This document shows, piece by piece, positions 1-40,127 of a stretch of DNA of 40,127 nt. Within the stretch, counting starts at the first letter, position 1; each line of letters starts with the position of its first letter. The translations under genes and the position numbers were made by a program. The DNA comes from Candidatus Stahliibacteriota bacterium (lineage in GTDB: Bacteria > Hydrothermota > Tepidihabitantia > SM23-42). The stretch lies in assembly GCA_030602565.1 (NCBI GenBank), contig JAUVZL010000023.1, positions 1-40,127 of the forward strand, read 5' to 3'. A model generated the notes under the pieces. That model was not told the DNA's origin. It did no database searches and saw nothing but the letters and a program-made list of their open reading frames with translations.

Positions 1-97
1 CTTGGTTCTGTAACCACTTACCAGCAATCCGTATATCTGGATAGTTACCTGGACGACCGGTTGGTTGAGTATGTACCTTTAATGTTCGTTCCTTCAT
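1..97 (-). CDS. SymE-like toxin, C-terminus beyond the window
   Basis: The first 32 codons are visible, starting at the ATG at 97 behind a strong ribosome binding site (TAAGGAGGA at 101-109). The peptide runs through HTQPTGRPGNYPDIRIAGKW and then LQNQ. This matches the hallmark of the SymE family: a basic start, then PxIxLxGKWLxxxGF, in an AbrB-like fold. SymE is the SOS-induced endonuclease-like toxin of a type I toxin-antitoxin pair in E. coli; here only family membership is inferred. The gene is last in a minus-strand row of small accessory genes. A nested inverted repeat sits immediately upstream of its ribosome binding site. The rest of the gene lies outside the window. Confidence 0.75.
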   Translation of the reverse strand, partial: MKERTLKVHTQPTGRPGNYPDIRIAGKWLQNQ

Positions 98-110
98 AAG
101 TCCTCCTTAC

Positions 111-183
111 AATAAAAATCGGCCCTGGTACTCGGCATAAGTTCTTTTAAGAACTTGGATCTTTCACAGCACCGATTTTTATT
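111..183 (-). promoter_or_regulatory. Nested inverted repeat in the SymE-like leader
   Basis: Perfect 12-bp arms (AATAAAAATCGG at 111-122 and its complement at 172-183) enclose a second perfect 8-bp hairpin (139-146 with 149-156). On the minus strand the structure ends 2 nt before the ribosome binding site of the SymE-like gene. It could terminate transcripts from the 199-369 gene, control SymE-like translation, or both. In E. coli, symE is controlled by an antisense RNA (SymR) over its 5' end, but no antisense promoter was identified here. Confidence 0.55.
131..141. other. Candidate left attachment site of the island
   Basis: CTCGGCATAAG at 131-141 is identical to the last bases of tRNA-Leu plus four flanking bases at 35089-35099, in the same orientation. 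The identity does not extend further, so it is short for an attachment core. It lies about 35 kb from the integrase/tRNA junction, where the far end of an island might be expected. It also falls within the nested hairpin upstream of the SymE-like gene. Tentative. Confidence 0.2.
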
Positions 184-198
184 GGCAAAGACTGTAGA

Positions 199-369
199 TT
201 ATTTAAGCTTTAAGACCACCTTGATTTTTTCAGGTGGCGGACTGCCTAAATCCTTGCGTTTGAGATAGGCAGTCGGTAGAATTGCATCAGGGTCCTCAGA
301 TTTGTATCTGATACTGTGTTTGCAATCCTTTTCCCTTTTCATTGTTATTTCAAGGGTTGGTGTCGCCAT
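199..369 (-). CDS. Small conserved-looking protein of unknown function (56 aa)
   Basis: The start chosen is the ATG at 369, with a ribosome binding site (AAAGGAGGCAAT) just upstream; an upstream in-frame extension to 444 lacks one. The protein begins MATPTLEITMKREKDC, is rich in charged residues, and has a C-terminal half with the pattern RYKSEDPDAILPTAYLKRK, then LGSPPPEKIKVVL. It looks like a short beta-strand-rich protein of a type often met in mobile elements, but no function can be assigned. It lies between DUF2958 and the SymE-like gene, with a terminator upstream and a nested hairpin downstream. No signal peptide or membrane segment is seen. Confidence 0.7.
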   Translation of the reverse strand: MATPTLEITMKREKDCKHSIRYKSEDPDAILPTAYLKRKDLGSPPPEKIKVVLKLK

Positions 370-385
370 ATTGCCTCCTTTCATA

Positions 386-412
386 CAAAAAAAGCCCAGG
401 GTTAACCGGGCT
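386..412 (-). terminator. Intrinsic terminator of the DUF2958 gene
   Basis: On the minus strand the hairpin AGCCCGGTTAACCCTGGGCT (393-412) is followed by a run of T (386-392). It lies 24 bp after the DUF2958 stop codon and just before the ribosome binding site of the next gene. Confidence 0.8.
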
Positions 413-436
413 CTTTCAGTACTAATCTTTGACCTC

Positions 437-775
437 CTATACATGTACGCCTTTGTGCACTTTATCCATCACTTGCTTGAGTGTGTGATCATCACCAAAA
501 TACAGATCACGCTCAATGCCCAATCCCAAAGGCGGTATTACTAATTCCTGAAGTTCATCCAGCGAGACAGTTCCTATCTCAGCATTTTCCGGTCCAATAA
601 GATTGACAAACGCCATGAATACCCGGTCCTCGGGCCAGTACTCAAAACAGTACCAGGTACCCGCCCCGAACGGATTAAAGTACTTGGCAATGATCTTAAT
701 ATCCCGGGCTTGCTTCATTGAAGTATCGCCCTGTTTTGCGAACTTTTTCTCGAGTTCTTTTGTCATCAGTTTCAT
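437..775 (-). CDS. DUF2958 domain protein
   Basis: A protein of about 112 aa starting MKLMTKELEKKFAKQG. It contains the family signature KYFNPFGAGTWYCFEYWPED and, further on, VSLDELQELVIPPLGLGIER followed by DLYF. DUF2958 proteins are carried by plasmids and integrated elements; their biochemical role is unknown. The start is the ATG at 775, five bases after GGAGG; a GTG at 781 overlaps the ribosome binding site and is less likely. A terminator follows directly. The long unpaired stretch before it contains a 12-bp inverted repeat. Confidence 0.85.
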   Translation of the reverse strand: MKLMTKELEKKFAKQGDTSMKQARDIKIIAKYFNPFGAGTWYCFEYWPEDRVFMAFVNLIGPENAEIGTVSLDELQELVIPPLGLGIERDLYFGDDHTLKQVMDKVHKGVHV

Positions 776-840
776 TGTCACCTCCTTTTCATTTTACCTT
801 TTGAATAATTTAAGGTTGTTCATCGTGGCTATACAGAAAA

Positions 841-945
841 ATAACCTGCTGACTATGTTGATTGAGGGGAAAACTTCTCAATACAATTTCACCTTTTGTT
901 TATGAAAAACAGGGCGAAACTGAACTGTCATAATCAGCAGGTTAT
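841..945. repeat. 12-bp inverted repeat enclosing 81 nt
   Basis: ATAACCTGCTGA at 841-852 is the exact reverse complement of 934-945. On the minus strand the second arm is followed by a short run of T (TTATTTTTC). The enclosed part has no convincing gene; a 17-codon reading frame is present but has no ribosome binding site. It could be a small structured RNA with a long loop, or a tiny inverted-repeat element. Confidence 0.5.
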
Positions 946-966
946 AAAACCTATGATGATTTTGTT

Positions 967-1003
967 TTAAAAAAAAGGTGTGAACCTTACAGTCCACACC
1001 CTT
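967..1003 (-). terminator. Intrinsic terminator after the coiled-coil gene
   Basis: On the minus strand GGTGTG (1000-995) pairs with CACACC (982-977) and is followed by eight T. It ends the 1018-1473 gene. Confidence 0.8.
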
Positions 1004-1017
1004 TCAGTTATTAGGAA

Positions 1018-1473
1018 TTACTTACCATTACTAGGGGCTTCGAAGCCGAATATTGATTCAATGCAGTAACCTGATTTCAATAGGAGCCCTTCCAGTACTG
1101 ACCACTGTTTGTGCCAGACGATCTTTGTACGGGTTTCCACCGGTACATTCAGAAAATCAAAAATGGCTTCACCAAAGCCGTTCCAGCCCTTGCCTTTGAT
1201 TTCATGTTTCTCACCATCTTTTGAGACAATCACCATATATTCAGCACCTCGGGCTTTACCTGTTTTCTTCTGGTTGTCCCAGGGCAGCTGACCGAATAGC
1301 TCACGGTACAGGATACAGATTTCCTCAAATTCCTTTTTCTTACCCTGGACGGCCCCTAATAGCTGTTCCTTCTTGTCTGCAACCTGCGATTTCATTTTGT
1401 TGATTGTCTCAATAGCCTTTTTAAGGCTACCCGTATCAATCGCCTTTGCGGTTGCTTCTTTAGTTTTATCCAT
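1018..1473 (-). CDS. Coiled-coil accessory protein of unknown function (151 aa)
   Basis: The start chosen is the ATG at 1473 (MDKTKEATAKAIDTGSLKKA), six bases after AGGGGGA; an upstream in-frame extension to 1542 is possible but runs into the palindromic promoter region. Residues ~15-65 are rich in Lys, Glu and Gln and look helical or coiled-coil. The C-terminal half is compact, with GWNGFGEAIFDFLNVP and VWHKQWSVLEGLLLKSGY. No domain is recognised. It is the first gene of the minus-strand accessory row, ends in a strong terminator, and has several palindromes upstream that could bind a repressor. Confidence 0.7.
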   Translation of the reverse strand: MDKTKEATAKAIDTGSLKKAIETINKMKSQVADKKEQLLGAVQGKKKEFEEICILYRELFGQLPWDNQKKTGKARGAEYMVIVSKDGEKHEIKGKGWNGFGEAIFDFLNVPVETRTKIVWHKQWSVLEGLLLKSGYCIESIFGFEAPSNGK

Positions 1474-1856
1474 TGTTTCCCCCTTGGTCATATTGCTATA
1501 TTTATACAATAATGTATAAACAAAGTATGAGTAGGTATTCACACCTGCAAAGCTGTATTACTCTATTCTCATAGTAATACAGTACTATGGCATAAATAGG
1601 TGTTAACACCTATTTTATATTCGATTGGTTTGCGTAGACGCTGAGTCTAACTGTGGAATTTATTTTTGAGTTCTGGTTCTTCTGTAACTTTTTCGGCTTC
1701 AATTAAGTTTTTGAAAATTCTCCAACAAAAATATGAATCTATTATGTTAAATCTTGGAAGGTTTTAGTGTGATGGCATTTCTTTATTGATTTACTAACTC
1801 TATCTTTACACCAAGTCTCCCAAGTTTCTATCCAATTAGCATCTTCTCACAGTCTA
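1474..1856. promoter_or_regulatory. Promoter-region palindromes; remainder featureless
   Basis: Three inverted repeats lie upstream of the 1018-1473 gene: TTTATACA / TGTATAAA (1501-1520), GTATTACT / AGTAATAC (1555-1580) and a perfect 22-bp palindrome AAATAGGTGTTAACACCTATTT (1594-1615). The spacing and position are typical of operators, but no clear -35/-10 pair could be fixed. From 1616 to 1856, AT-rich sequence holds nothing I can support. Confidence 0.5.
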
Positions 1857-2930
1857 TCACCTTCTTTCACTAAACAAAAGATTTTCTTCAATCCATTTAA
1901 CATCATCATTTTCCCAATCTTTTACCGGTGTCTCAAGTAGTTTAATAATACATGGGTAATCCTTTCTTAACATAAGTTTTTCTTCTTTGGTCATTATTTT
2001 TATAACTAAATTTGCTCTTTCCTTTAAAAATTCCCCTGGTAGATGATCCCATTTAGTTTCTGACGACACTTTTCTACGCTTTAACGTTATTTTCCAGTAA
2101 GTTATTATATCTTTAAAACACCAACATAACACATTCATTTTTCCATCAAAACTTTGATTAAGACTTTCTAAAATTTCAATAATTGCTTCTGCTTCTTCTA
2201 TCTCTGGTGCATTGGTTTCTATATCAATTTCTTCGCCCGTTTCTGCATTAAATCCGAGGAACATTATTTTTCTCTGGTAATCTAAGAGCATAGAGATGTA
2301 TTCTCTCCAAATTGCCGATTGCATAAAAAGCATCATAATCGCTTTATTCTTAAATTTGATACGCTTCTGTGGATTATCAGCTTCACTTATTTGTAGTAAT
2401 CGATCATCTATATAATACCACTTATCACCAATTTTGTGAAGTTCTCGCAGATTATCATCTATTTTTACATTTTTAAAGAGCCCATAAGACTCAAGCCAAA
2501 ATTTCTTAATTTTTGCTCTTATTTTCCAACCCCTTTTTTCTAAAGGCGTTTTCCTCTGCCAAAAAGCATTGTTAAGAGGATCAAGTAGTATATCTATATC
2601 CTCTTTGGTTAATGGTTTTCTTTCTTTAATTTTATTAATATTACTCTTGTGATTAACTTCAATTAGTTCCCTGGTTTTTTTGTCAAGATTAAGAAATCTC
2701 TCTTCAGTGGTAAACATCTTCCAGGATTTTTCTAACCCTTTAAGAACAATTTTTCTTTCTTCATCACTCAATTCAATATAAATTGGACGTGCAGATAATT
2801 TCTTGTCGTCATCCCGGTTAACTTCTATATCTGCCTCAAGTATCATTTTCAAATATTCTTCTTCACTCATGTTGCCAAAATCTTCTTCAATTTCATACTT
2901 TGTTCTCTTGTTTCTACGACCTGCTGACAT
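1857..2930 (-). CDS. Unknown 357-aa highly charged helical protein
   Basis: Starts at the ATG at 2930, 13 bp after the stop of the secreted repeat protein gene, without an obvious ribosome binding site, so it is probably co-transcribed with it. The N-terminus is very polar (RRNKRTKYEIEEDFGNMSEE). A central part is rich in Trp, Lys and Glu, and residues ~235-260 are strongly acidic (ETGEEIDIETNAPEIEEAEA). No signal peptide, transmembrane segment, catalytic motif or known domain is recognised. Base composition is AT-rich like its neighbours. It could be a phage-type structural or DNA-packaging protein or an island-encoded orphan. Confidence 0.7.
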   Translation of the reverse strand: MSAGRRNKRTKYEIEEDFGNMSEEEYLKMILEADIEVNRDDDKKLSARPIYIELSDEERKIVLKGLEKSWKMFTTEERFLNLDKKTRELIEVNHKSNINKIKERKPLTKEDIDILLDPLNNAFWQRKTPLEKRGWKIRAKIKKFWLESYGLFKNVKIDDNLRELHKIGDKWYYIDDRLLQISEADNPQKRIKFKNKAIMMLFMQSAIWREYISMLLDYQRKIMFLGFNAETGEEIDIETNAPEIEEAEAIIEILESLNQSFDGKMNVLCWCFKDIITYWKITLKRRKVSSETKWDHLPGEFLKERANLVIKIMTKEEKLMLRKDYPCIIKLLETPVKDWENDDVKWIEENLLFSERR

Positions 2931-2943
2931 TAGGATTTAGTAA

Positions 2944-4431
2944 TTACTTAACTAACACTAATTTAGCGACCGAATTAAAATTGTTTGTTTCTATTCGACA
3001 GAAATAAACACCACACGGCACTTTTGTATTTTTGTTTGTTGTGCCTTCCCAATATTTAGTATATGTGCCTGCTTTCTGATTACCGTTGTAAATAGATTTA
3101 ACGCTCTTGCCAGACACATCATAAATTCTTATGGAAACATTTGATTCTGCTGGCAGATTATATTGAATTGCAACTTGTTTAAGGGCTGGATTTGGGAAAA
3201 GACGAAATAATGGTTTTGTAATTAAGCTTTTGCCATCATTCTCATTTATAAAAAATGATTCATCATAATACTTAATTGTTAAGTAATCGTAATTATTAGC
3301 GGAATTCCTTGAAGCCCCTGTGACATAAATGTATCCTGAATCATCCACGGTGATACCGTAAGCAATATCAACATTGTTATAAGGACTGTTGTAAGTTGTG
3401 GTCCAGATTGTATCCCCAGCCGAATTATATTTAATCATTAAGTAATCATGTGATGTGCCTGGTGTGTCCATGCGAACACCAGCTATATAAATATCCCCAA
3501 AAGAATCAACTGCGATGTCATAAGCTCGTGTATTTAAATCTTGTGAATCGTGAAATCTTCTTGTCCAAATCGTGTTACCATCAGTATTATATTTTATTGT
3601 CCAAATATCCCACAATGTAGAACCATTGCCAACATATCCCGTAACATAGATATTACCCATATTATCTGTTGCAACAGCTCGGGCGAAATTATGCTCTTCA
3701 ATGCTATCACTTCTTTCCCAATAATTAACTGTATCTCCACAGTCATATTTAATGGTAAGATAATGTCCACTTGGATTACCTGCAGAACCAGTTACAAAAT
3801 AACATCCAAAAGTGTCAACAGCAATCCCATAAGCATAATCATCACGGTTAGAAGGATCATAATGCCAACGTGCTGGAAGAGTATCACCATTCGGTGTATA
3901 CCTTACTGTAAGATAATCGTAACTAATGTTGAAATAACAATAGCCGGTTATATATATAGTGCCAAACATATCAATATCTATAGCCTGTGCAGATACAGGA
4001 CCATATCCATTGTATATTCTTGTCCAGATTGTATCACCATCAGCATTGTATTTGATAGTATAATAGCCGTGACCGAAGACTGTATCCCCAGAACAATAAC
4101 CAGTTACATAAACCCAATTTGAATCGTTATCAACGGCTATGCCACATGCACTATCACCTGCATTTGGTGATATTGCACCATTAAATCTCTTTGTCCATAG
4201 GGTATCTCCATCTGCACTGTATTTTATGCTTAAGTAATCATTACCATCAGCCCCACTGAAAGATTGGCTTGAGCCGGTTACATATACATTTCCTATGTTA
4301 TCCAGTGCGATGTCACGACCTTTATCATGTAAATTTGCTACGCCGTTATATCTAGCTGTCCATATTGTGTCGGGTGGTATTGCAAAAGATAGTATGGCTG
4401 TGAATAATAAAACAAAATATATTTTAGGCAT
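2944..4431 (-). CDS. Secreted SBBP beta-propeller protein with type IX sorting domain
   Basis: A 495-aa protein with an N-terminal signal peptide (MPKIYFVLLFTAILSFA), then about seven ~50-residue repeats of the form IYVTGxSxxxxxxDYLTIKY, then NxxGDTIWTxxYNG, characteristic of SBBP propeller proteins. The last ~80 residues form a Por-type sorting domain: RLFPNPALKQVAIQYNLP, IRIYDVSGKSV, CGVYFCRIET, ending in KLVLVK. It is probably exported to the surface and cleaved by the type IX secretion machinery, which is not in this window. The ribosome binding site AAAGGAGGTAAT precedes the ATG at 4431. The gene at 1857 follows after 13 bp. Confidence 0.9.
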   Translation of the reverse strand: MPKIYFVLLFTAILSFAIPPDTIWTARYNGVANLHDKGRDIALDNIGNVYVTGSSQSFSGADGNDYLSIKYSADGDTLWTKRFNGAISPNAGDSACGIAVDNDSNWVYVTGYCSGDTVFGHGYYTIKYNADGDTIWTRIYNGYGPVSAQAIDIDMFGTIYITGYCYFNISYDYLTVRYTPNGDTLPARWHYDPSNRDDYAYGIAVDTFGCYFVTGSAGNPSGHYLTIKYDCGDTVNYWERSDSIEEHNFARAVATDNMGNIYVTGYVGNGSTLWDIWTIKYNTDGNTIWTRRFHDSQDLNTRAYDIAVDSFGDIYIAGVRMDTPGTSHDYLMIKYNSAGDTIWTTTYNSPYNNVDIAYGITVDDSGYIYVTGASRNSANNYDYLTIKYYDESFFINENDGKSLITKPLFRLFPNPALKQVAIQYNLPAESNVSIRIYDVSGKSVKSIYNGNQKAGTYTKYWEGTTNKNTKVPCGVYFCRIETNNFNSVAKLVLVK

Positions 4432-4545
4432 ATTACCTCCTTTTTTGGTCCAGATTTAGTTATTTTATACCATATATGGCAGATGTCAAGCATGAATTTG
4501 CCATTGGTTATCTGGTTAAATGAGCTATTGCAATTATACTCAGGT

Positions 4546-4869
4546 ATGAAAAAGGTGACAATTTTGGATAAAGTTGGCAAAAGAATCAGGGAATTAAGAA
4601 AAATAAAAAAGATGTCTCAAGAACAACTTGCAGAAAAAGCAGATTTGCACCCCAGCCTCATTGGCAAGATGGAAAGAGCTGAGATAAATCCAACAATAGT
4701 TTCCTTGGGAAAAATATCTAAAGCTTTTAATATTTCGTTATCAGAATTCTTATTATTTCCAGGGGATAAAAAAATCAGTGATGTAGATGTTCAAACTCTT
4801 AATACGGCTGTTGAGATCTTAGAGCAAGCCTTGGACCAGGCAAGAAAAATAAGAAAGAAACCCAGATAA
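4546..4869 (+). CDS. XRE-family transcriptional regulator
   Basis: The N-terminal helix-turn-helix covers residues ~8-62 (KRIRELRKIKKMSQEQLAEK, then LHPSLIGKMERAEINPT), the classical Cro/C1 fold. A basic C-terminal helical tail of ~40 residues may dimerise. The start taken is the ATG at 4546. A -10-like TATACT at 4535-4540 puts the predicted transcript start on or next to this ATG, and no ribosome binding site is present, so the mRNA may be leaderless. It is divergent from the secreted repeat protein and convergent with the alpha-CTD-like gene, and could control either or be an island regulator. An upstream in-frame ATG at 4483 would lie before the promoter. Confidence 0.85.
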   Translation: MKKVTILDKVGKRIRELRKIKKMSQEQLAEKADLHPSLIGKMERAEINPTIVSLGKISKAFNISLSEFLLFPGDKKISDVDVQTLNTAVEILEQALDQARKIRKKPR

Positions 4870-4882
4870 ACAACAATTCGGG

Positions 4883-5686
4883 CTATTTACACTTACTCGT
4901 TCTATTCAGTAAATCTTTATGAGCTCTCAGCAAGATATGCCATAATTCAAGTATTGAGACAATATGCTTCTTTTTCAGAACGTCAATTGTTTCTTGTCTT
5001 ACATTGAGTTTTTCAATACCAGAAACTTCGCTAATCTTTTTCATCAAATCGCTTATAGTCACTATACCATCATTTTCAAATTCGATTATTATTTCCTCGG
5101 GTAAGTCAAGGAGATCAATTGTTTTATCATTGAATACTTCCAGCTGTTGCTTTTCATGCAACTCTTTCAAATATTTGTAAAGATCAATACCGAGATAGAA
5201 TTTAGATCCATAATGCAGATTGAGCTTACCGATTGCTTTATCAATTTCTTTTATTGCATCTTCACCTAAACCGTCATGATTCCTAATAAAATCTTTGTCA
5301 ATCTTGACTAAATCAGTTGCAGTTGTAAGACCCCACTTTTTTAATTGTTGTTTAGTTTTATCTGAAAGGTGTAATTCATCTATACTTCTTCCTAATGCTT
5401 CTCGGACTGTCTTTTCTCTATTTGATAATTCAAGATGCTCATTTACTTCCATGCCTAGCCTCAGGTTCAGCTCTTCTAAGGCTATTTTTAGTTCTTTAAC
5501 TGACTTCTTATCAAGTAAGCCATCAGTAATAAGTTCTTTCTCATTTTTTTGGACAACATCGCCAATTATAAGACAGCCGCTGTCTTTCAAGGCATCAAGA
5601 ATACGCCATGGTATATCGAGTTCTGTAATGTATGTATTTAGAGTTTTTCTCAGTTTGCGTGGTGATTTACTTATTTTTTCCCGCAT
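4883..5686 (-). CDS. Protein of three RNA polymerase alpha-CTD-like HhH repeats
   Basis: Two clear repeats resemble the C-terminal domain of RNA polymerase alpha: ITELDIPWRILDALKDSG with IGDVVQKNEKELITDGLL, and IDELHLSDKTKQQLKKWG with ATDLVKIDKDFIRNHDGLG; each ends in a helix of the type EIDKAIGKLNLHYG. A weaker third copy follows near the C-terminus (LPEEIIIEFENDGIVTISDL). These helix-hairpin-helix folds bind DNA non-specifically or contact regulators. The 3' end of the upstream OLD nuclease gene overlaps this gene, indicating translational coupling and a joint role. The ATG at 5686 is used here; an in-frame TTG at 5713 would lengthen the overlap from 20 to 47 bp. It has no polymerase alpha N-terminal domain, so it is not a subunit paralogue. 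Confidence 0.7.
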   Translation of the reverse strand: MREKISKSPRKLRKTLNTYITELDIPWRILDALKDSGCLIIGDVVQKNEKELITDGLLDKKSVKELKIALEELNLRLGMEVNEHLELSNREKTVREALGRSIDELHLSDKTKQQLKKWGLTTATDLVKIDKDFIRNHDGLGEDAIKEIDKAIGKLNLHYGSKFYLGIDLYKYLKELHEKQQLEVFNDKTIDLLDLPEEIIIEFENDGIVTISDLMKKISEVSGIEKLNVRQETIDVLKKKHIVSILELWHILLRAHKDLLNRTSKCK

Positions 5687-7493
5687 CTTCTGTCTTTTGT
5701 CCCATACCCCCAATAAAAAAGGCCTCGTGGACTCTTGTTATACTGGGTAAAATTTTGATTTTCAATTTATCAAAAAATACAATAAAATACTTAACCACTT
5801 GATTATCTTTGAATCTTTCTGGATCTTTTAAAATGATTGCTGCCAGACATCTGCCCAACTGTTTTTTATTTAAAGACCCTTTTGTTTGATCATTATATAT
5901 TTCACTAAGTTTATTTGGTATATTTTGAGGTTCTACATCCTTCATTACTTCTTTGAAATCGCTCAGAGAGAGAGTTAATTTAGTGCCACTTTCTTCAGCA
6001 CACTGTATAAGTGTCTCATGAAGAACCTCAATGGGAAAATTTGCTTCAAAATTTGTAGGCCAGAACTCCCACCTGAATTTATCTCCTTTCCCCTTTTTTT
6101 GAAACATTTCATCAAGTTTCACCTTTGTTGTTTTCGCTTTACCTTCTTTATCGGTCTTGATTACGATATTAGTATTAAAGTTTGTAATCAAATCAAATAA
6201 TGTTTCAGAGAATTTTTCTCTTGTTTTGTCCACACCTTTTAAATTGCGAATGTCAATACCATGGTCATGGGGATCTATTTCAGGCTCATCAAGTAATCTG
6301 AAAAGAAATTCTTGTTCAGTAAATCCTTCAAGAAATAATATCGTAGAATATAGAAAATAATCTCTGTTTCTTAAACCTAGTGAGCTTGATACTTCGTTTA
6401 GATCTGACCTCTCAATATATTTTACTTCTTCTCCACTTCTTGCTATTGGCAACAATATTACCGTGCGTTTTTTCCCTGGACTGATAAAAATTGGTGAATG
6501 TGTTGCAAGAAATACTTGTGCATTCTTGGAGAAATCTACCAATTTGTGAAACATCTCTCTCTGCAAATCTGCGTGCGTTGAAAGTTCTGGTTCGTCAATT
6601 AACAAAATTGGTCTAATATACCTCCGATAACGCTTAGTAGCCGCATCTTTTGCAATCTCCAATAAGAATATTTCACTCAGGATTTCAAATGTCCTTAAAC
6701 ATCCGCCGCCTTCTTCAGTGAGTGGAAACATCGCTTCAGGATCTTCCTCATCAGCACCAAGTATGGCGTAAGTATCGCTTGAAGTATGTCGCACCCATGG
6801 GAAGTTAGGGAAAAATTCTTTAAATGTATTCACAAAATTCCGATATTTCTTTGAATGCTCTTGCTCTTTTAATTTAAGCATTATCTCTTTTCTAGGTCGT
6901 CCTCCTCTCCACGGCACATAGGATATTAGTTGTGAGTTGCTTACTTCATGTATTCGCGCAAGTTCCTTTAGATAATCAACAAAATATTTCACAGTGTTGT
7001 TGGAAAGATTATCCATACTGAAACCGTGGCTGAGATTTTTTTCGTCAAATACAATTATATCATTTACTTTTATCTGACCAAATGGTCTTTTGTTGCTACT
7101 GATAGGCTGATTATCATTATAATTGAATTGCTTTTCTACCCAACAAGACAAACCGAATTGTGGTAGTGCATCTTTGATTTCATTTGTAAATGCGCTGAAT
7201 GCTTTCAAGCCATTATCTACACTACCAAAGATTTCTTCAAGAGATGCTTGAAATCGCCATTTAATAGTATAGGTTCTGGCTGTTCGTGAATAGAATCGTT
7301 TTGATTGAGCAAGAGGTTGTGAGCTCCCACCAGGTGCGGAATGAACGAATTGTGATAACCTTGAGATAACATCTAGGACGGCGCTTTTCCCTGAGTTATT
7401 AGGCCCAGCTATTACATTAAAATCTGTCAATTTTTGCAAATCTAGTTTTTCATGTTGGGGAATTCCCTCAATACAAATGTCCGTTATAAGCAT
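5667..7493 (-). CDS. OLD-family ATPase/TOPRIM nuclease
   Basis: The 608-aa protein starts with an ABC/SMC-type ATPase: Walker A GPNNSGKS at 30-37, signature-like EEGGGCLRTFEI at ~260-271, Walker B PILLIDEPEL at ~296-304 (D300, E301) and H-loop ATHSP at 330-334. A TOPRIM-like part follows, with LFLEGFTEQE (E389) and IVIKTDKEG around 444-451. This is the architecture of OLD nucleases, which include GajA of Gabija and retron/Abi effectors. No UvrD-like helicase (GajB) or reverse transcriptase is nearby; the partner is the overlapping alpha-CTD-like protein. The start at 7493 has GAGGAATATTT before it. An anti-phage nuclease role is inferred. Confidence 0.85.
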   Translation of the reverse strand: MLITDICIEGIPQHEKLDLQKLTDFNVIAGPNNSGKSAVLDVISRLSQFVHSAPGGSSQPLAQSKRFYSRTARTYTIKWRFQASLEEIFGSVDNGLKAFSAFTNEIKDALPQFGLSCWVEKQFNYNDNQPISSNKRPFGQIKVNDIIVFDEKNLSHGFSMDNLSNNTVKYFVDYLKELARIHEVSNSQLISYVPWRGGRPRKEIMLKLKEQEHSKKYRNFVNTFKEFFPNFPWVRHTSSDTYAILGADEEDPEAMFPLTEEGGGCLRTFEILSEIFLLEIAKDAATKRYRRYIRPILLIDEPELSTHADLQREMFHKLVDFSKNAQVFLATHSPIFISPGKKRTVILLPIARSGEEVKYIERSDLNEVSSSLGLRNRDYFLYSTILFLEGFTEQEFLFRLLDEPEIDPHDHGIDIRNLKGVDKTREKFSETLFDLITNFNTNIVIKTDKEGKAKTTKVKLDEMFQKKGKGDKFRWEFWPTNFEANFPIEVLHETLIQCAEESGTKLTLSLSDFKEVMKDVEPQNIPNKLSEIYNDQTKGSLNKKQLGRCLAAIILKDPERFKDNQVVKYFIVFFDKLKIKILPSITRVHEAFFIGGMGQKTEDAGKNK

Positions 7494-7633
7494 AAATATT
7501 CCTCTATTTCTTCTCTCCTTGCTTCAAATATTATCTAAAACGATGGAAATGTCAAGTTAATCGCTGATACAACAAACTAGACAATTGAACACAGATTGTC
7601 CAGTCTTGACCTCAAAACTGCAAATAAACTACC

Positions 7634-7661
7634 TTGACAATGCCAATTTTGGGCGTACAAT
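7634..7661 (+). promoter_or_regulatory. Sigma70-type promoter of the NucS-like operon
   Basis: TTGACA (7634-7639), 16-bp spacer, TACAAT (7656-7661), giving an 80-nt leader before the ATG at 7749. A GACAAT / ATTGTC inverted repeat lies about 60 bp upstream. The rest of 7494-7748 holds nothing else I can support. Confidence 0.65.
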
Positions 7662-7748
7662 TAGACAAAAGTTCAAAATGTCTACTGTAATTGCAACTGT
7701 AAGATCATCTCGGTAGAGGGAAATAATTGTATTGGGAAGGAGGTTTTA

Positions 7749-8789
7749 ATGCCGCAAGATATGAAAATTTGGACCATAAGTAATCAAGATACTCTAACGG
7801 AGATCGGCAAATCAGAGTTAGAAGAAGAAGATAGATTAGAGGCCTGGTTGGAGAAAGATATCTCAATGCTTTCAGATGACTTACTTGTTATCGGAAGGCA
7901 AGTGATGACAGCATATAAGAAGAAAATTGATCTCCTTTGTATTGATAGCAACGGTGATATTGTTATTGTTGAATTAAAGCGTCAAAAAACGCCTAGAGAG
8001 GTAACAGCACAGACCATTGATTATGCTTCGTGGGTGAAAGATCTGTCACATGAGGATATTATTGATATTGCTAATGATTACTTGAAAGAGAAAAAAAGCT
8101 GTACCCTTGATGCGGCATTTACTGAGGCATTTGATAAAAAGAGTCTACCTGAAAGTCTAAATGAGCAGCATAGAATGCTCGTAGTCGCTTCAGAAATAGA
8201 CAGTAGCACTGAGAGAATAATTAAGTATTTAACCGATGAGCCATATAGAGTTCCTATAAATGTAGCTACCTTTCAATACTTCAAAGATACACAAGGTAAA
8301 GAACATCTGTCGCGAGTTTTCTTAATTGATCCAAGCACAGCTCAATCAACCACAAAGTCTTCATCCAAAAGGAAATCGAATTTAACCTATGAACAATTAG
8401 GGGAAATTGCACAGAATAATGGTATCGGTGAAGAATACAAGGAAACTGTTGATGAGCTAAACAAATACTTCAATGGTACAGTAACAACAACTACCAGCAT
8501 AGTTTTCAAGGCCTATTTTGAAAAAGATAACCATAGAAAGAAATTCTCCGTTCTCCATATCATACCCGTGTTTAGTGACACAGAAAATGGTATGAAATAT
8601 GAGGTATATCTGAATCGGTTGGCGGACTTCCTAGGAATTGGTGTAGAGGAGATTTTAAAAGTTTTACCACAGTATAAAAAGCTTGGAAGTACCGAATGGT
8701 ATGGAGGGTGGGGCGAAGGATTCTTCAAGAATAGCACTGAGATAAGAGTTTTTCTGGATAAACTGAGAGAAATAAAAAAGAAGGAATAA
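7749..8789 (+). CDS. NucS/DUF91-like PD-(D/E)XK nuclease
   Basis: 346 aa. Residues ~25-115 carry the nuclease core seen in NucS C-terminal and related restriction-like proteins: ED-RLEAWLEKD, then KKKIDLLCID (D61), then IVIVELKRQ (E75, K77), and a Gln-containing helix TAQTIDYASWVKDL. The C-terminal ~130 residues form a separate acidic/aromatic domain ending GSTEWYGGWGEGFF. NucS cuts branched or mismatched DNA; many stand-alone homologues are of unknown role in defence islands. A strong ribosome binding site (GAAGGAGGTTTT) precedes the ATG. The membrane protein gene begins one base after its stop, so they probably act together. Confidence 0.8.
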   Translation: MPQDMKIWTISNQDTLTEIGKSELEEEDRLEAWLEKDISMLSDDLLVIGRQVMTAYKKKIDLLCIDSNGDIVIVELKRQKTPREVTAQTIDYASWVKDLSHEDIIDIANDYLKEKKSCTLDAAFTEAFDKKSLPESLNEQHRMLVVASEIDSSTERIIKYLTDEPYRVPINVATFQYFKDTQGKEHLSRVFLIDPSTAQSTTKSSSKRKSNLTYEQLGEIAQNNGIGEEYKETVDELNKYFNGTVTTTTSIVFKAYFEKDNHRKKFSVLHIIPVFSDTENGMKYEVYLNRLADFLGIGVEEILKVLPQYKKLGSTEWYGGWGEGFFKNSTEIRVFLDKLREIKKKE

Positions 8790-8790
8790 A

Positions 8791-9342
8791 ATGATAAATT
8801 GGTACATTATCGCAATTATTGCAGCACCAATCATTGCTCTTTTCATTGGAGCAGCTCTTGATCGTGCTCTAGAAAGACGATCAAGGCTGATTGCCTATTA
8901 TCTTCACGTGTCCTCATTTCGGACTAGTGGAGAAAAACCTCTGGATGTTTTTAGTCACAGCATCATCATTAGAAATGCAGGTCGGAAGTCTGCTAGTAAT
9001 GTACGTATCGGGCACAAAAATCTTCCTGATTTTCAGATTTATCCATCAATTAGCTATGAAATTTCTGATTTACCGGATGGTTCCAAGGAAATTTGTATTC
9101 CTACTTTCGTGCCAGGAGAAGAAATATCAATATCGTACCTGTATTGTCCTCCGATAACATGGCAAGTCGTTAATACTTATATAAAATCAGATGAAGGATC
9201 TGCCAAGAAAGTGGATATGCTGTATACACGAAAATTACCGAAATGGGCAAATATAATTGTTGTCATTTTGTTATTTATGGGAGCTACTGCGACTATATAC
9301 CTTTTGATTTTATTTATTGAATCGCTTATAGGAATTTTCTAG
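8791..9342 (+). CDS. Membrane protein with N- and C-terminal helices, unknown
   Basis: 183 aa starting at the ATG directly after the previous stop, with its ribosome binding site (AAGAAGGAA) inside the end of the NucS-like gene. A first transmembrane segment is at residues ~3-22 (WYIIAIIAAPIIALFIGAAL) and a second at ~155-180 (IIVVILLFMGATATIYLLIL). The ~130 residues between them are soluble, with beta-rich stretches (HSIIIRNAGRKSASNVRIG). Some islands contain such two-helix proteins next to nucleases, possibly as membrane anchors or effectors; no family is assigned. The tight coupling supports a two-gene module. Confidence 0.75.
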   Translation: MINWYIIAIIAAPIIALFIGAALDRALERRSRLIAYYLHVSSFRTSGEKPLDVFSHSIIIRNAGRKSASNVRIGHKNLPDFQIYPSISYEISDLPDGSKEICIPTFVPGEEISISYLYCPPITWQVVNTYIKSDEGSAKKVDMLYTRKLPKWANIIVVILLFMGATATIYLLILFIESLIGIF

Positions 9343-9757
9343 TTACTGACAATATGTTCGCCTTCCACCTATAAATGCGAACTCAAGTCCATTTCACTGT
9401 TGACAAGCAATGAAATATCGGGTATAAATATCCTGCGAAGATAGCAAAAATTCGCCTTTGCAAAGGAAAGCGAACTATGGTATATAAATTCAAAAGAAAA
9501 CTACTGTCAATTGAAGTTCAACACCTACTTCTTTCCACTTTTACAGATTTAGATTTGTGAAGAGTGAAGCTGAAAGTATCGCCTGTCCCGAGTAATATCG
9601 AGGGGAGTATCCCGAGATGCTGAAAGTCCTGAGGAATCGAAGGGATTTGACCCCAATTCCCTTCTTTAATTTTTTTTCTTTTCTTTATTTGTTGAGAATT
9701 GAAATCTGAGGAAAAACGTACCCTTGACAACATTCTTTTTTTTGTTACAATATATTA
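9343..9757. other. Intergenic region, degenerate
   Basis: No gene is supported; a minus-strand reading frame at 9518-9733 has neither a ribosome binding site nor coding character. The sequence includes debris with TTGACCCC-type motifs seen elsewhere in the window, and ends with the promoter at 9724-9751. Confidence 0.5.
9724..9751 (+). promoter_or_regulatory. Promoter of the second secreted repeat protein
   Basis: TTGACA (9724-9729), 16-bp spacer, TACAAT (9746-9751). The predicted transcript start coincides with the GTG at 9758. Confidence 0.65.
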
Positions 9758-11209
9758 GTGAAAGTGATTATTAGATGGTTGGTCATTAGCCTAGAAGATA
9801 ATATTAAATATTTTTTATTAGTTACAGTTTCAATGCTTTTAATTGTTATTCCTCAGATAGCCCAAGCTGGTTGGATACGTATCTACGGGGGAACATATCG
9901 TGACTGGGGTATGTGTGTCCGAGAGACCGAAGATGGTGGCTACATCGTCACTGGATTCACGGGATCTTTTGGCACAGAAAACAGTGAAGATGTTTGGCTG
10001 CTCAAGACAGATGCTGAAGGTGATACACTGTGGACCAAAACATATGGTGGAGTCGGACGTGACCATGGCAGGTGTGTACAACAGATATCAGATGGTGGAT
10101 ATATCATAACCGGCTGGACAGAGTCCTTTGATGGCGCCTGGCTGTTAAAGACTGACGGGCAAGGTGATACTCTCTGGACACGTGTTTATGAAAGGGCAAG
10201 CGCTCACTGGGTTCAGCAGACCACAGATGGTGGCTATATTGTTACTGGTCGTCGAAGCTCTCCCGATACTGTGCCATGGGATGTTTGGTTACTCAAAGTT
10301 GAAACCAATGGCAACACTCAGTGGTCACGCCGCTACGGTGGGTGGCTTTGGGACGAAGGTTACTGTGTGGAGCAAACTGAAGACGGCGGTTACATTATTA
10401 CTGGCATGACCGATTCCTACGGAGCAGGGAGTGCGGACATCTGGTTACTCAAGACTGATTCGATAGGCGATACTCTGTGGACTCATACTTACGGTCAAAG
10501 TACATTTGACTGGAGCTATTCCTTTTGTAAGACTTCTGATAGCAGTTACGCTATTATAGGCTGTAACACAGAAGAGCCAGGTCCGGGTTGGCAGATGAAC
10601 GATGTATGGTTACTTAAAACAGATGCTGAAGGTGATACACTGTGGACCAAAACATATGGAAAAAAAGATTCTATAGACCAGGGTATTTCCATTCAACAGA
10701 CCGCTGATGGCGGATACATCATCGTTGGGATTACAGGCTCACGAGGGCCCGGGACCATTCAAAAAATCTGGCTCCTCAAAACGGATGCACAAGGTGATAC
10801 CATCTGGACGAAAATCTTTGGAGCAAACGCAGAGAACGAAGGAGCATCTGTGCAACAAACGTCGGATGGAGGTTACATTATAACTGGCCATATGGCAAAC
10901 AATCTTTGTTTGATAAAAACCGATTCTTTAGGTAACGTTAGCATTAGCGAGGAAACAACCATTGAAGCTGTGGATAATCAATACATCCTCTCAACCATTG
11001 GTCCACGAGTTGTGATAAGATACAAGAATTGTTCTGAAGGCTTTCATGCCTCTATTTTTGATATCCTGGGTCGTAAGGTGGATGAGATACACGTCGCTGA
11101 GCCGAAAGGCAAGATAATGTGGGGAGACAACCATCAGTCAGGTGTATATTTCATACATTTAGATTCAAAACATTCAACTGCAACTTATAAACTGATTCTT
11201 CTAAAGTAA
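9758..11209 (+). CDS. Secreted WD-like repeat protein with type IX sorting-like C-terminus
   Basis: 483 aa. A signal peptide lies within residues ~15-40 (IKYFLLVTVSMLLIVIPQIA, then QAGW). Seven to eight repeats of ~50 residues follow, with the pattern QQTxDGGYIVTGxT, DVWLLKTDxxGDTLWTxxYG, typical of secreted beta-propeller proteins in FCB-group and WOR-3-like genomes. The last ~75 residues resemble a Por sorting domain (FDILGRKVDE, SGVYFIHLDS, YKLILLK). A 41-bp stretch is repeated exactly at 10007-10047 and 10619-10659, pointing to recent repeat duplication or conversion. The GTG at 9758 lies where the transcript should begin and has no ribosome binding site. It is a single-gene unit. Confidence 0.88.
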   Translation: MKVIIRWLVISLEDNIKYFLLVTVSMLLIVIPQIAQAGWIRIYGGTYRDWGMCVRETEDGGYIVTGFTGSFGTENSEDVWLLKTDAEGDTLWTKTYGGVGRDHGRCVQQISDGGYIITGWTESFDGAWLLKTDGQGDTLWTRVYERASAHWVQQTTDGGYIVTGRRSSPDTVPWDVWLLKVETNGNTQWSRRYGGWLWDEGYCVEQTEDGGYIITGMTDSYGAGSADIWLLKTDSIGDTLWTHTYGQSTFDWSYSFCKTSDSSYAIIGCNTEEPGPGWQMNDVWLLKTDAEGDTLWTKTYGKKDSIDQGISIQQTADGGYIIVGITGSRGPGTIQKIWLLKTDAQGDTIWTKIFGANAENEGASVQQTSDGGYIITGHMANNLCLIKTDSLGNVSISEETTIEAVDNQYILSTIGPRVVIRYKNCSEGFHASIFDILGRKVDEIHVAEPKGKIMWGDNHQSGVYFIHLDSKHSTATYKLILLK

Positions 11210-11309
11210 CATCGCTTCTAATAATATCTTATATGAAAGGGAATCGGGATTTAGAAATTGTAAAATTCGGTTTCCCGCTGGAATCGAGGGGTTTTTCTTT
11301 TTGTTAACT

Positions 11310-12071
11310 TCATTTTCGGGCTGCTTCAATCGCCTTTCTTAAGTCTTCTTCATTAACCGGACCGGGAGAAACCGATTTACCATTCACATAGACTCCACTT
11401 CCACCCCACTGCTCTATGTCCGCGCCTGTGTCTATCACTCTTTCACGGATTACTGCCTCAGGTTCAATTTTCTTCACCAACTCAGGTATTTTGTGAAAAT
11501 TATTTAGTATAAATGGACAGGTACCCATGTGTTGGATATCGATCTGGATTCCTGATTGTGGAAGGCCACCTCTATAAGGCATTTCCATGAATTCAACTTT
11601 AGCATCCCGGGTGATTTTTTTAAGTAATAATGAATGGTCAGGAAATTTCTTCACCGGTTCAAAGCCAATTTTTGTAAAATAACTGCAGGGCATCCAATAT
11701 TCGCCGAAACAGTCTACAGCAAGTCCTTTTCCGCCCATTGTCTTGATGTCCTCAGTAATTTGTGCAATGAGCTTGGTTCCGATTCCCTGTTTCCTCAGTT
11801 CTTTGTTTATATCCAGACAATGAAAATAATAGACATCTTCACCCTTTACTGGACTTAAGGGATCTGAACAAGGCACTAAAATCGCCATGCCAATTGGTTT
11901 ACTACCTTCACCATAAACTGCATAAGCTAACCAACCTGACTTCAGTTTCTCTTTCATATAGCCCAGAGCATCATTGATGTCATCCTTAAATAATTCCTGT
12001 CGTTCTCCAAGACAACAGTATACATTGACAAGGTTATTTTCACTAAGCCTTTCAATTCTGTGAGTTGTCAT
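11310..12071 (-). CDS. YoaP-like GNAT acetyltransferase
   Basis: 253 aa. The N-terminal ~155 residues form a GNAT fold, with the acetyl-CoA loop near NKELRKQGIGTKLIAQITED and FTKIGFEPVKKFPDHSLL. Residues ~160-250 match the YoaP-like C-terminal region, with GGLPQSGIQIDIQHMGTCPF and a thioredoxin-like part (PEAVIRERVIDTGADIEQWG, then VYVNGKSVSPGPV). Substrates of this family are unsettled. A strong ribosome binding site (AAAAGGAGGTTTAAG) precedes the ATG at 12071. It stands alone and looks like normal chromosomal content rather than island cargo, though it lies within the putative island. The 100 bp downstream hold nothing clear. Confidence 0.85.
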   Translation of the reverse strand: MTTHRIERLSENNLVNVYCCLGERQELFKDDINDALGYMKEKLKSGWLAYAVYGEGSKPIGMAILVPCSDPLSPVKGEDVYYFHCLDINKELRKQGIGTKLIAQITEDIKTMGGKGLAVDCFGEYWMPCSYFTKIGFEPVKKFPDHSLLLKKITRDAKVEFMEMPYRGGLPQSGIQIDIQHMGTCPFILNNFHKIPELVKKIEPEAVIRERVIDTGADIEQWGGSGVYVNGKSVSPGPVNEEDLRKAIEAARK

Positions 12072-12441
12072 CTTAAACCTCCTTTTAATTTTTCTCTAAA
12101 TTGACTTGCACCACACAAATTTCACACCATTAGAAAGCCTATACCCGGCTTCTGACGGGTGAACCTGCCATATTATATAACTTCTTTATAAAAAATCAAG
12201 CGCTCTTATAAAAAGGTGGCAGGTCATCTCAATACTTCCTCTTTCTAACTTCGTTAGACTCGAGACTATAGCGACACTTGCAGCTTGACATTAGATAAAA
12301 TCTAAAGTCCCGGCTGGTTTTTTTAATTAGAAAACACTGCAATTTTTTCATTGTCGATCCCATTCTTTCATTATCAATTAATTTCTAATTTCGAGGTCTG
12401 ACCCCCATTTGTTCATTCTTGATAAAATATGATATAGGAAT
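12072..12441. other. Intergenic region containing dispersed repeat copy A
   Basis: No gene is supported. It contains the 119-bp repeat copy at 12215-12333, the shared core at 12334-12360, and TCTGACCCCC debris near 12400. Confidence 0.55.
12215..12360 (+). repeat. Dispersed repeat, copy A (full)
   Basis: Positions 12215-12333 align without gaps to 14917-15035 (both 119 bp, same strand), differing at scattered positions. Internal hairpins include CTAACTTCGTTAG and TTAGAT / ATCTAA. A GGCTGGTTTTTTT tail resembles a terminator T-run. The following core (CTGCAATTTTTTCAT) recurs in copies C, D and E. Confidence 0.75.
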
Positions 12442-13152
12442 TTAAACATATAATTTTTTTTCAAATATTGCCTTAGTTTCATTTTCTATTTTTTCCTTTG
12501 ACGGACTAAAATGTGATGAGCGACCAGTAATAAGCCTATCGTACTTGGTAAAAGTCTTGATTGAAATAGTTAAATATCTTGCTATTTGTCTGAAAGTCGG
12601 AGGGTTGGTTCTTTTTCCTTTTTGACTGTGTGCAATATATTGATTAACATATTTTTTTATGTCGTTAGAACTATCAATGACTTCTTCTATGTCTCTCTTT
12701 ATTACAACAGGACTCAAATAGTCGAAATTACCTACATATTTTGTGAATTCTCCATTTGCTCTTTTCTCTTCTTTTTTCTTAAGTCTAATAAAGAAAGAAT
12801 TACGATTTATGTAACGTGGATCTGTTACAACGTTTTCAATCATCATCTCAACATATTTTGCTCTGGCTATCAAAGAATGATGAGCAGCTATATCTCTTAA
12901 TAATACCAATAAAGAAAACGTGCGATTATCATTATCAACTAATCGCCTGATAGCTAGTGATGCACATGTACTATAGTTCGTGAGCAACCAATGTCGAAAA
13001 AATGTGTAGGAAAATGTCTGCAGGTTTTGATTCATCAATTTCACCATCTGTAGGTATATCAACCTTATTTCACGGAGATAGTTTAATTCCATAAAAATTG
13101 AATCTAACCACTCACGCCATTCTTCCGTTTTTTGCTTATATAATTCATCCAT
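12442..13152 (-). CDS. AbiU2-like HEPN protein
   Basis: 236 aa, all helical. Residues ~66-88 read LAIRRLVDNDNRTFSLLVLL, close to the conserved segment of AbiU2-type HEPN proteins (RRxxD then SLxxLL), and ~171-175 contain NQYIAHSQKG, a degenerate HEPN RxxxxH-type site in which Arg is replaced by Asn. AbiU2 belongs to a lactococcal abortive-infection system; RNase activity is uncertain given the changed motif. The first ATG (13152) is about 25 nt after a strong GAGGAGG, so either spacing is poor or an unusual start (ATA or ACG) is used. It is transcribed from the conserved promoter/leader at 13199-13289. Confidence 0.6.
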   Translation of the reverse strand: MDELYKQKTEEWREWLDSIFMELNYLREIRLIYLQMVKLMNQNLQTFSYTFFRHWLLTNYSTCASLAIRRLVDNDNRTFSLLVLLRDIAAHHSLIARAKYVEMMIENVVTDPRYINRNSFFIRLKKKEEKRANGEFTKYVGNFDYLSPVVIKRDIEEVIDSSNDIKKYVNQYIAHSQKGKRTNPPTFRQIARYLTISIKTFTKYDRLITGRSSHFSPSKEKIENETKAIFEKKLYV

Positions 13153-13198
13153 TTCTTTTTGTATTTTTCTCGTATATTCCTCCTCTCGTTCTCAAACC

Positions 13199-13289
13199 AA
13201 AAAAGGTATGCCACCCTAAGGTGCTCTCGCACCCAAGGCACTCATACCTCCCCCAAGATAAAGTTTATACACAATTCGCTCCGTGTCAA
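13199..13289 (-). promoter_or_regulatory. Shared promoter and leader 1 with terminator-like hairpin
   Basis: On the minus strand: -35 TTGACA (13284-13289), 16-bp spacer, -10 TAAACT (13262-13267), then a leader with a 7-bp outer stem (AGGTATG / CATACCT, 13204-13249), an inner stem GGTGC / GCACC capped by GAGA (a GNRA loop), and six T after the outer stem. It has the form of an attenuator. Almost the same block lies at 21625-21710. The rest of 13290-13418 holds nothing clear. Confidence 0.65.
13216..13245 (-). CDS. Candidate 9-residue leader peptide MSALGARAP
   Basis: ATG to TAG inside leader 1, with GGGGGAGG just before the ATG (very short spacing). The second leader encodes MSALGAKAP; the two differ by one synonymous (TTG/CTG) and one conservative (AGA/AAA) codon change. 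The same changes are also neutral for the GNRA-capped hairpin, so it may be RNA structure rather than peptide that is conserved. Confidence 0.3.
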   Translation of the reverse strand: MSALGARAP

Positions 13290-13418
13290 GACACAATTTT
13301 TTCATACTGACCCCATATTTTGCAGGATATTCCCCAATTCCCTCTTGTTGAATCGAATGACCTTACCGTCATTTCTTATTGTTCTCTTAAAGACCTATCT
13401 CCATCAATAATATCTAAT

Positions 13419-14138
13419 TCATTCGTAGATTCCTTCTATTAATTTCTGTTCAAAGTTATACCGATCCGCATTTTTACTTCTCCACGCAATTATCCAGTTG
13501 TGACAATCAATTAATCTAGTATATGGCATATCCGATATACTTAAGGCAATTTGCTGCTTTATTTCATTTGCCTCTATTTTCACAACGATCTCTCTATACA
13601 TCTTTATTAGAAAGTACGCATAAGCCTTTCCGTATTTACCTGTAGATCTGAGACACGCCATGAACTTACTGTCAGTGCCTTTATAATAATCAATTATTGC
13701 ATTATCCCAAGGAATAAAGACATCTGGATTAAGAGCATGAAGTAATTTCGAAAGGGCTACATGCTTGAAGCGCGACTTCGGATTTTTCTCGTCGATTTTG
13801 TTTTGTATTTCATCAAAAAGAGCACTAATTTCATTTTGCTGACTACTGACTTCTACTATTTTGGCATCTAGTAACGTCCGATATTTTTGGTTCACAAAAA
13901 TCGCCCGCATTATCGCTTTAAAGAATTTATCAGTGATTTTTGCCCTGCATCGTCCCCAAGTGTTAATGAATCTCTTAACAACTCTAATATCCTCTCTGTC
14001 AATCTTCTCAAATTCTGCATTTTTGATTTTTGAAGTAATTCCTTTAAACTTCAGCATACATTCACGATAGAACAAATCTAATCCTACTCTTACAGCAAAA
14101 TCTGTAATATTTTTATTGAATTCTTCAACTTGAACCAT
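13419..14138 (-). CDS. Unknown island protein (239 aa)
   Basis: A mixed helical protein. Its most distinctive part is KHVALSKLLHALNPDVFIPW, then DNAIIDYYKG at ~120-155, a pattern I have seen in uncharacterised proteins of genomic islands but cannot name. The C-terminal part has LIDCHNWIIAWRSKNADRYN. No catalytic triad or membrane segment is evident. The ribosome binding site AGAGAGGTAAT precedes the ATG at 14138. It lies 24 bp downstream of the nuclease-like gene at 14163, so the two are probably one operon and may be functionally linked. Confidence 0.65.
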   Translation of the reverse strand: MVQVEEFNKNITDFAVRVGLDLFYRECMLKFKGITSKIKNAEFEKIDREDIRVVKRFINTWGRCRAKITDKFFKAIMRAIFVNQKYRTLLDAKIVEVSSQQNEISALFDEIQNKIDEKNPKSRFKHVALSKLLHALNPDVFIPWDNAIIDYYKGTDSKFMACLRSTGKYGKAYAYFLIKMYREIVVKIEANEIKQQIALSISDMPYTRLIDCHNWIIAWRSKNADRYNFEQKLIEGIYE

Positions 14139-14162
14139 ATTACCTCTCTTTGATTTTCCTCG

Positions 14163-14651
14163 TTATGTTTTGTTCATATTTATCTCAATTAATTCTAGTT
14201 CACGTTCTGTAAGTACTATGATCCTTGTTCGGGGCTTCATATCAATGAGATATCTATAAGTATTGACTTTGTAATCAACAAAAGTTTGTTTTGATAGCTT
14301 TTCTTTTGTTGAATAAAGCACAATAACCCCAACCTGAGCACTTAGTGTATCCAAATTAGAAGCACTCCCTTTAATCGTTTTAGGAGAATTTGAGACTTCA
14401 TCTACTTCGAAACCTATAACAGGTAATACAAAATCGGTATCAAGAGAAGGTTTTCCTCCTTTTCTTTTTCTACCCTTCTGATCTACTGGCACAATGCCGT
14501 CAAACCATTCACCTTTTATCCGTTTATCCAACCAGACTACATCTGGCCACGATGATCGTGCTTGTCCAGAGCCGACTTCATCATATACTACAAAACCTAT
14601 TTTCTCACCCATTTTCTTAATTTTATCCTTAATTGAACTATGCTTATCCAT
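14163..14651 (-). CDS. Putative PD-(D/E)XK-like nuclease (162 aa)
   Basis: The start is the second of two adjacent ATGs (14651), five bases after GGAGG. Residues ~5-45 (IKDKIKKMGEKIGFVVYDEV, SSWPDVVWLDK) and ~78-90 (VLPVIGFEVDEVSNSPKTIK) resemble the D...ExK core of restriction-like folds, with the Lys of ExK replaced by Asp (EVD). It ends with a beta-alpha unit (VGVIVLYSTKE). The size suits a small restriction-type nuclease or an inactive relative. A broken small reading frame lies just upstream and the 13419 gene just downstream, in what looks like one transcription unit. Confidence 0.45.
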   Translation of the reverse strand: MDKHSSIKDKIKKMGEKIGFVVYDEVGSGQARSSWPDVVWLDKRIKGEWFDGIVPVDQKGRKRKGGKPSLDTDFVLPVIGFEVDEVSNSPKTIKGSASNLDTLSAQVGVIVLYSTKEKLSKQTFVDYKVNTYRYLIDMKPRTRIIVLTERELELIEINMNKT

Positions 14652-14699
14652 CATAACCTCCTTTTCTGGAAATATATACTGCTGATAAGATACAAGACG

Positions 14700-14844
14700 C
14701 TATTGTCTCTTTGTTTTTCTCACTACTGGTAATCCCACTAGCCGCTCAAGATTTAAGACATTCTGTGTAATGTTAATAAATAGTGGGGGGATACTGCGTT
14801 GTATCGACCTAGATATTCCAAGGGACTTCCCCTTTTTTTACCAT
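14700..14844 (-). pseudogene. Possible 47-aa small gene broken in an A7 run
   Basis: A near-ideal ribosome binding site (GGAAGGAGGTATT) precedes the ATG at 14844, but the frame stops after 11 codons. Removing one base from the A7 run after the second codon opens a frame that continues GISRSIQRSIPPLFINITQN, VLNLERLVGLPVVRKTKRQ, to the stop at 14700, just before the 14651 gene. It could be a decayed gene, a sequencing error or slippage-dependent translation; the predicted peptide matches nothing I know. Confidence 0.35.
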
Positions 14845-14916
14845 AATACCTCCTTCCCAGGTTTTATTTTTCAGCCGATTTAGCACAAATCGTCCATTTC
14901 TGTAAAATGTGTGAAA

Positions 14917-15035
14917 GATGGCAGGTTATCTCAATACTTCCTCTCTCTGACTTCGTTAGACTCGAGACTATAGCGACACTTTCAACTTGTCATTCGACAA
15001 AATCTAAAGTCTCGGCTGGTTTTTTTAATTAGAAA
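14917..15035 (+). repeat. Dispersed repeat, copy B
   Basis: Gap-free match to 12215-12333. Here CGAGACT / AGTCTCG and TTGTC / GACAA form stems before GCTGGTTTTTTT, giving a terminator-like 3' end. The sequence after 15035 leaves the shared core found in copies A, C, D and E. Confidence 0.75.
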
Positions 15036-15131
15036 CTGTTGAGGATTGCGACAGGTGGGGGTTGTGATCGTGTCATTTGGTCGGAAAGGGTCTGGATTGG
15101 CACTGAAATGGGACCAGTTTTAGGGTAGTTC

Positions 15132-15212
15132 GTTAACCTTTTTAAAAGACTTAACGATTTTCTATATTCCCACCATAATTTCGGCGCCGTTAAGTTTTTA
15201 AAAATACTTAAC
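15132..15212. promoter_or_regulatory. Two 24-bp palindromic operator-like sites
   Basis: Both sites have GTTAA at one end, ACTTAAC at the other and a T5A4/A5 centre: 15132-15155 and 15189-15212. They begin 57 bp apart and lie just upstream of the promoter for the 15253 regulator. They are likely binding sites for that regulator or another repressor. Confidence 0.6.
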
Positions 15213-15219
15213 TTTGTTC

Positions 15220-15247
15220 TTGATTTTATCTCTATCATAGTTATAAT
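15220..15247 (+). promoter_or_regulatory. Promoter of the Mor-like/DUF4365 operon
   Basis: TTGATT (15220-15225), 16-bp spacer, consensus TATAAT (15242-15247). The predicted transcript start falls on the ATG at 15253. Confidence 0.7.
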
Positions 15248-15252
15248 TCTAT

Positions 15253-15594
15253 ATGAAAAATTTTTATCGGGCTGGCGATGTGTTTAAAGATTTCCCTGAT
15301 GATATAAAAAACAAAATTTTCGAGGCGGCTGCAGGAAAGTTGGTGTATTTTCCGAAGATTCAAAAAAAAAGATTTAATAATAAGGAAGAAGTTTTGATTA
15401 AATATGCTAAAAGTAAAAAATCATATAGTCAGATCGGTGAGAAATTAGGCGTTAGTAAAGTAAGGATTTTTCAAATTATAGATCAGGAAAGGAAACAATT
15501 TTCAAAAGAGAGGGTCGAGTATTGGAAGAGTCGGGGGTTATCATTAAGAGAGATTGCGAGATTATTTAAGAAATCACACGAGGCAGTGAGGTAA
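15253..15594 (+). CDS. Mor-like helix-turn-helix regulator
   Basis: 113 aa. Residues ~28-80 recall the Mor/C family DNA-binding region: GKLVYFPKI followed by SYSQIGEKLGVSKVRIFQII. A second helix-turn-helix-like stretch closes the protein (YWKSRGLSLREIARLFKKSH), as in sigma factor region 4. No ribosome binding site is present, and the TATAAT ends five bases before the ATG, so translation is probably leaderless. Two palindromic sites upstream suggest autoregulation. It is the first gene of an operon with the DUF4365-TPR gene 10 bp downstream. Confidence 0.65.
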   Translation: MKNFYRAGDVFKDFPDDIKNKIFEAAAGKLVYFPKIQKKRFNNKEEVLIKYAKSKKSYSQIGEKLGVSKVRIFQIIDQERKQFSKERVEYWKSRGLSLREIARLFKKSHEAVR

Positions 15595-15604
15595 CCGGAT
15601 TTCC

Positions 15605-17179
15605 ATGAAACGCACTCGCGAGCAAATATTAGAGGATGAATCAAGACAAGCCCTTAGGCAATTTTTACCTCTCGAATGGATTGTCACAGACAAATTTGAC
15701 CATGATCACGGCATTGATATCGGAGTACAAATAGTTAAAAACGGTGAAATAACGAACAAAGTTCTTTGGATACAACTTAAAGCAACGAGGAAAGAAAAGT
15801 CACCTTCACCGAAGGGGATTTGTTATCAGATGAAGACTAAACATCTGAGATACTATGAAGAGTGCCGTCTGCCGGTAGTTATAATATTTTGGATTCAACC
15901 TGCACAGAAATTTTATTACTTATTTGTGCAAAAATACATTAAAGAGAATCTTTCGTATATCAAACCCACATGGAGAAAGCAGAAGAGTGTGACGATAGTG
16001 TTCCCTGCTGATACAGAGCTTAAGGACGCAAGAGAGTTAGATTGTGTAGCGACAGATGGCTATTTTTACGTAATCGAAAACGAACTACGTCGCAAATCAG
16101 GACTGGGGCCGTTCTACTGGATCGATGGTATCCCACAGTCCGACGACGCTGAATTGAAGGAAAGGTTTTTAAAGGCTATGCGACATTTATGCGATGAAGA
16201 CTATACCGCAGCAATAAAGGATTTCAAAGATGCAATGAAATATTGTGCGATTTCGCCCAGAGAAAAAACCGCGATGCTAATTAGCATGGGCACCGCTTAC
16301 TCAACTTTAGGTCAATACAATAAAGCTATGGAAAACTATAGAGTAGCTGTCAAATTACTACGGAAATTGGAAGATGCGGACGCGCTCGTAGGTAAAGCAA
16401 GCTTGCTAAATAACATCGCAAGAGTCTACGCGATTAGGGGGCAATTTGACAAGGCGCTAAGGTGTTTGGAAGATTCCCTTAGTATCACCAGAAAAATCGA
16501 CGATAGGCGTGGAGAAGCCCTTACTTTGTTAAACATTGGTCACGTGAACAAACTTAAATCGGAATTGAACGTAGCGCGTAAATATTACTCCAAGGCATAT
16601 CACATGTTTGAGCGAATCGGAGATACAAAAGGAGTAGCCATGCAACTGATGCACATTGGTCTGATTTACATGAACGCGGGTCACGAAGACCAAGCGCTGA
16701 AGAATTTTCAAAGCACTCTTCGCACAGCTAGGATCCTCGAGAACACAGAACTAGAGGCGGCGGCATTGGGGAATATTGGCTTGATTCATCACCATAAAGG
16801 GAAGATAACCGAGGCATTGAAATATCATAGAAGAGCTCTCAAGCTTTTTAAGAAGATCGGGATTATTCAGGGCGAAGCTGAGCAGAATTTGAACATCGGT
16901 CTGGTCTATAAGGAGAAAGGCGAATTGCAGAAGGCGATGCGATACTATACGAGGGCCTGCACAATATTCAAGCAAATAGGTTACAGAAAAGGAGAAGCAC
17001 AAGCACTCGGGAATATAGGATTTCTTTACGCGATGGAGTCACGTCCAACTAGGGCAATAATCTATTCTGCGGATTCTCTCAAAATTTTCAAAGAAATCGG
17101 TGATAAGCAAGGTGAGCGGAAGCAATCAAGAAATATCGAATTGATTTTGCAATTTTATTTTTCTGCCAAAGGGAAATAA
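15605..17179 (+). CDS. DUF4365 nuclease-like domain fused to TPR repeats
   Basis: 524 aa. Residues 1-~150 are a DUF4365 domain, a restriction-like fold, with E12, D38 in HDHGIDIGVQ and the Q57-x-K59 motif in VLWIQLKATRKEK. Residues ~185-510 are at least seven tetratricopeptide repeats, e.g. AMLISMGTAYSTLGQYNKAM, ALGNIGLIHHHKGKITEALK. DUF4365 proteins often accompany defence genes; TPRs usually recognise partners or peptides. Start is at the ATG at 15605 with a weak, distant GAGG. The helical gene at 17216 follows closely. A nuclease-sensor role is inferred. Confidence 0.8.
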   Translation: MKRTREQILEDESRQALRQFLPLEWIVTDKFDHDHGIDIGVQIVKNGEITNKVLWIQLKATRKEKSPSPKGICYQMKTKHLRYYEECRLPVVIIFWIQPAQKFYYLFVQKYIKENLSYIKPTWRKQKSVTIVFPADTELKDARELDCVATDGYFYVIENELRRKSGLGPFYWIDGIPQSDDAELKERFLKAMRHLCDEDYTAAIKDFKDAMKYCAISPREKTAMLISMGTAYSTLGQYNKAMENYRVAVKLLRKLEDADALVGKASLLNNIARVYAIRGQFDKALRCLEDSLSITRKIDDRRGEALTLLNIGHVNKLKSELNVARKYYSKAYHMFERIGDTKGVAMQLMHIGLIYMNAGHEDQALKNFQSTLRTARILENTELEAAALGNIGLIHHHKGKITEALKYHRRALKLFKKIGIIQGEAEQNLNIGLVYKEKGELQKAMRYYTRACTIFKQIGYRKGEAQALGNIGFLYAMESRPTRAIIYSADSLKIFKEIGDKQGERKQSRNIELILQFYFSAKGK

Positions 17180-17215
17180 GATATGCAACTATTGAGGAGT
17201 GAGAGAGGAGATTCG

Positions 17216-17980
17216 ATGGTAATTGAGGATTTGAGGAATTATCTGGAACGACAATTAATGCTTTTTTATCCGGCAGAGTACGTTCCGAAGTTTGTATTAT
17301 CGACCCGAGACATTTTTTCCAACCGAGAGCTCCTCAAATCTATAAAATTCAATAATGCTGCCTTGGACCATCTGTTGAACATTGTTCTTAGGGACATTCG
17401 AGAGAAGAAGCGATTTAGAAGAATTGAATGCCTTAAGGTTATTAGGTCAATTATTAAACGAAGAGGATCTAGTCAACTCATAGAAGCAGCTGTGCTTAGA
17501 AAGTTATTTAGTCTGTATAAGACATTTGTTTTCGATAACCGTGAAAAAATATTATGGTGTATAAGTTCTTTCATCAAGGATCAGATTTTAGAGAAGGAGG
17601 AAATTGAGTGGCTAATCCATAACTATAAAAAATCTGTTCATATCGTAAATAGATTGCTCAGATATCCAACGAAAAACAAATTAGTGATCAATTGGGCAAA
17701 GAGGGTTTACTTAAAAAGAGAGTTAAGAGATAGGGCTTCGGAAGTTTTAGCTTTGTTGATTGACAGAGAGATTCCTTCTTTTGTTGAGGAAAGTAATCCA
17801 CAAACATTGATCTGGGGAATCTATTACGCCAGAATCACGGATGAGGCAAAACAAGAGTTGCTCAAAAAATATGGTCCTAAGTCTGTATATACAACTGTGG
17901 AAATATGTACGAGACTCGGATATCCGGCAGTTATCGAATTTATGCTTCAGGAATTAGCCAAAAAGTCTATTGAGGAGTGA
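17216..17980 (+). CDS. Unknown all-helical protein, partner of DUF4365-TPR
   Basis: The ATG at 17216 is chosen because GAGAGGAGA lies seven bases upstream; an ATG at 17183 has none. About 254 aa, rich in Leu, Ile, Arg and Lys, with helical pairs such as LLNIVLRDIREKKRFRRIEC and LFSLYKTFVFDNREKILWCI that suggest HEAT-like repeats. No family is recognised and there is no membrane segment. It is the third gene of the regulator/DUF4365 operon. Its stop codon lies inside the first unit of a tandem 46-bp repeat. Confidence 0.65.
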   Translation: MVIEDLRNYLERQLMLFYPAEYVPKFVLSTRDIFSNRELLKSIKFNNAALDHLLNIVLRDIREKKRFRRIECLKVIRSIIKRRGSSQLIEAAVLRKLFSLYKTFVFDNREKILWCISSFIKDQILEKEEIEWLIHNYKKSVHIVNRLLRYPTKNKLVINWAKRVYLKRELRDRASEVLALLIDREIPSFVEESNPQTLIWGIYYARITDEAKQELLKKYGPKSVYTTVEICTRLGYPAVIEFMLQELAKKSIEE

Positions 17981-18112
17981 GAGAGGTGGGTAGTTTTGGC
18001 AGTATTATTTGTTTGCCGATGACTGAGAAAGGTGGAGGATTTTGGTCGTGTCATTTGTTTATTGATGAGTGAGAGAGATAGGTGGTTTTCGAGGTGTTAT
18101 TTTTATAACCAA
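17975..18112 (+). repeat. Three tandem imperfect 46-bp repeats
   Basis: Units start at 17975, 18021 and 18067, each opening GAGTGAGAGA or GACTGAGAAA, followed by a GGTGG motif and TTTTGG/TTTTCG. The first unit overlaps the end of the 17216 gene. A related stretch (GATCGTGTCATTTGGT) occurs near 15065, upstream of the same operon. Function is unknown; iterons or regulatory repeats are possible. Confidence 0.65.
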
Positions 18113-18177
18113 TGCGGAGTTTATCTAATTAATCAGGTGACATGATCATAAAAAATTTTTCTCGCAATCAGTAACAA

Positions 18178-18210
18178 GAAACCGCTGCAATTTTTTATAA
18201 GTGACCCTAA
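18178..18210 (+). repeat. Dispersed repeat core, copy C
   Basis: AGAAACCGCTGCAATTTTTT followed by ATAAGTGACC matches the core of copies A, D and E. Confidence 0.6.
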
Positions 18211-18218
18211 TTACTTGC

Positions 18219-18247
18219 TTGACATAGACGAGTTTACTGCCTATAAT
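18219..18247 (+). promoter_or_regulatory. Consensus sigma70 promoter
   Basis: TTGACA (18219-18224), 17-bp spacer, TATAAT (18242-18247): a perfect consensus match, leaving about 57 nt of leader before the palm-domain gene. Confidence 0.75.
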
Positions 18248-18310
18248 TGAAATATAAAATGTCTAATCTAGGACTATTAAAGATGCATTGCTATTATGAG
18301 GAGATGAATA

Positions 18311-19129
18311 TTGAGGACTAAGAAACCTAAATCAAAGACAATTAGTATGGATAAAATTAAATTCACATTTTATGGTGATTTATTAGGAATTTCAAATCTG
18401 TACTTAATTGATAAAGCCATCGCTTATCAAAAATTGGATCAATTTTACAATGATGTCTATCACTATTTCCATCAATTCTCCAGAACATTTACAACAACCG
18501 AATTAGATATATTTTTATTTAGCGATTCACTATTTATCACCGGGGCTAAATTCGAAACTGCACTTTCTCACTTAGCAAGATTGTATTATGATTTATTCGC
18601 AAAACAAATTTTCTTAAGAGGAGTATTTGTTTGTGGCAGATTAGACTTTGATCCGCGCATCACAGTACGGAATCTTAAAAAGATGCTTCCAAAAACAGAT
18701 GTTCTATACAGAGCGATTACTCTGGAAAAAACTGTAAAAGGTGCTCGTTTATTAATAGAAAAAGAACTTGCGAAGAAAATATTGCCTAATGAGTGGTTAA
18801 CAGACGAATTGTATCAAAAGAATGTCGTGAAAATCAATTATCCACATGATGACATCAGACGAAAAATTGTACTGCACAAAGAATGGAAGTCCTATGAGTA
18901 TCTTTGGCCATGGAGTGATGGTATTGGTATCCATGGTGTAGATATTGATTCTGCTATGGCTATGATAATGAATCCTCAAAAAGCTCTGTCAAAATTAAAA
19001 ACAAGAGTACCGTCATTAGTTGAGGAGCATTATGATGAAACTATAAGTTTATTCACTCTTTCAAAAATCAGACGAGATATCACAGATAGCGCTTTTGTGA
19101 AGCTAAGAAAAAAACCCAAAACACCATAG
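18311..19129 (+). CDS. Nucleotide-cyclase-like palm-domain protein
   Basis: 272 aa from TTG at 18311, seven bases after GAGGAG; an in-frame ATG at 18347 is an alternative. The pattern FYGDLLGISNL (D23), then IFLFSDSLFITG (D72), then FLRGVFVCGRLDF (R103) matches the class III nucleotidyl-cyclase/palm fold, in which two Asp residues bind metal. It lacks recognisable sensor or membrane parts. Such lone domains appear in islands and could make a second messenger, but no Pycsar- or CBASS-type effector lies directly beside it. It is monocistronic behind a very strong promoter. Function is inferred from motifs only. Confidence 0.5.
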   Translation: MRTKKPKSKTISMDKIKFTFYGDLLGISNLYLIDKAIAYQKLDQFYNDVYHYFHQFSRTFTTTELDIFLFSDSLFITGAKFETALSHLARLYYDLFAKQIFLRGVFVCGRLDFDPRITVRNLKKMLPKTDVLYRAITLEKTVKGARLLIEKELAKKILPNEWLTDELYQKNVVKINYPHDDIRRKIVLHKEWKSYEYLWPWSDGIGIHGVDIDSAMAMIMNPQKALSKLKTRVPSLVEEHYDETISLFTLSKIRRDITDSAFVKLRKKPKTP

Positions 19130-19345
19130 TGATACATCCCTCTAACGATTCTTCAATTAGGATTTCAAAATAAAGATCCAGTATGTGTCTAAACCAGAGA
19201 AATAACACCAAATATTATACATATTCAATACAGGATGTTACAGAGATATTTTTTTGTTAGCCCGAAGTCTGTGATGGTCAACAGAAACTCACAACAGACC
19301 AACAGTCCGCCGGATTGCCTTAATAAAATATACGAAAAATAATCA

Positions 19346-20149
19346 TTAGCTAGGACCAAACTTACTTTTACCACAGCATTTTTTGTATTTCTTACCTGAA
19401 CCACATGGACAGGGTTCATTTCTGCCAACTTTCTTATCTTGACTACCTATTTTTTTAGTACTCTTTGCTGGAGTTTTTCCATCAACTATCTGAATGCCAC
19501 CTATAGTAATCCCTTTCGATAATTTTGGTTTTTTTTGATAATTCGGGACTAAAGTCTTCAGCACTTCATGTGCAATTTGCCTAACAGAAGCCAGAGCAGC
19601 ACCTTGTACATCAAACCAAATCTTACTATCGACAGAGTATTTCCGATTTAAGGACTCCCCCGTTGATAGACGCAAATAGTCCTCGTTTACAGCAGGATCA
19701 ACATGAGCCCCACCATCTTTATCAACCATGGTCAATATAAGGTTTTTCCTACTTATGCTATTCCCGTCTTTGTCTTCAAATATTATCATGTTCCACCAGT
19801 GACCTCTGTCAATCCTCCTAATTTCTGGAACATCATCTAGTGTTGCTACATAGTGTATTTTCTTCTGTCCCCTGTGGATTGAAATAAGACCACAATATGG
19901 CACATTGATATTAAACATCTCTCTTTTCCATACAGTGTCATAAAACTGAATACTTTTTTTGCCCAATTGACTCAGAAGCGACTTAGAGTTATTAGAATCA
20001 TGCAAAAGGATGCGAAGTGTAGCGGCCATACGTATAGCTTCCTTTTCGTTACCTCTGTCGTAAAGTTCAGCAGAAGTCTCTAGAAAATTCAATTGTTCTA
20101 ATAATTTGTTGCTTAGATCTTTGGGGGTTCTTTGTTTCTTTATTGCCAT
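19346..20149 (-). CDS. SEC-C metal-binding protein, unknown role
   Basis: 267 aa. The C-terminus holds a SEC-C zinc motif ([20 protein letters not shown]; CxC-x8-CC), as in SecA tails and many unrelated proteins. The upstream 230 residues are unassigned: a helical N-terminus ([20 protein letters not shown]), then a beta-rich part with [13 protein letters not shown] and [15 protein letters not shown]. Similar SEC-C proteins with unknown bodies occur in accessory regions. The ribosome binding site AAGGGGGAGAAT precedes the ATG at 20149. Neighbouring intergenic stretches (19130-19345, 20150-20325) contain no gene. Confidence 0.75.
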
Positions 20150-20245
20150 ATTCTCCCCCTTTTATTTATTCCCCAGATCTTCATAAATCCCACTAAATTG
20201 CTCCAATACGGATTCGAGATTTTCGGCGATGTCGTGGGCGATTGG

Positions 20246-20277
20246 TTTAAATTGCTGCAATTTTTTCATAGGTGACC
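20246..20277 (+). repeat. Dispersed repeat core, copy D
   Basis: TTTAAATTGCTGCAATTTTT then TCATAGGTGACC; the same core as A, C and E. Confidence 0.65.
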
Positions 20278-20325
20278 GCATTTATCCCCAATGCATGATT
20301 GCAAAACCCCGATGACCCCCATTAG

Positions 20326-20979
20326 CTAATTGATTTCCGACTCAGCTAAATTCTTTATTAATTTGTCATAGTTTTCTAACCATGAACTAATAAAATCCAC
20401 ATAGTCGGGGTAAGTTAATTCTTCAATTTGCATTCTCATTTCTTCACACATATGAGGCAAATCTTGCTTGAATTCCACAAACCTTTCGTAAATAAACCTA
20501 CCTCCAGGAATATTTGAATCATTAGTTTCTGTCCTTAGCCAACTGCGTAATTTCTTGATGAGGGTTTCTTGACTGTTATTATGGGACTTAATGTCCTGGC
20601 CTGCTATATCGGAGATAAATTTTTGATAACGGAATTCTTCGTTATCAAAAATCAAGCACCTTTTTTCACGGTGCGACTGTCCACCATATCGGATACAACC
20701 CAGAAATACACCCAACTCTAATGACATGTTGAATCGCGGCAATTTATTCATTTTGTCAAGCTCGGTGCGGGAAATATCGTGTATCCCATACTTACATTCA
20801 TTTATTATAGTCATTATTTTATCAAGTCTATTTCTTGAAGCATCAGCAACCTCCAAGGCGCATCTTGCTATATACCCAGCATTATGAACGGTAAAAACAA
20901 TAGCTTGAAAGAGAGGTTCATACTCATCATCAAATGGGCAGTTTATAAAAACATTTAGTTTATACTTATCAGCGGTCAT
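20326..20979 (-). CDS. Deoxyribosyltransferase/TIR-like protein
   Basis: 217 aa. It has the pattern of a common island family: KLNVFINCPFDDEYEPLFQA, CKYGIHDISRTELDKMNKLP, RFNMSLELGVFLG (E88) and KFISDIAGQDIKSHNN. The Rossmann-like order and the Glu in MSLELG recall nucleoside 2-deoxyribosyltransferases and TIR/SLOG-type NAD-processing proteins, which act as defence effectors or signal makers. The enzyme activity is inferred. It starts 5 bp after the stop of the 20985 gene, so three genes (21562 to 20326) form one operon under leader 2. The C-terminal ~50 residues form an extra helical part. Confidence 0.65.
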   Translation of the reverse strand: MTADKYKLNVFINCPFDDEYEPLFQAIVFTVHNAGYIARCALEVADASRNRLDKIMTIINECKYGIHDISRTELDKMNKLPRFNMSLELGVFLGCIRYGGQSHREKRCLIFDNEEFRYQKFISDIAGQDIKSHNNSQETLIKKLRSWLRTETNDSNIPGGRFIYERFVEFKQDLPHMCEEMRMQIEELTYPDYVDFISSWLENYDKLIKNLAESEIN

Positions 20980-20984
20980 TAATT

Positions 20985-21266
20985 CTATTTTTTCTTCTTT
21001 ATCAACCGTTTATATTTACGACCAAAGGTTTTCACAACAGCATGACGCAATTGTTTCCCGCCAAATCGACCATGTATCACACTTTTTTTGAGTACTCTTG
21101 CACCTATACTTTTTGTCATAATCCTTTTAGCCTTTGTTCTGTATTGTTGTGGTTTTCGTGATTGGGTCAGGATTTTAACAGTCAATGATTTAATTGTAAC
21201 GGTTTTATTTTTTGGTAGTCTTTTTGGGGTCGTTCTTTTCTTTTTTTGACTACAAACTGTCTTCAC
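20985..21266 (-). CDS. Small very basic protein (93 aa)
   Basis: It starts with a GTG whose G is also the last base of the upstream TAG stop (TAGTG), so translation is coupled. The sequence is Lys/Arg/Gln-rich (VCSQKKKRTTPKRLPKNKTV) with a C-terminal part HGRFGGKQLRHAVVKTFGRK. It resembles a nucleic-acid-binding peptide, with no known family. It is sandwiched between the 98-aa gene and the deoxyribosyltransferase-like gene, and could be an antitoxin, an RNA-binding partner or a substrate carrier. Confidence 0.65.
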   Translation of the reverse strand: MKTVCSQKKKRTTPKRLPKNKTVTIKSLTVKILTQSRKPQQYRTKAKRIMTKSIGARVLKKSVIHGRFGGKQLRHAVVKTFGRKYKRLIKKKK

Positions 21267-21562
21267 TACGCTTTTCTTCTCTTGGTCTTGGAAAGGTTAG
21301 TTACTGTAACATTCATCCCCTTCTTGCGCACTTGTTGTGTTGCTTTATTCATATCTTTTTGAGGAACTCTAAGGATTTTGTTCTTATTCCTTTGAGTTTT
21401 CAAACGAGACAACGCTTGATCTATCTTCTTCGGAGTGCCGCCTCTTTCAACTTCGATTGCATGATGACCGCGAATTGCATCAAGACGACGACCACGTGAA
21501 ATAGGAACTTCTTTACGAGCGGCTCTTCCTTTGCTACGTTTGTGTGATCTGCTTTCAGGCAT
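21266..21562 (-). CDS. Small basic protein of a recurring family (98 aa)
   Basis: It begins MPESRSHKRSKGRAARKEVP, then GRRLDAIRGHHAIEVERGGT, with a C-terminal half KILRVPQKDMNKATQQVRKK, MNVTVTNLSKTKRRKA. I recognise the pattern from small proteins of plasmids and islands (MPESxSHKRxK... with VPQxDMxKA... and a C-terminal NxxxTKRR), but their role is not known to me. A strong ribosome binding site (GAAAGGAGGTAATC) precedes the ATG. It is the first gene of a three-gene operon expressed from the shared leader 2. Confidence 0.7.
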   Translation of the reverse strand: MPESRSHKRSKGRAARKEVPISRGRRLDAIRGHHAIEVERGGTPKKIDQALSRLKTQRNKNKILRVPQKDMNKATQQVRKKGMNVTVTNLSKTKRRKA

Positions 21563-21624
21563 GATTACCTCCTTTCACAAATATTGTTTCTGTCATCATC
21601 ATCCATACCCTATATATAACAAAC

Positions 21625-21710
21625 AGGTATGCCACCCTAAGGTGCTTTCGCACCCAGGGCACTCATACCTTCCCCAAGATAAAGTCTATACACAATTCGC
21701 TCCTTGTCAA
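21625..21710 (-). promoter_or_regulatory. Shared promoter and leader 2 (MSALGAKAP frame)
   Basis: On the minus strand: TTGACA (21705-21710), 16-bp spacer, TAGACT (21683-21688), then the same leader as 13199-13289, with an outer stem AGGTATG / CATACCT (21625-21670) and an inner stem capped by GAAA. The 9-codon frame is at 21637-21666. Unlike leader 1 there is no T6 run after the stem. The leader continues ~60 nt to the ribosome binding site of the 21562 gene. Confidence 0.65.
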
Positions 21711-21713
21711 TAC

Positions 21714-21748
21714 CAATTTTACCCAAATCTTTGATTTGGGTAAAATTG
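21714..21748. promoter_or_regulatory. Perfect 16-bp-arm hairpin upstream of leader 2
   Basis: CAATTTTACCCAAATC pairs exactly with GATTTGGGTAAAATTG around a TTT loop. It lies immediately upstream of the -35 element. It may be an upstream terminator, an operator, or a member of the AAATC-TTT-GATTT hairpin family seen elsewhere in the window. Confidence 0.6.
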
Positions 21749-21949
21749 AGTACCCCTCACCTAGTTCAGCAGATGTATGGATACAACCGAATACATTTAT
21801 TGTGATGTCTACAAAAACCTCAGGCATGGCGCAAGCCAGAAGCAAAACAAGGTGTGGGGGATTAAATCTTCAGTTTGCAATTAAAACGTCCTATTTATCC
21901 TGCCTGTCCTCTGATATCCTGCCCCCTCCCCATCCCCGTTTCACCAAGT

Positions 21950-22104
21950 CTCCGATTCTTAGGAAAGATCGTGGGAAGTATGGTACGGTCGCACTGGTTG
22001 CGGTAGCCTGTAAGTTAATGCGGTTATTGTTTGCATTAGTACGTGATCAACGGTATTATGTAGCGGATTATACATATAGTAATGTTATATCGAGAGTAGC
22101 ATAG
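21950..22104 (+). pseudogene. C-terminal remnant of an IS110-like transposase
   Basis: The frame reading SPILRKDRGKYGTVALVAVA, then CKLMRLLFALVRDQRYY, resembles the conserved end of IS110/IS1111 transposases (pattern VALVAVxRKLLxxIxxxL). The RuvC-like N-terminal part is missing and upstream codons look unrelated, so this is a fragment. The structured stretch that follows sits where IS1111-group elements encode their bridge RNA. Confidence 0.4.
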
Positions 22105-22110
22105 ATGTTA

Positions 22111-22300
22111 GTGCTGTCAGTGGGGGAGTCACGAGGGGTCAAATAAAGGTGTTTCGTGAAGAAACAGCCTTGGTGGAAAGAGTCAATGATCCCCCACTGT
22201 TCGATGACCCGGATGAAGCACCGTATGGGTTTGTAAGCCCTGGAATAACCAGTGTCTGGTATCGAACTGCAGTGCTGTGGGGTTACCCACTGACAGTGAA
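22111..22300 (+). ncRNA. Inverted-repeat-rich segment, possible bridge-RNA relic
   Basis: The outer arms CTGTCAGTGGG (22114-22124) and CCCACTGACAG (22286-22296) are exact complements. Inside are CACTGTTCGAT (22195-22205) pairing imperfectly with ATCGAACTGCAGTG (22261-22274), AGGTGTTTC / GAAACAGCCT, GGGTTT / AAGCCC and CCAG / CTGG. CAGTGGGGG (22118-22126) can alternatively pair with CCCCCACTG (22191-22199). Such density exceeds the neighbouring debris. Being directly after an IS110-like end, it might be a bridge RNA or its remains. Confidence 0.35.
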
Positions 22301-22452
22301 TTGCTCGTTTACTAATATTTTTTTTAAAGGAGGCAAATGTGTAACTTAACCCTTGACTATATTAAACCAGGTTTGACCCCATTTCCCGCACAGCAGAATG
22401 GTCTGACTCCAAATTCCCCTATCGTAATAGTTAGTATAATAATACTTATGTG

Positions 22453-23571
22453 CTAGGGCTTTTTGGGTATATTATCTAGTGGCAAAACGTGTTGTTTAGA
22501 TCTGTAACCACTAGTTTCTTTTTTTTCGCCTATACTCCATATATCCGATGGTAAATCAGCTGCATAAGCAATTACAGACAAGATTCTGCGCACAGCTTTA
22601 AATGCGTTTTCTTTCTTTTCCCCTGTGAATAATACGATCCTTTTCTTATCTATTCCCTGCAAACCTACGCCCAATAATATGAAATCCATTATGTAGGGTA
22701 GTACTACGGTGATCTCGGGCTGAGCTATCAGCATTTTAAGTAATTCGATTATCTCATCTGCATATTGCGGTGCAGGCAAGCCGTTAGCAAAATTATGATC
22801 CAAAGCTAACTTAGCCAATTTCTGAGCCTTTTTCGGTGGTATATCACCATATGTCAGCTTTTTCTTCGCATAATCAATCCAATTATGCTCAGGTAGCCAC
22901 TTTGCTTCAATAGCAAATCTCACTAACATGACGCACGCTACTACTGCAGCATTATAGCATATATATCGCTGTAACCAAGCCTCTTCTTTACTGTCGTTCA
23001 TCTTGTTCTTAAAATATTTCACAAGAATTTGTATTATACCGTTTACGTTAGTAATCGCGTGTCCTACAACAAGAATTTGACGGAGTTTAAGATCCAATTT
23101 AAGTAAGTTTTTACATGCCACGGATGTACATTTTAAATATTGTGCTGTCAAAATTTCTGATGCCTCACCAAATGCTGTATAATTAGCTTTTACAGCATTC
23201 AGTTGATTCTCAATATCAATAGTCCCAAGGATTTCAACGCCTGCTTGGTATGCAAATTCCCGGGCTTGCCATGGTGTTTGCGGAAGTACGACAATGGCTC
23301 GATTTGCATTAGTAAATGATCTCAATCCAAGTGTCCATAGAATGCGTTGAAAAGGGCGCAATTTCCTCCTATACTTACAATCTGCAATTACTCTTTCCTC
23401 AAAAAGTGGGATTGAATACCTTAATGCAAGAATGTCAACATCAGTTACATCTGCAGTACTAGCGGCTACTGCAAGTCGCACTCCTCTACGTACAAAAAAC
23501 CCAAGGGACTGGAAGAATGCAGCACCTGCAAGCTCAAATTTCAAACCTGGTTTTAATTTTTCTTGCTTCAT
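22453..23571 (-). CDS. Restriction-like (PD-(D/E)XK) nuclease protein
   Basis: 372 aa. Residues ~15-110 have a Mrr/VSR-like nuclease core: KFELAGAAFFQSLGFFVRRG, then TDVDILALRY (D46), then RVIADCKYRRK (D64, K66), followed by FQRILWTLGL. The remaining ~260 residues are helical and unassigned. The start ATG overlaps the TGA of the upstream gene by 4 bp (ATGA), so the two are translationally coupled. Together they look like a two-gene defence or DNA-maintenance system: a winged-helix-type protein plus a nuclease. Confidence 0.7.
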   Translation of the reverse strand: MKQEKLKPGLKFELAGAAFFQSLGFFVRRGVRLAVAASTADVTDVDILALRYSIPLFEERVIADCKYRRKLRPFQRILWTLGLRSFTNANRAIVVLPQTPWQAREFAYQAGVEILGTIDIENQLNAVKANYTAFGEASEILTAQYLKCTSVACKNLLKLDLKLRQILVVGHAITNVNGIIQILVKYFKNKMNDSKEEAWLQRYICYNAAVVACVMLVRFAIEAKWLPEHNWIDYAKKKLTYGDIPPKKAQKLAKLALDHNFANGLPAPQYADEIIELLKMLIAQPEITVVLPYIMDFILLGVGLQGIDKKRIVLFTGEKKENAFKAVRRILSVIAYAADLPSDIWSIGEKKETSGYRSKQHVLPLDNIPKKP

Positions 23572-24857
23572 GTTCTAATCTCCTCCAAGAAATGTCTTAT
23601 ACATTCAGCATCTTTTGTGAGTACTTTCTTTGCAGCAATAAGCCGTGAACTTTCTGGTCCAATATATGTGAGTGGGAGTTGCAGACTATTCGGCAAGGAA
23701 CGCGCATCGAGTTTTGCACTTTTACCTGATTTCAGCAAACCTAGTACTATTTCAGCTGGTTCACGTCGACGAAGTTCCATGTAGAATTGATTACCTGGCC
23801 TATCTCTCGCTGGTATAGTTCTGATTACTCCTTCGCCCTCAAGTATAACATAATCCTCTCCTATTGCTGTACAAGGGCCAACTCTATCACGATCCAGTAG
23901 ACTTTTTATTAATACAGGAGGATGTGCTATCCTACCTCTATACCAAGATGACTTTAGCTCACCAAATCTTAGTGACGATAACAGCATTTTAGCATGATTA
24001 AAAACATCATCTTCAAGGTGTGATGTTTCCTGTCCAATCGAGGGTGGTGCAAGTTGTGGAATTGTTAAAAACTTTGCGTTACCTACAGAGCTAGCTACCT
24101 CCGACACTTCAACCAATCCAAGTCCGACAGCCATATTCATAATTTTTTCTGATATATCTAAATCTTCCGGTAGTCTTCCTGGTTTTTGATTTACTTCTTC
24201 TAATAACATGTTGAGTTCGATGCGTTCTTGTTCGCCTAAAGATAATAAAGCTCTTCCTATATCAATAGCTTTATCACCAAACTGATAGCCATTATAATAT
24301 AGCATTTCTTTTTTCCCAGGTATATCAATTACTCCCAATAAATCAAAAATGCGGATTATCTCTAAGCAATGAATTGTATCTTTATCTTTCAGCACTGTCG
24401 AGGCAAACATCTTCATTTCAGATGCCAATCGCGGACGCAAGAGACAAAACTCAAGAATCTCTGGTAATACCTTTGCAATATCACATTCGACAATACTTTC
24501 TAGAATTTTTGCAGTTGTTATAAGCACTCGTTCTCGACTAAATGCCAACACTTCATAGGTCGTAGCTTTTGTATTCCAATCTATACACCCAAATTCTTTA
24601 ATAGTCTGAAGATATGGATTTAATTCATGACTCAGAATTCCACATAATCTTGCATGCCCTTCAATCTTTTTTCTATTAAGTTTCTCTGAATCATCTGCGG
24701 TTATTTTAATTAAAAGACTTCCGCATTTGCCTGCAAAAATTACATTTTCCAAAGCACTTAAACGGGGATCAGTTGATCGGTAGTTAAGCAAGTGTTTACT
24801 TATTATTATTATCCATACCCCTCTTCTTGTCAATGAAAGGCTTTTGGTACTATCCAT
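23568..24857 (-). CDS. Unknown protein coupled to a nuclease, possible winged helix
   Basis: The start taken is the ATG at 24857, four bases after GGGAGG; an ATG at 24869 overlaps that site. About 429 aa. Parts such as LEIIRIFDLLGVIDIPGKKE and DISEKIMNMAVGLGLVEVSE look like winged-helix DNA-binding or partner-reading domains. The C-terminal ~150 residues are beta-rich (IGEDYVILEGEGVIRTIPAR). No catalytic motif or membrane segment is seen. The downstream nuclease overlaps its stop by 4 bp, suggesting a stoichiometric pair. Confidence 0.6.
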   Translation of the reverse strand: MDSTKSLSLTRRGVWIIIISKHLLNYRSTDPRLSALENVIFAGKCGSLLIKITADDSEKLNRKKIEGHARLCGILSHELNPYLQTIKEFGCIDWNTKATTYEVLAFSRERVLITTAKILESIVECDIAKVLPEILEFCLLRPRLASEMKMFASTVLKDKDTIHCLEIIRIFDLLGVIDIPGKKEMLYYNGYQFGDKAIDIGRALLSLGEQERIELNMLLEEVNQKPGRLPEDLDISEKIMNMAVGLGLVEVSEVASSVGNAKFLTIPQLAPPSIGQETSHLEDDVFNHAKMLLSSLRFGELKSSWYRGRIAHPPVLIKSLLDRDRVGPCTAIGEDYVILEGEGVIRTIPARDRPGNQFYMELRRREPAEIVLGLLKSGKSAKLDARSLPNSLQLPLTYIGPESSRLIAAKKVLTKDAECIRHFLEEIRT

Positions 24858-24964
24858 CCTACCTCCCATAGATACGTACTATACAAGCCCACGATCTTAA
24901 TTGAATGACATTTGCTACAAAAAAATCAATAATAATCATATCTGTTGTATACAGATTCTTACTA

Positions 24965-25654
24965 CTAAGTTATAAACCCACTTGCTTGACCGCACTTTAT
25001 AAATTCCCTGATTTCAGCCATATAAATATCACAAAGCTCAAAAATATCTTTCTTACCGTTGATTTCGACTGATTCATAGACAGCTTCGTTGCGCTTTAAT
25101 TTATCTGCCATCTCCGATTTCCCTTGAATCTTCAGTTTCTTAATATTTCCTGATGAAGGATCTATTCTCTTAAGAAGGAGTGTTTCGATTTCTACATCAG
25201 TATTCCTTGCTTTTGGGCTATCTAAATCATCCAGACTTTCAACATACATGCTAAATTCTTTGCCAATACCGACAACCTTTTTTTTCTTAGGATCATATTG
25301 CAATGTGGTAATCGGACTGTCCGCCCGAATAATAGTATATGTTTTTATAACATATTGGTGGATGTCCTTGTCACGAACAGTCTTTAATTCCTTGAATATT
25401 AGCGCTTTACTTACACATTTGTTATACAATTTCGTCTTTTTTGAAGCCTTCGCTTCCGTTAAAGCATACTGGAGTATTGATCGTGCATGATGCAAAAATG
25501 TATTAATTTTAACAATTAAGGGATAGGTCCTGGACTTATCATCTAACCCATGCTTAACAAAGATCCTCCCTCGAAATTTATTGACCTCTTGATGTGCATA
25601 TACTGTCTGTTTATATTTCTCTTCTATTTCTTTCCATGACTTGTATCTCCCCAT
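24965..25654 (-). CDS. HEPN-type RNase candidate
   Basis: 229 aa. Residues ~48-110 are helical and contain an R-x4-H HEPN motif, R94 DKDI H99 (TVRDKDIHQYV), preceded by a helix INTFLHHARSILQYALTEAK, as in HEPN RNases. The C-terminal half is mixed, with DVEIETLLLKRIDPSSGNIK. HEPN domains cut RNA in toxin-antitoxin and abortive-infection systems; no MNT-type antitoxin is adjacent. Start at the ATG at 25654, with GAGAGGAGAAAG upstream. Its own promoter is at 25705-25733, and a separate transcript with leader 3 starts further upstream. Confidence 0.6.
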   Translation of the reverse strand: MGRYKSWKEIEEKYKQTVYAHQEVNKFRGRIFVKHGLDDKSRTYPLIVKINTFLHHARSILQYALTEAKASKKTKLYNKCVSKALIFKELKTVRDKDIHQYVIKTYTIIRADSPITTLQYDPKKKKVVGIGKEFSMYVESLDDLDSPKARNTDVEIETLLLKRIDPSSGNIKKLKIQGKSEMADKLKRNEAVYESVEINGKKDIFELCDIYMAEIREFIKCGQASGFIT

Positions 25655-25704
25655 CTTTCTCCTCTCTTCTACATTTCCTGATCTACTCTCAATCTACTCA
25701 TCCA

Positions 25705-25733
25705 ATTCTAAGCAAAATTACTAAAAAAGTCAA
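25705..25733 (-). promoter_or_regulatory. Promoter of the HEPN gene
   Basis: On the minus strand TTGACT (25728-25733), 17-bp spacer, TAGAAT (25705-25710), about 45 nt before the ATG. Confidence 0.6.
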
Positions 25734-25742
25734 GCCTTAAGC

Positions 25743-25979
25743 CTAATATTGAACCTGGCAAAATGCCTTACACACTATTAGAAATAACATCTCTAACAGA
25801 GTAAAAAAAGCATAGCCCCTTAACCACGAAACACACGTAGATACAGTTAAGACAACTACACCTTTGTGGATTTTTCCAAGTCTGCTACTTAGTTGAAAAA
25901 TCCGCCATACCCGTTCTGTCGCCAGAACGGCTCTCATACCAAACCAATAGAATTGTATACATTATTTCCTGATTGTCAA
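25743..25979 (-). promoter_or_regulatory. Promoter and leader 3, possible stand-alone RNA
   Basis: On the minus strand: TTGACA (25974-25979), 16-bp spacer, TACAAT (25952-25957). The transcript would carry GGTATGAGAGCC like leaders 1 and 2, a perfect CCGTTCTG / CAGAACGG hairpin capped by GCGA (25911-25930), then GGGTATGGC, a GGATTTTTC / GAAAAATCC hairpin (~25867-25904) and a T7 run near 25802-25808. A 64-codon frame (25743-25937) starts at the shared ATG (MRAVLATERVWRIF) without a ribosome binding site; I doubt it is a protein. Confidence 0.45.
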
Positions 25980-26018
25980 GAGCCAAGTTCGTTTGACTAA
26001 TTGCTACTTATAGTCTCA

Positions 26019-26046
26019 TTGAAAAAATGGTCAAGTGAAATACAAT
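26019..26046 (+). promoter_or_regulatory. Promoter of the XRE/helical gene pair
   Basis: TTGAAA (26019-26024), 16-bp spacer, TACAAT (26041-26046); the predicted transcript start coincides with the GTG at 26052. Confidence 0.65.
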
Positions 26047-26051
26047 TGTAA

Positions 26052-26267
26052 GTGCGGGATATAAGTATCTTGATAAAATTCGGTAAGAGAGTAAAAAAAA
26101 TGAGGATAGCGAAAGGCTGGTCACAGGAGGAGCTAGCCAAAAGGGCTAAACTGCACAGAACTTATATTGGAAGTGTAGAAAGGAACGAACGAAACATAAG
26201 TTTGATCAATATAGAAAGAATTGCCAAAGCATTTGGTGTTGCACCGTGGCAGCTTATAAAACAGTAA
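26052..26267 (+). CDS. XRE-family regulator, C-protein-like
   Basis: 71 aa, consisting of one helix-turn-helix: FGKRVKKMRIAKGWSQEELA, LHRTYIGSVERNERNISLIN, ending FGVAPWQLIKQ. The size and the HRTYIxxxER pattern match small controller proteins of restriction systems. It starts at a GTG without a ribosome binding site and with TACAAT ending five bases before, so it is probably leaderless. The 26289 gene follows after 21 bp. It is closely similar to the controller at 27133, suggesting a duplication of a controller/partner unit. Confidence 0.85.
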   Translation: MRDISILIKFGKRVKKMRIAKGWSQEELAKRAKLHRTYIGSVERNERNISLINIERIAKAFGVAPWQLIKQ

Positions 26268-26288
26268 AACCAGACACCACTAGCGATT

Positions 26289-26732
26289 ATGAAAGATAAG
26301 ACACTAATAACGAAATTTTTCGATGAAGCGCAGACAGAGTTGGAATTTATTGTTGGCAATGTCTATTCTCTATTACCGGGACAAGAACAGCTTGCTTCTT
26401 CCTTGAAGAATGCCTGGCACGAAATAATTCCCTCCTTTGAAATAATCAAGGATCAGTTAAATGTCATTGACGCTGATACACTGTTTGTAGTGGGACTGCG
26501 TAGTTATCAATTGATGTTGAAATATGACCTATTCACAGCAGCGCGCAGTGCTTTTAGAGAAAAGAGTCAGGATATTGATATGCTAAATAGAAAGCAAAAA
26601 AAGGTAGCGAAAGATAATATCATTAGTGCGCTTGAAGCTATGCACACTATCCTACTCAGCCTCAAAAACGTTATTCCTAACGTTAACGCCATCATGAGTT
26701 TCAATAGCGTGCTCAAGATTGTTTTAGGGTGA
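26289..26732 (+). CDS. Unknown helical protein (147 aa)
   Basis: The sequence begins MKDKTLITKFFDEAQTELEF. It is mostly alpha-helical, with LRSYQLMLKYDLFTAARSAF and a C-terminal run SALEAMHTILLSLKNVIPNV. No motif or family is recognised. The ribosome binding site is weak. It follows the 71-aa regulator on the same strand after 21 bp and should be co-transcribed, perhaps as a toxin or effector controlled by it. A hairpin AGCCTTT / AAAGGCT lies just after the stop. Confidence 0.6.
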   Translation: MKDKTLITKFFDEAQTELEFIVGNVYSLLPGQEQLASSLKNAWHEIIPSFEIIKDQLNVIDADTLFVVGLRSYQLMLKYDLFTAARSAFREKSQDIDMLNRKQKKVAKDNIISALEAMHTILLSLKNVIPNVNAIMSFNSVLKIVLG

Positions 26733-27132
26733 TAGAAGCCTTTCGATAAAGGCTCGTAAGAAACGGCGTATCCTAAATATAGAAAGGAAAATACAGAGAG
26801 ATTTTTCCGCAATTTTTTTTACGTTCATACTAATATATTATAAGCAATTTTTATGCAATGTAAAGGCTTGAGATTTCGGGGCAGAATTTTCCAGTTGTGA
26901 CATTTTTGTCACAAGAATTTTTAAAAATTACAGCTAAAATAACCCAAATGTAAGTGTGACAATGCTTTTATTGAGTGAGAAATTTGTCACATCCTAATTC
27001 AAGCCCAAAATTTTAATATCCTAAATTATAACTTTAAGAATAATACCTTTCTTCTTCATTTTTATGCTAAGATATTATGTGACTTATAGTCTGTAGACAT
27101 ATCATCTTCATCTTATTATAATAGTGAACAAT
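26733..27132 (+). promoter_or_regulatory. TGTGAC-type palindromes upstream of the controller gene
   Basis: A perfect TTGTGAC-N6-GTCACAA (26895-26914) and a wider pair TGTGACAA (26955-26962) / TTGTCACA (26984-26991) give four half-sites. They lie 140-240 bp upstream of the controller gene at 27133, whose -10 is TATAAT at 27117-27122. They recall CRP/FNR-type half-sites with unusual spacing and could bind the controller or another regulator. The remaining sequence is AT-rich without genes. Confidence 0.5.
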
Positions 27133-27336
27133 ATGGATATAAGAAAAAAATTTGGCAATAAATTAAAAGAAGTTCGACTCAAAAAGGGTATTTCACAAGA
27201 GAAACTCGCCGAACTTTGTGATTTACACCGCACATACATTAGTGCTGTAGAACGAGGGAAGAGAAATATCTCAATTGTGAACATAGAAAAAATTGCAAAA
27301 GCTCTAGGTATAAGACCATCGCAGCTAGTTGAGTAA
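27133..27336 (+). CDS. Controller (C) protein of the restriction system
   Basis: 67 aa from the ATG at 27133: FGNKLKEVRLKKGISQEKLA, LHRTYISAVERGKRNISIVN, LGIRPSQLVE. It is a classical small XRE controller protein, as found directly ahead of type II restriction genes, where it delays nuclease expression until methylation is established. TATAAT ends at 27122, so the predicted transcript begins only a few bases before this ATG; a GTG at 27124 would precede it. The nuclease gene follows after 5 bp. It is strongly similar to the 26052 protein. Confidence 0.85.
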   Translation: MDIRKKFGNKLKEVRLKKGISQEKLAELCDLHRTYISAVERGKRNISIVNIEKIAKALGIRPSQLVE

Positions 27337-27341
27337 GAACC

Positions 27342-28565
27342 ATGATGAATAAAGATGATATTTTTAAGGAATTTATGGTTAGAATTGGCGTTAATACTCC
27401 GTGGTCTGTCATGGACGATATTGTGACCTCAGATGCTAATATATTAAGACCAGTAAAGGGAGCTGCTTTTGAAGTATTATTTGATGGAGTTGTTCACAAA
27501 TACTTTAGGTGTGAAATCAAGCCGGGTCCCGGCGGTGATACAGATATTGATAGAGTTTTTAACAACAGAAAAGAAACTTTTACATTGCAGTTGAAGACAT
27601 GTGTAACGAAAACGATTATTGAAAATGTTAAATTTAGTGTTAGTTTACATAAAACTCACGGGGAAGAGAGAAGACCACGAAATCTATATCCTGTCGAATG
27701 GCCATGCCCACATTGTCCCCACGATGGCGAACTATTCCCAGATTTCCTGGTTGTATTACATCCCTATAAAGGCGTTCTGATAGTGCCAAGAGAGCAAATT
27801 CCCAGGTATGATAATAGACATAAATATAAAGGTCATTATAAAGATCCAGCAAATTTCAAGTGGAACTCGCAGTGGTTAAACAGATGGGATTTATTGGGCT
27901 TTCAACAGTTTAAAGGACAATCACTTGAACGCAGATCTATCCCGCCTCAAGAGAAATTTACACACCTTTCACAGATAATCCATTTGACAGATTATGAAAT
28001 AGTAAATATGTTATTAATGCCTGAAAATTTTAGAGTTTTAGAGATGAATTTGAAAGGAAATTTAAGGGAACCCTCTATGGTTGACTGGCTGAAAAATGCT
28101 GGTATTGACACGAGTAAGCCTGAAGCATCTTATGCAAAATATGATAGGGTGACGAGAAAGGGGACGAAAATACAAATAAAAGGGCCATCTAAACACTTAT
28201 GCAATCCTGCAATAAACCAAGTGGGTGTTGAAGTCATGGGCTCCCATGGTAAAGGATCACCCAGAAGATATTCTGAAAGTGATTTTGATTATCTGGGTTT
28301 TGTCATTGATCCACAAATCATATCTGATAATATCAATTTAGATAAATCTAAATATCACTACTGTCTGATACCGGTGTCAGATCTTCCACTGCATTATAAA
28401 AACAGTCTCTGGAGAACCATAAACAAATTATATGAAAACTGCAAATTCGTAATAGATTCAGATAAAAATGGGTATTTTTTAAAACCTTACACTAATTACA
28501 GAAACCCAGTTACCTTCAGAGGAAGAGGTCCTTGGTATGTTGACAAAATTCCAGAGAAGATTTAA
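27342..28565 (+). CDS. Type II restriction endonuclease (probable type IIS)
   Basis: 407 aa. A restriction-like core lies near residues 40-90: GAAFEVLFDGVV (E44), GGDTDIDRVFNN (D68/D70) and FTLQLKTCV (Q83-x-K85). A second domain at ~255-300 has YAKYDRVTRKGTKIQIKGPS, which resembles the same fold and may read or bind DNA. A CPHCPHDGELFPD stretch contains a CxxC. The gene directly follows the controller and faces a tandem adenine methylase with 28 bp between the convergent stops, the typical layout of a type II system. Site and cut position cannot be read from sequence. Confidence 0.75.
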   Translation: MMNKDDIFKEFMVRIGVNTPWSVMDDIVTSDANILRPVKGAAFEVLFDGVVHKYFRCEIKPGPGGDTDIDRVFNNRKETFTLQLKTCVTKTIIENVKFSVSLHKTHGEERRPRNLYPVEWPCPHCPHDGELFPDFLVVLHPYKGVLIVPREQIPRYDNRHKYKGHYKDPANFKWNSQWLNRWDLLGFQQFKGQSLERRSIPPQEKFTHLSQIIHLTDYEIVNMLLMPENFRVLEMNLKGNLREPSMVDWLKNAGIDTSKPEASYAKYDRVTRKGTKIQIKGPSKHLCNPAINQVGVEVMGSHGKGSPRRYSESDFDYLGFVIDPQIISDNINLDKSKYHYCLIPVSDLPLHYKNSLWRTINKLYENCKFVIDSDKNGYFLKPYTNYRNPVTFRGRGPWYVDKIPEKI

Positions 28566-28593
28566 GATTATTTGTTTAAAAACTAATAATTAG

Positions 28594-30300
28594 TTAATTA
28601 GTAATGATTAACTCTTTACCCATCTTCCGGACTGCTCTATTTGCGTTAGCAGTATGATATCTCCATGAATATTCATGAATATTCGCCCAAGAATACAGGT
28701 CTTTAACTTCAGAACAATCATCATATGTTAAACAAAACTTAAATTTTGTGTTTTTCAATAGCTTTGCTAATTCTAAATGATCTTCTAATTTAAATGAATG
28801 AAAATATGCTCTCTTCTGATCAGTCTTGAAATAAGGTGGATCAATAAACATAAAAACAGATTCTCCGGTTGCTGGAGCAGAAATAACTGTTTTATAATCA
28901 AAATTTGTTATTTCAGCATGCTCAAGCTTTAATCCTGCCAGTTCTATTCTACTACTCCACTTTTGCGGTGGAACACTTTTCTTGGGATGATATCCCCAAT
29001 TTGGTTTATTCATAATTCCACTATAAGCGGTTCTATTAATTACAAAATATCTGAAAATAATATCAATTTCCTTTTTAGGTGTGCTGTTTCTAAGTTTATA
29101 AAAGTATTCCCTGGTAGGGTTAACTTTCACCACTTTTCTTTTTAAGATTTCTCTTTTTTTCTCATTTGCCATGCATCTGAATGTGAGAATCAACTCTCTG
29201 TCAATATCATTTAACCAATTTATTTTTGCTAGAGGTTTTACGAAGAAAACAGCACCACTGCCTAAAAATGGTTCCCTGTATTCATCATGGTCGACACAGT
29301 CCCAGAAAGGTGCAATAAATCTAATAGCCTGATACTTACTACCCGGGAATCTGATAGGAGACCTAATATTTTCTGTAATCGGTTTTTTCATTTTAGGTTT
29401 TAGGCTTTTTGTTCTCACTTTAGTTTCCTCTTTTTTTATATGTGAAAATGATAGTGTCAACTGCTTCGCACTATTCTTCCTTTCAACACGATAGTTAGTT
29501 ATCACTAATTCATTCCCAACCTTTCTTTTATTATTTCTATCGCGAGAGTTATCAAGTCGATAGAAAAACCTTATTTCATATATGTGAGCCCACTTATATG
29601 ATTTCCTGACCTCAGGACAATCGTCATAAGTCAGAAAGAAATGATAAGGAGTACGCTTTAATAGACTACATAATCTAATATGATCATACTTAGTGAAAGA
29701 ATATACAAAGTGACTTTCCTGCCTTGATCGATAATATGGCGGATCTAAAAATATAAGAACAGCTTTCCCTGTTTTCGGCGCCAAAATCACCTCAGTGAAA
29801 TCAACGGCTGTCAATTTAACATTTCTTAATTTTTCTCCACAAGGTATCACTCTTTCTTTCCACCTGTGAGGCGGTAAACTTCTCTTAGGCCTATAACCCC
29901 AGGTAGGATTTTTCATTTTTCCACTAAAAGAAGTTCTATTCAGATAATAATATTTGTATGCTCGTTCCAAATCATTTTTTGGTTTCATATTTTTTACACG
30001 TGCGTGCAAGTTTTTGTTTGGCTCTTTCTCCCTATCAAATAGTGCTATTAGCTTTTTTCGATTCTTTTTGTTAGTAATAAAATCAAGGGTGAAGATTAAT
30101 TCTTTATCAATGTCATTTAGCCAATTGTACTTTACTTTCGGTTTCGCCCAAAAAACAGCACCACCGCCTAAAAATGGTTCCCTGTATTCATCATATTTAT
30201 TAGCCTCCCAAAACAGTTGCAAGTTTTTTAATGCATAATATTTCCCCCCTGGATATCTAAATAGCAATATTACCTTTGAGGCTAGACTTCTACCACTCAT
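28594..30300 (-). CDS. Fused tandem Dam-type adenine methyltransferase
   Basis: 568 aa with two complete D12-class N6-adenine methylases. Domain 1 has RYPGGKY (15-21), EPFLGGGAVF (41-50) and DPPY (186-189); domain 2 has RFPGSKY, EPFLGSGAVF (~343-352) and DPPY (487-490). A linker of about 40 Lys-rich residues joins them. The same arrangement occurs in M.FokI, where each domain methylates one strand of an asymmetric site, so a type IIS system is likely. No ribosome binding site is seen; TATAAA lies just upstream, suggesting an almost leaderless start. Domains are clearly paralogous, implying an internal duplication. Confidence 0.88.
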   Translation of the reverse strand: MSGRSLASKVILLFRYPGGKYYALKNLQLFWEANKYDEYREPFLGGGAVFWAKPKVKYNWLNDIDKELIFTLDFITNKKNRKKLIALFDREKEPNKNLHARVKNMKPKNDLERAYKYYYLNRTSFSGKMKNPTWGYRPKRSLPPHRWKERVIPCGEKLRNVKLTAVDFTEVILAPKTGKAVLIFLDPPYYRSRQESHFVYSFTKYDHIRLCSLLKRTPYHFFLTYDDCPEVRKSYKWAHIYEIRFFYRLDNSRDRNNKRKVGNELVITNYRVERKNSAKQLTLSFSHIKKEETKVRTKSLKPKMKKPITENIRSPIRFPGSKYQAIRFIAPFWDCVDHDEYREPFLGSGAVFFVKPLAKINWLNDIDRELILTFRCMANEKKREILKRKVVKVNPTREYFYKLRNSTPKKEIDIIFRYFVINRTAYSGIMNKPNWGYHPKKSVPPQKWSSRIELAGLKLEHAEITNFDYKTVISAPATGESVFMFIDPPYFKTDQKRAYFHSFKLEDHLELAKLLKNTKFKFCLTYDDCSEVKDLYSWANIHEYSWRYHTANANRAVRKMGKELIITN

Positions 30301-30492
30301 ATTTTTTTATACATTTCAATTTTGAACCTAACTATTTAGTTTCATATCGCACAACACTTATTTAACCTTAATGCCAGCATCAGGGTTGCACTACGACGGA
30401 TCAACAGATTAGATTTAGATACTCGGTGCTTAGGAAGAAGTGCGTTTGCCGTAATCTTTGATACACTATGTATAAGTGAAATAAGTGATTCA

Positions 30493-31593
30493 TTATTCAC
30501 CACTAGGTTTACAGCTCTCAGCAATTTCTTTAATAAACTCGGCTTTCACATATTTCAGCCTATCAGCTATTTGCTCAATTTCTTTTTTTAATTTCGAGTA
30601 CGAAATAAACTTACAAATTTTAGGTAATGGAGGTTTTAATCTAGCAAAGGTTGGTCTGTTTATCTCTTTGAATACTTTTTCACGGCGACTGTCGGGTGCA
30701 ATTAAATAAAGATTAATCTTTATATTTGGCTGCATACTTATTAAATCAGACAATCTCAACAGGCCTGAAAAAATCGGGCTTGTATGTTCGATTTCAAATG
30801 CAGCCATTATTGTATTGCCTTGCAGCCACAGAACATCAATTAGTTCGATCGTCCTATTCGTTGCTTCGTCGAATTGTCTTGGCAGTTCATTTCTTAGATT
30901 TGGAATGTCCTTAAAAACCATGCCCTTATAATTTTTACCTCTATCATTTCTTGCCACCCAAACATTGAGTCCTAAATCAGATCCTGTTTTAAGTAATAAC
31001 CACTGTATTTCTTCATGCGATGCTATTATGTGTTGTGATTTTACTCTACCAGCTCCCTCTTTCTCTGTATCTGGTACTGTGACCACACCTAGTTTTGACT
31101 TGTATACTTTAGGGCGACGCCAATATTTTTTTTTATCATATTCTCTTACAATTGGATGTTTTAAAGCTTCTCTAATTGCTTGTAATATGATCTTACCATC
31201 CTTTAGATTAAACTCTCGGGGAGAACCTCTAAAAAAGCCTGACCAAGCTTTAGGTGGGTTTAGATTTTTAAAAATCGACAATTCGTCTTTTAAATTTAAA
31301 ACAGGTATTGCTGATTTCACGTCTAATTTGCAAATTAATTTTACTTTGAATCGAATAGGAAAATTTTCATCTTCCCAAATTGGCGCATTATCAACATAAC
31401 ACTCTGACTTTACTTCCAAAACTGCAACGAATCTAGAAATATCAGTTATGTAACACAATAAATAATCACCTGGACGCACCTTATTCGCAGTTTTTTCTCT
31501 ACCTTTCTTAAAGCCACTTACACTCGCACCATTTCTAAGAAACTCTTCCCAAGTTTTACCCGTAAATAGATCTAACCAATATTTCCTTTTCAC
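30493..31593 (-). CDS. EVE-domain restriction nuclease, possibly modification-dependent
   Basis: The GTG at 31593 is chosen because GGAGG lies seven bases upstream. The N-terminal ~140 residues form an EVE/PUA-like domain (KYWLDLFTGKTWEEFLRNGA, KVRPGDYLLCYITDISRFVA), which reads modified bases. The C-terminal ~170 residues contain a nuclease core: IELIDVLWLQGNTIMAAFEI, then EHTSPIFSGLLRLSDL (Asp near 253, EIE near 267-269). EVE-nuclease fusions are type IV-like enzymes acting on modified phage DNA. It stands beside the type II system, so one would attack unmodified and the other modified DNA; this complementarity is inferred. Upstream 30301-30492 has no gene. Confidence 0.75.
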   Translation of the reverse strand: MKRKYWLDLFTGKTWEEFLRNGASVSGFKKGREKTANKVRPGDYLLCYITDISRFVAVLEVKSECYVDNAPIWEDENFPIRFKVKLICKLDVKSAIPVLNLKDELSIFKNLNPPKAWSGFFRGSPREFNLKDGKIILQAIREALKHPIVREYDKKKYWRRPKVYKSKLGVVTVPDTEKEGAGRVKSQHIIASHEEIQWLLLKTGSDLGLNVWVARNDRGKNYKGMVFKDIPNLRNELPRQFDEATNRTIELIDVLWLQGNTIMAAFEIEHTSPIFSGLLRLSDLISMQPNIKINLYLIAPDSRREKVFKEINRPTFARLKPPLPKICKFISYSKLKKEIEQIADRLKYVKAEFIKEIAESCKPSGE

Positions 31594-32467
31594 TATATTG
31601 CCTCCAAAACTTTGCAATTATCAAGAACCAAATTCTTTCTTTATCATTATGCACCAAATTTCCGCAAAAGTCAAGGTCTTGTACACAATTTTCCAGAATT
31701 CACTCCGTTAAAGCCTGTTAGATACCAATGCGTACATATTTCAAAGTCAGGCTATCATGTCTATATCTAACTGGCTGAAGATAGTAATAGGGGGATTGGG
31801 GTCAGGCGGGACGGCAGATGTTCGATACCAGATACTTGATGTTAGTAAAAGAACTGGATTACCCGATCAAGTCGGGTAATGACCCCGTACGATTAACATC
31901 CTACGGGGCAGGCTCGAACAATAAGCGCCTTACTCCCCTCACCCCTGAAACAATACTGCCCTGAAGAGATTCTGAACCAAGTTCAGAATGACACTTTCAG
32001 GGTTCAGGGCAGGCTCTCTCCCCTCAAGGGGAGAGGAAATAAGGGAGGACCTACTCTCTCCCTCAAGGGAAGAAAAAAAGGAGTAAAAAAAGGCACAGAA
32101 ACCTCAGAAGGGCGGAACGTAGATACCCTTCTAAAGCATCCATACCTTCTCGTTTCGTTCATGACAATTATAAGAAAAACTAAAGATATGTCAAGTGTTT
32201 CAAGGTTTCATCAAGTATACTACCTGAGTTTCTATTAACATACTCTTACTGCCTCTAATCATTTTTGAAAATTGTCAGTTCAGATGGCAGTCCTGATTTT
32301 CAGATACATAGCGACCGCAAACGCAAAGTATTGTAGATATTGCATTTGCGGAGCATAGCACTTAATCAAAATTGCCTATTGACAAGATTGACACTGTGAT
32401 TATAATTACTCATGCAATATGAGAAATACATAAAACTTTCATTGAACATGAGAAATTGGAGGAATGG
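31594..32467. other. Long intergenic region with palindromic repeats
   Basis: No gene is supported. It holds hairpins: TTACCCGA-TCAAG-TCGGGTAA (31859-31879), CCCCGTA / TACGGGG (31883-31908), TTCTGAAC / GTTCAGAA (~31969-31988), and CTCTCCCCT / AGGGGAGAG near 32015-32036. These resemble dispersed REP-type units of this genome. It is the boundary between the defence genes and the integration module. Confidence 0.6.
31859..31908. repeat. REP-like palindromes, related to 37628-37659
   Basis: The unit CCCCGTACGATTAACATCCT followed by ACGGGG recurs at 37631-37656 as CCCCGTATGATTAACATCCT followed by CCGGGG. The stem is kept and the loop is nearly identical. Confidence 0.65.
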
Positions 32468-33208
32468 ATGAAAAGGACACTAAAGTATTCAGGAAAGTAT
32501 TCAGGCAAATATAGACCTCAACAAGATGACTTGTTTAAGGCAGTCAAAATAGGTTACAAAACATACAAAGAAAGAGCAGCAGCACTTGATCGTTATCGAT
32601 TAGTAAGAAAGAAATTAGAAAGACCTTTTATGAAAATCAGTGATATAGCTGGTAAGATAATTAAAGCCAATGCAACTACACTATTAAACTGGGACGCAGA
32701 CATTACGGAGAAAAGTACTGAAGCAAAAATAAAACAAAAACCATGGAACAGGTTTTGTATATTGGACATTGTCATTCTCGATGTTGCACGGGAACTCAGG
32801 CAAAGAGGCTTGAGCCATAAGCAAATGGTCGCTTTATGTAAATGGCTGAAAATGAAGTTCGTGGACAGGCAAGTAATAATAGATTTTTCCATGGGAAGAT
32901 CTTTGCTAATTATCTATGATTTTGCATCAGTTCGTTTGGTGACTAAACAAAAGGGAACGAATGTTGTAAGAATCGGAAAGATAAAAACCTCGCTCTTAAT
33001 TGTTCCCCTACACTTAGCAATTAGGAAAATATTAAAAAATCGAATACTGAGAAAACTGTACGATAGCGATTTCATGGTGAAATTCAGCCAAAGTAACAAA
33101 GCAATCTATATCATCGAAGGGAAAAGAATAACGCTTACGGATATACCACCAGAACCGGATGAGGATACAGCTGAAGCTTTGTTAAGTAAAATCCATGATA
33201 GGTTATGA
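32468..33208 (+). CDS. Unknown protein at the start of the integration module
   Basis: The ATG at 32468 follows GGAGG by five bases; an in-frame TTG at 32456 overlaps that site. About 246 aa. An N-terminal DNA repeat encodes KYSGKYSGKY. The central part (ILDIVILDVARELRQRGLSH, KQMVALCKWLKMKF) looks like a MerR- or helix-turn-helix-type unit, and the C-terminus is beta-rich and acidic (IPPEPDEDTAEALLSKIHDR). Position upstream of replication/excision/integration genes suggests a regulator of the mobile element. No catalytic motif is seen. Confidence 0.6.
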   Translation: MKRTLKYSGKYSGKYRPQQDDLFKAVKIGYKTYKERAAALDRYRLVRKKLERPFMKISDIAGKIIKANATTLLNWDADITEKSTEAKIKQKPWNRFCILDIVILDVARELRQRGLSHKQMVALCKWLKMKFVDRQVIIDFSMGRSLLIIYDFASVRLVTKQKGTNVVRIGKIKTSLLIVPLHLAIRKILKNRILRKLYDSDFMVKFSQSNKAIYIIEGKRITLTDIPPEPDEDTAEALLSKIHDRL

Positions 33209-33230
33209 AATGCTGTAAAAGGAGACTCTA

Positions 33231-33468
33231 TTGTATCCTAAGATGCCAAGAAACTCAACCCCCTGGATCAATTCCTTATCAGAGTTGATTTACAAAGGCG
33301 AATTCAAAATCAACGAAGTAAGGTTAATCCATTATATTGTACGTAGTTCAATAGGTTTTACATATAAAAATAGAGAGGGAAGATACGATCGAACAATACC
33401 AACAAACTCTAAGTGTCCAACTTGGAATTCGCAAATGCAAACCAAGAAAAAACAAAGGAGGTGATTAG
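33231..33468 (+). pseudogene. Broken phage replication-initiator (Rep_O N-terminal-like) gene
   Basis: A TTG at 33231 follows AAAGGAGACTCTA. The first ~48 codons (INSLSELIYKGEFKINEVRL, IHYIVRSSIGFTYKNREG) resemble the N-terminal winged helix of phage replication protein O or plasmid initiators, which reads RxxxxIxRxTxGxxKKxD. After about 33385 the family-like pattern shifts to another frame (IEQYQQTLSVQLGIRKCKPR), which ends at 33468. The gene is therefore a frameshifted, truncated relic of an initiator. It supports origin of the island from a phage or integrative element. Confidence 0.5.
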
Positions 33469-33469
33469 G

Positions 33470-33667
33470 ATGTTGGTCAAGAAAATTGGTGAGTATCTGA
33501 CCGTAAATGATGTTGCGAGATTACTGTACGTCAACCCAAAAACAGTTTATCGTTGGTGTTCTGCAGGAAAATTGCCCCACATTAAAATTGGGTGTTCACT
33601 TCGGTTTAAGCAAAGTGATCTTTTAGCACTATTGGAAAAAAAAGATAGTGTAACTACCAGGAAATAG
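33470..33667 (+). CDS. Excisionase-type helix-turn-helix protein 1
   Basis: A strong AAAGGAGGTGATTAGG precedes the ATG at 33470. 65 aa: IGEYLTVNDVARLLYVNPKT, VYRWCSAGKLPHIKIGCSLR, FKQSDLLALLEKK. It is a standard MerR-like excisionase/DNA-binding fold (HTH_17). Such proteins bend DNA at attachment sites or act as recombination directionality factors. A second, related protein follows after 5 bp and an integrase after that. Confidence 0.85.
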   Translation: MLVKKIGEYLTVNDVARLLYVNPKTVYRWCSAGKLPHIKIGCSLRFKQSDLLALLEKKDSVTTRK

Positions 33668-33672
33668 TTTAT

Positions 33673-33864
33673 ATGCACCTGCTGACAATAAAACAATTAT
33701 CCGAACGCATAAACTTTAAGATTAAAACGATTTATGATTGGGTGCATAGAGAAAGAATTCCCTATTTCAAAATTGAAGGTTCACTTCGTTTTGATTATGA
33801 CGAAGTTTCCAGATGGTTAAAACATAAAAGACATAAACCGAAAAAAAACTTGGATATTTTATGA
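33673..33864 (+). CDS. Excisionase-type helix-turn-helix protein 2
   Basis: 63 aa: MHLLTIKQLSERINFKIKTI, YDWVHRERIPYFKIEGSLRF, DYDEVSRWLKHKRHKP. It has the same fold as its upstream neighbour but differs in sequence; together they may form a directional pair. It is close to the neighbours and on the same strand, so probably one operon with excisionase 1. The integrase has a possible promoter between them (TTGACT at 33868-33873, TATAAT at 33889-33894). Confidence 0.8.
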   Translation: MHLLTIKQLSERINFKIKTIYDWVHRERIPYFKIEGSLRFDYDEVSRWLKHKRHKPKKNLDIL

Positions 33865-33925
33865 TTGTTGACTTTTTTACACCTTCTGTTATAATGGTCT
33901 GCGTTTTTAAAACTAGGAGGAACGT

Positions 33926-34999
33926 ATGAGGAAATACCGACGCGGCCGCGTATGGTATATAGACTATCGTTCCCCTAAAACTGGCAGAAGGGTGCGTAGG
34001 AAGGTCGGCAAATCAAAAAAAGACGCAGACCTTGCTCTCGCTGAAATACAACGCCTGATATTCAAAGGCGAGTATTTCGGTGTTGTTGAGCGAAAGAAAG
34101 TGATCTTTGACAAACTATGCGAAGAGTATCTGACCTATTGTAAAACTCATAATGAGTTCCAAACCCACAGAAGAAAAAAAGGAATTATCAAGAGACTGCT
34201 TAACTCTTTTCACGGGAAACTAATATCACAAATTACTGCCCATGATGTGGAACGCTACAAGGGACTGAGACGAAGTGAAGTATCACCAGCGAGTGTTAAT
34301 CGTGAACTTGCATGTTTAAAGCACATGTTCACCTTGGCAGTTCATTGGCAATACCTTGGTGATAATCCTTTACGACTTGTTAAGAACTTCAAAGAGCCAC
34401 CAGGTAGAACTCGTTATCTCACTAAAGAAGAAGAGGAAGTCTTACTAATTAACTGTGCTGACCATATCAAGCCAATTGTGATTATGGCACTTGAAACTGG
34501 AATGAGAAAAGGTGAAATACTAAATCTTAAGTGGAGTGAGGTAGATATGATAGCTGGTATTATCAGGATAGAAAAGGCTAAAAACAACAAGAAAAGAATT
34601 TTACCGATAAACGGAAAACTGTATAACCTACTGATTTCAATGAAATGTGATGCTGGAAATGAGTATGTTTTTGCTCATAAGAATGGCAAGCCATGCCGTG
34701 ACATTAGGAATGGGTTCAAGGCAGCGCTACGACGAGCAGGTATTGGAAATTTCAGGTTCCACGATCTAAGACACACCTTTGGTTCACGACTGGCAATGAA
34801 GAATGTTGACATTAGGATGATCCAGGAGCTGTTAGGACAAAAAACGATTGCGATGACCATTCGTTACAGTCATTTACCCATAAAATCTCTAAGAGAAGCG
34901 GTTGACAAATTGCATTCTGAGGACTATAATGACCCTGGAAAATGGCACAAATGTGGCACAAACGCCAAGGATGAAAAATCTGTGCCCGCAAAGCGTTGA
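33926..34999 (+). CDS. Tyrosine-recombinase integrase
   Basis: 357 aa. N-terminal Arg-rich arm-binding start (MRKYRRGRVWYIDYRSPKTG), SAM-like core-binding region (~60-150), catalytic domain with R194 (LETGMRKGEI), H279-x-x-R282-H283 (HDLRHTF) and nucleophile Y314 (MTIRYSHL). The usual His/Trp before it (LGHxxxxxT) is Gln305 (LGQKTIAMT). A strong GGAGG precedes the ATG. The gene ends 10 bp before tRNA-Leu(CAA), so integration at or near this tRNA is likely, though islands normally lie on the tRNA's 3' side whereas here the cargo is on the 5' side. Confidence 0.9.
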   Translation: MRKYRRGRVWYIDYRSPKTGRRVRRKVGKSKKDADLALAEIQRLIFKGEYFGVVERKKVIFDKLCEEYLTYCKTHNEFQTHRRKKGIIKRLLNSFHGKLISQITAHDVERYKGLRRSEVSPASVNRELACLKHMFTLAVHWQYLGDNPLRLVKNFKEPPGRTRYLTKEEEEVLLINCADHIKPIVIMALETGMRKGEILNLKWSEVDMIAGIIRIEKAKNNKKRILPINGKLYNLLISMKCDAGNEYVFAHKNGKPCRDIRNGFKAALRRAGIGNFRFHDLRHTFGSRLAMKNVDIRMIQELLGQKTIAMTIRYSHLPIKSLREAVDKLHSEDYNDPGKWHKCGTNAKDEKSVPAKR

Positions 35000-35009
35000 A
35001 AACAAACAA

Positions 35010-35095
35010 GCCGAGATGGCGGAATTGGGAGACGCGGCGGACTCAAAATCCGCAGTTCTGCGAGGAGCGTGGGGGTTCGAGTCCCCCTCTCGGCA
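35010..35095 (+). tRNA. tRNA-Leu(CAA)
   Basis: Acceptor GCCGAGA pairs with TCTCGGC, discriminator A, and the anticodon stem GCGGA/TCCGC encloses CTCAAAA, giving anticodon CAA (35043-35045). It has a long variable arm typical of Leu and a T-arm GGGGG-TTCGAGT-CCCCC. CCA is not encoded. It is intact and lies 10 bp after the integrase. Confidence 0.93.
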
Positions 35096-35096
35096 T

Positions 35097-35117
35097 AAGG
35101 GGGGATTCTCCCCCCTT
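35097..35117 (+). terminator. Hairpin after tRNA-Leu
   Basis: AAGGGGGG-ATTCT-CCCCCCTT directly follows the tRNA; its T-run is weak, so it may act as a processing or termination structure. Confidence 0.55.
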
Positions 35118-35539
35118 ATCTCCACTCGGTTTTTGTGAAAGCGTCCAAAAACCTTCATGAAGACCTCAGAACCCCCCGAGGGTCGTCATATTACACACGG
35201 GTGTTATATTAGCAGACGCTCTACCTCCAAAAGGTTGACTTGCTAGCCTGACTCTATTTATACATTAAGGATGGGACAGTCCTTCCGATTTAACCTAAAT
35301 CTTTGATTTAGATATTAAATCGAGAATCCTCGGGAATTCATTCACATCTGAGATGTGGGAATTCACGGGACCCTCTCGGCATCTTAGAGGTTAGGGTTCA
35401 GGGCATAGAGATAACGGGCGTAAACGCCCTACTCCAGATTCTAAGCAAACGAAGTGATACTGCATTTCCTGCGAATTTCGGCGTTTAGCCGTAATGATAC
35501 TGCGAGTTCCGATGTAATCGGAACGATACTGCGTTTCTA
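35118..35539. other. Repeat-rich intergenic region with a tRNA 3'-end copy
   Basis: CCCTCTCGGCAT at 35371-35382 repeats the tRNA-Leu 3' end (35085-35096) 286 bp away. Other hairpins: CTAAATC-TTT-GATTTAG (35295-35311), a long GAATTC-bounded one (~35334-35364), GGGCGT/ACGCCC, and GTTCCGAT/ATCGGAAC. The motif GATACTGC recurs three times (35456-35535). No gene is supported. Confidence 0.6.
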
Positions 35540-37606
35540 CTATACTGTCCAGTTATTCAATTTGACGTCGCGGAGGCGGACCGTGAATTTTAAAGGTGGG
35601 GTACGGTCGATTTCAACACCTTTTTGCTGGGCACTTACTGTAAATTCAACTTTTGCTTCGCCATTTACATTGACAAATGAAATTGGTATGGCGACTTCAA
35701 CGATTTTGTTAATTTTATATACTATGTCAGGTTGTTCACCAATCTTGATAGTTGTTTCCACTGGTCTGTAGAATTTTATGATGTAATCATAGTCAGCTGG
35801 ACTGTGGTTAATAATATCCAATCTTATATAAAGATTCTTGTCATCGAAACCACAATAGATCATTGAAAATAAACCAGCAAAACGCTGCATTGTACCGCCC
35901 ATTCTTTTAACCACGATGTGCCCTGCATGGTACCACTCATAGAAGTGAGTTACTTTACCGTCAATATCCGGGGTCATCATATCATTTGGCTGGTGGGTTA
36001 GTATCTCTTCAGTTTTTTTGATCGGCGCAAATAGTTCCCGCGGCGGTTCTTCACCGATTTTCTTATGCATCCAAATAGCATTGAGTCTGAATAACTCGTC
36101 AAAGACATCAGCGACAAGTGAGATATGTTCACCGCCAAACCACCAGTACCAATCACTACCTTCAAGTATGTACAGTCGATCCCAGATCTCGGGGTCGGTT
36201 ATGTTTTTCTCGACAAGTTTATCCCGTAGTTTTTTCACAATTTGCCATGCCTTGTGGTCTTCAGCATGACCCATCCAGATATTGAAATTGGCACCGATCC
36301 AGGAGCCAGGGAATAGCGAAGTAAGTTCATTCTTTACTTCATTTTCCTCTAAGAATTCTGATATTGTTGTTGTACGAATATTTGTTTTTGACAATCTGTC
36401 ATACAGGGTGTCTAAAAATTCAGTTCCGTCATTGACATAACTTTCCCAGGCATTTTCACCGTCAAGGATTATTGGAATTATGAATTTGTCGAATGTTGGC
36501 AGAGTATCTGCGATATTCTCCAACCTACCTACTAAATCTTGTGCAGCTTGTTTTTGGTCCCATTGATTGTAAACAAAGCCGATTAGATCAGAAAGAATGT
36601 GATCTCGGAATACGATATTGATGTCACCACATTTCCATGGTTTATAAAGCAAGTCAGGACGATTGGGTATGACAGTATCTTCTCGTCGGAAAGATTTTTC
36701 AAGGCTGCGTGCAAGGATTTCTTCATCAGTTGCAATCCATTTGATGTTGAGTTCTGACAAAAGCGGTATCAATTCCTGGCACACGCTGCCTTCAGATGGC
36801 CAGAGTCCTTTTGGTCTCTGACCGAAGAACTTCTCAAATACATTTATGCCTTCGGCTAGCTGCTTTTTTGCATCCTCGATATATGAAATTTCAAATGGTA
36901 TAGCAAGGTTAGGGTTTGACGTCTTAGCAAGGTTGCTGTTTATCAAAAGCGGTAGAATAGGATGGTATAAAGGCGACGTGCTGATTTCGATCTGGCCTGA
37001 TTCCATAGCTTTCTTGTATTCGTCAATAATTGAGTTAATGATCTCACTTTGAATAGCAATTACACGATCTTTATCTTCTTCCTTGAAATTCTTACCTTTT
37101 TTATACAGGTCATCGATTTCGCTGCGGAACATTGGGTCTACCCATACAAGGTTTGCCCAAATTTGGAGGTCACGAAATTCATCAGTGGTAAAGCCTTGGG
37201 CAATGGCTGGTAGTTCTTGCTCGACAATATTCTTACCCCTCTTTAATAGCAGCGAGAAATACCGGCGGTTTATTTCGATCATATGCTCCCAGTTAGCAAG
37301 AAAAAAATCTCTTAGGATGTTTATTTTATCTTCGACAGTTAGGTCTTCTGCTTTTTTCTTGAAAAGAAGAAATTGGCGGTCAGTGCATCGGTTGTTCTTG
37401 TAATCATCGATTTGAAGAAGTAAGGATGGCGTGAAATTAAACGTAAGGTGAATATCAGGAAATTTTTGGACATGCTTGAGCATATCCAGGTAGTCTTTAA
37501 GGCAATGTAATCTTACCCAGGGAAGGGGTAGAATATTATCATCAGGCTTTGAGTATATTGGTTGATGAAAGTGCCAGAGGATAGCAACTGATGTATTATG
37601 AGTCAT
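35540..37606 (-). CDS. GH57 glycoside hydrolase
   Basis: 688 aa. The GH57 (beta/alpha)7 barrel is marked by WHFHQPIY (11-18), the nucleophile E272 in KGLWPSEGSV and D382 in IILDGENAWE, followed by an all-helical part (SDWYWWFGGEH). The C-terminal ~150 residues look like a beta-sandwich (NHSPADYDYIIKFYRP, VEVAIPISFVNV). GH57 enzymes include amylases, pullulanases and branching enzymes; the exact specificity cannot be read. No signal peptide, so probably cytoplasmic glycogen metabolism. It lies right of tRNA-Leu in what looks like chromosomal backbone; a TPR protein is upstream, about 150 bp away. Confidence 0.9.
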   Translation of the reverse strand: MTHNTSVAILWHFHQPIYSKPDDNILPLPWVRLHCLKDYLDMLKHVQKFPDIHLTFNFTPSLLLQIDDYKNNRCTDRQFLLFKKKAEDLTVEDKINILRDFFLANWEHMIEINRRYFSLLLKRGKNIVEQELPAIAQGFTTDEFRDLQIWANLVWVDPMFRSEIDDLYKKGKNFKEEDKDRVIAIQSEIINSIIDEYKKAMESGQIEISTSPLYHPILPLLINSNLAKTSNPNLAIPFEISYIEDAKKQLAEGINVFEKFFGQRPKGLWPSEGSVCQELIPLLSELNIKWIATDEEILARSLEKSFRREDTVIPNRPDLLYKPWKCGDINIVFRDHILSDLIGFVYNQWDQKQAAQDLVGRLENIADTLPTFDKFIIPIILDGENAWESYVNDGTEFLDTLYDRLSKTNIRTTTISEFLEENEVKNELTSLFPGSWIGANFNIWMGHAEDHKAWQIVKKLRDKLVEKNITDPEIWDRLYILEGSDWYWWFGGEHISLVADVFDELFRLNAIWMHKKIGEEPPRELFAPIKKTEEILTHQPNDMMTPDIDGKVTHFYEWYHAGHIVVKRMGGTMQRFAGLFSMIYCGFDDKNLYIRLDIINHSPADYDYIIKFYRPVETTIKIGEQPDIVYKINKIVEVAIPISFVNVNGEAKVEFTVSAQQKGVEIDRTPPLKFTVRLRDVKLNNWTV

Positions 37607-37627
37607 TCTTAGCTTTGCTAAGATCGA

Positions 37628-37659
37628 TTACCCCGTATGATTAACATCCTCCGGGGTAA
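37628..37659. repeat. REP-like palindrome, related to 31883-31908
   Basis: TTACCCCG (37628-37635) and CGGGGTAA (37652-37659) with nearly the same internal sequence as the earlier copy. The surrounding 37607-37756 has further GATTAC/GTAATC-like short repeats. Confidence 0.6.
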
Positions 37660-37756
37660 ACAGTGATAGAACCACTGATTACAGTGATACATTTTTGTCC
37701 ATATAGTTTTTTATCATTGTAATCAATACTTATTATCACCGTAATCGACAATGATT

Positions 37757-38416
37757 TCAATCATTGAAGTAACCAATATAGAATTTGGCATCAGTTGCGA
37801 TTTCCGGGGGAGGATCTTGTTCAAGAAGTTCTTTTAATATTTCTTTGGCTTTTTCTTTATCGCCGAGTAAACCGTTTACACGACCATAGGCAAGCATCGC
37901 CATGGAGTAAAACGGGGATTCTTTATCCTTTGCCACTTTTTTGTAATAGCCAAGTGCTGTTTCATAATCCTTTAACCCTTCAGCTGAACATGCTGCACCA
38001 AAGCGAGCCGAGGGAACAAGCAAGTAGTCTTTCTTCTGCAGGTTGAGGAATTTCTCAAAATTAGTCAGTGCCTGGTCAAATCTACCCGTATTATAGTATA
38101 TTGCACCTAGATAATAGTAACCAATTTTCCCGGCTCTTGTATTTGAGTATTTTGAGGTTAGGTCGAGGAGTATATTTTCAGCTTCCTGGAACCTTCCCAT
38201 AGCAACAAGCCCCATTGATTGGGTATGCAACATATCTGCTTCGGGATTCTGTTTCTCGCGACCTGTTGACAAAAAAATTAAAAGGATCACGCCGACAAGA
38301 ACTGCGGCACCGACGAACATCGAGGTCTCACGATGACGCACAACGTACTTAATACCCTTGTCCATTAAAGTCTGGAATTCATCTTTTTCGTAATGGCCTC
38401 TTTTCATTTGTTGCAT
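37757..38416 (-). CDS. TPR membrane protein (YfgM-like layout)
   Basis: 219 aa. A cytoplasmic start (MKRGHYEKDEF), one transmembrane segment at ~33-50 (SMFVGAAVLVGVILLIFLST), then four to five tetratricopeptide repeats (GYYYLGAIYYNTGRFDQALT, NFEKFLNLQKK, YYKKVAKDKES). The architecture resembles periplasmic TPR proteins of the YfgM type that interact with outer-membrane or secretion factors. GGGAGAAATT precedes the ATG at 38416. It is the upstream neighbour of the GH57 gene; co-transcription is possible. Confidence 0.8.
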   Translation of the reverse strand: MQQMKRGHYEKDEFQTLMDKGIKYVVRHRETSMFVGAAVLVGVILLIFLSTGREKQNPEADMLHTQSMGLVAMGRFQEAENILLDLTSKYSNTRAGKIGYYYLGAIYYNTGRFDQALTNFEKFLNLQKKDYLLVPSARFGAACSAEGLKDYETALGYYKKVAKDKESPFYSMAMLAYGRVNGLLGDKEKAKEILKELLEQDPPPEIATDAKFYIGYFND

Positions 38417-38478
38417 AATTTCTCCCTATTTAAATAACTACGTTATGCTTAATTCTGCAATTTTAAATCGTCAATTGT

Positions 38479-38620
38479 ATCCCGCACCTTATCTATAAAA
38501 GGATGCGGGATGCTCAATATTGCAGCTAAATCAAAGATTTAGGCAATATTACCAAGGACATCCCGCCCTTTCTTCGAAAGAGCGAGGATGCTGAACTTTG
38601 TACCCAAATCATAGATTTGG
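38479..38620. repeat. Cluster of short palindromes
   Basis: ATCCCGCA / TGCGGGAT (38479-38511), AATATTGC with CTAAATC-AAA-GATTTAG with GCAATATT (38516-38550), a CTTTC-TTC-GAAAG hairpin near 38570, and CCAAATC-ATA-GATTTGG followed by T6 (38604-38626). The AAATC/GATTT core recurs at 21721-21741 and 35295-35311. No gene. Confidence 0.6.
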
Positions 38621-38665
38621 TTTTTTCTTACTATTCCCTATGCCCTGTTTCCTGAGCCCTAAATA

Positions 38666-38739
38666 TACCCCTGACCCGACTCGAACGGGTGACCTGCGGT
38701 TTAGGAAACCGCCGCTCTATCCTGCTGAGCTACAGGGGT
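38666..38739 (-). tRNA. tRNA-Arg(CCT)
   Basis: On the minus strand the acceptor ACCCCTG pairs with CAGGGGT, discriminator A. The anticodon stem GCGGT/ACCGC encloses TTCCTAA, giving CCT. The T-arm is ACCCG-TTCGAGT-CGGGT. CCA is not encoded. Confidence 0.93.
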
Positions 38740-38912
38740 TTAAAAAGAGCACAGGATACAGGAATTAGGGACTAGTATTGAATTTCCTGTTTCCTAAGCC
38801 CTGTTCCCTGATTTCCCCCTTACTACCGTACAGAAGTATTGTTTTACTAAAGTCATCTGTCGTGTTCAATACCTTGCGCATACGGCATATCCAGAGGTAA
38901 ATTTTGATACAA

Positions 38913-39266
38913 TTAATCAAAGGAAGACAACCAGATTATTTGTCCCTTAATCTCTTCTGATGCAAAACGCGAAAGAAACTTCAACATACGCCTTAAGAGT
39001 GTTCAAAATTGCACTTGTTCACTTAAAAGTATGCCATAATGACTTTGATAATATTTCTTGTGGAGTTTAACAAAATCTCTTATATTGTGCATCAGAATTG
39101 CCCTTTCGAGATTTATCGCCTGCTTTAACTGCTCTTCATCACTCAAACCAACAGAATTCACAACCAAGCAACTTATTGCGTCATAAGCTCTTTGTTTTAA
39201 CACCTGGGCTAATAATGGCCTTACGTCTTCGTCGAGATAGACCTTTACTTGATTTTGTTTTTCCAT
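38913..39266 (-). pseudogene. DUF5615 PIN-like toxin interrupted by an in-frame TGA
   Basis: The N-terminal part has the DUF5615 pattern: KVYLDEDVRPLLAQVLKQRA, LMHNIRDFVKLHKKYYQSHY, GILLSEQVQF. An in-frame TGA follows at 39003-39005. The same frame then continues TLLRRMLKFLSRFASEEIKG, QIIWLSSFD to a TAA at 38913, the expected C-terminus of the family. The stop stands where homologues usually have a Gly, and GGA to TGA is one base. The toxin is therefore probably inactivated by a nonsense mutation. It overlaps the DUF433 antitoxin gene by 22 bp. Confidence 0.7.
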
Positions 39267-39526
39267 GCATTTTCTGTCTGCTCGTCTATCAATTTCTCAA
39301 CTTCATCCTTATGATCATAATAATAAGAGAGTGCATCATATATCACAGCAATCTTTAACTGCGGAAACTCTTTTGTTAATTCCTCAGGCAACATACCATT
39401 TTTCAAGATATAAATCACTACTGAACGAACTGGAAACCGCGTTCCTTTAATTACCGGTTCTCCACCATGAATCTTCGGGTCCTTCACAACATAGCTATGT
39501 TCAACTATTAGATCTGCTTTGGTCAT
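39245..39526 (-). CDS. DUF433 antitoxin
   Basis: The ATG at 39526 follows GGAGATCTATA; an upstream extension to 39547 is less likely. About 93 aa with the family pattern KDPKIHGGEPVIKGTRFPVR, SVVIYILKNGMLPEELTKEF, AVIYDALSYYYDHKDEVEKL. DUF433 proteins pair with DUF5615 toxins as chromosomal toxin-antitoxin modules. The antitoxin frame is intact while the toxin carries a stop codon, which is tolerated without cost. Confidence 0.88.
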   Translation of the reverse strand: MTKADLIVEHSYVVKDPKIHGGEPVIKGTRFPVRSVVIYILKNGMLPEELTKEFPQLKIAVIYDALSYYYDHKDEVEKLIDEQTENAWKNKIK

Positions 39527-39744
39527 TATAGATCTCCTTATATGCAACCATTTTACTTGAAATTATCAAAGTGTCAATGCTTTATGTTCTGTAAAATTCT
39601 CGACATACTTCCTGTATTTTTCATCAATTCGCTCATTCAAAAGCAGTCTTTCAATATACCCTCTTTGTTTATCAGTCGTTGGTTTATTCCCATTGCCAGT
39701 GCAGAAATAGGGTCAAATCTCTACATTCTACATATTTGCAGGAC

Positions 39745-39790
39745 ATCACCTATGAAAAAATCGCAGCGTTTTCTAATTAAAAAACCAGCT
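39745..39790 (-). repeat. Dispersed repeat core, copy E (inverted)
   Basis: On the minus strand: AGCTGGTTTTTTAATTAGAA, then AACGCTGCGATTTTTTCATA, then GGTGA. It matches the 3' part of copy A and the cores C and D, in the opposite orientation and outside the putative island. Confidence 0.7.
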
Positions 39791-39894
39791 GTAACTTTAG
39801 GTGTAAATATTTAGCTTTTCGTAAGGCTATTATTCTTTTATTCATTTGACGTTTAATACTTACCTCTAAAAATTTAAGATGATTGTTTTTCTAC

Positions 39895-39948
39895 TTGACA
39901 AATATTATTTTTTATATATAATATTATATGTTGATAGACATATAATAT
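39895..39948 (+). promoter_or_regulatory. Promoter with an 11-bp-arm palindrome at its start site
   Basis: TTGACA (39895-39900), 16-bp spacer, TATAAT (39917-39922). A perfect inverted repeat ATATTATATGT / ACATATAATAT (39921-39931, 39938-39948) overlaps the -10 and the predicted start, suggesting an operator or a 5' RNA hairpin. Confidence 0.65.
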
Positions 39949-39962
39949 ACGGGAGATAATCA

Positions 39963-40127
39963 TGAGAAAACAGAGGCAAAGTAGAAATCTTGCAGTACTT
40001 ACTAAAAAGCGGAGGTCTTTGCGTAAGTCATTGGTAAAGATCTATCCAATACTGCGCGGTTCAGTGGTAACGCTTGGGGTAAAATGTGGCAATCCAAACT
40101 GTAAATGTGCTAAGGGTAAGACTCATC
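39963..40127 (+). CDS. DUF6788-like protein, cut by the window end
   Basis: The ATG at 39963 follows CGGGAGATAATC. The 55 visible codons read MRKQRQSRNLAVLTKKRRSL, then LVKIYPILRGSVVTLGVKCG, then NPNCKCAKGKTH. A Cys motif (KCGNPNCKCAKG) after a basic N-terminus matches the DUF6788 family, found in many copies in some genomes near transposable elements; the role is unknown. The rest is outside the window. Its promoter carries a strong palindrome. Confidence 0.6.

Follow-up and report, generated by a model that had tools for sequence, protein, structure and literature searches.

Genes and termini at the locus

An operon of three genes lies on the forward strand of the window, by which we mean the whole 40,127-nucleotide stretch of DNA that was analysed. 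A first-pass annotation had recorded a Mor-like regulator, a DUF4365/TPR protein, a helical protein, two upstream dyads, three 46-bp repeats and a related upstream copy, all of which exist. We found that they all belong to a single mobile element of 3,140 bp, which spans window 15037-18176. Termini and cargo were compared with those of three phages (G293 and G294, two 43-kb viral contigs, and G025, a prophage with tail genes), three other loci (G017, G016 and G005) and the element's own genome (G000). The features are:

15031-15036, no strand: target-site duplication AGAAAC, left copy; the same 6 bp stand directly outside both termini
15037-15082, forward: left terminus (L end), TGTTGAGGATTGCGACAGG...TGATCGTGTCATTTGGT, matching the left ends of the G293, G294 and G025 phages and of the G017 element
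15131-15156, no strand: candidate dyad operator 1, CGTTAACCTTTTTAAAAGACTTAACG, from the dyad count
15188-15212, no strand: candidate dyad operator 2, immediately 5' of the -35 box, from the dyad count
15220-15247, forward: sigma-70-like promoter, TTGATT-16-TATAAT, whose transcript would be almost leaderless
15253-15594, forward: gene 1, Mor/C-like double-HTH regulator of 113 aa, from matches to left-end proteins, Pfam and PHROG
15605-17179, forward: gene 2, 524 aa, DUF4365 (PD-(D/E)XK-like, GID38...Q57-x-K59) and a TPR solenoid (residues about 180-520)
17183-17980, forward: gene 3, probably an all-helical protein of up to 265 aa; its start may be the ATG at 17216
17189-17208, forward: partial L-type repeat of 20 bp that precedes gene 3 where genes 2 and 3 meet, an exact repeat of 17967-17986
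17968-18105, forward: three tandem 46-bp L-type repeats (about 17968, 18014 and 18060), from the phage-terminus model
18121-18176, reverse: right terminus (R end), TGTTACTGATTGCGAGAAAAATTTTTTATGATCATGTCA, from the R-end model and matches to the right ends of relatives
18177-18182, no strand: target-site duplication AGAAAC, right copy

The upstream copy had been recorded as a fragment near 15065. The recorded piece belongs to a full-length copy that begins at 15037, and this copy, unnoticed as such in the earlier annotation, constitutes the left terminus of a transposable element. Among 150 simulated windows the highest score was 19.3, against 50.1 for this terminus, and in the alignments of the L end the flanks diverge exactly at TG. 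The right terminus, read on the reverse strand from 18176, lies 64 bp past the interval first annotated. It scored 34.1 with a model built from phage ends only, and E = 1.5e-14 with an R-end model of which the window sequence is itself a part; it matches the right ends of G293, G294, G025, G016, G017 and G005. The two ends are inverted, in the form TG...CA, and both are flanked by AGAAAC (chance of a match at both junctions 3.6e-4 at fixed positions). Because AGAAAC immediately before 15037 recurs outside the R end at 18176, the element was delimited as 15037-18176. We infer from this anatomy that it is mobile. No empty site (...TTAATTAGAAAC/CGCTGC...) was found from a close relative.

The three 46-bp repeats were scored with a model made from phage termini only and yielded 20.5 (17968), 31.8 (18014) and 16.0 (18060). 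Relative to the simulated windows (95th percentile 16.2) the first two exceed every maximum and the third lies near the 95th percentile. These scores identify the repeats as degenerate copies of the phage left end, standing in direct orientation beside the right end. The earlier suggestion that flanking repeats may help transfer of the unit is supported. The partial repeat at 17189-17208 doubles as a purine-rich, Shine-Dalgarno-like stretch. A genome-wide intergenic repeat was rejected as an explanation, with three matches at the locus and one match with 3 mismatches elsewhere (control 2). A search of Rfam for a known RNA gave no match.

Phage left ends, regulator and operators

By sequence comparison, gene 1 and the DNA upstream of it make up the left end seen in a group of transposable phages, because copies recur in G025, G293 and G294 and a distant homologue lies beside a Mu-like transposase and ATPase. 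This distant homologue (L012:1483-1851, in a WOR-3 genome) sits between the two genes, overlapping the stop of the transposase and meeting the start of the ATPase. The gene 1 product is 56%, 52% and 54% identical to the left-end proteins of G025, G293 and G294, respectively. Its match to Pfam Mor (PF08765, E = 8.5e-5) reached 23.0 bits against a cut-off of 24.9, which the phage orthologues in G025 (30.1 bits) and G294 (25.0 bits) both reach, and it matched the PHROG late transcriptional activator at E of about 1e-4. Among 293 relatives the only close homologue was the one in G025, located there 5' of a protein kinase gene.

The phages were recognised as such by a transposase with an AAA ATPase, an S24 repressor and Mu-like tail genes. 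G293 carries a gene 1 copy, an S24 repressor, a restriction enzyme, a methylase and a transposase; its other end starts TGTTGCTGATTGCGA...TGATCGTGTCATTTGGT, inverted, with the duplication GAATAG on the flanks, and the window has the same right-end sequence at 18176, on its minus strand. G294 also has a gene 1 copy and is flanked by a 6-bp duplication, ACCATG. In G025 the right end abuts Mu-like tape-measure and baseplate genes, and the DNA upstream of the gene 1 homologue aligns with the window over a 46-bp copy, two dyads in the same place and a similar promoter, the outer sequence diverging exactly at TGTTGA. A similar promoter stands at the same place in G293. The slot after gene 1 is occupied by a type II restriction enzyme, a methyltransferase and Vsr in G294, by a restriction enzyme and a methyltransferase in G293, and by a PD-T4-6-like kinase in G025, where an MTase-Mrr fusion follows further on.

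Two dyads of the form CGTTAA-N-CTTAAC were found where 0.03 were expected. The two-dyad arrangement was present at all five left ends examined (window, G017, G025, G293 and G294), in the four others upstream of gene 1 or its start, and a perfect dyad of the G293 type occurs in G293 at the left end only. The half-sites differ: the window and G017 have CGTTAAG, G025 and G293 have AAAGTAAA, and the form in G294 is mixed. In the gene 1 proteins, the recognition region varies in step with the half-sites (VSKVRIFQ vs. LSKMRICQ). Autoregulation of gene 1 through these candidate operators is well supported by their position, and the self-regulation predicted by the first-pass annotation appears to hold. 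The centre of dyad 2 is near -53. A position there, just upstream of the -35 box, is usual for an activator site, and activation by gene 1 would fit this placement.

Several further observations were made on phage ends. An N6/N4 DNA methyltransferase gene lies directly inside the right end of two phages (L044:3930-5519 and L045:11148-12716). A 15-mer scan of viral sequences returned 77 stretches, with a convincing end only in L108. Viral pattern matches in L028 and L030, which have identical sequence and no terminal TG, were rejected as chance.

Small elements and alternative explanations

The element codes for its three genes only, with neither a DDE transposase nor an ATPase of its own. A homologue of the phage transposase was not found in the own genome, a 96% complete draft of 104 contigs, in a search with one distant query that found the G293 transposase at 8e-70 and missed any in G025 despite the phage ends there. 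A helper phage could be absent from the draft assembly. Pattern searches of the own genome gave exactly one forward and one reverse terminus, that is, one L/R pair, and strong terminus matches in 147 genomes of the phylum were confined to G000, G005, G016, G017 and G025. The element is thus present as a single copy in its own genome, with one related element in G005 and a gene-less one of 190 bp in G016, which has an inner L-type copy and no duplication. G005 belongs to another genus; the last 77 bp of its right end, and the tandem repeats ahead of them, show a close alignment to the window. At positions 46-80 bp from the right terminus the window is 83% identical to G005 and 3-69% identical to the phage right ends. 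The G005 right end adjoins a DUF5677 gene and a WD-like gene, four tandem L-type copies are present together with one full repeat directly 5' of the cargo gene, and the left end of the element falls inside an assembly gap of 100 N at L039:9469-9568. A repeat-bearing right end common to two elements with different genes points to a family of small elements rather than to one deleted prophage. Gene-less stretches of about 94 bp with phage-like ends were also seen, one in the own genome (G000:C77, L100 about 482-577) and two in G005 (L040:8809-8901 and L041:15067-15161), with no target duplication recognised.

On the basis of the inverted, phage-like TG/CA ends, the 6-bp duplication, the failure to find a transposase and the G005 element with the same right end, we consider it likely that 15037-18176 is a non-autonomous Mu/B3-like element that is mobilised in trans by phage and carries a self-regulated cargo operon, probably one that limits competitor phages. 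A full Mu-like phage that inserted here and then shed the whole interior between left-end cargo and right end would leave an identical duplication and both ends, in a remnant that is immobile or only incidentally mobile. By the target duplication alone such a remnant and a mini-element look alike; the likeness of the right end to G005 and the G016 element favour the latter. Gene 1 followed by a cargo gene is what one would expect to remain of a left end, and phages with the window-type left end do occur in the same order. However, the inner right end, made up of three L-type repeats and the terminal sequence, is common to G005 and unlike the phage right ends, the 190-bp element of G016 also has an inner L-type copy, and the genes in the window are intact. 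We therefore regard an internally deleted prophage as unlikely.

The 46-bp repeats could also be read as recombination sites of an integron- or CALIN-like cassette array. In both elements the cargo gene does have a repeat on either side, and a gene for a XerA/integron-integrase-like tyrosine recombinase lies just inside the phage-type right end of G017 (L043:2921-3946). Yet as single strands the repeats fold no better than shuffled sequence, which is not what an attC-like site would show, they resemble phage termini, and the outer boundaries have a DDE-type duplication; a cassette array is accordingly very improbable. Still harder to sustain is the framing of the first-pass annotation, a resident defence operon that happens to stand between unrelated repeats. 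It would suit a neighbourhood with defence-like genes (an AbiU2-like HEPN protein), but it is contradicted by the inverted, phage-matching ends and the 6-bp duplication, the regulator is a phage left-end gene, and the trio is not conserved. The proposed conserved three-gene nuclease system was not borne out, gene 3 being found in 0 of 199 relatives and the gene 2 architecture in 0 of 293, with gene 1 standing beside unrelated cargo. Loss of synteny in relatives, or a lack of palindromes near homologues, had been named beforehand as refuting that system; the trio was indeed not syntenic there, while palindromes were present near the gene 1 homologues. The mobile-element reading explains why the three-gene system is not conserved.

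Cargo, proposed mechanism and known systems

The DUF4365 domain of gene 2 was identified with Pfam at E = 2.2e-21, together with TPRs. The protein matched the PDB entry for DREN-APAZ (9jsb) at E = 1.8e-8 with GID and QxK aligned, and the structure model had high confidence in the TPR part, not in the N-terminal domain. The Q and K of the motif are predicted active-site residues; in a related DUF4365 nuclease they were mutated to obtain an inactive form (PMC10810196). Gene 2 shares the nuclease domain and its GID...QxK motif with the SPARDA / DUF4365-APAZ nucleases described there, and differs from them in having a TPR solenoid in place of APAZ; no Argonaute partner was found among nine proteins scanned near the operon. 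The first scan of genome contigs for gene 2 and the phage search for gene 2 / DUF4365 gave no matches, and plasmid matches to DUF4365 were distant only. Family searches with gene 3 returned no credible match, viral contigs held no homologue, and its single-sequence structure model consists of helices only, with low confidence (pLDDT 57, too weak for a fold search).

In our preferred reading, the element would have kept, from the left end of the phage, the terminal site, both dyads, the promoter and the Mor-like autoregulator, as well as a right end, the transposase, head and tail genes having been replaced by the DUF4365-TPR gene and the helical-protein gene. On entry or induction of a related phage, the phage transposase would act on the element ends in trans and move the element, which might also be carried into particles along with flanking host DNA. 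Gene 1 would bind the two dyads and so control its own promoter and the operon. Because the cargo stands where the phages have restriction-modification and kinase genes, an action against competing phages seems most likely; the TPR domain would sense a partner or trigger and the DUF4365 nuclease would cut nucleic acid. Gene 2 would then most likely harm incoming competitors or the infected cell upon the TPR-sensed trigger, a defence role that is suggested by neighbourhood and domain analogy. The internal L-type repeats may serve as extra terminal copies for alternative L-R pairing, resulting in cargo shuffling or very short elements, or they may instead titrate the transposase. Such pairing could fit the short elements observed.

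The three-gene unit, with ends, regulator gene and operators derived from Mu-like transposable phages of WOR-3 bacteria and with no transposase, has the appearance of a small hitchhiker, one that could be moved by such phages. It shares TG...CA inverted ends, a duplication within the 5- or 6-bp range and a Mor/C-like regulator with the Mu/B3-like transposable phages (saltoviruses), and its relatives have the transposase, AAA ATPase and Mu-like tail genes; unlike these phages, which span about 36-43 kb and have virion genes, it measures 3.1 kb and lacks transposase, structural and lysis genes. For B3-type transposable phages, the combination of TG-CA ends and a 6-bp scar has been published as the signature (PMC8705779). 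The presumed dependence on a helper transposase through end sequences is likewise a property of MITEs and 'hitcher' elements (PMC11389934), from which the element differs in that it has three protein genes, MITEs having none, and in that the apparent helper is a transposable phage, not an insertion sequence. Known phage satellites, and the 'hitcher' elements covered by that review, make use of integrating phages, conjugative elements, integrons or insertion sequences; the text of the review contains neither 'transposable phage' nor 'Mu-like' (PMC11389934). If our reading is true, a cargo-bearing hitchhiker adds transposable phages to this list of helpers and provides a simple route of spread for candidate defence genes, for which end sequences alone are needed.

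Laboratory mini-Mu elements also consist of phage ends with the interior swapped for cargo; the present element is natural and has extra L-type copies inside its right end. The phage satellites PICI and PLE are small, have their own regulator and depend on a helper phage. The element resembles them in size, in its own regulator, in its candidate anti-phage cargo and in a likely dependence on a helper phage; it has no integrase or packaging genes and would be moved by transposition. No satellite of transposable phages was described in the open literature searched, coverage of which was incomplete. As a tentative and rather doubtful generalisation, natural satellites of transposable phages may exist that retain the phage ends and autoregulator, are moved and packaged in trans, bear anti-phage genes that can be exchanged, and employ tandem left-end copies within the right end to swap cargo or to titrate the helper transposase. 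A search for the two phage termini within a few kilobases of each other is a way to find such units.

Upstream of the element lies a defence-like neighbourhood. An AbiU2-like HEPN protein above the Pfam cut-off is encoded at 12442-13152 on the reverse strand, with two unexplained genes near it (13419-14138 and 14163-14654). On the other side, the product of 20326-20979 (reverse strand) matches the CAP12/Pycsar TIR domain very weakly (E = 0.08).

What the first reader, a model, noticed from the sequence alone, without database searches (positions are those of the whole stretch)
21950..22300. IS110-like remnant followed by a richly paired segment
Seen: a reading frame with the end of an IS110-type transposase is followed by a 190-bp stretch with an exact 11-bp outer pair, several inner hairpins and an alternative pairing. 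Known: IS1111-group elements encode a bridge RNA after the transposase. Inference: a bridge-RNA relic or a domesticated RNA.
Basis: inference. Interest (0 to 1): 0.5.

Follow-up and report, generated by a model that had tools for sequence, protein, structure and literature searches.

The report
Broken jumping gene with guide RNA
This is the leftover right-hand part of a bacterial jumping gene whose RNA guide, which chooses the landing site, can still be read and still matches the DNA on both sides of it; it is a well-resolved new example of a known kind of element.

Summary
Window 21970-22104 is the last 44 codons of an IS110-family transposase, and 22112-22296 is the RNA-coding 3' non-coding region of the same element. 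A covariance model built only from four intact relatives of candidate phylum WOR-3 finds the window RNA at 92.3 bits, E 2.6e-21, its only hit in 40 kb. Across nine sequences 25 of 39 pairs show compensatory changes. Both loops read as bridge-RNA guides: in 13-14 elements the target loop matches the element's own flanks, and the donor loop its own ends, beyond partner shuffling. The window's two target guides match the DNA on either side of the remnant, and uninterrupted copies of that site occur elsewhere in the genome. The missing left end, predicted from the donor guide, was then found at three contig ends of a relative. The target is the end of a dispersed REP-like repeat. The left end and most of the transposase gene are gone, and no other family genome keeps the RNA (1 of 23). 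So it is a relic, not a domesticated RNA: a new member of a known kind.

The parts
21926..21967 (+). left half of the insertion target: dispersed repeat ending ...CCGATTCTTAGGAAAG
   Evidence: 10 further places in the genome; 8 of those 10 passed the filter, and all 8 run on into RTTTGACCCC-like sequence without interruption
21962..21967 (+). GGAAAG, the stretch matched by the second target guide
21970..22104 (+). C-terminal fragment of an IS110-family transposase with its stop (TAG 22102-22104); left end and N-terminal part deleted
   Evidence: 114 of 135 bases identical to the C54 copy
22112..22296 (+). bridge (seek) RNA region, four-way junction
   Evidence: model hit 22112-22294, 92.3 bits, E 2.6e-21
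22114..22119 (+). P0 5' strand (pairs with 22291-22296)
22120..22127 (+). P1 5' strand GTGGGGGA (pairs with 22190-22197; its GTGGG can alternatively pair with 22286-22290)
22135..22144 (+). target-binding loop, guide 1: GGGGTCAAAT = reverse complement of ATTTGACCCC (right flank)
   Evidence: 9-nt run with its own flank, 10-nt run with the flank of the C54 copy
22146..22171 (+). hairpin H1 inside the target-binding loop
22175..22180 (+). target-binding loop, guide 2: GGAAAG, identical to the left flank
22190..22197 (+). P1 3' strand TCCCCCAC
22199..22209 (+). P2 5' strand (pairs with 22258-22267), encloses the donor-binding loop
   Evidence: in helix 5, 9 of 10 pairs have a change on both sides
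22217..22221 (+). donor-binding loop, guide 1: AGCAC, predicts left end GTGCT
22247..22252 (+). donor-binding loop, guide 2: AACCAG, identical to the right end plus core
22258..22267 (+). P2 3' strand
22277..22290 (+). hairpin H3 GTGGG-gtta-CCCAC
22291..22296 (+). P0 3' strand TGACAG
22353..22368 (+). right end of the element TTGACTATATTAAACC
   Evidence: identical in the window, C54, C28 and G003 copies (18 of 18 with core); at contig ends in G017
22369..22370 (+). core dinucleotide AG
   Evidence: AG follows the right end in 12 of 14 elements, TG in 2
22371..22380 (+). right half of the target GTTTGACCCC
   Evidence: target pattern at 88 places at up to 3 mismatches against 4 for the reversed pattern

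Best explanation
The stretch is a decayed insertion of an IS110-family element with IS1111-like layout (transposase gene first, guide RNA behind it). When intact, the RNA downstream of tnp would bind the DEDD transposase. Its first loop reads both halves of the target site (GGAAAG on the left, ATTTGACCCC on the right) and its second loop reads the element's own two ends, so that the circular element is joined into that site. The target is the end of a dispersed REP-like repeat, so the genome held dozens of landing sites. In the window the insertion happened, then the left end and about the first 90% of tnp were deleted, leaving the target's left half, the last 44 codons, a nearly complete RNA, the right end and the target's right half. 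Shown by computation: homology, RNA structure, guide-flank matches, the target repeat, the predicted left end in a relative, no full transposase of this type found in the genome. Inferred: binding, circle formation and recombination chemistry (from the published IS621 and ISEc11 work), that the deletion came after insertion, and that the relic is inert.
For: Model R1 from four intact relatives, window excluded: window 22112-22294, 92.3 bits, E 2.6e-21, the only hit with E up to 1 in 40 kb; C54 copy 84.0 bits. Structure on nine sequences: 94.9% of cells paired, 25 of 39 pairs with two-sided changes, slid controls 38-52%; the window keeps 34 of the 35 pairs that have letters. Guide 1 against right flank, 14 elements: summed longest match 97, shuffled-partner mean 54.6, 0 of 200,000; 10 less redundant relatives without window and C54: 69 against 37.7, 1 of 200,000. 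Guide 2 against left flank, 13 relatives: 107 against 57.3, 0 of 200,000; donor guide 2 against right end, 14: 79 against 53.8, 0; donor guide 1 against left end, 13: 71 against 58.9, 6. The window guides match its own two flanks, and uninterrupted CCGATTCTTAGGAAAG-RTTTGACCCC-like sites exist in the genome. Left end predicted from AGCAC: the pattern hits G017 three times exactly, 5, 24 and 41 bases from contig ends, next to a REP-like left flank. The C28 copy interrupts a repeat whose uninterrupted form is on C35.
Against: No intact element of this type in the same genome: PF02371 finds only a different IS110 on C25 and the C54 fragment. Five of 14 elements (C54, L071, L074, L076, L077) match their right flank by only 4-5 nt, no better than some non-cognate flank. 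The donor guide 1 signal is largely between clades, and related elements share guide and flank, so shuffling overstates independence. Helix H2 (4 pairs) is absent from the window RNA. Segment borders for the guide tests were set by hand from the structure. Expression and protein binding could not be tested.
Confidence: 0.94

Rival explanations
1. The orphan RNA has been kept by the host for a use of its own (domesticated regulatory RNA).
For: 34 of 35 model pairs with letters are intact in the window copy and guide 1 fits the repeat exactly; promoter-like matches in the 801-bp stretch are above shuffles (6 against 1.8), one of them at 22030-22059 ahead of the RNA.
Against: The RNA model hits 1 of 23 family genomes. 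Same-genus G003 keeps only the last part of a copy. Window against C54: RNA 153 of 185 identical, tnp fragment 114 of 135, so the RNA is not better kept than dead coding sequence. Differences in paired and unpaired columns are 8 of 74 and 21 of 106: mild, and expected from descent from active copies. No terminator-like site.
Confidence: 0.03
2. The relic is a spare guide or non-autonomous element that still works in trans with a transposase supplied by an active relative.
For: RNA, right end, core and both target halves are present; a sister subfamily appears multi-copy in G017.
Against: The left end is missing at the left junction (TAGGAAAG-ATCGTGGG), so the relic itself could not be excised or circularised. 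No full transposase of the type was found in this genome.
Confidence: 0.025
3. The structure is unrelated to the IS (riboswitch, attenuator, other ncRNA, or chance).
For: Single-sequence folding alone is only moderately better than shuffled (z -2.67).
Against: No Rfam match at E up to 1 in four loci of this group, the window's among them; the same RNA lies behind intact transposases; the structure covaries and the loops match flanks.
Confidence: 0.005

Closest known systems
IS1111-group elements with seekRNA (ISEc11, ISKpn4, ISPa11; Siddiquee et al. 2024, PMC11187229; outline and sections 6, 9, 12, 13 read)
   Same: RNA region downstream of tnp; the segment complementary to the top strand of the target lies 5' of the segment complementary to the bottom strand; subterminal inverted repeat (10 bp in the G017 subfamily); specific targets.
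   Different: Transposase of 406-427 aa instead of 330-350; motif GL-L----SG instead of GL-P----S(T)G; the published dominant seekRNAs are 82-96 nt, here a structured region of about 185 nt.
IS110-family bridge RNA (IS621 and others; Durrant et al. 2024, PMC11208160; passages read)
   Same: Target-binding and donor-binding internal loops, each with two guide segments; DEDD recombinase.
   Different: In IS621 the RNA lies in the left end, before the gene; here behind it.
IS elements that land in REP sequences (ISPa11, ISPpu9, ISPpu10 and others; Tobes and Pareja 2006, PMC1525189; abstract read)
   Same: The target is a dispersed repeat.
   Different: A different repeat; here the guide sequences that explain the choice are identified.
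[quoted passage not shown] otherwise recalled)
   Same: Insertion into the ends of another mobile element.
   Different: The target here is a Y1-transposase/REP-like end.

Membership tests
IS110 family (broad) | DEDD transposase with PF01548 and PF02371 | tested here: met
   Relatives L069 (84.9 and 68.3 bits) and L074 (79.2 and 73.2 bits) are over the cut-offs; the hand-joined C54 peptide scores 24.5 bits to PF02371. The window's own 44 aa has no such hit and is placed by homology.
IS110 family (broad) | non-coding RNA with target and donor loops matching flanks and ends | tested here: met
IS110 family (broad) | circular intermediate and RNA-guided recombination | not testable with these tools
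   needs bench work
IS1111 group | long non-coding region downstream of tnp | tested here: met
   window, C54 and 14 relative loci (L041, L069-L079, L085, L087) read
IS1111 group | top-strand guide 5' of bottom-strand guide | tested here: met
   set against PMC11187229 sections 9 and 12
IS1111 group | subterminal inverted repeats of 7-17 bp | tested here: inconclusive
   G017 subfamily: TAATATAGTC in the left end is the reverse complement of GACTATATTA in the right end, 10 bp (read). Over 11 relatives the best stretch is 5-9 of 9, better than letter shuffles (0 of 2000) but not pair-specific (55,185 of 100,000 partner shuffles as good). The window copy has lost its left end.
IS1111 group | transposase of 330-350 aa | tested here: not met
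   427 aa (L069) and 406 aa (L074)
IS1111 group | GL-P----S(T)G motif | tested here: not met
   six aligned relatives: SG kept, L in place of P
Known Rfam family | match to a curated RNA family | tested here: not met
   0 matches at E up to 1 in 13,208 bases of four loci

The most novel reading that the evidence does not exclude
In this WOR-3 group the bridge RNA is built as a bistable four-way junction: the 5' strand GTGGG can close either the target-loop domain (P1) or a 9-11-bp outer helix with the 3' end, and the outer pairing is complete (9 of 9) in 8 of 9 sequences and 8 of 9 in the other. It could switch between a target-loaded and an unloaded form, a kind of control that I did not meet in the bridge-RNA passages I read. 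The strand that would switch hardly varies, so covariation neither supports nor excludes it.
Probability: 0.1. Interest if true: 0.5.

Novelty: new member of a known kind. Interest (0 to 1): 0.36.

Why it matters
It shows that target and donor guides of an IS110 relative from an uncultured phylum can be read from genome comparison alone, down to predicting an unseen left end, and that a broken copy still records where it landed. The group combines the IS1111 layout with a transposase of IS110 length, which bears on how the RNA came to lie at one end or the other. A target with 88 copies in the genome, at the ends of a repeat, would let such elements spread without hitting genes (inference).

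Tried and rejected
Domestication: rejected on phyletic pattern and equal decay. Rfam: no match. Viral contigs: 36 candidate stretches, none a relative. Reading 21705-22391 as one composite or internally deleted element: the 197-bp segment 21705-21901 recurs next to a right-end remnant in G003, but the target's left half lies between that segment and the IS in the window, so it is outside the element; dropped. MAFFT alignments A2-A4 of all relatives misaligned the distant ones (L041 was cut wrongly in A2 and A3), so model R1 was built from the four closest and others were aligned through it. The first left-flank test used the wrong GCTATA in four loci (88 against 53.5, 0 of 200,000) and was repeated with a stated pattern rule. 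Subterminal repeat as a pair-specific signal: not found across relatives. RNA-guided one-ended insertion as the reason for the truncated left side: the retained bases at the left junction do not resemble the left end (my reading, no test).

Rows dropped: L041 and L073 from the right-flank test (contig end; masked N), L087 from the left-flank test (truncated tnp), L091 (RNA broken off). Of the 70 loci, 13 were used in the guide tests (L041 came instead); 33 were printed, whose output was cut in the middle, and re-printed or added 11; the others printed were remote or lacked this RNA by eye, and the rest were not read. Model R1 was run on 31 sources, with 16 matches at E up to 10.

Full report
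What is there. The window is contig C46 of a 2.74-Mb draft genome. Named relatives of its phylum in the GTDB collection are titled candidate division WOR-3 or Stahlbacteria. At 21970-22104 a reading frame encodes the last 44 residues of an IS110-family transposase. A longer, frameshifted fragment lies on C54, and a right-end fragment on C28.

Intact relatives. No intact element of this type was found in the genome: PF02371 and PF01548 find one different IS110 on C25 and the C54 fragment. Of 147 genomes of the phylum 11 carry a relative of the L026 transposase at E 1e-20, and a wider scan gave 70 loci in named genomes. In the closest ones a structured region follows the stop codon directly. A covariance model from four of them (L069-L072), without the window, scores the window RNA at 92.3 bits, E 2.6e-21. 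In 31 sources it gave 16 matches: the four it was built from, the window, the C54 copy (84.0 bits), the C28 remnant (34.2), three GC-rich WOR-3 relatives (50.1-51.4) and, more weakly, six relatives from Deltaproteobacteria, Nitrospinae, Caldithrix, Nitrospiraceae, Tritonobacter and an unclassified bacterium (19.6-39.7). It missed L077. On nine sequences, 25 of 39 pairs have changes on both sides and 94.9% of cells are paired, against 38-52% when partners are slid. This alignment was fitted to the model's structure, so it leans towards it.

How it reads its target. The first domain (P1, with hairpin H1) has two open strands. The 5' strand is the reverse complement of the DNA just right of the element, and the 3' strand equals the DNA just left of it. 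Summed longest matches are 97 for true partners against 54.6 for shuffled ones on the right (14 elements) and 107 against 57.3 on the left (13 elements), with 0 of 200,000 shuffles reaching either. Not every element is convincing alone: C54, L071, L074, L076 and L077 give 4-5 nt on the right. The second domain (P2) holds AGCAxx, complementary to the left end xxTGCT (71 against 58.9, 6 of 200,000), and a stretch equal to the right end plus core, such as AACCAG, AATTAG, ATCAG or ACAAG (79 against 53.8, 0 of 200,000). Related elements share both sides, so these shuffles are not fully independent. Guide 1 of the C54 copy has one change against the repeat, that of the window copy none.

The window copy in its site. 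Left of the remnant the sequence ends ...CCGATTCTTAGGAAAG, and right of it, after core AG, begins GTTTGACCCC. The left repeat was listed at 10 other places of the genome. Eight of them passed a 2-mismatch filter, and all eight run straight on into RTTTGACCCC-like sequence, three of them exactly. The second target guide GGAAAG and the first guide GGGGTCAAAT therefore spell the two halves of the very site the remnant sits in. The C28 copy likewise interrupts a short repeat whose uninterrupted form is on C35. The target pattern occurs 88 times at up to 3 mismatches, against 4 for the reversed pattern. It often occurs as outward-facing pairs, mostly 80-380 bp apart, and 2 of 13 Y1-transposase genes lie inside such a pair. 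I read it as the end of a REP/Y1-type repeat; that name is inference.

A prediction that came true. The window has no left end. Its donor guide AGCAC predicts GTGCT followed by the conserved ATA. The pattern GTGCTATAWTNTAG gave exact hits 0, 1, 0, 0 and 3 times in G000, G001, G002, G003 and G017. The three in G017 sit 24, 41 and 5 bases from contig ends, with left flank TTCGAAATTCGAG. Right-end contig ends of the same genome read CTTGACTATATTAAACC-AG-GGCTGACCCC, as expected where a multi-copy element breaks an assembly. Left end and right end share a 10-bp inverted repeat there. The body of that element was not in the bin.

Relic or tool of the host. The RNA model hits 1 of 23 family genomes. 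Window and C54 differ as much in the RNA (153 of 185 identical) as in the dead transposase end (114 of 135). The left end is gone. I conclude that it is inert, at most transcribed by chance.

Compared with what is known. IS1111 elements carry such an RNA behind the gene with the same guide order (PMC11187229, sections 6, 9, 12); IS110 proper mostly carries it in front (PMC11208160, passages). Insertion into REP sequences is known (PMC1525189, abstract). The transposase length and the GL-L----SG motif do not fit the IS1111 description, so I file it as IS110 family with IS1111-like layout. No paper of the held library contains both 'WOR-3' and 'IS110', and a broader search for orphan or domesticated bridge RNAs listed nothing relevant among the 10 of 77 shown. 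Papers outside that library were not searched.

Noticed in passing
22371-22380 and genome-wide; L169-L188: GAGATTTGACCCCA ends occur 88 times in the genome, often as inverted pairs with unrelated interiors (about 106-bp palindromic repeats, Y1-transposase genes, others). A repeat class with shared ends and varied content deserves its own study.
   Followed up: partly
21705-21901 and L025 2035-2226: A 197-bp segment left of the relic recurs (79%) beside a right-end remnant (95%) in same-genus genome G003, in a different gene neighbourhood; the unequal identities are unexplained.
   Followed up: partly
21960-21970 and L185 (C28 copy): In two of the three copies in this genome the deletion that removed the left end starts within 0-3 bases of the insertion junction. 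GGAAAG microhomology may explain the window copy; otherwise unexplained.
   Followed up: no
21613-21720 and 13200-13300: Another dispersed repeat, 92% identical between the two places in the window and present on C53, C77 and C94.
   Followed up: no
G000:C25:8427-9413 (L014): Intact IS110 gene of a different type, also preceded by an AGATTTGACCCC site.
   Followed up: no
20985-21266 and 21266-21562, minus strand: Two small, very lysine/arginine-rich reading frames (93 and 98 aa) without a Pfam match.
   Followed up: no
L113, L115, L122: A WOR-3 genome (LacPavin MAG_62_12) has three contigs that end inside the 5' part of a relative, suggesting a multi-copy element.
   Followed up: no
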